Part shown: piece by piece, positions 1 to 32,790 of the stretch
Layout of the letters: each line of letters starts with the position of its first letter
Numbering within the stretch: position 1 is the stretch's first letter
Origin: Bacteroidota bacterium
GTDB lineage: Bacteria; Bacteroidota; Bacteroidia; Chitinophagales; BACL12
Assembly: GCA_029571985.1 (NCBI GenBank)
Contig: JAKQVC010000235.1
Coordinates: 1 to 32,790 of the forward strand
Reading direction: 5' to 3'
Length of the DNA: 32,790 nt
Made by a program: the position numbers and the translations under genes
The notes under the pieces: generated by a model
Seen by the model: only the letters and a program-made list of their open reading frames with translations
What the model was told of the DNA's origin: nothing
Database searches by the model: none

Positions 1-1425
1 ATACGTTACGCGATCGCCAGGCAATAAATTTTTTGCACGGAGGTCGAAGGCGTGAGTAAACTTGTCGTTTTTATTTTGTGAAGTCGACAGCGCCGTTTCA
101 TTTTCTTCACGTGTGAAGAAATTATCATCGTTATCGCGTCCTTCGATGGTATAATGAAATTTCAGATTGCGGATACCGTAGTCGTCAGAAATTTCGCCAA
201 GGAAGTATAAATATTTATCATCCGTGCTGTCGATATATTGCTCTGCAGAAATTTGCGGATGCGCATCCGGAATTACCGTAATCGTATAACTGATCGTATC
301 GCGCGCATACACCCGTTCGTTGGCGATGCCGATTTTATATAATTCTGTTTGTAGTGCGCGACGCTCAGCAGTATAACGATCGTTGCCATCGCGTTTCGCT
401 TGTGATTTTTGATCGGCAAAAAACAGTTCGATGCGGTCGGTGTTTTCTGTATTAAAAATCCAGTTTAATTGTGTTCCTTCCGGCACCAGTAAATCGCCTG
501 AATTATCCAGTTTTGTGTCTTTTAATCCGGTGTAATCCGGATAATTTATCTGCACATCAAAATTCAGCAGTGTAGGTTTCGGCACCACTTTTAAATCGTA
601 GTCGCGACTGCCAAACCCGTTTGCCACAAAATGGAAGCGCGTATCTGCAGCTACCTTATTGAACACATACGAATAGGCGTCCGGACCATCCTTTTGCATG
701 GTATAAGTGCCCGTAGGCGTTACGATAGCCACCAGTTCGGGGAGGATTTGGCCGGTGATGCGCAGTTTGAGGGTAAAATCCTCGTATTGCACCACTTCCA
801 GGGCATTATGTTCCACGTTAAACTGAAAAGGCGCCTCACGTTCGAAGTGGCGATTGTTTTTCAGTAATCGTAAGTTGCTGTCTTTCAACACGTTAGGTGC
901 GGCAAACACCACAAAAACCAGCACAGCCAGGGGAGGAAGCGCATATTTCAGGTATTTGCGGTTTTTCGCCAGGTCGATAGCCATGGTAAAAGGAATCGGC
1001 CTGATTTTCTCGATTTTCTGGTTGATACCCGCTTCGATGAGGGCGGTATGTTCGGCGCTGGTGGCCTGTTCGCGGAGTTCTAGGATATTGAGGAGTTTAT
1101 CCTGAATATCGCCAAAGTGGTCGCCGATGATGCGTGCGGCATCCTTATGCGAAATCGTTTTGCCGAGGCGATAATACTTCAGGAGGGGGGTCAGTATGAA
1201 GCGCACAACCGCATACCCCGTTCCGCCCAGAAAGCCCCAGAACAGCACCTTTCGGACGCCTGTAGAGAAATAAAATCGATATTCCAGGAAGCTGAACAGC
1301 AGGTAAACGCTCACCACGGCGGCGGCTGTAAACAGCACCCCCCTAATCAGCCGGTTCAGGTAAAACTTCCTGATAAACGCGTCCAACCGGCTTAACAACA
1401 ACTCATAATGACTCTGACTACCCAT
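1..1425 (-). CDS. DUF4175 family membrane protein (5' part, runs off the window)
   Basis: The minus strand is open from an ATG at 1425-1423 to the window edge, giving 475 codons without a stop; the 3' end lies outside. The N-terminus starts MGSQSHYELLLSRLDAFIRK. Hydrophobic segments lie near residues 25-45 and 55-75, and a third near 155-175 follows the stretch with IGDHFGDIQDKLLNILEL. After that come soluble beta-rich segments, with YPDYTGLKDTKL near residue 300. This order (short helical start, three membrane spans, then a long periplasmic region) matches the Bacteroidota DUF4175 family, whose members are usually around 1,000 residues or more and of unknown biochemical role. Family recognition is from memory. 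The gene is more G/C-rich than the DNA to its right and marks the left edge of the accessory island. Confidence 0.8.
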   Translation of the reverse strand, partial: MGSQSHYELLLSRLDAFIRKFYLNRLIRGVLFTAAAVVSVYLLFSFLEYRFYFSTGVRKVLFWGFLGGTGYAVVRFILTPLLKYYRLGKTISHKDAARIIGDHFGDIQDKLLNILELREQATSAEHTALIEAGINQKIEKIRPIPFTMAIDLAKNRKYLKYALPPLAVLVFVVFAAPNVLKDSNLRLLKNNRHFEREAPFQFNVEHNALEVVQYEDFTLKLRITGQILPELVAIVTPTGTYTMQKDGPDAYSYVFNKVAADTRFHFVANGFGSRDYDLKVVPKPTLLNFDVQINYPDYTGLKDTKLDNSGDLLVPEGTQLNWIFNTENTDRIELFFADQKSQAKRDGNDRYTAERRALQTELYKIGIANERVYARDTISYTITVIPDAHPQISAEQYIDSTDDKYLYFLGEISDDYGIRNLKFHYTIEGRDNDDNFFTREENETALSTSQNKNDKFTHAFDLRAKNLLPGDRVTY

Positions 1426-2067
1426 CTAATTAGCAATATTAACGAAGATTGTGCCAATAAGGTGTGGGGGGTAACGAAATTTAACATGGGGATAGGATAA
1501 ATGGCCCAAATGTTGTTTAAAATTACTGAAAATTATGGATTTAATAACCAATAACAAAGGAAAATCTAATATATAAAAAAGTTACAGAAAGAACCCAATC
1601 TGTGACAGGCAATTTTGAAACAATTAGGATTATATACGCAAAAATTATTGAATTTTGGTGAAATTTGACATTTGATGCACCAACCCCTAAACCATTAAAT
1701 TTAAATGAAATCAAAAAATTGATAAAAATAACCTTGATTAGAGTTTTTTGACTAAAGTTGACTCATGCCGATCAGGAATAAGAGGCTACTTATTTACTTA
1801 ATATAAATTGGAGATTGCAACTTTGAAAATATTTAAGTTTGTGTTGATATATTTTATTGATATAAACTATGAAAGAAATATTATAAAGCAATAGAGCTGG
1901 ATTTGTTATTCATTTTGATTAAATCTTGGTTCGTGGTAATTAAAGTATATATGATTATTTGCAGTATATGTACAAAAAGTCATAAGTTAAACTAAAGCTT
2001 GCCCGTATGCGGTTCTATTTATCTAAGGCTATTTAATTTCATAATTTTAGGTTTTTAATTAATAACC
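1426..2067. other. A/T-rich intergenic stretch between divergent genes
   Basis: There are 642 bases with no credible gene. The composition drops sharply to A/T-rich compared with the DUF4175 gene. Every short open frame I read is stop-riddled. Several TAnnTTT-like octamers occur, such as TAAGTTTG near 1830 and TAGGTTTT near 2048 (about 12 nt before the next start), but none is convincing alone. No tandem repeats, tRNA-like cloverleaf or CRISPR repeats were seen. It probably carries the promoters of both flanking genes and the left boundary of the island. Confidence 0.5.
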
Positions 2068-2847
2068 ATGAGAACATTAATGGAAGTTTTATCAAACGAG
2101 GATGCAACGCTACCCACGCTCCCGTTGTTACATACAACCGATGCCTTTTATTTTGAGAATATTTTAGAAACAGGCGAGCTAAAGACGGACTATTGTGATT
2201 ATTTAGATGAGAGTTGCGCCTTTACATTTTATGGCATTCCATCTTATAGAAAATCAAGCAATGCGGCAAGCGGAAACGCGGCATTATTTCCAGTTTGTTT
2301 TGTATTTAATTTTGACAGACTAAATACAATATATAAATTATTTCCTCTTGACTCGGGAGCGTTTTACCATGTCAGCGAGGTTAAATCTAGGAATTTTCAC
2401 CCCGGAGTTAGTTTGGAGCAACTTGAGTTATTGCCCAGAATCGATAGCGCAAGAAAACTGATCAAAAAGTTTTATCAAAACAATTCAAATTATATAAACA
2501 ATAGCCCTACATTGTTAGTAAAGGATGTCTCTCCGGTTAATCAAGCCATGTACGGGTATACAACCCTTATTAATGATAACACTATTGGTAAATATGACAA
2601 TAGGGTGTCAACTATTGAGATAGTATTTAATAAGGGTTTAGTAATAAATAAAGACACCTTACTTCAGGTAATTGCGCCCGAAGTGTTTCTAGAGGACGAT
2701 AGAATTATTGACTTATTATCAAACAAGTATGGGATAACCAATCCCTTGGGATATAAGTCCTATAGATCGATGCCCTCAGAATATTGGGGCTCAATCATCG
2801 AATTGTACAAAACAGTCCTTGGTAATGATCAAATTGTGTCTAAATGA
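2068..2847 (+). CDS. Unknown protein with an ADP-ribosyltransferase-like N-terminal signature
   Basis: This 259-aa soluble protein has no signal peptide or membrane span. Residues 20-39 contain an H-T-T motif (H22) followed by FENILETGELK, and residues 54-61 read FYGIPSYR. An H-(S/T) motif, then an I-L-x-x-G-x-L turn, then a conserved Y/R-containing beta strand resembles the NAD-binding core of DarT/ART-like and RES-like folds. That resemblance is my inference, not a confirmed family hit. The C-terminal half (about residues 130-259) is unrecognised. Its stop overlaps the start of the downstream TPR gene (ATGA), so the two are almost certainly translated together. Codon use is strongly A/T-biased, like its partner and unlike the flanking core genes. 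It could equally be a non-enzymatic protein of an unknown family. Confidence 0.6.
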   Translation: MRTLMEVLSNEDATLPTLPLLHTTDAFYFENILETGELKTDYCDYLDESCAFTFYGIPSYRKSSNAASGNAALFPVCFVFNFDRLNTIYKLFPLDSGAFYHVSEVKSRNFHPGVSLEQLELLPRIDSARKLIKKFYQNNSNYINNSPTLLVKDVSPVNQAMYGYTTLINDNTIGKYDNRVSTIEIVFNKGLVINKDTLLQVIAPEVFLEDDRIIDLLSNKYGITNPLGYKSYRSMPSEYWGSIIELYKTVLGNDQIVSK

Positions 2848-5105
2848 AATTGGCTGGTTTTTATTGGTCTAGATTAAATTACACATTTGCAATCCCTATA
2901 TATTGCGATGAAAATGGTTACTACACCCATAGAGTTTCCAAGTTAATGAGAATTGAAGGGTTTGATCCTATTGAAATCCATGACGTACATTCATTTAATA
3001 CTAATTCGAATTATAACCTCGGTTCACTTGCCCCTATTGTTTATTACATTGAAGAGGGGGTAATTTTTTATGGTAAACCCGATTATGTTATAAAAAATGT
3101 GTTTAAACATTTTATTCGTAACGGTGTAATTAAAAATAGCACTGTTAAAGAACTTTATGAATTATCTTCAATTATTAATCTAGACGTATCTGAGTTTAAT
3201 AGTCTATTTCTATTAATGAAGAAGGTAAGAGAGTTAAAGCTATTTGAATTTTATACCTTGCTTCCCGTAATAGAAATATTACAAAAAGGTGTAAAAGCTT
3301 ACCGTCGACTACGATCAAGAAAAAAGTCGTTTAAACATTGGAAACAAGAAGGATATATATTTAAGCAAAAAGGGTTTAAGCTGAACTTTAATAGAGACGC
3401 CCTAAATAGCAATAAGTCTTATATTGTTAATTTATTAATCTCTGGATTATTCGCAAAAGGATTTATTGAACTCTCAAAACTTGTTGAAAATCAAATAAAA
3501 ACAAGTCCGCTTAATTTGATAATAAAGACCTTGTCTGATATTTCGCAAATGGTCGCAAATGAAGGTCATTATTATACTGCAGAAATTGTATTAGAACTCA
3601 CAAAAATTATACCGATTTATGACTTTATTGTAACTAGCCAATACGCCGACTTGAAAAAATCACAAGGAAATTACCCGGAAGCCATACGGGCCTATAAATT
3701 GGTATTAGAAGACGAACCTGAAAATAAGTATGGAAGATGTGGTTTGGCTGCCGTATACCATGAGATGGGGGATTTAGAGACCGCTAGAATTGAGTATGAA
3801 AAAGCAATTAAAATGTTTCCTGATGATAATGTAATCTTGAGCGGATATGCAACGACCTTAATTAGTCAAGGAAATTTAGCTCAATCTGGATTGATTTATA
3901 GGAATTTAATTGAAACAAATCCAAATGAAGCAAGAGTGCTTAATGACTATGCAGCCTACTTGAAAAAGCTAAATAATATTGAGGATTCCCGTGTTTTTTA
4001 TACTAAGGCATTAGAACTTGATCCTAGCAATCTAATTTCAAAAATTGGTATTGCGGAGTTGGATCGGACGTTGGGAAATTTTAATGATTCAATTAAATTG
4101 TACAAAGAATGTCTAGGTGTTAAACCGCGAAACGTGGTATTTTTAAATGGTTTGGCAAATGTATTTAAAGAAATGAGCGAATATTCTAGTGCCCTTGGCG
4201 TTTATGAAGATGTATTGCAGATTGATCCTAGAAATATATTCACGCTTTGTGGTATCGCTGATGTATATTTAAAACTATCAAAAGAAAATATTGCCAGCAA
4301 GTATTATGAGCAAGTACTTGCAATAAGTCCAATGCACCATGTTGCTCTTGGCGGAATAGCGCAAATTTTATGTACAAAGGGATATTATAACGATGCAATA
4401 GAAATATATCAGCGATTGTTGAAAAAAAATGAGCACAATCTGTATGTTTTAAACAGTTTGGCTATGTGTTATTTGTATTTGAATCAAATTGGTAATGCAA
4501 AATCAATATTAGATGCAAACACCTCAAAATATCCTCAAGATCTATATATGAAGCATTTGTATCTGCATTGCAAATTGAAAAACGGCACAGCAACCCAAGC
4601 CGATTTTGATGCTAATTTAGTTTCTAATCCAAATACCTTTTTCGAGCATTTGGTTTTAAATTCTTATATAATGTATAAGATAACCCAAGGAATGTTAGAT
4701 GTGGCTCAAGATCTCATAACATACTGGATTAATCGGGTTAAATTTCCTTCAATAAGATTTGCCATGATAGTATTATTGAAGTATATAAAAATCATGAACA
4801 AAAAATATGATGAGTTGGTCAATGATTTAAAGTTAGACAATCTTAATGGACCTACAGATGGAATTAATTATGTATTAAATGCACACGCAGTGGGCAAAGC
4901 TCAAAATCTAGTTGAGTTTAGATATAACATCGCCAAACTATCAGAGTATAACCCATCAAGCGATATATTTAAATGTAAACAATTATTGGTTCAACTCTAT
5001 AGTGAAAAAAATATTATTCAGTTTAATTCTATCGTATTAGAAGGCGAACTCAAGGATTTAGAAGAAAACTGCCTGCTTCGATATTGTTTAGGACTTGGCC
5101 AATAA
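2844..5105 (+). CDS. Large TPR-repeat protein, partner of the upstream ART-like gene
   Basis: This 753-aa protein starts at the ATG inside an ATGA overlap with the upstream stop codon. Residues 1 to about 250 are a unique domain that I do not recognise: an aromatic-rich beta start, then basic helices with an R/K-rich patch near 155-170. From about residue 265 to 590 there are nine or more 34-residue TPR units with the usual G-A-Y/L-P pattern, for example GNYPEAIRAYKLVLEDEP and GYYNDAIEIYQRLLKK. Residues 590-753 are helical and less regular. There is no signal peptide, so it is probably cytoplasmic. TPR arrays bind protein partners, so it may act as a sensor, scaffold or antidote-like partner for the upstream protein (inference). 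Very A/T-rich codons suggest transfer. Confidence 0.75.
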   Translation: MKLAGFYWSRLNYTFAIPIYCDENGYYTHRVSKLMRIEGFDPIEIHDVHSFNTNSNYNLGSLAPIVYYIEEGVIFYGKPDYVIKNVFKHFIRNGVIKNSTVKELYELSSIINLDVSEFNSLFLLMKKVRELKLFEFYTLLPVIEILQKGVKAYRRLRSRKKSFKHWKQEGYIFKQKGFKLNFNRDALNSNKSYIVNLLISGLFAKGFIELSKLVENQIKTSPLNLIIKTLSDISQMVANEGHYYTAEIVLELTKIIPIYDFIVTSQYADLKKSQGNYPEAIRAYKLVLEDEPENKYGRCGLAAVYHEMGDLETARIEYEKAIKMFPDDNVILSGYATTLISQGNLAQSGLIYRNLIETNPNEARVLNDYAAYLKKLNNIEDSRVFYTKALELDPSNLISKIGIAELDRTLGNFNDSIKLYKECLGVKPRNVVFLNGLANVFKEMSEYSSALGVYEDVLQIDPRNIFTLCGIADVYLKLSKENIASKYYEQVLAISPMHHVALGGIAQILCTKGYYNDAIEIYQRLLKKNEHNLYVLNSLAMCYLYLNQIGNAKSILDANTSKYPQDLYMKHLYLHCKLKNGTATQADFDANLVSNPNTFFEHLVLNSYIMYKITQGMLDVAQDLITYWINRVKFPSIRFAMIVLLKYIKIMNKKYDELVNDLKLDNLNGPTDGINYVLNAHAVGKAQNLVEFRYNIAKLSEYNPSSDIFKCKQLLVQLYSEKNIIQFNSIVLEGELKDLEENCLLRYCLGLGQ

Positions 5106-5155
5106 CATAATAATAGTTTGAGGCAAATTGTAATACTCCCCAAATCCTAGACCAG

Positions 5156-5193
5156 AGGTTTAGTTAAAAAATGGTGTTAAATTTACTAAACCT
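5156..5193. repeat. 9-bp perfect inverted repeat in front of the IS3 remnant
   Basis: AGGTTTAGT at 5156-5164 and ACTAAACCT at 5185-5193 are perfect inverted copies separated by 20 bases, ending directly at the ATG of the transposase remnant. It may belong to the insertion sequence's left end or hide its ribosome-binding site; it also lies about 50 bases after the TPR gene and could end its transcript. Confidence 0.55.
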
Positions 5194-5446
5194 ATGACAA
5201 AAATAAAAAGACGCAAGTTTAGCGCGGATTTCAAGGCCAAGGTTGCCTTGGAAGCCATCAAGAATCAGAAGACATTGGCACAACTCAGTCAGCAGTATGA
5301 TGTAAATGCCATTACCATTGCAAATGGAAGGCAGAGGCATTAGAAAACCTGTCATCTGTTTTAAGGGAAAACAAGAAGAAGAGAAGTTGGAGAATACCAT
5401 TGAAATGGAGAAGCTCTATGTGCAGATCGGCCAGTTTAGTGGGAGT
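5194..5446 (+). pseudogene. IS3-family transposase OrfA remnant
   Basis: The first 49 codons read MTKIKRRKFSADFKAKVALE and onward through LAQLSQQYDVNAITIA, the helix-turn-helix start of IS3-family OrfA (IS3/IS150-like). A single-base shift near 5320 ends this frame. The family sequence resumes in the next frame as WKAEALENLSSVL, then after a second shift near 5370 as KQEEEKLENTIEMEKLYVQI. Homology stops around 5440, four bases or so before the stop codon of cas6. The orfB integrase and the right end of the element are missing, so it cannot transpose. Its abrupt end at cas6 suggests a deletion between this element and the CRISPR locus (inference). Confidence 0.85.
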
Positions 5447-5449
5447 AGG

Positions 5450-6226
5450 TCAATAGGAATTGATGATATCCGGTTTTTGATTTAAAGGAAAGGTCAATAG
5501 GCCATAGCCCTCAACCGAACCAAAGCCAATACCAATACCTTCCGGTAAGCGAATGTTGGTTTCAAAAGTGAGGTCAAACCTTTTTCGCAAACGGCGATTG
5601 AACATCCGCCAACCTTCACCATGTTTACTGATTATGCGACAACGAATCGTAAACGGGACATCAAGGTTTACGGCTTTACAAAACGTAATAATATTGCTGG
5701 TAAGCTTACGTTCCAGAATCTGTAAGCGCTCAATTTCATAGGGTGTGTCACGCCATTCGTTAAAAGATGCTTCTTTTTTTCCTTCTGTATTTGTGCGAAA
5801 GAGCTTAAAGGGTATCCAGGTGTTAACGCGATATTTATTTGCTTCTTCCTGGGCAACCGGCGACAAATATTTTTCTTCCGGCATCAGAATGCCAATTTTT
5901 TGACTCCTGTTATTTCTAAAGTGAAATATAAGTCCTCTGTCTTTATCAATGATCAGTTGTAAGGCCTTCGCCCCGTCGCCAATGGCGGTGATGGTGGCGT
6001 TTCCGTCCTGCACACCACTTTGCACTAATGGGTACCGGTATAGATGCTTCAGGCCATTTTCTGTAACAATCTCATTACTGATAATATTGAGGTCGATACC
6101 ATTTTTTTCCAGTAACTCACGGTGTTCGATTTCGAGACGGTATAAAGATTCCCGAACAAGCTCAATCTGCCTTGGCTGCGTTGGCAGGTCGAGCAGGTAT
6201 TTTTTGATGAGGATGTGGTTTTGCAT
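5450..6226 (-). CDS. cas6: CRISPR-associated endoribonuclease Cas6 (Cas6b-like)
   Basis: This 258-aa protein has two RAMP-like halves. The N-terminal half contains a YRYPLVQSGVQDGNATITAI-type segment followed by GDGAKAL, typical of the Cas6b N-terminal domain. The C-terminus carries the glycine-rich loop GIGIGFGSVEGYG (about residues 230-242), the RAMP signature that cradles crRNA. The role known for the family is cutting the CRISPR precursor transcript within each repeat to make crRNAs. Several histidines are present, but I cannot assign the catalytic one. It looks intact and is less A/T-rich than the TPR gene beside it. It is transcribed away from the cmr genes, from the 6227-6792 region. 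With no array in view, its substrate must come from elsewhere if it is active. Confidence 0.85.
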   Translation of the reverse strand: MQNHILIKKYLLDLPTQPRQIELVRESLYRLEIEHRELLEKNGIDLNIISNEIVTENGLKHLYRYPLVQSGVQDGNATITAIGDGAKALQLIIDKDRGLIFHFRNNRSQKIGILMPEEKYLSPVAQEEANKYRVNTWIPFKLFRTNTEGKKEASFNEWRDTPYEIERLQILERKLTSNIITFCKAVNLDVPFTIRCRIISKHGEGWRMFNRRLRKRFDLTFETNIRLPEGIGIGFGSVEGYGLLTFPLNQKPDIINSY

Positions 6227-6792
6227 ACTGGCGTATTTAGATTTATTATAATATACCTTCGAGTAATATTGCGGCTGATGAGGATGGATTATGTATATGT
6301 ATTAGAAAAGCAGATGATTCAAATTGATTATTTAATACACAAGGGTTTCTATTCCACAAAAACCATACAAGTATACAACAACCAATTTTAAATCGCACTC
6401 GGGCTTGTTTTTAAAACTGCCACACAGCTGGTAACTGAATTATTACAAGCTTTCTATACAATTGTACGTCAAATAATTGGATGAATTATGCATGTCACAA
6501 ATTAGGGGTCCTATGAAAACTATCCGATGTATTAGATTGATTGTCAACAATGTAGAATGATTATTAGCTTGTTTTACAAGTACAGACCCAATAAAAATTT
6601 TCAATTTGAAGGCGAAAATTCAAGTGCCAGACTATATATTCACACTTGAGCCCCGTTTACTTTTGATTGGAGGTTATTGGTGGTTTGAATTTCGTTTTAT
6701 ATTGGTTGATAATATTTCACCACCTTTATTTTTCTCAATGGCTGTTCTTGTAAAACACATTTAATGAATCTGTACATACCGATAATAAATTC
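6227..6792. other. Decayed region between cas6 and the cmr genes
   Basis: This 566-base stretch lies where the bulk of cas10/cmr2 would normally be found, in front of cmr3. No intact gene is present. A start-less open frame of about 67 codons runs on the plus strand from 6561 to 6764 (it includes LEPRLLLIGGYWWFEF), but I cannot assign it to a family. No repeated 25-40-mers were seen, so there is no CRISPR array. It must contain the cas6 promoter; I could not pick a clear -7 box. Confidence 0.5.
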
Positions 6793-6921
6793 ATGGATAA
6801 TGTGCGAGAATTGATAAGGAAGGCATATAGTGACTGCACAAACTCTGAAGATTCAGCCAAGGAATTTGTTAATTCGAATGTTAGATATATAGATTTTGTA
6901 AATAAAGAAACGGAGGATTAA
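6754..6921 (+). pseudogene. Possible C-terminal scrap of cas10/cmr2
   Basis: A frame open from 6754 (after a TAA at 6751) runs to a TAA at 6919-6921, two bases before the cmr3 start. From the only ATG (6793) it encodes 42 residues, MDNVRELIRKAYSD and onward to VRYIDFVNKETED. In intact III-B loci the gene directly before cmr3 is commonly cas10 (cmr2), whose end is a small helical segment. The position, the near-abutting junction and the helical, charged composition suit a leftover of that end. Sequence similarity alone is too weak to prove it. The alternative is a tiny independent gene. If the reading is right, the HD, palm/GGDD and zinc parts of Cas10 are all gone. Confidence 0.4.
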
Positions 6922-6923
6922 GC

Positions 6924-8126
6924 ATGAGTATATATTTTGTTAAAATCCAGCCAGAGCGTAATTTTTTCTTTGGCATCGAGCCGAGCGGTCGCGCTGGGGC
7001 ATATGGCAATAGCAAAACATATTTCCTGAAAGGGATGGAACTGCCGCAGCAGACCTCCGTATTTGGACTAATAAGATATGTGCTTCTACTTGAGATGGGT
7101 ATAATTCGCGAAGGCATGCCCAATATTCCCTATGACAAACGGGAGGCTGCAGCGCAACTAATAGGTAAGGCGAGCTTTAGACCTGATATTACTGAATATG
7201 GCATACTCAAAAAGCTTTACCCTGTTTTTTTTACATCGACAAGGAAGGGTGATTTTACAAATTATTTTCGCTGAAATTATGAGGTTACCTCCCAACACAT
7301 TATGGATTATGCGTCTGGGGTTAGTCGCTATACTGCCAATGCTAATTTTGATTGCAGTTATGATTTGGATAAAAACTTGCGGTTGGCGCCATTGACTAAC
7401 TATAGCGAAAAAAAGAAGTTTCTAGGCGTTGCAATTAATGAAAGAGAAGAAATTGTATTTGTTACAGATGAGTATCAAAACAGAAACACCTCCGTCTTTG
7501 AGGAGGAAAATAATTTATGGGGCAGGCATAATTATATTCTAAAAAAGAATGAACGGGTTGGAATTCGAAAGGGAGAAGAGGGACGCACTGACGATGAGGC
7601 ATACTATAAGCAAGTTTTTTATCGATTTAATAGTGACTTTTGTATGGGCACCTATCTAGAGATAGACGATGCAGCTGACATGGATGCAAAGGTGCATTAC
7701 ACCACGTTTGGCAAGGAGCGATTAATCGTTAGGGTGAGTTTTACGAAGTGTGGTCCTGGCAAAAGTGCTATGAGCCCCGATTTTAGCAATACCGTTTTTG
7801 GAGTTGATTCAAAGTCGTTAAAAGTTTTATTACTGAGCGAAACCGTTTTAAAGACGGGCTATACGAAGGCCATAGATTTGGGTTTAACGAACCGTAAGCG
7901 CTTTGGATTTATTAAAAGCACGGTAGGAAACGAAAGTTATTCAGGAAGTATATATAAGGATTCACAGCCTAGCCAACACAATATTCTGGCTGCAGGTAGT
8001 ATATTATGGGTTAAAGACATGACGGCTTGGCAATCAGTTATAAATGAAAGCTATTCAATAATAGGGATGAATAGCTTTGTTACTATAAAAGAAGAAATAG
8101 ATTTTAATTCATTTAATAACAAATAA
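6924..8126 (+). pseudogene. cmr3: cmr3 (type III-B RAMP) interrupted by one in-frame TGA
   Basis: Codons 1-116 and the segment after codon 117 lie in the same frame and read as one Cmr3 of about 400 residues if the TGA at 7272-7274 is ignored. The start has the Cmr3 pattern NFFFGIEPSGRAGAYGNS followed by LPQQTSVFGLIRYVLL, equivalent to the family's 'P-T/S-x-x-G-x-R' segment. The end has LAAGSILW, as in other Cmr3 proteins. Cmr3 normally caps the crRNA 5' handle next to Cas10. There is no further lesion in the remaining 284 codons, so the stop looks recent, or a sequencing error, or read through. An ATG at 7302 could re-initiate but would lose the N-terminal RAMP fold. It abuts cmr4 (1-base gap). 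Confidence 0.8.
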
Positions 8127-8127
8127 T

Positions 8128-9018
8128 ATGGGATATAACAGTGTGTATTTTCAAATTCGGTGCCTGACCAACTTACATGCAGGAAGCGGTAAGAATGATT
8201 ATGGGGCAATTGACAATCCCATTCAGCGGGACGCAGCAACTGCATTTCCCTGCGTATATGACAGTAGTTTAAAAGGCGCATTGCGAGAGTACTTTGAAAA
8301 GTCCGTAGATGACTTACCTGAAAGCAATAAGCAAAAATTAATAGACGAAATTTTTGGAAAGGAGTCAAAGGAGGACAATCAAAGTGAACAAGGAAGGTAT
8401 ATCTTCCTACAAGCGCAATTATTATCGATTCCAATCAGATCTAATAACAGACCGTATCTAATGGTAACTTGTCCACTAATTTTTCTTGAATTGGCAGATC
8501 GATTATCTTTTTTTGGTTCTGAGCATACAAATTTAATAGATACGCTCCGCCAGATGGCAAGTTCAGCCAGCGAGTTGTTTCAAAGATTAAAAACAGATTT
8601 GGGAGAGAACTATCAAGCTGTGTTTACTGGAGACCATTCAAACGATTGCCTGGAAGAAGAAGACATCGTTGTTTCAAAAAAGATTACAATCCCCACTGAA
8701 GATGCGTTGATTAAGCAATTGTTTGGTGGTAGCGATGATTTTGTGATTGTTTCTGATTCATTGTTTTCAATGCTAACGGATAATTTTCATTTGCCGGTAA
8801 TTGCGCGCAATAAGCTCGACAACGGGATGAGTAAGGCCTTATGGTACGAACAGTTTTTACCCAGAGAAAGCCGGCTGATGTGTCAAATGTTAATCCCGGA
8901 TTATTTGATTGAAAATAGTTCTCAATTTTTTATTGGCGGCATAGACAATAAAAGAATCCAAGTAGGGGCAAATGCTACTGTTGGTTATGGACAATGTTTA
9001 TTTAATTCAATTCTGTAA
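8128..9018 (+). CDS. cmr4: Cmr4, Cas7-type backbone subunit of the type III-B complex
   Basis: This 296-aa protein has a complete Cmr4 layout. Residues 13-35 (LTNLHAGSGKNDYGAIDNP then IQRD) hold the loop with the aspartate (D29 here) that in studied Cmr4 proteins cuts target RNA every six nucleotides. Residues 42-55 (VYDSSLKGALREYF) are the RAMP S-S-x-K-G-x-x-R motif. IARNKLDNG near 230 and the C-terminal VGANATVGYG glycine loop are also typical. Cmr4 copies line the crRNA backbone. The ORF is free of stops and keeps its catalytic residue although its neighbours cmr3, cmr5 and cmr6 are broken. It starts one base after the cmr3 stop, with cmr5 following after 9 bases. Confidence 0.92.
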   Translation: MGYNSVYFQIRCLTNLHAGSGKNDYGAIDNPIQRDAATAFPCVYDSSLKGALREYFEKSVDDLPESNKQKLIDEIFGKESKEDNQSEQGRYIFLQAQLLSIPIRSNNRPYLMVTCPLIFLELADRLSFFGSEHTNLIDTLRQMASSASELFQRLKTDLGENYQAVFTGDHSNDCLEEEDIVVSKKITIPTEDALIKQLFGGSDDFVIVSDSLFSMLTDNFHLPVIARNKLDNGMSKALWYEQFLPRESRLMCQMLIPDYLIENSSQFFIGGIDNKRIQVGANATVGYGQCLFNSIL

Positions 9019-9027
9019 ATCTAGCAT

Positions 9028-9396
9028 ATGCAAATCAGTAAAGAGTTGGCACAAAGATGTTTTGAAGCGTCGAAGCGCTTTTTGGAAGATGGTAAAATTG
9101 ATGGTGAGTATTAAGGTGATATTTCATCCTATGCACCTAGTATAGTGCAGTCCGGCCTTATCGGTGCAGTGTTGCTTTATTCAGTAAAATCAAAGGAGGC
9201 CGCCCATGTGCGAAGAAACAAAATCAATAGAGCGTTGCATTTTGTACTGCTATACCTGGATAATAAGAAAGAGATTGGAGCGATGGACTGCAAATCGGAA
9301 AGCGCGGAGTTGTTCCACTATATAGAAAAGAAATATAATTCATTGGACAGCGTAAAAGGCTATTGCACAATGTTGAATTGGCCTTATGTGGCTTGA
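9028..9396 (+). pseudogene. cmr5: cmr5 (small subunit) interrupted by one in-frame TAA
   Basis: The ATG at 9028 begins MQISKELAQRCFEASKRFLE; a TAA at 9112-9114 (codon 29) is followed in the same frame by GDISSYAPSIVQSGLIGAVL and on to a TGA at 9394-9396. Read through, it is 122 residues, a normal Cmr5 length. The A-P-S-x-V-Q-S-x-G-L-I-x-x-V-L segment is typical of this all-helical small subunit, which lines the target RNA in the complex. Everything downstream of the stop is open and family-like. As with cmr3, a single point change is the only visible lesion. Position between cmr4 and cmr6 supports the assignment. Confidence 0.8.
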
Positions 9397-9452
9397 AAAT
9401 GGCAATTCGATTTTAGCCGAGTAATGAAAGTAATCTATCTTAATTTGAATAA

Positions 9453-10738
9453 ATGATGAATGTTGGTAGATATTATACGAAGACTTATTTTTTATCCAGT
9501 GATATATCTGATGCTATCGATTATTATGCTGTAATTAGCTCCAAAGATGAACGACATTAAAAAGCTAAGAAGCTAATAAAAACCTAATAACAGGTAGAAA
9601 TCAGCGCTCATTTGAATTTCAGATAAAGAGTAATGTCAGATTAGTTGAAATGTTGGCAGAGTATGAAGTCTCAAATGGAAATAATGCTAAAATCACCTTG
9701 CTGACAACATATCCAGGTTTGTTAATTGGGAGTGGTTATCACCACGAAGTAGGGATAGAGGGAGAATTAAAGCTTGGTCTTCAGTTTGGTCACTTGACGG
9801 GGCTGCCATATATTCCCAGCCATTCAGCAAATGGAGTTATTAAATCATGGTTAAGTCAGATAGTGGATAATGACGGCGGAGGAAATGTTATAATGATTGC
9901 ATATTATTTTAAGGAGCTGTTTAATTTTTCTCAAAATGATTTATTGGGCATGGATTGGAAGTGGGTTTTGGATAGACTATTCAACGATAATAATCAGAAT
10001 ACGCCACTTAGCAAGGTAGATGTATTTTTGGACGCTTTTCCCGATAAGCAAACTGGATTATTATTTGCAGAAGATAATATTACCCCGCATAAGAGTCCGA
10101 TTAAAGAGCCCATTCCTATCTCATTCCTGGTGGTTAGGGAGGATGTTAGATTTAACTTTTATTTTCAATTAAAGGATACACAACTTACAAGCAATGGCAC
10201 GTTATCTTTAACAGCATTGGATAAAATGCGTTTGTTTGAACGCGTCCTTTGTGACGCTGGTATTGGTGCAAAAACAACTATTGGGTACGGCCGCCTGAGC
10301 TCTGATTTGAATCAATTTGATGGCTTAAAATTTGAATATGCTAAGAATGTGATTACTTATAAGGACCAGCGCCAACAGCAAGATCAAAAACAGCATAAAA
10401 AGCAATTTGAAGGAGGTGGGTTGAATAGAGATGAAATTCAAGTAAGAAATGTTATTGACGAGCGTCCAGTAATAAACATGATGGCTCGAGAAATTGAGGC
10501 AGACGGTTGGACATTAATTTCTGAAGTTAAACTTTCAACAGTAGTTCGCGCAAAAGTTCTTCAGTATAATGCAGGTAATTGCAAACTTCAATTATTTGTA
10601 AAAGGCCAAACCGAATTAGTGAACGTACAAGCTCGCCTTGACGAAGGCCATATAATTAATGTAATGGTTTTAGAAGTTTCTGGTAAGAAGGGCACTGATA
10701 ACTACAAGATTACCAAGGTAAAACCTTTGCGCAGTTAA
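9453..10738 (+). pseudogene. cmr6: cmr6 with a broken 5' end
   Basis: The expected Cmr6 start is seen from 9453 as MMNVGRYYTKTYFLSSDISD, ending at a TAA (9558-9560), with another TAA in that frame at 9585. The family sequence continues two frames over, open from 9569 to the stop at 10738, with ATG at 9650 as the only obvious restart. The main part (362 residues) has TYPGLLIGSGYHHE and LQFGHLTGLPYIPSHSANGV, Cmr6 landmarks. The RAMP motif, usually IPGSSxKG, reads IPSHSANG, so the conserved Gly-Ser and Lys are changed. Residues about 155-225 keep a glycine loop (GIGAKTTIGYGRL), and a 130-residue C-terminal extension includes an OB-like segment. Cmr6 normally caps the complex at the crRNA 3' side. 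No promoter is seen upstream. Confidence 0.75.
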
Positions 10739-11104
10739 TATTATTATTTAGCAATGAGCAATTACCGGAGCTGATTTATTTATGCCTTTGTAATGAACTT
10801 TCCTAAATATAAAGAGCGGTTAATAACGATTTGGCTTAATCATAGAATAATCCGGATACTCAAGGTTGGTTTTCGCAGATTCGCACTAATTCAGGAAGAG
10901 GCGTTAAAGAGATTTATATATTTTGATTCAAAAGTATCGTCACATTGGGGTTTGTAGCAGTTGCTGACGAGCGGCAAGTGTGATTTGATTATCTAAATGA
11001 ATAATAATGATGGGCTCTAATTTATAATAAATAGAACCCATCTTTATATATCACAACGAGAACAGTTTAAAATTTCCTGGGACTTAAAATATTTATTTAG
11101 TTTA
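10739..11104. other. Gene-poor stretch after cmr6, with one doubtful small ORF
   Basis: The only plus-strand ORF with an ATG is at 10793-10957 (54 residues, MNFPKYKERLITIWLNHRII and on, basic and helical). It has no recognised family and a weak start, so I list it only here. It may be a fragment of a lost type III accessory gene or chance. A hairpin sits at 11009-11042. No CRISPR repeats are present, although the flank of a cmr operon is a usual place for an array. Confidence 0.4.
11009..11042. terminator. Hairpin between convergent genes, possible bidirectional terminator
   Basis: GATGGGCTCT (11009-11018) pairs with AGAACCCATC (11033-11042) with one mismatch and a 14-base A/T loop. TTTATATAT follows on the plus strand and an ATTATTATT tract on the minus strand. 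It lies between the cmr operon and the minus-strand gene at 11245, so it could end both. The U-tracts are poor. Confidence 0.45.
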
Positions 11105-11244
11105 TCATGCGCTTAAGTCGTTTTCGGCTGGAGATATGGGTGTGGGATTCTGAATTTCGTTACTTGGCAATAATTTATGAATAGGAATAAAAGGAATGAC
11201 ACCTTTTGAAATTGATTCAAATATTCCGTCCAGCTGCAAATACA

Positions 11245-12300
11245 CTATTCCGATAACAATAGCCAAATAAGTACAGGCGTAGCGAGTTCGATTACGGATG
11301 GAGCAATAGTATTGAATCTGTTTTTTCTTGCTTCGGCCTTGGATTTATATATATTTTTTTCACTTATTGTTACCTGAACATTGTAATTACCGGTTTCTGA
11401 TGTGATTGCCGTATAAGAGTTTTTCAAACCATTTATACAATCTTTGTCGTCGGTTTCACATTTGACCTTTGTGCTGGTTGAACTTATAGGAGGCAACAGT
11501 ATCCATCCGCTATTTTCATTTTTAGTTTGAGGTGAGTTGCTGGTCGTCATGTCATTAAGATTCAGCGAAACTTCCTGCATTGTTTCGGATTTACTTTCAC
11601 CCTTAACATTTGTATAGTAGGTGAATTTAATGGTAATGTGACTATCTATATATTTAAACCCACGTTTTTGTTTGGCGGCACTATAGTTATAAGTGAGTGG
11701 AAGGCTAGTTGAATACCTAAATGCGAGCCCATCAGGGCTTATTTCCGGCGTAAGCGTTAAATCTACTGCTGTTTTTTCTGTTTTTTCATCTTTTTTTAAC
11801 CTTACAGTGCGTTTAATATGAATAATAGGAGGGTTGGGTTTTAAATCATTATATAAACCGGTGCCAGAACAAGAGCCTGAAAAGGACGCTTCATACAAGC
11901 CGGTATCACTTTCAATTGCTGATTTTGCAACACTGTTGATTAAATTGAGCCCAGTCTCTATCCCGTCATTATAATTGTATTCATTCTCGCTAGTTTCCTC
12001 ACTAGTTTCCTCGTTAGCTGTTTCCACATTTGCATTTCCAGTTGACACGGTATTTGATTCCACGGTTTTTTCGGAGGTTGTTTCTAGCGACGACGGGGTA
12101 AACTTCATGTGTTTTACGGGAAGCCGGTAGTATACATTATGTTGATCATCAAGCATGACAAGCGCAGAACCAGGTTCTACAGTTACAGAAGTTTTCGAGG
12201 ATACGATGTTTTCTTTATGACCATCTGTATATACTTTGGTTTGTGCAATGCAATAGCCATGCAAAAAAATTAAAATTCCTAAAAGTTGTAAGTTTTTCAT
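11245..12300 (-). CDS. Unrecognised exported protein with a C-terminal hydrophobic segment
   Basis: I chose the ATG at 12300-12298, which begins a clean signal peptide (MKNLQLLGILIFLHGYCIAQ, cut after the AQ); a more upstream ATG at 12333 would bury it. The product is 351 residues. A Ser/Thr/Glu-rich low-complexity linker (about residues 73-110) separates a small N-terminal beta domain from a larger beta-rich domain with SGSCSGTG and repeated lysine-rich strands. The C-terminus ends in a hydrophobic stretch (PSVIELATPVLIWLLL). Right after the stop another minus-strand frame continues the membrane-like segment for about 50 codons to 11105, suggesting a 3' frameshift (see findings). No family recognised. 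The location is probably periplasm or membrane. Confidence 0.7.
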   Translation of the reverse strand: MKNLQLLGILIFLHGYCIAQTKVYTDGHKENIVSSKTSVTVEPGSALVMLDDQHNVYYRLPVKHMKFTPSSLETTSEKTVESNTVSTGNANVETANEETSEETSENEYNYNDGIETGLNLINSVAKSAIESDTGLYEASFSGSCSGTGLYNDLKPNPPIIHIKRTVRLKKDEKTEKTAVDLTLTPEISPDGLAFRYSTSLPLTYNYSAAKQKRGFKYIDSHITIKFTYYTNVKGESKSETMQEVSLNLNDMTTSNSPQTKNENSGWILLPPISSTSTKVKCETDDKDCINGLKNSYTAITSETGNYNVQVTISEKNIYKSKAEARKNRFNTIAPSVIELATPVLIWLLLSE

Positions 12301-12450
12301 AGTTGTTCTGTTTTTGAATGTCCAAAATTGCACGGATGGTTGGAGGTAAGCATGGGTGTTTTGGATATTTCTTGGGGGTGTTTTCCCCGGGTCAAAATAC
12401 CCCTTATTGTATAAAAATTTGAAATTAATTTAGCCTTCAAATTAGATATT

Positions 12451-13419
12451 ATGAAGAACCCCAAACACCTAATTCCGATAGCAGCCATATTGCTTATTGG
12501 ATTAATTATTATTTTGTATTATTTTAAACCAGATCAAACAGGCGAACAAATAACTGTCGAACAGAAGGAAATTCTAACTTTTGTAGATTCAATTTTGATT
12601 AATGACACTTCATTTCATGATACACGTGAAAGTAAATTGAATAACCTAAAGAGGGCATTAAGCAAGCCGATTGATGCCGCAAGGGCAATTCAAATGAAGA
12701 AAGAGGTCAGAGATAAATTAAAATACGGGGAAGATTTTGAGTTTATTAATCCGCAGATTTCGGTAAATGATTTGCTAACATACGTTACATATTTTATAGG
12801 CGACGACTATTTAAATGCTGGTTTATTGGTATACCCGGCATTAGAAGGGAATAAATTAATACATATAATATGTATAACTAGGGAATTTTCAAAAGATAGC
12901 GACATTGGATATTATAAATTTTCGAATATTGATTATCGTTATCAGAACACAATGTTGGCAAAAGATGCAATTTCACGAGAACAAGCTTTAGCATTAATTA
13001 AAGCCTATTATGATAAGGTTACTATTTGCAACACCCCACAAAGAGATTTTAAATACTATAAAACCTCACATTTTTATAAATTGGATGATATTGAGGCGTA
13101 CTTGGATGATAATGGATACTATGCTGCTGCCGAGTTGGAAAGCAAACAATACTTTCTAGAATTGAATCATGGATATATTACTGATTCTATGATGGAGGAT
13201 TTTTTCAAAATTGGCGGGAGGTTTGTTGTTAAAAAAGCGGAGGATTTAATAGGATATAGTTGTTTTTTAGAATTATATGATAAAATCGGTTCGGTAACCA
13301 GGAGCGCCCCTATCATGGGCTCTCCCAAAAGAATGTTTGGCATTGAGGAAATAGCAAAACCGTGCCCGCCAAGGTGTGACGATTTTGGAGGCATCACAAG
13401 AAAAGAATTTTATCCGTAA
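12451..13419 (+). CDS. Unrecognised membrane-anchored protein
   Basis: This 322-aa protein has one N-terminal membrane segment (about residues 7-26, IPIAAILLIGLIIILYYF) after a short basic start (MKNPKHL), so it is probably anchored with the remainder outside the cytoplasm. The soluble part is mixed alpha/beta with many Tyr and Asp residues. A late stretch has Cys-Pro-Pro-Arg-Cys (near residue 308). I recognise no domain. It is A/T-rich like the rest of the island and diverges from the exported protein at 12300 across about 150 bases, which must contain both promoters. The next gene begins 30 bases later on the same strand, so the two may be co-transcribed. Confidence 0.7.
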   Translation: MKNPKHLIPIAAILLIGLIIILYYFKPDQTGEQITVEQKEILTFVDSILINDTSFHDTRESKLNNLKRALSKPIDAARAIQMKKEVRDKLKYGEDFEFINPQISVNDLLTYVTYFIGDDYLNAGLLVYPALEGNKLIHIICITREFSKDSDIGYYKFSNIDYRYQNTMLAKDAISREQALALIKAYYDKVTICNTPQRDFKYYKTSHFYKLDDIEAYLDDNGYYAAAELESKQYFLELNHGYITDSMMEDFFKIGGRFVVKKAEDLIGYSCFLELYDKIGSVTRSAPIMGSPKRMFGIEEIAKPCPPRCDDFGGITRKEFYP

Positions 13420-13449
13420 ATTGCAATAGCTTTGGCTTATTGCAATTGG

Positions 13450-14130
13450 ATGTCAAATTTTAATAATTTCTTTATTAGTACACACGTAAGCAATCCTCCG
13501 ATTTTGTCTGGGTTTGTTTATTTACTGGCGTTATTCGGTTTTCGCCCTAAATTCGGTAAGGAACAACTTTTTGTAATTTGTTTACCGTTGGTTTATTATT
13601 TGATAGACCTAAAGGCGGCGTCCATAACATATTTTAATGAAGGGGCATTTAACTTGAAATTCTATAATTGGGCGCTTCTTTTTGAAATTCCAATAACGAT
13701 ATTTGTCTTTTATTCTTGGGCGAATCCCTTAATTCGTAGGATTATTATTGTTTCGATTTTTGCCTTTGTTGTTTTGCATATTATTAATCTCAGTTTTTGG
13801 CAGACTGGTTATGTTGTAGCTAGCTTCACTATAGTTCCCGGTCAATTATTGCAAGCTGTTTTTGCGTATTTATTTTTGCTTGATATTATTGATAAATCTC
13901 AAGTAAGATTAGATAATGATTTTCGTATATGGTTTGCAACTAGCCTCTTTATTACAGTTTCCGCTAGCCTGCCTATTACAGCAATGGTATCTTACTTGAA
14001 TTATGTGAATACTGATCTTGCCGATAAGCTTTATGTATTAAATGACGTAATGTATTCAGCCTGGTTTTTATTACTTACAATTGGACTTTTATGGATCAAA
14101 AAAACACAGAGCTCATATATTTCCTTGTAA
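13450..14130 (+). CDS. Polytopic membrane protein, possible sensor partner of the adjacent kinase
   Basis: I took the ATG at 13450 (226 residues); a TTG 18 bases upstream is in frame but less likely. The product is almost all hydrophobic, with about six or seven membrane spans, for example PPILSGFVYLLALFGF, ITIFVFYSWANPLIRR then IIIVSIFAFVVLHII, and a last span ending in TIGLLWIKK. No catalytic motif is visible. Its last 40 bases overlap the start of the histidine kinase in another frame, so the two proteins are made in a fixed ratio. Small 7-span proteins beside kinases lacking a sensory domain are frequent in Bacteroidota, so I infer a role in input sensing. It could instead be an unrelated membrane protein. 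Confidence 0.75.
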   Translation: MSNFNNFFISTHVSNPPILSGFVYLLALFGFRPKFGKEQLFVICLPLVYYLIDLKAASITYFNEGAFNLKFYNWALLFEIPITIFVFYSWANPLIRRIIIVSIFAFVVLHIINLSFWQTGYVVASFTIVPGQLLQAVFAYLFLLDIIDKSQVRLDNDFRIWFATSLFITVSASLPITAMVSYLNYVNTDLADKLYVLNDVMYSAWFLLLTIGLLWIKKTQSSYISL

Positions 14131-14849
14131 TAAGTACGGCGTTGTTTGTTTTTCTTACAACACTGGTGATCAATTTATTGTTGCTTGCACGAAACAGGCG
14201 CCTTAAGCACGAAACCGCACTACTCGAAGCCAAAGCGGCATATGAAGGTGATTTGCTTTCCACTCGCCTCGAAGTCACCGAATCCACACTCGAAGAAGTA
14301 GCATCTGATTTACATGATGACGTAGGGCAGATGCTGACGGTTGCGATACTTGAGTTGAATCGGATGGAGGGGGCTAATGAGGCGAAAGCGGCTGTCAAAG
14401 CGGGTTTGGAGTCGGTGAGGACGATTTCTAAATCGTTGAGTCCGGAGTATATGAAGACGATTGGTTTGCAGGCTTCTATAGTGCGGATGGCTGAACGACT
14501 AAGCAAAAACGACGGACTTCAGATTGAACTGCAGTTAGATGAGGGGATTGATTCTGCTGATCAGAGTCGCGACTTATATATCTTCCGTATCCTCCAGGAG
14601 CTTGTCACAAATACGCTGAAATATGCACGAGCGACGAAAATTGAAATTAACATATGGAAAATGACTGAGGCGATGCATATCGTGTATAGGGATAACGGAA
14701 TCGGATTTTCTACATCGGAGGTGCCCGAAAACAGTGGTCTGGGTCTTGTAAATGTGCGCAGAAGAGTAGCCGTTTTGAATGGCACAATTCTCATCAAATC
14801 GACACCCGGAAACGGATTTATTGCCGAAATGCAATTCCCGATGTCCTGA
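14091..14849 (+). CDS. NarL-type sensor histidine kinase (HisKA_3) without its own sensor domain
   Basis: This 252-aa kinase has one membrane helix (residues 9-32), a short coiled coil (about 38-70), then the HisKA_3 box DLHDDVGQML with phospho-acceptor H75. The ATPase part follows: N-box QELVTNTLKYA, G1 box DNGIGF and G2 box GLGLVNVRRRV. It autophosphorylates and passes the phosphate to a NarL/LuxR-type regulator, almost surely the one at 14885. The protein has only a few external residues, so sensing must come through the membrane protein whose gene it overlaps. The start is the ATG at 14091; the overlap of 40 bases in a different frame indicates translational coupling. Confidence 0.93.
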   Translation: MDQKNTELIYFLVISTALFVFLTTLVINLLLLARNRRLKHETALLEAKAAYEGDLLSTRLEVTESTLEEVASDLHDDVGQMLTVAILELNRMEGANEAKAAVKAGLESVRTISKSLSPEYMKTIGLQASIVRMAERLSKNDGLQIELQLDEGIDSADQSRDLYIFRILQELVTNTLKYARATKIEINIWKMTEAMHIVYRDNGIGFSTSEVPENSGLGLVNVRRRVAVLNGTILIKSTPGNGFIAEMQFPMS

Positions 14850-14857
14850 ACACTTGC

Positions 14858-14865
14858 TACCTTAG
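14858..14865 (+). promoter_or_regulatory. Possible -7 box before the response regulator
   Basis: TACCTTAG fits the Bacteroidota TAnnTTTG-type -7 element in six of eight positions and lies 19 bases before the ATG at 14885, just after the kinase stop. It would let the regulator be expressed separately from the kinase. No clear -33 TTG was found. Confidence 0.35.
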
Positions 14866-14884
14866 GGGTTCAAGCATCAACCCT

Positions 14885-15553
14885 ATGATTAAACTCGCCA
14901 TTGCCGACGACCATGTATTGGTGCGCTCCGGATTAAAAGTGCTACTCGATGGGTTTGGTGATTTCAAGGTGATATGTGAAGTGTCAAATGGCCTGGAATT
15001 ATTATCCTGGCTGCGCACAACCACCACAACGGCCGATATGGTCCTGCTCGATGTGGGTATGCCTAAAATGGATGGATTTGAAACAGCCGCACGTATAAAT
15101 GAAGAGTTTCCGGAAATTAAAATTGTTGCACTTTCTGTATACAACGAAAATCAAACCGTTGCTAAAATGATTGAGTCGGGCGCGCATGCGTATTTATTAA
15201 AAGATGCGGAGCCGGAAATTGTCCGTGAAACATTATTGCACGTGCATGCAAAAGGATATTACTACTCTAAACAGGTATTGGAAAGTGTGATGCAAACGAA
15301 ACTTGCAGCATTACAAGCCCCCGAAAAACATATTAGCAATGTGCTGCGACCAATCGACACACTTTCACAACGCGAAAAAGAATTTATACAACTCTGTTGC
15401 TCTGAACTCACCTATAAAGAAATTGCAGACCGCATGCATGTGAGTCAACGCACCGTTGATGGCTATCGCGAATCGGTGTTTTCGAAACTGGATTTGAAAT
15501 CGCGAACGGGAATTGTGTTGTTTGCCTTTCAGCAGGGTTGGGTCGCGAAGTAG
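14885..15553 (+). CDS. NarL/LuxR-family response regulator
   Basis: This 222-aa regulator has a receiver domain at residues 1-120, with the acidic pair D8/D9, phospho-acceptor D56 (in LLDVGMPKMDGF) and the conserved Lys in YLLKDAEPE. The C-terminal LuxR helix-turn-helix is at about 155-215, with LSQREKEFIQLCCSELTYKE then IADRMHVSQRTVDGYRE. It should bind DNA as a dimer when phosphorylated by the kinase at 14091. It is separated from the kinase by 35 bases holding a possible promoter. A threonine run (TTTTT, residues 45-49) inside the receiver is unusual but sits in a loop. Target genes are unknown. Confidence 0.93.
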   Translation: MIKLAIADDHVLVRSGLKVLLDGFGDFKVICEVSNGLELLSWLRTTTTTADMVLLDVGMPKMDGFETAARINEEFPEIKIVALSVYNENQTVAKMIESGAHAYLLKDAEPEIVRETLLHVHAKGYYYSKQVLESVMQTKLAALQAPEKHISNVLRPIDTLSQREKEFIQLCCSELTYKEIADRMHVSQRTVDGYRESVFSKLDLKSRTGIVLFAFQQGWVAK

Positions 15554-15612
15554 TTTTTCGGAACACGTATACGATTTTATTTCTATTCGGATTAGAACAG
15601 TATGATCAGGAT

Positions 15613-16916
15613 TTATTTCCCATCATACCCGCTCTTCACCAACAAATTCAACGGATCGTCACATTCGATTAATTCAATAATGGCCAGTTGTTTGTTTTCT
15701 GCTTGTTGGTAATAGGTTTTTGCAGATCTGGGCTATTTTATCGGTAATAGGTTTTTGCAATTCTATAGCCGATAAAATAGCCCAGATCTGCCGGCTTATC
15801 GCCGGCGGAGTCGCCATTATATAGCCAGTTATCAGCATTTGGTGCGCAGAGTGTTTGTTTAAATTGTTGCCATAATTCAGCTTCGTGTGCGTAACCGTAG
15901 GTATCTGTTTCACCATAATTGGTTGTGCCTGTTATGATTTCGGCAATAAAATTGGCAATGCCTTCATCTAAGCATTCGTCTAATTGATTACACGCAATTG
16001 CGCCTTGTTTCAATACATATTTTTGCTGTGTATGTATGCTTTCATGCGCAACTATACTCTTAATACGTTGTGGGATTCGGTCAACATTTCCTGTAGTGGT
16101 TAATTCGGTGCCAATGAGAATAAACTGATCCGTTGTTGTGCCCCCGGTGCGCATGGCGCCAATCGCAAAGCATACCTGGAAGGGTTTAAAATGCGGGTAG
16201 ATCACCTCTAAACTATCAAAGACGGCTTCAATTAAAGGTGACGACGTTTTTGTTAAATAGGTGTTATTGCGCACACCGGCATAAAAATCATGTTCTTGTT
16301 TAAGTATTTTAAGATATTCAGGTGCATATAGGGCCCGCACTTTCATAAACGCCTTTAAACCATTGGTTGCTGCATCTAAATATTCATTTTGAAAAACGGT
16401 TAAGCTGTCATAATAGTTTTTGCAGTAAGCGAGTTTGTCGAAGGCCGACCAGAAATGATCGATATCAGCGGTTAAAATGTGCTGTTTGTTTTCGGCAATC
16501 AGAGATGTCTGTAAAGAATCGTATCTCGATTTTTCTGTTTTAGTGAAAGCCTTGATATAGAATCCGACAGTACCATTATCCGGATTGTAGTCGCCGGAAA
16601 GTCCATTAATATGGAAAGTAATTACCGCATCTTTATTCGGCAGATAATTAATTATTTCGTGACCAAAGGTGCCATTATCTGTATCCATATAGGCAAGTGT
16701 GTCAGAGGTGGAATTTGTAAGTATTAATTCCACATCAAAGCCATCCTGCATCACATAAAATTGATAGAAGGTATTCTTTTTAACCTGCACAGCTGTTGAA
16801 AAACCGGTTGATTTACTTAAGGAAACGCCCGGATACCAGGTGTTTAAAGTAATGGGCGCTGCATGTAATGGATATAGGTGTATAAGCAGCAATAAGAGGA
16901 GAAGTGGATGTCGCAT
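15613..16916 (-). pseudogene. DUF2268-like secreted zinc protease with a frameshifted 3' end
   Basis: I chose the ATG at 16916-16914, giving the signal peptide MRHPLLLLLLLIHLYPLHAA; upstream in-frame starts to 17042 lack one. The zinc motif is HESIH (H291-H295), with a downstream DEG glutamate (E318), as in gluzincin-like 'predicted Zn-dependent proteases' of the DUF2268 type. The N-terminal third is a beta domain. The current frame stops at 15738 after GYRIAKTYYR. Removing a 35-bp insertion (15708-15759) joins it to a further 31 residues, YYQQAENKQLAIIELIECDD and on to KSGYDGK, with a TAA at 15613, which look like the family's normal end. The zinc site is intact, so the shortened protein may still fold, but loses its last helix. 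Confidence 0.7.
15708..15790. repeat. Templated insertion: 17-bp direct repeat plus 22-bp perfect inverted repeat
   Basis: GGTAATAGGTTTTTGCA occurs at 15708-15724 and again at 15743-15759. Between them lies a segment (15723-15744) that is the exact 22-base reverse complement of 15769-15790 in the neighbouring coding sequence. The arrangement is what one gets if replication jumped to the other strand, copied about 20 bases backwards, and jumped back 17 bases early. The net gain is 35 bp, which breaks the frame of the protease gene. Confidence 0.9.
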
Positions 16917-17080
16917 TGAATCTTTGTATACTGGTTGTGACGAGTGAACAAAACTAAATAAATATGCAGTAGAATAACGAGTCGCTAGTAAAGGTAGTAT
17001 GTGTTTATTGATAGACATATCACCAGGCGGGTCGCGGTGCATTCTTACCGGGAGATGACAAATACTTGAACCGGGTTACT

Positions 17081-17088
17081 TATATTTG
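17081..17088 (+). promoter_or_regulatory. -7 box (TATATTTG), 4 nt before a start codon
   Basis: This is an exact match to TAnnTTTG, exactly four bases before the ATG at 17093. Transcription from such a box normally begins a few bases downstream, so the mRNA probably starts at or near the ATG. No proper -33 element is visible at the expected distance. Confidence 0.5.
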
Positions 17089-17092
17089 GTAT

Positions 17093-17629
17093 ATGCAACC
17101 CATGCGCACGTATACCATAATTGCTGTTGGCTTAATGCTTACCGTGTCGATTTCCTGCAAACGAGTTGGCTGTATTTCTGAATGGGCAGATGACAGGCGA
17201 GACGACAACCATTACAGTGAAGCGGATGATTGTTTTCGCAATGGCGACCTCTTTGTGGGCACGTATACCATGCATTTTTTGTATGATGATCAATATTGGG
17301 TAGATAATGGCAATGGCACAATCACATGGGTGACAGAAACCAGGGATTATGTGGTAGATAATTTTGAAATTTCTATGGAGGAAGGGGATAGTATATATTA
17401 TGTGGGTTGTCCTGGAAAATTCTATAATATCAAAATCCCGGCCACACGAACCGATTCCGTTTTGGAACTATCTTACGATAGCGGCGGAAACCTTACGGCA
17501 TCTACGTTTTACGGGGAGGCTATATTATCTGAGGACTCTTTATTCTTAGACTTACAATACTACTTTTACAACTGGGGAGGATTTGATGAATCCACGCATT
17601 ATCTGGCAAGAGGTATACGGAATGAATAG
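17093..17629 (+). CDS. Unrecognised lipoprotein
   Basis: A start at 17093 (MQPMRTYTII) or 17102 (MRTYTII) is possible; 17093 is preferred because a -7 box lies four bases before it. The leader AVGLMLTVSISC ends in a lipobox-like cysteine (C22 from 17093), so it should be a lipoprotein of the outer or inner membrane. The mature part (about 155 residues) is rich in Asp, Tyr and Gly and predicted to be beta-stranded, with FVGTYTMHFLYDD and NFEISMEEGDSIYYVG. This resembles small Bacteroidota lipocalin-like lipoproteins in style, but I cannot assign a family. It diverges from the protease at 16916. No neighbour shares its strand closely; the next gene begins about 120 bases on. Confidence 0.7.
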   Translation: MQPMRTYTIIAVGLMLTVSISCKRVGCISEWADDRRDDNHYSEADDCFRNGDLFVGTYTMHFLYDDQYWVDNGNGTITWVTETRDYVVDNFEISMEEGDSIYYVGCPGKFYNIKIPATRTDSVLELSYDSGGNLTASTFYGEAILSEDSLFLDLQYYFYNWGGFDESTHYLARGIRNE

Positions 17630-17725
17630 TTGTATGACGAGTCTGGCGGGAATCGCGTAAGTCAATCTATATCTTTTAATAGCGCAACCCATTATGCACT
17701 TTCTTTTTACTTATGAAGAGTTTTG

Positions 17726-17733
17726 TATCTTTA
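17726..17733 (+). promoter_or_regulatory. -7 box (TATCTTTA) of the T9SS protein gene
   Basis: TATCTTTA differs from TAnnTTTG at the last base only and lies 17 bases before the ATG at 17751. It falls inside the upstream in-frame extension (to 17694), which argues that translation starts at 17751. Confidence 0.5.
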
Positions 17734-17750
17734 TAGTAAACAAAACAACC

Positions 17751-19037
17751 ATGAAAAAATCTGCACTTTCTTTACTATTCTGTTTAGCATTTTTGGCGAA
17801 CACCGGCAAGGCTCAAACCTGGTCTATCGTTGGTGGCGAATTAAATAGTCACATCACGGCCCTTTATGTTTACGAAGGCAAATTGTTTGTGGGCGGAAAC
17901 TTCACCAATATTGACGGTGATGCTGCATATGGCCTGGCTGAATGGGACGGTGATGCCTATTCTAACCGCAATACCACATTAATTGGTGGTTTGGGCATAG
18001 ATAATTTTAGCACGTATCAGGGCATGTTGATGGCAGTTGGTGCCTTTTATGATGGTATTTATGGTCCGGGTTTCGTTGCAGTTTGGGATGGCACCGCGCT
18101 GGTGGGCGATCAATATCGATTAAATGGTAATGTTTATGATCTTTTGGCTGTTGATGAATCTTTTTATGTGGTAGGATTTTTTGATGAGTTTGAAGGAACG
18201 GACTATAATCACGTAGCAAAATTTAATGGCGCATATTACGAAACCGTGGGTGATGGATTTGAATTCCCGATTGGCGATTTATGTATGTATAACGACCAGA
18301 TAATAGCCGGTGGCGGAAACGGTGATGCATTAACATATCTGAGCGGAACGGATTGGATAGATTTGGGCACAGGTGGTCCTGCGGGCGCCAGTATGGCTGT
18401 GTTTCAGGGGGAGTTATATGCAATAGGCTGTTTTGATGATGCGGTGGATGGAACCGCGCGATATATTGCAAAATGGGATGGTTCTACCTGGAGCGATGTG
18501 GGGGGAGGATTAACCGGAGGATTTAATTGCGCAAGAGCAATTGTGGCAACGAATGATTATTTATATGTGGGAGGTCAATTTACCGGCGCCGGAGGTGTTG
18601 ATGTGCAGAATATTGCCAGATGGGATGGCTCTACATGGAGCGCTGTTGGTGAAGGAATTCCGGATCAAATTATTAATAGTTTGGCGATTTATGATGGTTA
18701 TTTATATGCCGGTCCTATGGCAGTTGATTTTACAAATCACTTGTGGAAATTTAATCAAATTGTGTCTGATGTGCAGGATGAAGCATCTGCACAAACAGAA
18801 ATACATGTTTATCCAAATCCTGCCCAATCCGTGATGACAATTTCGCAAAATGGAATTCCATCAGGATCAATGGATATTCAAATTACAGACTTATCTGGTC
18901 GCGTGGTATTCACATCCACATTAACAGGAATCTCGCAACAAATTTCTGTTGATGATTTGGCTGAGGGGGTGTATACTATCCGTTACAACCAACCTGATGG
19001 CGCAGCAGGATCTGTGGCATTTGTTGTGGTGCATTGA
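17751..19037 (+). CDS. Secreted beta-propeller-like protein with T9SS sorting domain
   Basis: Start at 17751 gives 428 residues with signal peptide MKKSALSLLFCLAFLANTGK and AQ at the cut. Residues about 25-335 are repeated 40-50-residue units with LYVGGQFTGAGG, NIARWDGSTWSAVGEG and similar W-D-G-x-x-W phrases, typical of beta-propeller or 'delta-60'-style surface proteins. Residues about 345-428 are a type A T9SS C-terminal domain: HVYPNPAQ, then ITDLSGRVVF, then LAEGVYTIRY. The protein should cross the outer membrane through the type IX system and be released or attached at the surface. Its ligand is unknown. It is followed by a large hairpin (19045-19110). The second cargo gene at 21522 has a similar plan. 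Confidence 0.9.
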   Translation: MKKSALSLLFCLAFLANTGKAQTWSIVGGELNSHITALYVYEGKLFVGGNFTNIDGDAAYGLAEWDGDAYSNRNTTLIGGLGIDNFSTYQGMLMAVGAFYDGIYGPGFVAVWDGTALVGDQYRLNGNVYDLLAVDESFYVVGFFDEFEGTDYNHVAKFNGAYYETVGDGFEFPIGDLCMYNDQIIAGGGNGDALTYLSGTDWIDLGTGGPAGASMAVFQGELYAIGCFDDAVDGTARYIAKWDGSTWSDVGGGLTGGFNCARAIVATNDYLYVGGQFTGAGGVDVQNIARWDGSTWSAVGEGIPDQIINSLAIYDGYLYAGPMAVDFTNHLWKFNQIVSDVQDEASAQTEIHVYPNPAQSVMTISQNGIPSGSMDIQITDLSGRVVFTSTLTGISQQISVDDLAEGVYTIRYNQPDGAAGSVAFVVVH

Positions 19038-19044
19038 GTTTTTT

Positions 19045-19110
19045 CGAGGCCGGGAAGACGGGAAGGCGGGAAGTATAACTTCTTACCGTCTTACAGCCTT
19101 CCCGGCCTCG
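19045..19110. repeat. Large hairpin of 8-bp units, copy 1
   Basis: Left arm 19045-19073 is CGAGG followed by CCGGGAAG, ACGGGAAG and GCGGGAAG. After a 5-base loop, the right arm (19079-19110), read in reverse complement, is CGAGG, CCGGGAAG, GCTGTAAG, ACGGTAAG, AAG. Outer 13 bases pair perfectly; the inner part is imperfect. It lies 8 bases after the stop of the T9SS gene and could act as a terminator. A sister copy is at 22842-22916. Confidence 0.85.
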
Positions 19111-19159
19111 TGTATTCCTTAACAACAGTATATCCTTTAAAAATCTCACCCACCTGCGG

Positions 19160-19167
19160 TATCTTCA
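19160..19167 (+). promoter_or_regulatory. -7-like box (TATCTTCA), 4 nt before a start codon
   Basis: TATCTTCA resembles TAnnTTTG and ends exactly four bases before the ATG at 19172, the same spacing as at 17081, 22932 and 25875. This suggests a leaderless or near-leaderless transcript for the kinase-regulator operon. Confidence 0.45.
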
Positions 19168-19171
19168 CACA

Positions 19172-20791
19172 ATGCGATTACGTGTTGTACTTGGCTGCGT
19201 GCTGTTATTAGTTGTATTTACAGCACAAGCACAACCGTCTAAACAATTATCGCTACTCTATGCACAAGCCGATTCAAGTTTAACCGTTGGCAATTACGAC
19301 GATCATTTACAATATTGTCTCGAAGCACTTAAAATTGTTGAATCAGGAGGTGATTGTAATCAGCAGGCTGAAACCTATCGTCGGTTAGGAGTTGCCTATG
19401 ACTTTTTAAAGAACAGACCCGCATCTTTGAAGTGGTTGTATCAGGCGCTGCATCTGTCAAAAAACTGTGCGGGTGCCGATACAATTTACATGCGCACAGC
19501 CCGATATATCGGGGCCATGTTTTTTGGTGTGCAACAAGGCGACTCCAGTATTATTTATTTAAACACTTCAGCACAAATGATGCTGAAATATGGTTATACC
19601 GCCGAAGCAGCATCTGCCTTTGGTATGATGGGTGAAGCGTATAGTACAATATTGTTGGATACCGCAATGGCGGTTAAGCAATATCTGCAATCTATTTCTT
19701 TAGCCAGAAAATCAAAAGACAATCGCGCATTAGGCTATGCCTTGTTCAGATATGGTTGTCATTTAGCACGTAACAATGCTTGCCTAAAAGGACGGCCATT
19801 TATTGACAGCAGTTATATCTTATTTAAAGAGTTAGAAGATGTAGAAGGACAAAGATGGGCCTTAAACGGATTAGCATATGCGGAAAGCCGATGTGGCAGT
19901 GGTGAATTAGTGTATAATCACATGAGTGCTATTCAGGCGATTAACGATTCTTTGTTTCGTTTAGAAACTGCGCGCCAATCGGCCAATTATGCGGCACTAT
20001 ATGAGAAAGAAAAGCAGGATAAAGACATCTTGCAACTTCGCCAGAAAACCCGCTTCCAGCGCATTTGGGCGGGAATTATCATTGGTGGTATTTTATTGCT
20101 TTCTGCAATCGGGTATTTAATACTCAATCGCAGAGCCTTGCGCAATCGACAGCGCGCTGAATTAGCTTTGTACGATATGCAGCTGAATAATTACGCATCA
20201 GTAATTGAAGCAGAAAATGCAGAACGCAAACGCATCGCCTCCGCATTGCACGATAGTATCGGTCAATTATTATCAGCGGTAAAAATGCAATTATCACTTG
20301 TTGAAAAATCCGAACCGAATATCGAAAAAGCAAACATCGCCTTAGATGAAGCCGCCCGCGAAGTGCGACATATTTCGCACAACCTGATGCCCGCCAGTTT
20401 AAAAGAATTGGGACTAATAGCAGCACTGCGGCAAATGGCGCGCACGATGAGTGTGGAAGGCCGGCTCGACATTATCTTCGAACACCATCACTATAATCCG
20501 CAGTCCGGCGATCGGGAAATTGCGATTTATCGAATTATCCAGGAATTAGTAACCAATAGCATCAAACATGCAAGCCCCGACCGCATACAAATAGATGTTC
20601 GGGTTGAAGGTCAAACCATTGTGATTATGGTTGCAGATAATGGAAAAGGATTCGATGCCACGCAACTTGAACAGACATCCGGTATTGGTATGAAAAACAT
20701 TGCTGCAAGAATAAATTTACTGAAAGGCACCATACATATCCAGAGCGAACCCGGAAAAGGCAGTACTTTCACCATAGCATTACCCGCATGA
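19172..20791 (+). CDS. TPR-containing NarL-type sensor histidine kinase
   Basis: This 539-aa protein has a signal peptide (residues 1-20, ending in AQA). A periplasmic sensor of five or six TPR-like helical pairs (about 25-275) follows, then a coiled segment, one membrane span (about 290-313, IWAGIIIGGILLLSAIGYLI), and a second coiled coil. The HisKA_3 box ALHDSIGQLL carries H360. The ATPase part shows QELVTNSIKHA, DNGKGF and GIGMKNIAARINLL. It therefore has an external TPR sensor and a cytoplasmic kinase. Its last bases overlap the ATG of the regulator (ATGA), so they are translated together. This plan (signal peptide, TPR, one span, HisKA_3) is common in Bacteroidota; the signal is unknown. 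Confidence 0.93.
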   Translation: MRLRVVLGCVLLLVVFTAQAQPSKQLSLLYAQADSSLTVGNYDDHLQYCLEALKIVESGGDCNQQAETYRRLGVAYDFLKNRPASLKWLYQALHLSKNCAGADTIYMRTARYIGAMFFGVQQGDSSIIYLNTSAQMMLKYGYTAEAASAFGMMGEAYSTILLDTAMAVKQYLQSISLARKSKDNRALGYALFRYGCHLARNNACLKGRPFIDSSYILFKELEDVEGQRWALNGLAYAESRCGSGELVYNHMSAIQAINDSLFRLETARQSANYAALYEKEKQDKDILQLRQKTRFQRIWAGIIIGGILLLSAIGYLILNRRALRNRQRAELALYDMQLNNYASVIEAENAERKRIASALHDSIGQLLSAVKMQLSLVEKSEPNIEKANIALDEAAREVRHISHNLMPASLKELGLIAALRQMARTMSVEGRLDIIFEHHHYNPQSGDREIAIYRIIQELVTNSIKHASPDRIQIDVRVEGQTIVIMVADNGKGFDATQLEQTSGIGMKNIAARINLLKGTIHIQSEPGKGSTFTIALPA

Positions 20792-21432
20792 ACGATTCTA
20801 TCCGCATTATTTTAGCCGACGACCATCAATTAGTGCGTGATGGATTGACTTTATTATTGACAGCTAATCCGCAATGGAAAATTGTAGCTGAGGCGGAAAA
20901 CGGCAGTGCGCTTTTACAGGTATTATCCACCACGGCGTGTGATATTATTATTACGGATTTAAACATGCCCGGTATGCGCGGTATCGATTTAATCACATCT
21001 ATTAAATCCCAATATCCAAATATCCCGGTTTTGGTACTTACTATGCATGATGAACAGGAAATTATTCAGGAAATATTATTAGCCGAAGCAGAAGGATATC
21101 TGTTAAAAAATTCAGGCAGGGACGAGGTAATTGCAGCAGTTTCGGATTTAATAAATGGTAAAACACATTATAGCGCGGCGGTTTATCAATATATTCTGAG
21201 TGATTACAAAAAGTTGAAAACTCACGAAGAAAATATAAAGCCATTAAGTCCTCGCGAAATTGAAATTCTGCAACTCATTGTTTCCGAATATACCAGTAAA
21301 GAGATTGCGGATACATTAAACATCAGCAAGCAAACGGTGGATACACATCGCTTGCATATAATGGAAAAAACTGGGTCAAAAACCTTGGTGGGCCTGATAA
21401 AGTTTGCCATGCGAAATGGTATAATATCCTAG
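20788..21432 (+). CDS. NarL/LuxR-family response regulator
   Basis: This 214-aa regulator has a receiver at residues 1-120, with D11/D12, phospho-acceptor D57 in ITDLNMPGM, and the Lys in YLLKNSGRDE. The LuxR helix-turn-helix is at about 148-210, with LSPREIEILQLIVSEYTSKE then IADTLNISKQTVDTHRLH. It starts inside the kinase stop codon (ATGA) and is surely its partner. Its closest relative in the window is the regulator at 14885, with the same architecture, so the window holds two separate NarL-type modules. Two T9SS cargo genes flank the pair; whether they are targets cannot be told from sequence. Confidence 0.94.
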   Translation: MNDSIRIILADDHQLVRDGLTLLLTANPQWKIVAEAENGSALLQVLSTTACDIIITDLNMPGMRGIDLITSIKSQYPNIPVLVLTMHDEQEIIQEILLAEAEGYLLKNSGRDEVIAAVSDLINGKTHYSAAVYQYILSDYKKLKTHEENIKPLSPREIEILQLIVSEYTSKEIADTLNISKQTVDTHRLHIMEKTGSKTLVGLIKFAMRNGIIS

Positions 21433-21496
21433 CATCCATATAAATATGGATATAAATTCCCTATAAGTATCCATAACCCCGCGCTTCGGGCCGACC

Positions 21497-21504
21497 TACT
21501 TTTG
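21497..21504 (+). promoter_or_regulatory. -7 box (TACTTTTG) within a short palindrome
   Basis: TACTTTTG is an exact TAnnTTTG match, 17 bases before the ATG at 21522. It is enclosed by CCGAC (21491-21495) and GTCGG (21504-21508), a 5-bp inverted repeat that could be an operator or a chance hairpin. A second hairpin (ATCCATA/TATGGAT) lies at 21434-21451. Confidence 0.5.
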
Positions 21505-21521
21505 TCGGTAAATAGAATTTT

Positions 21522-22829
21522 ATGCGCACACTTTTATGCTCTCTTTTTTTGTTGGTTACTGTTGGCCTGAGTGCCCAGTCATGGAGTTATGTAGGCTCCT
21601 GTTGTATCGAATCCGGAGTGGATGCTTTAAGCTCTGCCGGATCTGAAGACCTGGATTTTTTGTCGGACGCAACACCGGTGGTTAGCTTTTTCCGTCAGAC
21701 CGGCGGTAGCACCACCGGAAAAGTTATGCAATACACTGGTGGCAGCTGGAATCAGGTAGGCTCCGATTTGCCTGCCGGGGGAACAATTTCATATATCGAC
21801 CTTGAAGTATTTGAAGATGAAATTTATGTGGCGATGGTTACAGGTGCCACACAATTATGTGTGTATCATTTTGATGGCGCTGCCTGGTCGCAACTGGGCG
21901 ATTGTATAACAGGTAATATGGCCCACGAATTTATTATCGACAACAACGGCACACCGTATGTGTTTAATACCCTTAATCAAACCATTTATGCATTTGATGG
22001 AACAGAATGGGTGGCTGAAATAACATTAACAGAAACTGTCAGCCCATCCTGGACGGGTGATGAAAGTATTGTCATCAATGCAGATAATGAAATGTATTAC
22101 ATACAATCCGTACTGAACATGGTAACATTTACCTTTGAAAACTATATACACGTATTTAATGGCACAACCATCACGCCTTTACCTGAAGTATTTTTCACGG
22201 GCTTGGGCACAGGTGGTAAACTTGCGTTTAATAACACCGGCCAGTTACATGCACAATATGTCTCCAATAACACCAATAAAATTGTACAATATACCGGCTC
22301 CGGCTGGGAGCATGTGCTCGACACCCTAAACGCAACTAATGGATTGTTTCAATTTAAATATGCATTTGATAGCAGCAACAAACTCATACTCAGTGTGTTT
22401 GCCAACGCCTATTATGCAAATGATTTTTCGGCTTTACCTGCACTATCAACAGAAGGTCTCGCTATCGGTATTAATAATATTGTTTTAGGCCCGGATAATA
22501 ATATCTATGTGAGTATAGGTGAACTTCCTGCCGGCGAAGGCTCAAATTTTAGTGTGATGAAATTGAGTCAACCTGTAAATATTCAACAGCTAGAATCTCC
22601 GACATTACATATCTATCCAAACCCCGCGCACGATGTGGTAGCAATTCCGGAATTGCAAAGTGGTGATGTGATTAGTATATATCATGTAAACGGACAACAC
22701 ATCATTACCGAAGTTGCATCACAAAACAAACAATACCATCTACCAACTCAATTGCCTGACGGCACCTACTTAATCAAAGTCGACACAAACAACGGATTTA
22801 ATTGTGGCATCCTCACAGTTGCAAAATAA
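21522..22829 (+). CDS. Secreted beta-propeller-like protein with T9SS sorting domain
   Basis: This 435-aa protein has signal peptide MRTLLCSLFLLVTVGLSAQS (cut near residue 19). The body (about 20-340) is a series of beta-rich repeats with W-x-x-V/L-G and VYHFDGAAWSQLGD-like phrases, similar in style to the cargo protein at 17751 but not obviously a recent duplicate. The end (about 360-435) is a T9SS type A domain: HIYPNPAHDVVAI, ISIYHVNGQHI, LPDGTYLIKV. It is expected at the cell surface or outside. A CCIESG segment near residue 26 hints at a disulfide. It is followed 12 bases later by the second large hairpin. Confidence 0.9.
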   Translation: MRTLLCSLFLLVTVGLSAQSWSYVGSCCIESGVDALSSAGSEDLDFLSDATPVVSFFRQTGGSTTGKVMQYTGGSWNQVGSDLPAGGTISYIDLEVFEDEIYVAMVTGATQLCVYHFDGAAWSQLGDCITGNMAHEFIIDNNGTPYVFNTLNQTIYAFDGTEWVAEITLTETVSPSWTGDESIVINADNEMYYIQSVLNMVTFTFENYIHVFNGTTITPLPEVFFTGLGTGGKLAFNNTGQLHAQYVSNNTNKIVQYTGSGWEHVLDTLNATNGLFQFKYAFDSSNKLILSVFANAYYANDFSALPALSTEGLAIGINNIVLGPDNNIYVSIGELPAGEGSNFSVMKLSQPVNIQQLESPTLHIYPNPAHDVVAIPELQSGDVISIYHVNGQHIITEVASQNKQYHLPTQLPDGTYLIKVDTNNGFNCGILTVAK

Positions 22830-22841
22830 CCCCCACATCAA

Positions 22842-22916
22842 CTTCCCGACTTACCGTCTTACCGGCCTCGTCTTTTGTGACTACTTACGAGGCCGGTAAG
22901 ACGGGAAGACGGGAAG
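22842..22916. repeat. Large hairpin of 8-bp units, copy 2
   Basis: The left arm (22842-22870) in reverse complement reads CGAGG, CCGGTAAG, ACGGTAAG, TCGGGAAG. The right arm (22888-22916) reads CGAGG, CCGGTAAG, ACGGGAAG, ACGGGAAG. The arms agree at 27 of 29 positions across a 17-base loop. As with copy 1, it follows directly after a T9SS cargo gene. It may stop transcription in both directions. Confidence 0.88.
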
Positions 22917-22931
22917 GAGGTAGAAACTGTG

Positions 22932-22939
22932 TAACTTTG
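22932..22939 (+). promoter_or_regulatory. -7 box (TAACTTTG), 4 nt before a start codon
   Basis: This is an exact TAnnTTTG match, ending four bases before the ATG at 22944. The -33 position falls in the right arm of the hairpin repeat, and no TTG is seen there. The mRNA would start at or beside the ATG. Confidence 0.5.
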
Positions 22940-22943
22940 GTTG

Positions 22944-24404
22944 ATGCTTCAGAAGCGGACCCTTGTTATATTGATTTCGGCCATTGTGCTTTTTGTGCTG
23001 ATGCATATCCGCATTTTTCCGCTTGATTTAATTGGGTTTCATGTGTGGCGACAGACGCAAACCCAAACGGTTATCGATAATTTCTATGAGGAGGATCCCA
23101 ATATCCTCCACCCGCGTATTAATGCCAGAGGTGATGGCACCGGCATTTATCGAACCGATTTTCCCCTGATGCAATGGATTATTGCCGGAGTGTATCATAT
23201 TACAGGCGATTCCGTTTTGGTTACACGTATCATGATGTGTTTATTCTCTGTGCTGGGGATGTTGTTTTTATATGGTTTTTTGCAACAACGGTTTAAGTCG
23301 GAGAACACCGCACTCGCAGCAGCCATTATGTATGTATTTACACCAATGATGTACTACTATGGCATGGTGCCTCTGGTTGACGTATTTGCACTGATGCTCA
23401 CGATGGCCGGTTTATGGTTATGGTATAGGTTTTACGAGCAACAACAGCTTGCTGATTTTATTGGCACAGTTTTGATGTTTATTATCGCCGCCATGATTAA
23501 AACACCTTTTATTTTATATCTGGCAGGATTGGGGGTGTTTGTTTTCTTTCGCTTATATAACAAGACGTATAGTCTTAAATCCACCATAACCTATTGCTTG
23601 ATTGCTGTGGTGATTTCTACACCGGGATTAATTTGGATTTATACCGTTTTGCGGGATATGAGTGATATAAATAATCCCGTTGTTGGGGGCGTATTTTCTG
23701 CCGCCGCATTAACCCCCGGAAAATATCTGGGCTATCTGCAATTTTATGTGGTGTCGCTGTTACCCGGCGTATTAACCGGATATATTACTTTTATTGTTTT
23801 TGTAATCGGACTGTTTTTTGTTGCAAAACGCGTGCGCAAATTTACTGCCTTTGGAATGAGTATGCTGATTGTATGCGCATTACTCATCTGCTACGTATTA
23901 TATGAAGCACCAGCCATGCATACCGCACATGATTATTATTTCATGCCCTTTCTGCCGATAATTTTTCTTGTAGTGGCATTCGGCGCGCAACAATTAGTTC
24001 AGTCGCACATACACTATCGAAAGCATATCCTTATACTCATTGTTGCACTTTCACCACTTATTGCATTTACACGCATGGATGCACGATGGAATGAAAACAA
24101 GCCCGGATTTAACAAAGATCTGTATGTTCACCACGAGGAAATACAAAAATATATTCCCGGCGGCGCGCTGGTCGTGTGTGGCAATGATGAATCAAAATAT
24201 ATTTGGCCCTATTATCTGGAAGCGAAAGGCTGGACATTTAAAGAAAACAAGCTCACAGATTCACTATTGCAGGATTATCAAAACAGAGGCGCACAACTGC
24301 TGATTACGGACATGGCAGACTCCTCGTTATTACATATCCTCTCGCCGGAAAAATTACAGGCAGCGGCGCGTTTTGGGACAATTAAAGTAATAGACGTGAA
24401 GTAA
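22944..24404 (+). CDS. GT-C type membrane glycosyltransferase (PMT/ArnT-like)
   Basis: This 486-aa protein starts at the ATG at 22944. A first membrane span (about 7-25) leads to an external loop with FHVWRQTQTQTVIDNFYEED (residues 32-51), matching the W-R-(Q)-(A/T)-D/Q pattern of GT39/GT83-like enzymes that take sugars from polyprenyl-phosphate donors. About ten further spans follow, with short conserved loops such as MVPLVDVFAL and a lysine-containing MIKTPFILYLAG. A soluble C-terminal part (about 390-486) lies outside the membrane. The acidic residue normally required in the first loop may be E48/E49/D50; I cannot be sure. The probable role is glycosylation of lipid or protein at the periplasmic face. 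No sugar-pathway genes lie beside it. Confidence 0.75.
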   Translation: MLQKRTLVILISAIVLFVLMHIRIFPLDLIGFHVWRQTQTQTVIDNFYEEDPNILHPRINARGDGTGIYRTDFPLMQWIIAGVYHITGDSVLVTRIMMCLFSVLGMLFLYGFLQQRFKSENTALAAAIMYVFTPMMYYYGMVPLVDVFALMLTMAGLWLWYRFYEQQQLADFIGTVLMFIIAAMIKTPFILYLAGLGVFVFFRLYNKTYSLKSTITYCLIAVVISTPGLIWIYTVLRDMSDINNPVVGGVFSAAALTPGKYLGYLQFYVVSLLPGVLTGYITFIVFVIGLFFVAKRVRKFTAFGMSMLIVCALLICYVLYEAPAMHTAHDYYFMPFLPIIFLVVAFGAQQLVQSHIHYRKHILILIVALSPLIAFTRMDARWNENKPGFNKDLYVHHEEIQKYIPGGALVVCGNDESKYIWPYYLEAKGWTFKENKLTDSLLQDYQNRGAQLLITDMADSSLLHILSPEKLQAAARFGTIKVIDVK

Positions 24405-24445
24405 GGATTTGTGTTTTGACACAAGCAAATTTGTAGAAAAACCCG

Positions 24446-24453
24446 TAACTTGT
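24446..24453 (+). promoter_or_regulatory. Possible -7 box (TAACTTGT) before the OmpA-family gene
   Basis: TAACTTGT matches TAnnTT and lies 20 bases before the ATG at 24474. It overlaps an upstream TTG extension of the reading frame, supporting the ATG at 24474 as start. Confidence 0.4.
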
Positions 24454-24473
24454 TTAAACAAAAGCTCAACATC

Positions 24474-25814
24474 ATGCCGATTAAACTTTGCCTGATTACC
24501 TGTTTGATGCTCATGGTCAGCGGGTTAACCAACGCCCAAGTAACAACAGTAAGTGCGGATAAAGACTGGTCGAAGCAACAAGCTGTGCTTAAAAACACGT
24601 TGGAAGCTGATTATATTATTCGCGTTGGCGATGTTGACAATCTTGGCTTTGGGTGGCCTGATGATTTTGACCCGTTTTGCGGGCGAATGACCAACTCTCA
24701 TGAATTTCCGTGGGAGCCACAATCGGGAGATTTGCCTGGTTTTGATCGCATATTGATGTCATCGAAATTTACCGGATTGCGGGCAGAATATCCCTGCGGT
24801 GCAGAAGGTTATTCCACTGCTGATCCGTCAATGCAATATAAACCCGTTCCCTGGGAGCTGCCTATAGATGCCATGAAGGGTGTTCAGGTAGAAAATGCCT
24901 GGCTGCAATTATTTATTGATGATTTTCAATCGCCAACCTTTTGCTCGAAATACAGTGTCAATATCAACGGAAAAAGATTTGTAGAAGCTGAAAAAATTCT
25001 GAACGCAGTAGACCAAACCGGACCGATTGGCAAATTGGTGTCGATCCCTTTTCCTGAAGACTGGTATCCGCTTTTTGTAAATGGCGGAAATCTCAATATT
25101 TATATCGATGAAACACAAGCGGTGGGAGATGGTTTTGCGATTGATTTTGTCAGGATATTGGTTAACAGAAAGCGGGAAAATACCTGTAAGGGGGATATTT
25201 CCGGCGTTGTAGTAGATAAGGAAACCGGCGCACCTATTGCACATGCTACGGTATTTACTTCAACCCACCAATTGGCGGAAACAAATGCGAATGGAGAATT
25301 TACCATCCAGCAAATACCCACCGGTTTCGAAGTAATCAGCGCATCTGCAAACGGATATATTGATGGCAATGGCATGGCAGATATTGCTGAAGGCAATAAT
25401 AATGAGCCCATTACCATTTATCTCGAAAAAGGAAAAAGTGCGCAATTCGACAACAAAAAAATTGCGGTTGGAGAAAGTATCACCCTCAACAATATTTTAT
25501 TTGATCAGGGTAAAGCCGATTTAAGACCTGAATCAAAAACAGAATTAGATAAAATTGTTGCCTTTCTGAAAGCAAATCCAACTGCCGAAATTGAACTGAG
25601 CGGACACACCTCTTCTGAAGGTGAATATGCAATGAATAAATCCCTTTCCTACAAAAGGGTAAAAGCCTGTAAGGATTATATTGTTTCTAAAGGTATTCCA
25701 GAAACCCGCATCATTCCAATCGGCTATGGTCCTGATAAACCCGTTGCACCAAATGATAACGAGGCGAACCGTGCCTTAAACCGACGAGTTGAAATGCGTG
25801 TAATGCGCTTGTAA
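24474..25814 (+). CDS. OmpA-family outer-membrane protein with carboxypeptidase-regulatory domain
   Basis: This 446-aa protein starts with MPIKLCLITCLMLMVSGLTN and a signal cut after AQ. Residues about 30-235 form a beta-rich domain, with DNLGFGWPDDFDPFCGR and similar, of no family I can name. Residues about 240-310 are a CarboxypepD_reg-like fold (GDISGVVVDKETGAPIAHAT then ANGEFTIQQIP). Residues 335-446 are an OmpA C-terminal peptidoglycan-binding domain, with ILFDQGKADLRPESKTELDK, SGHTSSEGE and NRALNRRVEM; the aspartate/arginine pair that holds diaminopimelate is present in variant form. It probably links the outer membrane to the wall. It stands alone in its own transcript. Confidence 0.88.
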   Translation: MPIKLCLITCLMLMVSGLTNAQVTTVSADKDWSKQQAVLKNTLEADYIIRVGDVDNLGFGWPDDFDPFCGRMTNSHEFPWEPQSGDLPGFDRILMSSKFTGLRAEYPCGAEGYSTADPSMQYKPVPWELPIDAMKGVQVENAWLQLFIDDFQSPTFCSKYSVNINGKRFVEAEKILNAVDQTGPIGKLVSIPFPEDWYPLFVNGGNLNIYIDETQAVGDGFAIDFVRILVNRKRENTCKGDISGVVVDKETGAPIAHATVFTSTHQLAETNANGEFTIQQIPTGFEVISASANGYIDGNGMADIAEGNNNEPITIYLEKGKSAQFDNKKIAVGESITLNNILFDQGKADLRPESKTELDKIVAFLKANPTAEIELSGHTSSEGEYAMNKSLSYKRVKACKDYIVSKGIPETRIIPIGYGPDKPVAPNDNEANRALNRRVEMRVMRL

Positions 25815-25874
25815 TCCTTCTGAGAAAGGGTATGGATTTCGTGCGGATGATTACCACAATCCCCCACAGCGCCT

Positions 25875-25882
25875 TAACTTCG
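25875..25882 (+). promoter_or_regulatory. -7-like box (TAACTTCG), 4 nt before a start codon
   Basis: TAACTTCG has one change from TAnnTTTG and ends exactly four bases before the ATG at 25887. It is the fourth example of this spacing in the window. Confidence 0.45.
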
Positions 25883-25886
25883 CACC

Positions 25887-26249
25887 ATGTCGCTGACGCA
25901 TGAGGAAATACCTATCGACTTTGACCCCAGATGGCTTGCCGTACTCCGCATGATGAAGGAGCGTTTTGGCAAAAAACCGGAGTTGGAATCCATATTATTT
26001 CTCATCGGCATAAATGAGCTGGGTCGCATTGAAGATAAGTTTACCAAAGAACAGAAACAGGATTTGATGCATGTGGCGGTATGTAAACTCCTCAGTCGCG
26101 AAGGTTATTACCGGCTTGCGGGGTGGGACGATGAAAACTGGCCATTGTATGAGGCCACACAGAAACTCCCGACCTGGACAGCGGCTGAACAGGAGGTGAT
26201 TATTAAACAATCCATTATTCGATATTTCGAAGAACAGAACCAGATATGA
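25887..26249 (+). CDS. Small conserved Bacteroidota protein of unknown function
   Basis: This 120-aa soluble protein is helical and charged, with FDPRWLAVLRMMKERFGKKP (residues 12-31), LFLIGINELG and KQDLMHVAVCKLLSREGYY. I have a clear memory of similar stand-alone proteins in many Bacteroidota, with the W-L-x-V-L-x-x-M and K-Q-D-L-M-H blocks conserved, but no known activity. There is no signal peptide. Its stop overlaps the start of the cyclophilin gene (ATGA), so they are translated together, and a terminator follows the pair at 27044. The only functional clue is the link to a peptidyl-prolyl isomerase. Confidence 0.8.
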   Translation: MSLTHEEIPIDFDPRWLAVLRMMKERFGKKPELESILFLIGINELGRIEDKFTKEQKQDLMHVAVCKLLSREGYYRLAGWDDENWPLYEATQKLPTWTAAEQEVIIKQSIIRYFEEQNQI

Positions 26250-27025
26250 AAAAAATGCTCTTACTCTGCTGCACGATAGCTTTTTTAAGCGCCTGCAGCG
26301 AAAAACAAAACGACCAGGCGGGTCGCGAACACGATGAACAGTTCAAAAAGGTGGATACCGTAATTTCAACCACAACGCCGGAACATATACACGATCATTC
26401 AGACACAACAACTAAAGCAATGGATAATTCAAAAACGTACTACGTAAAAATCAGCACCTCTTTTGGTGATATGGTGGTGAAATTGTATAACGAAACACCT
26501 CAGCACCGCGACAATTTTTTAAAACTTGCTAAACAGGGTTATTATAACGATTTGTTATTTCACCGCGTTATGAAAGAATTCATGATTCAGGGTGGTGATC
26601 CGCAATCTCGCAACGCAGCACCGAATGCTCGATTAGGTATGGGTGGCCCTGACTATAAAATCCCTGCAGAAATTAAGCCGGGCTTTTATCATAAAAAAGG
26701 CGCTCTTGCCGCAGCGCGTCAGGCCGATCAGGTGAATCCGCAAAAAATGAGCAGTGGTTCGCAGTTTTATATTGTTCAGGGCAAAAAATCGTCACCGGCA
26801 GAACTCGACCAGATTTCTCGCGCTTATGGAACACAATTTTCGCCTGAAGCAAAAGAAATTTATTCAACCATCGGCGGTACACCATTCCTGGATGGCAGTT
26901 ATACCGTGTTTGGAGAGGTGGTTAAAGGCTTAGAAGTAATAGATAAAATTGCAGCTGTAAAAACCAATGCCGACGATCGTCCTTTGGAGGATGTAAAAAT
27001 GACGGTTACTGTAATCGAAGAATAA
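26246..27025 (+). CDS. Cyclophilin-type peptidyl-prolyl isomerase lipoprotein
   Basis: This 259-aa protein has a lipoprotein leader with LSAC at residues 14-17. A His/Asp/Thr-rich linker (about 20-62) follows, then a cyclophilin domain from about residue 65. The active-site signature FHRVMKEFMIQGGDP is intact, including the catalytic Arg after H. MSSGSQFYIVQG carries the usual S-x-x-S-Q-F-(F/Y)-I segment, and LDGSYTVFGEVVKGLEVIDK is the standard end. An insert of about 30 residues around ISRAYGTQFSPEAKE is common in the bacterial type. It catalyses proline cis-trans isomerisation, here at the outer or inner membrane surface. The start overlaps the preceding gene by four bases. Confidence 0.95.
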   Translation: MKKMLLLCCTIAFLSACSEKQNDQAGREHDEQFKKVDTVISTTTPEHIHDHSDTTTKAMDNSKTYYVKISTSFGDMVVKLYNETPQHRDNFLKLAKQGYYNDLLFHRVMKEFMIQGGDPQSRNAAPNARLGMGGPDYKIPAEIKPGFYHKKGALAAARQADQVNPQKMSSGSQFYIVQGKKSSPAELDQISRAYGTQFSPEAKEIYSTIGGTPFLDGSYTVFGEVVKGLEVIDKIAAVKTNADDRPLEDVKMTVTVIEE

Positions 27026-27043
27026 CCTTATCCATAACAAGCA

Positions 27044-27078
27044 GGGGCGCAGCAGATGATGTTGCGCCCTTTCTTTTT
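27044..27078 (+). terminator. Rho-independent terminator after the cyclophilin gene
   Basis: GGGCGCA (27045-27051) pairs perfectly with TGCGCCC (27063-27069) over an 11-base loop, followed by TTTCTTTTT. A G-U pair extends the stem at the base. It lies 19 bases after the stop codon and is the clearest terminator in the window. Confidence 0.9.
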
Positions 27079-27147
27079 GCGCCTGTTTTAACCACATGCA
27101 GGCATCTTTGGTATGGTTTTGGTTACATTTATCCTATAAATATCAGC

Positions 27148-28053
27148 ATGAAGCGACTGTACACCTTTTTTGCACTATTACTGGCTTTGTCTGCCACCAA
27201 TGCCCAACAATATGCATTTGATTCTGTTGGCGTGCAATCCATAACCATTGGCACCATTACCCAAAAAAATGATTTGTGGCTGATACAGGTTGAGCGAAAT
27301 GGGGCATACGAATATTATCGACCGGTTAATTTACCGGTGGCATATGCCATACCCGGCCAGGAAGTAGTATTTGAAGGCGCACGTGGCAGGAAAGAGCTGA
27401 ACGGAAAACTTGCTACAGTGCCGGTTAAATTAAATATGATCCGCGTATTATATCGCACCAAACAACCTGACGCACCCGGCGAAACAATCACCCGTGAACA
27501 AAACGATGAACAAAAACAAGTGAATACTGACTCAATAGGATTTATTAAACAACAGCTTGGCACAGTCATGCAGATAGCCGATGTGTTTGTCATTGAGTCG
27601 ACCATTGAGGGTGAACTCAAACGCTATGTGCCCGAATTTATGCCGGATGATTTTAAAGTTGATGGCAGCGCAATTACTTTCAGCGGCGTTCTCTTAAAAT
27701 ACGATCCGCAAGTTCGCATGATGGGCGCGCCTATTCGTATAACAGAATTAATGGCGGAAGAAAAAATGGCGTTTGATTCAACCATGCTGCAGGAAACGGT
27801 TGCCGAATTATTTCCTTTTGACTCTGCAGGTTATATTCAATCCGCAAGAGGCGTGATTACTTTAATTGCTGACACCTATGTTATTGTAGTTACCGAAGAG
27901 GGAAACACAACCCGATATTTACCGGCTATGTTACCCAAACAATTTCAGGTGGCAGATAAAGTAGTTGTTTTCTCGGGAGAGTTGGGTAAAATACCGGCAA
28001 ATGTGAGACTGATGGGTACACCCATTACACTGGATACCATCATGGAACAATAA
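27148..28053 (+). CDS. Secreted protein of three repeated beta domains
   Basis: This 301-aa protein has signal peptide MKRLYTFFALLLALSATNAQ. The rest is three copies of a module of about 75 residues, at roughly 27-100, 128-205 and 227-300. Each has a G-x-(I/V) strand, then V-x-x-x-x-x-G-x-x-(E/T)-Y/R-Y-x-P, then F/I-x-V/P-G/D, then V/I-x-F-S/E-G, and closes with R-M/L-M-G-x-P-I-x-L (clearest in modules 2 and 3). Module 1 is the most divergent. Linkers rich in Glu/Gln separate them. I recognise no family for the module; the pattern suits small barrel-like beta folds. No catalytic residues stand out. A TACATTTA box lies 16 bases upstream of the ATG. It is convergent with the next gene. Confidence 0.78.
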   Translation: MKRLYTFFALLLALSATNAQQYAFDSVGVQSITIGTITQKNDLWLIQVERNGAYEYYRPVNLPVAYAIPGQEVVFEGARGRKELNGKLATVPVKLNMIRVLYRTKQPDAPGETITREQNDEQKQVNTDSIGFIKQQLGTVMQIADVFVIESTIEGELKRYVPEFMPDDFKVDGSAITFSGVLLKYDPQVRMMGAPIRITELMAEEKMAFDSTMLQETVAELFPFDSAGYIQSARGVITLIADTYVIVVTEEGNTTRYLPAMLPKQFQVADKVVVFSGELGKIPANVRLMGTPITLDTIMEQ

Positions 28054-28078
28054 AATACCAGTTGCGAAATACGGCGAA

Positions 28079-30100
28079 TTATTTCTTTCCGGAGGTTACT
28101 TTAATCGACTGAATAAAGCGGTTGACATTATTCGATACCATCACATTGGTATCGCCACCGCTCACAAATTGATAAACACTGTTGCCGTCGAAATAGATGT
28201 AAATGCGATAAATCTTGCGATTCATTAATTGCATTTCCACATATCTGCCTGGAACGCCGTTGTTTTCAATTACCTCTATTTTTTGTGCTTTACCGATATA
28301 TTGTTTTTCGGCTTGCGCAATTAAATCGTCAAAGAAAGTTTTTTTGTTGCCGAATTTATGTCCCGGAGGATAATTACTTACAACAACCTGATAATCAACC
28401 AACTCCTTAAAATCAGCGGCCGAATAGGTAGTTACCTGAAGTGGTCCGCTCGGAAGAGTATACGTTTTAGTTGACTTGCTCGGGTCCATTGGGAGATAAC
28501 AACTAAAAGAAGGCTGTTCGAAAAAGAACCAGTTTACAAAAATGTTTTCTCCTGTTTTGAAGCTGTTTAAAAAAGCCTCTGCATAAACAGAATAAGCGTT
28601 ATCGTTAGGCCCGCCAACCAGTAATTGATATAAAATATTATCCTGTAACAGGAAGAGCGAACGAATAAAAAATGAATCGCTCACTGCTGTAAATTCACGG
28701 CCTGTGAAATTCGGATTAGAAATAATGCGTTGGCCAACAATTTCGCCATTCATCGAAAGTTTTGTCTGATCAATAAATTGTTCAAAAAAAACATTTCTGT
28801 CATTCACCTTGAACGATGGCGGATAAACGGTATAACCTACTGAATAAAATAAATCTGATTTGGCATGGTTGGTTTGGTAAGTAAACTTCCTGATTTCACC
28901 GCCATCCAGCCATGGTGTAGATGATGATTCCCAGTTGCTTTTAATCGGCACTTTTACTGAAAAGTTTGCCTCTTCGCCTTGCAGATCATACCAGCTTTCT
29001 AAAAATAAAGTATCGGCTGCAGCCATGTCAAACATATCGCCAAACGGATCGCGATAGCCGAGGTATTGTTGCTTTGGCGCATCCGCATTACGCACATTCA
29101 CAACGCGAATAGATTCCGGATCAATATATCCACCGGTAGTGGGTTGCACCATAAACACCGGAAACTGATCGGGCGGAATATTTACCGCCATTGCATTTTC
29201 GTCAGGATTGTTGTTGGTTAAATCCGGTTTTTCATCTCCGGTATATGCTTTGTATTCGAATGGCTCGGCGGTAACGGAATATCCGCGGGCTTCCAATTTC
29301 TTCAATAAACCATTTGCGCCCGGAATTAAATCAGCATCAATAATAAACATGGCTGATTGTTGCTGACATAATGCGTCAACTTTTTTCACAAGCAAATCAT
29401 TCATGGCGGCAACCATGGTGTTGATATATCCTTCCTGCTCTGAACTATTAATTACACGCAGGTAATCACTCATGGCCTGAGATTTATAATACTGGAATTT
29501 TTCAGCATCCGCGTCCAGATATAAATTTTCATTGTTTACGTAATTTGCCAGTATCGTAGCTTGTGTGGCATAATCCATCAAATCCATAACACCTGCAATC
29601 TGGCGAACGGTTAATAAACTTAAGGTTGGCTTTTTCTGCTCGAGTGCAATATCCAGTAAAATAGTTTGCTGATAACCGATGCCGGCACTATGATCTTTAT
29701 CGCGAAATAAATCCAGAATGTATAATGGCTTTAAAGTATAATACTCTTCAATATTATCTTTCAGTTTATCACCCACCATCAATTCGAAACGAATACGATC
29801 TTCTCGTCGATAATAACCTTTCAGTGTATTATCTCCCTGGGCTTTCATAAACACCGGAATATTCTGTATTTCGGTAGCATCCGGCACATTAAAAAAGGCA
29901 ACGGTGTTTACCTGACTGATAATTTTGGATGCGGGCGTTATAACATCATAATTCTCCACACCGGGTAATTCGGTGGAAGCAAAAACATATGAGGTAAATT
30001 TACCGTTAGGTGATTTAACTTTCCACAGGAGGGATTCCTGTGCAAAAAGGGAAACCTGAAACAGGGTAAATAACAGGACTACACTAATTCGAAACTTCAT
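28079..30100 (-). CDS. TraB/GumN-related exported protein
   Basis: This 673-aa protein has signal peptide MKFRISVVLLFTLFQVSLFA. Residues about 22-290 follow the TraB/GumN plan. LLWKVKSPNGKFTSYVFAST corresponds to the family's start that normally ends in G-T-x-H. GYQQTILLDIALEQKKPTLS stands for the G-(M/I)-D-x-x-(L/F)-x-x-x-A segment, and ADLIPGANGLLKKLEARGYS for the G-A-x-H-L-x-G-x-x-G-(V/L) block. Both histidines of the usual metal site are replaced (AST and DADL), so it is likely not an active hydrolase. The C-terminal 380 residues are a beta-rich region of unknown type. A TAAATTTA -7-like box lies at 30118-30125. It is divergent from the MORN gene. Confidence 0.75.
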   Translation of the reverse strand: MKFRISVVLLFTLFQVSLFAQESLLWKVKSPNGKFTSYVFASTELPGVENYDVITPASKIISQVNTVAFFNVPDATEIQNIPVFMKAQGDNTLKGYYRREDRIRFELMVGDKLKDNIEEYYTLKPLYILDLFRDKDHSAGIGYQQTILLDIALEQKKPTLSLLTVRQIAGVMDLMDYATQATILANYVNNENLYLDADAEKFQYYKSQAMSDYLRVINSSEQEGYINTMVAAMNDLLVKKVDALCQQQSAMFIIDADLIPGANGLLKKLEARGYSVTAEPFEYKAYTGDEKPDLTNNNPDENAMAVNIPPDQFPVFMVQPTTGGYIDPESIRVVNVRNADAPKQQYLGYRDPFGDMFDMAAADTLFLESWYDLQGEEANFSVKVPIKSNWESSSTPWLDGGEIRKFTYQTNHAKSDLFYSVGYTVYPPSFKVNDRNVFFEQFIDQTKLSMNGEIVGQRIISNPNFTGREFTAVSDSFFIRSLFLLQDNILYQLLVGGPNDNAYSVYAEAFLNSFKTGENIFVNWFFFEQPSFSCYLPMDPSKSTKTYTLPSGPLQVTTYSAADFKELVDYQVVVSNYPPGHKFGNKKTFFDDLIAQAEKQYIGKAQKIEVIENNGVPGRYVEMQLMNRKIYRIYIYFDGNSVYQFVSGGDTNVMVSNNVNRFIQSIKVTSGKK

Positions 30101-30117
30101 AGAGTGGCTTGATTCGG

Positions 30118-30125
30118 TAAATTTA
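30118..30125 (-). promoter_or_regulatory. -7-like box (TAAATTTA) of the TraB-like gene
   Basis: The octamer is its own reverse complement, so it reads TAAATTTA on the minus strand, 17 bases before the ATG at 30100-30098. It matches TAnnTTTG except for the last base. Confidence 0.35.
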
Positions 30126-30262
30126 AGGCAAAATTTGGAGGAAAAGTGACGCTGCGGTTACAGTTAACGGATAAAACTGACATGGTTTTTGCTACTGATA
30201 TGGCGGAGGCGGTGCCCGAAATACCGGAACCGGCTCCATTGAACGCTAAAATATTACAAGTA

Positions 30263-31147
30263 ATGCAGGTGAAGCAGCAGGTTGTATTGTCGGTTTTGCT
30301 GATGCTGACTACTTTATTGAACGGTCAATGCATCAGCGGCGACTGCACGCAGGGAAACGGCGTTTTTGTGTTTCCTGACGGAGATATGTATACCGGAACC
30401 TGGGATTCGGCGGCCATGCACGGTTATGGCCGCTACGACTGGTCGAACGGTTCCTGGTATGTGGGCGCTTTTTACCAGAATCAGATGCAGGGTAAGGGCA
30501 CATTTTATGGCGCGAATGGCCGGCAGATGGTTGGCCTGTTTGAGGCCAATATGTACGTCGGCCCCGACTCGAACACCAAGATTTACCCGGTATTTGACCC
30601 GGCTACAGAAGCGTCAATCTTGTGGAACGCGTTCAAGCTTCAGGATTCTACAGCTTTGGCGAACACCCGTATCAAAGCCAAACAAGCGCCCATTTGTGAA
30701 GTGATTACCCTGCTTGCCGGCGATTTTGGAAACCGCTTTGCCTCCTATCAGGGTGAGGCTACCGCCATTTCACTTGGAAGAGATAACCGGTATTATGCCA
30801 CTCTTTGGCCTACCGGGGCGACAAAAGCGGTTATCAGCACCTCCAAATCTGACTCAGGACGGTTGTATACTACAACGCTATTTGAAAGCACGGATTCTGT
30901 GCAGGCCAGGGCACAATTTGACCTCTATCGGAATCAAATTGCCGCCTGTTCATTGCCAAATTGCCCGATGCAGGCTCAACAGGTGAACACCACCACAGGC
31001 CAATCAATGCAAACAGTAATCTGGATTCCGGACGTTACCTGTAACCAGGATGGCCAGTCGACCCTGCAAGACATGGCGATACAACTAATATGCAGATTAA
31101 AAGCGGGAAATGCGGGGTGGGAAGTGATATGTACGATGTCAGATTAA
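30263..31147 (+). CDS. Exported MORN-repeat protein
   Basis: The frame is open from a GTG at 30146, but only the ATG at 30263 gives a signal peptide (MQVKQQVVLSVLLMLTTLLN, cut near GQC). The product is 294 residues. Residues about 28-95 hold three MORN units: GDMYTGTWDSAAMHGYGRYD, GSWYVGAFYQNQMQGKGTFY and GRQMVGLFEANMYVG. The remainder, about 190 residues, is a mixed domain with several Cys (CSLPNCPM, VTCNQDG) that I do not recognise. MORN repeats usually form a beta ribbon that binds lipids or proteins. If the upstream start were used the protein would lack an exposed signal. Its stop faces the DUF3137 gene, 15 bases away. Confidence 0.75.
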   Translation: MQVKQQVVLSVLLMLTTLLNGQCISGDCTQGNGVFVFPDGDMYTGTWDSAAMHGYGRYDWSNGSWYVGAFYQNQMQGKGTFYGANGRQMVGLFEANMYVGPDSNTKIYPVFDPATEASILWNAFKLQDSTALANTRIKAKQAPICEVITLLAGDFGNRFASYQGEATAISLGRDNRYYATLWPTGATKAVISTSKSDSGRLYTTTLFESTDSVQARAQFDLYRNQIAACSLPNCPMQAQQVNTTTGQSMQTVIWIPDVTCNQDGQSTLQDMAIQLICRLKAGNAGWEVICTMSD

Positions 31148-31161
31148 CGGGGTTTGCCGCT

Positions 31162-32106
31162 TTACTCTTTCGTCCACACGCGTGTATTCAAATCAAGATC
31201 CTGCACAATATCGGTGCAGAATTTTACGCCCGTATAAATTTTGTTGACATCCTCCGGATTCATCACAGAGCGACGCACGGATGGTTCAAATAAATTTACA
31301 GACCAGGGCACAGCGATGTACATATGATTTTCAACAAAAGAAAATTGCACGGCTGCATTTGTTTTTTTGCGATAGGCTAATAAACGCTCCATAAAAGACG
31401 GAGATAAAATATATCTCGCTTCAACCGGGTCAGAAGCATATACAGCAAAATATTTTTCAAATTCCGGATCTTCCAATCGTACGATATCCGGACGCACGAC
31501 ATTTATATTTTGAAAAAATCGGCCAAAAGCACCCATAAATCGTTCGCCAAAATCGCTGAGAATATAGGTTTGTCCCTGGAAATGTTTATTAAAATCAGCA
31601 ATATAAAAAATGCCTTTAAATATCGTTGTATAAGTGGTGCGTCCGCGAGAGTCGGTGGTGCGGTCTTTCGTATGTAATTCGCAGAATTCGATATGTGTTT
31701 TTCCGATCGTGCCGCTAACTAAATCTTCGCCATTATAAATATCCGGATCGCCCAGAAATATTTTGCTTTCATTAAATCTGGATTCCGGAATAAATAAATT
31801 CGGTGTAAAAACAAGTTCGGGAGAAACGTATTGAACAATTTTTGCGACAACTACTTTTTTATATTCTGCTTTAAAGTTGAGGCGCTTTCGGTTAAACCCG
31901 AAGAAGAAAAAATACAGCAGCAGAGAAATCAGCAAAAAGACAATCACCAATGGAGGCGTCATTACTGCAAAGGCCAGAACAAGCGACACTACAGCTGAGC
32001 CCCACATAAAACGAACCCGGCGCAATTCTTCTTTACGCAATTCTTCCAAGCGGCCTAATTCAGGCTCGATTTGTTCTGTATAAAAAGCCTCAAAAGATTG
32101 GTCCAT
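31162..32106 (-). CDS. DUF3137-domain membrane protein
   Basis: This 314-aa protein has an acidic helical start (residues 1-30), two adjoining membrane spans (about 33-70, SAVVSLVLAFAVMTPPLVIV then FLLISLLLYFFFFGF), then a cytoplasmic or peripheral beta-rich domain. The block GDPDIYNGEDLVSGTIGKT followed by IEFCELHT is the landmark of DUF3137, found in many bacteria; its function is not established. The ATG at 32106-32104 is the only good start. It lies 32 bases after the lspA stop on the same strand, so it is likely in the lspA operon. It converges with the MORN gene. Confidence 0.85.
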   Translation of the reverse strand: MDQSFEAFYTEQIEPELGRLEELRKEELRRVRFMWGSAVVSLVLAFAVMTPPLVIVFLLISLLLYFFFFGFNRKRLNFKAEYKKVVVAKIVQYVSPELVFTPNLFIPESRFNESKIFLGDPDIYNGEDLVSGTIGKTHIEFCELHTKDRTTDSRGRTTYTTIFKGIFYIADFNKHFQGQTYILSDFGERFMGAFGRFFQNINVVRPDIVRLEDPEFEKYFAVYASDPVEARYILSPSFMERLLAYRKKTNAAVQFSFVENHMYIAVPWSVNLFEPSVRRSVMNPEDVNKIYTGVKFCTDIVQDLDLNTRVWTKE

Positions 32107-32138
32107 GTGGTGGTATAAGGAGAAAAGTTGAGCACAAA

Positions 32139-32790
32139 TTATTCTGATGCCGGCGCCTCACTAGTTGGTTCTTCAGTGTTCTCCGGTTTGGTTTGCGGAG
32201 ATGCATCTGTATCTTCCTGCGTTGAAAAAATCCGACGTTGGAAAATTAAAATACTGAGTACTCCGCAAGTGATTGATGCGTCGGCAATATTAAATACCGG
32301 GCGAAAGAAATGAAAGTATTTTCCACCAATAATCGGCATCCAATCAGGCCAGTGACCGGATGCCATCGGGAAATACAACATGTCAACAACATGACCGTGC
32401 ATCCATGAAGCATAACCGCCGTTTTCAGGCATAAATTCTGCAACTCGTGTAAAAGTGGACTCTGAAAAAAATACGCCGTAAAAAACGCTGTCAATAATAT
32501 TTCCCATTGCACCCGCACAAACTAATGCAATAGAAATGATTAAACCGAGATTCGCTTTTTCACGAATGAGGGTATATAAATAATAACCAATAACAGCTAC
32601 GGCAATAATCCGGAACAGGGTAAGGGCTAATTTTCCGTATTCGCCACCTAATTCCATTCCAAAGGCCATGCCTTTGTTTTCTACAAAATGCAACTTAGCC
32701 CAATTCAGGCCTAAAATATCAAAACCACCTCCCATAGGGAAAGTGGTTTTCATATAAAATTTTAGCAGCTGATCTAACAGCAGCACAAGA
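32139..32790 (-). CDS. lspA: Lipoprotein signal peptidase LspA (5' end outside the window)
   Basis: The minus strand is open from the window edge to a TAA at 32139; about 217 codons are visible and the initiator is missing (the first residues seen are LVLLLDQLLK). The aspartyl-protease pair is present: GAMGNIIDS and FNIADASI carry the two catalytic Asp residues. N-K-G-M-A-F-G is also a family landmark. Four membrane spans are visible. A loop of about 50 residues with FMPENGGYASWMHGHVVDML and repeated Trp is longer than in E. coli LspA, as in other Bacteroidota. The Glu/Pro/Thr-rich tail (last 28 residues) is unusual. It cuts prolipoprotein leaders before the lipid cysteine in the inner membrane; two or more lipoproteins here are its clients. 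Confidence 0.95.
   Translation of the reverse strand, partial: LVLLLDQLLKFYMKTTFPMGGGFDILGLNWAKLHFVENKGMAFGMELGGEYGKLALTLFRIIAVAVIGYYLYTLIREKANLGLIISIALVCAGAMGNIIDSVFYGVFFSESTFTRVAEFMPENGGYASWMHGHVVDMLYFPMASGHWPDWMPIIGGKYFHFFRPVFNIADASITCGVLSILIFQRRIFSTQEDTDASPQTKPENTEEPTSEAPASE

What the first reader, a model, noticed from the sequence alone, without database searches (positions are those of the whole stretch)
2068..5105. Candidate undescribed two-gene module: ART-like protein plus large TPR protein
A 259-aa cytoplasmic protein with H-T-T (H22), an I-L-x-x-G-x-L turn and FYGIPSYR (residues 54-61) is coupled through an ATGA overlap to a 753-aa protein whose first 250 residues are unknown and whose rest is a TPR array. 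The pair is isolated, very A/T-rich, and sits beside an IS remnant and a CRISPR effector locus, the usual setting of defence or conflict systems. ART-like effectors with a protein-sensing partner are an established theme; this pairing is not one I can name. The ART assignment is inference.
Basis: partly seen in the sequence, partly recalled or inferred. Interest (0 to 1): 0.65.

Follow-up and report, generated by a model that had tools for sequence, protein, structure and literature searches.

The report
Toxin module with interchangeable host-protein decoys
The two genes belong to an undescribed family in which one nearly constant ADP-ribosyltransferase-like toxin gene sits beside a partner whose front end is shared but whose back end is swapped for other proteins, in several relatives disabled spare copies of the bacterium's own vital proteins, which looks like a bacterial trap for viruses that attack those proteins.

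Summary
Gene 1 (259 aa) folds like DarT, an ADP-ribosyltransferase (predicted pLDDT 94; best solved match DarT, Z 9.3), although no family library recognises it. H22, C43, F54, D95, G97, D177, R179 and E184 are invariant in 78 aligned sequences. The pair is real: in 89 of 96 related loci gene 1 is followed by gene 2, usually overlapping by 1-17 bases.

Gene 2 has a shared N-terminal domain of about 95-125 aa and a C-terminus that differs between modules. In the window this is a TPR array. In relatives it is DnaA, FtsZ, ribosomal protein S9, RelA/SpoT, cold-shock protein, GcrA, HsdR, the DarG C-terminal domain, RES and others. Six such bait types were shown to be extra copies beside the cell's own gene. 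DnaA, FtsZ and RelA/SpoT copies have lost key functional residues while the rest is conserved. Anti-phage genes are frequent neighbours.

Best reading: a toxin plus integrated-decoy sensor. Phage proteins that attack a core host protein hit the decoy and release the ART toxin. Architecture and decoy features are shown by computation; toxicity, neutralisation and phage triggering are inferred. I found no description of such a system in the library available.

The parts
2068..2847 (+). Gene 1: DarT-like ART-fold protein, 259 aa, the constant partner and predicted toxin
   Evidence: AlphaFold2 pLDDT 94.1, pTM 0.91; best PDB matches DarT; 78-row alignment with invariant H22, C43, F54, D95, G97, D177, R179, E184
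2131..2133 (+). Codon of H22, invariant histidine at the first core strand
   Evidence: 78/78; role as the ART strand-1 residue inferred
2227..2250 (+). FYGIPSYR, the family's F-x-G-[RK]-P-[AS]-[YF]-[RK] motif; the window copy has I57 where 77/78 have R/K
2596..2619 (+). D177-x-R179-x4-E184, invariant; E184 is the predicted catalytic glutamate
   Evidence: 78/78; lies opposite the DarT 'AEFLV' glutamate in a low-confidence profile alignment
2844..5105 (+). Gene 2: partner, 753 aa: shared N-terminal domain plus variable C-terminus (TPR here); ATGA overlap with gene 1
2844..3128 (+). Shared N-terminal domain of gene 2 (residues 1 to about 95), beta-rich, predicted adaptor
   Evidence: HMM built without the window copy: 35.4 bits, residues 9-92; model pLDDT block means 89-97 for residues 1-90
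3129..3632 (+). Helical linker (low-confidence model)
   Evidence: pLDDT block means 34-75
3633..4607 (+). TPR array, this module's variable (sensor or bait) region
   Evidence: Pfam TPR models, E down to 3e-28; NCBIfam span 274-588

Best explanation
The pair is one member of a family of two-gene toxin/sensor modules. Gene 1 is a DarT-like ADP-ribosyltransferase toxin. Gene 2 is its controlling partner: a constant N-terminal adaptor (inferred to hold gene 1) joined to an interchangeable bait. In many relatives the bait is a copy, in the tested enzymes a functionally disabled copy, of a host protein that phages may inhibit, degrade or co-opt (DnaA, FtsZ, uS9, RelA/SpoT, Csp, GcrA) or of a defence protein (HsdR, DarG C-terminus, RES). 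When a phage protein acts on the bait, gene 2 changes or is lost, the ART is freed, and the infected cell is shut down. Shown computationally: the ART fold, the conserved pairing, the shared adaptor, the swapped C-termini, the extra-copy nature of six bait types, loss of key residues in three, and defence genes as frequent neighbours. Inferred: toxicity, neutralisation, and triggering by phage. In the window's own module the bait is a TPR array with no close paralogue in the genome, so what it senses is unknown.
For: ART fold and invariant residues. Gene 2 follows gene 1 in 89/96 loci; of 87 with intact frames 84 lie within 20 bases and 71 overlap. The shared N-domain occurs only in these gene 2 products among the + strand ORFs of the loci. 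C-termini fall into more than 40 groups, with swaps between modules whose gene 1 is 52-63% identical (L044/L052, L046/L067). Bait identities. Baits are extra copies: DnaA 76-90% to native, FtsZ 77%, uS9 80% (and a second genome), Csp 67%, GcrA 49-74%, RelA/SpoT 35%. Disabled copies: DnaA bait GRDHTTV to GRAPTTV with only one other change in the last 105 codons, plus Walker GLGKT to GLSKT; FtsZ G29E and G77L in nucleotide-binding loops; RelA/SpoT loses the FLHP histidine and the GYRSIH motif. DnaA and FtsZ baits have dN well below dS against native (0.047/0.22 and 0.145/1.43). The module sits between native dnaA and dnaN (L110), and beside a darTG whose DarG lacks the C-terminus that gene 2 carries (L091). 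Defence neighbours.
Against: No experiment. Most C-termini (68 of 88) are unrecognised, and several large groups are conserved families with no host counterpart found, so decoys may be only part of the story. The HsdR bait keeps its motifs by eye and is only 34-40% like other HsdRs in its genome. In L091 the bait is the only DarG C-terminus seen in the locus, so there it would be a guarded protein, not a decoy. The window copy of gene 1 has I57 and F52 at otherwise R/K and Y positions, so its activity is uncertain. The neighbour scan had no background control.
Confidence: 0.6

Rival explanations
1. Localiser: the bait takes the ART to a cellular machine (ribosome, divisome, origin), where it modifies neighbours under some condition.
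For: Several baits are components of large complexes; uS9 and FtsZ baits keep their C-terminal tails.
Against: The DnaA bait has lost its DNA-contact residues and the FtsZ bait has changed nucleotide loops, which should weaken assembly; RES, DarG C-terminus and ART baits are not parts of large machines.
Confidence: 0.12
2. Ordinary toxin-antitoxin pair in which gene 2 neutralises gene 1 and the C-terminus senses cell state (partner availability, stress) rather than phage.
For: Toxin-first order and overlap as in DarTG; RelA/SpoT and GcrA baits could report physiology.
Against: Six tested bait types are spare copies and three are disabled; defence neighbours and carriage on plasmids and viral contigs favour conflict.
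Confidence: 0.14
3. Generic protein-sensing partner: only the unrecognised and TPR C-termini are functional sensors, and the host-like baits are sporadic fusions with neighbouring genes.
For: Most C-termini are not host-like; DnaA and DarG baits lie next to the source gene.
Against: FtsZ and both uS9 baits lie on other contigs than the native genes, and the FtsZ and L071 uS9 baits have many synonymous differences from them, so they were kept for long; two genomes carry the uS9 bait.
Confidence: 0.1
4. Gene 1 is an ART-fold protein without transferase activity and the module is not toxic.
For: No activity known; the window copy departs at I57 and F52.
Against: H22 and E184 invariant in 78/78 and a confident DarT-like fold.
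Confidence: 0.04

Closest known systems
DarTG toxin-antitoxin (DarT ADP-ribosyltransferase, DarG macrodomain plus C-terminal neutralising domain)
   Same: Gene 1 has a DarT-like fold; toxin gene first, partner second; one relative (L091) even carries the DarG C-terminal domain in gene 2.
   Different: No DarT family hit and no profile similarity; no macrodomain in the gene 2 products examined; constant adaptor with swappable C-termini.
Plant NLR receptors with integrated decoys
   Same: A constant signalling receptor carrying interchangeable, often disabled copies of pathogen targets (own knowledge).
   Different: No NTPase/LRR core found; a two-gene bacterial module with an ART effector. Analogy only.
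CapRel and other fused toxin/sensor anti-phage systems
   Same: A toxic enzyme held by a sensor that a phage protein engages (own knowledge).
   Different: There sensor and toxin are one protein with one kind of sensor; here the toxin is separate and the sensors are unrelated to each other, several of them host paralogues.
PrrC/EcoprrI, Ronin, PARIS, Panoptes
   Same: They detect phage counter-defence by guarding or imitating its target (PMC12409349, PMC12657218).
   Different: Each watches one kind of target; none is described with a family-wide adaptor and swappable host-protein copies.

Membership tests
ADP-ribosyltransferase (ART) superfamily | ART fold | tested here: met
   Model pLDDT 94; the top seven VIA-align rows are DarT (Z 7.7-9.3, rmsd about 4, 160-173 residues), followed by Tpt1/KptA, SopF and CteC
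ADP-ribosyltransferase (ART) superfamily | Conserved catalytic-type residues (strand-1 H/R, late E) | tested here: met
   H22 and E184 in 78/78; exact equivalence to the ART positions inferred
ADP-ribosyltransferase (ART) superfamily | NAD+-dependent transfer of ADP-ribose | not testable with these tools
   Needs an assay
DarT (PF14487) | Sequence match to the family model | tested here: not met
   No DarT hit in Pfam for the window copy or any of 16 members; hhalign against 11 DarT-type sequences probability 0.1%, E 0.47
DarTG system | Partner with a macrodomain | tested here: not met
   No macrodomain in the window gene 2 or in the gene 2 products scanned
Type II toxin-antitoxin module | Two adjacent, translationally coupled genes that travel together | tested here: met
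   89/96 loci; 71 of 87 overlap
Type II toxin-antitoxin module | Gene 1 toxic, gene 2 neutralises by binding | not testable with these tools
   Needs expression tests
Integrated-decoy receptor | Variable domain homologous to a host protein, present as an extra copy | tested here: met
   In relatives: DnaA, FtsZ, uS9, RelA/SpoT, Csp, GcrA
Integrated-decoy receptor | Decoy has lost the native activity | tested here: met
   In relatives, sequence level only, three of three compared with the native enzyme: DnaA, FtsZ, RelA/SpoT
Integrated-decoy receptor | Same features in the window's own module | tested here: not met
   TPR bait; best other matches in its genome 18-28% identity
Integrated-decoy receptor | A pathogen protein binds the decoy and triggers the effector | not testable with these tools
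   Needs phage experiments
Known anti-phage systems (PADLOC 2.0.0) | Match of gene 1 to a system model | tested here: not met
   0 families

The most novel reading that the evidence does not exclude
This is a bacterial counterpart of integrated-decoy immune receptors: a single ART toxin and adaptor chassis that repeatedly captures and disables copies of whatever host protein phages attack, sometimes by inserting beside that gene. The collection of baits would then be a readable list of phage targets.
Probability: 0.55. Interest if true: 0.95.

Novelty: categorically new. Interest (0 to 1): 0.86.

Why it matters
If right, bacteria build immune sensors by fusing disabled copies of their own vital proteins to a toxin-control domain, a principle known in plants (established knowledge) but not found described for bacteria in the library searched. 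It would turn a long-standing question, which host proteins phages target, into something readable from genomes: each bait names a suspected target (DnaA, FtsZ, uS9, GcrA, RelA/SpoT, HsdR) that can be tested directly. It also adds an ART-fold family without a model in Pfam, NCBIfam, PHROGs or PADLOC.

Tried and rejected
Single-sequence searches of viral and genome contigs with P0001 found nothing; 100 relatives and 395 genomes of the phylum held only the window's own copy, so the module is sporadic there. Phage records: no match. PDB by sequence: no match for gene 1. Membership of DarT was tested by profile comparison and rejected (a first version had only three DarT sequences). The gene 2 N-terminal model gave no convincing PDB match (Foldseek best E 0.85, VIA Z under 5), but its helical part dominated that search, so the domain is not shown to be a new fold. 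PDB profile searches of four large unrecognised C-terminal groups gave nothing convincing; the shared-domain profile gave only weak hits (best E 0.002, to a designed repeat, outside the beta domain). Literature searches found no description; the library is stated to hold no bioRxiv preprints and lacks most subscription papers. Two genome searches failed on frame and were repeated.

Full report
**Observation.** The two ORFs, their ATGA overlap, the H-T-T and FYGIPSYR motifs, the TPR array, the low G+C, the IS remnant and the CRISPR type III-B genes are all present as described. The gene 1 product has no hit in Pfam, NCBIfam, PADLOC or the PDB, and only a chance-level one (E 0.17) in PHROGs.

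**Finding relatives.** tblastn against plasmids gave 12 records, mostly Alphaproteobacteria, at 22-27% identity with E down to 8e-13. Their annotation showed an overlapping second gene of very different length, 303 to 902 aa, beside nearly every copy. Profiles built from these gave 5 loci in viral contigs and 84 confirmed relatives in the species-genome collection, of which 80 were kept. By their titles most are Alpha- and Betaproteobacteria, with others from Bacteroidota, Verrucomicrobia, Planctomycetota, Acidobacteria, Victivallales and Clostridia. This is a lower bound, as only two short patterns were scanned. In the window's own phylum the module is rare: 1 of 395 genomes sampled.

**Gene 1 is an ART.** An alignment of 78 sequences shows invariant H22, C43, F54, D95, G97, D177, R179 and E184. 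AlphaFold2 gives pLDDT 94.1 and pTM 0.91. Foldseek's first eight PDB matches are DarT structures (best E 4e-3, probability 0.98). VIA-align gives DarT Z 9.3 (rmsd 4.1, 173 residues), then Tpt1/KptA, SopF, CteC, OspC3, cholera toxin A1 and PARP-1, nearly all ART-fold enzymes. Sequence profiles do not link it to DarT (hhalign probability 0.1%), though the weak alignment puts E184 opposite the DarT glutamate. So it has a DarT-like fold and is not a DarT family member. The window copy is slightly unusual: I57 where 77/78 have R or K, and F52 where 77/78 have Y.

**The pair is real and the partner is modular.** Among 96 non-window loci, 89 encode a gene 2 with the shared N-terminal domain. Of 87 with intact frames, 84 start within 20 bases of the gene 1 stop and 71 overlap it. 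The exceptions include a broken copy (L010) and contig ends (L042, L080). Leave-one-out HMM scores place every gene 2 in the family (E 5e-4 or better), including the window copy (35.4 bits, against at most 6.1 for 999 shuffles), and the domain is found in no other + strand ORF of these loci. The domain is beta-rich and confidently modelled over residues 1-90 in the window protein; no PDB match was found. Beyond residue 110 the partners fall into 41 BLAST clusters.

**What the C-termini are.** Recognised by Pfam, NCBIfam, PADLOC or gene 1's own profile: TPR (window, L019; weakly L009, and L094 by its similarity to L009), full DnaA (L026) and DnaA-type ATPase (L046, L056), FtsZ (L073), RelA/SpoT HD plus TGS (L052), ribosomal protein S9 (L071, L072), CspA-like (L062), GcrA (L087), HsdR (L038), SNF2 helicase (L066), lysine/ornithine monooxygenase (L037), sulfatase-modifying-factor domain (L014, a viral contig), DarG C-terminal domain (L091), RES (L034), and a second gene-1-like ART (L054). 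Swapping is recent in places: L052 and L044 have gene 1 63% identical but no detectable similarity in the C-terminus, likewise L046 and L067 at 52%.

**They are spare copies.** Searching each genome with its own bait found the native gene elsewhere: DnaA at 76-90% identity, FtsZ 77%, uS9 80% in one genome and a native copy in the second, Csp 67%, GcrA 49-74%, RelA/SpoT 35%. The HsdR bait is only 34-40% like its best matches elsewhere in its genome.

**Several are disabled.** The DnaA bait differs from native dnaA in only three residues over the last 105 codons, and two of them turn the DnaA-box motif GRDHTTV into GRAPTTV; its Walker A has GLGKT to GLSKT. That the D-H pair contacts DnaA boxes is established knowledge of E. 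coli DnaA, not tested here. The FtsZ bait has G29E and G77L in the nucleotide-binding loops but keeps the T7 loop and the C-terminal peptide. The RelA/SpoT bait lacks the FLHP histidine, the ED pair and the GYRSIH synthetase motif but keeps TGS. DnaA and FtsZ baits show dN well below dS (0.047/0.22; 0.145/1.43, the latter near saturation). They therefore seem to be held close to the native protein while functional sites are lost.

**How baits are acquired.** In Magnetospirillum (L110) the order is native dnaA, gene 1, gene 2 with DnaA bait, dnaN, recF, gyrB (dnaN, recF and gyrB by eye). In a planctomycete (L091) the order is darT, a DarG reduced to its 167-aa macrodomain, gene 1, gene 2 carrying the DarG C-terminus. 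This suggests insertion beside a gene followed by capture (inference).

**Setting.** Annotated plasmid loci lie beside a DUF262-type gene (L008, by eye), a CBASS operon (L010), a Z1/PD-DExK/AIPR/ATP-binding cluster (L011) and an AbiEii-type gene (L007). Among 135 nearest-neighbour ORFs, matches include MADS, Lamassu LmuB, type IIG restriction, Hachiman HamA, SoFic, HEC-06, Mokosh MkoB and AbiTii. No background control was run.

**Mechanism.** The simplest reading is an ART toxin restrained by a partner whose swappable domain is bait for phage proteins. Steps shown: fold, pairing, modularity, spare and disabled copies, setting. Steps inferred: toxicity, restraint through the N-domain, triggering by phage, shutdown of the infected cell. 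The window's module has a TPR bait without a close paralogue, so it belongs to the family without itself showing the decoy feature.

**Novelty.** The components are known kinds; the arrangement was not found in the literature available. The nearest published ideas, guarding or imitating the target of a phage counter-measure (PrrC, Ronin, PARIS, Panoptes; PMC12409349), each concern one kind of target.

Noticed in passing
window 5450-10738: Type III-B CRISPR remnant: Cas6b (-), Cmr3 split over two ORFs (6924-7274, 7302-8126), Cmr4 and Cmr6. No Cas10/Cmr2-sized ORF lies among them in the ORF list and no CRISPR array was seen among the repeats of 1200-12500, so the effector may be degenerate or incomplete.
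   Followed up: partly
window 5194-5340: IS3-type OrfA fragment with a broken frame directly after the module.
   Followed up: partly
window 2218-2238 (gene 1 residues 51-57): The window copy has F52 and I57 where 77 of 78 aligned sequences have Y and R/K; its ART may be altered.
   Followed up: partly
L091 6378-9880: darT followed by a DarG that is only the macrodomain; the missing DarG C-terminal domain is fused to gene 2 of the adjacent module.
   Followed up: yes
L110 1493-5536: Module inserted between native dnaA and dnaN at the chromosomal dnaA-dnaN-recF-gyrB cluster, carrying a DnaA copy with an altered DNA-contact motif.
   Followed up: yes
L054 8764-10032: Gene 2 carries a second gene-1-like ART as its variable domain, as if the module baits for attacks on itself.
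   Followed up: no
L010 5899-6348: Broken gene 1 copy next to a CBASS operon on a Paraburkholderia symbiosis plasmid; no gene 2 found.
   Followed up: no
L002-, L033-, L004-, L047- and L003-type gene 2 C-termini: Large conserved C-terminal groups (4-10 members each) with no Pfam match for their representatives; four of the five were also searched in the PDB without a convincing match. Possible dedicated sensors.
   Followed up: partly
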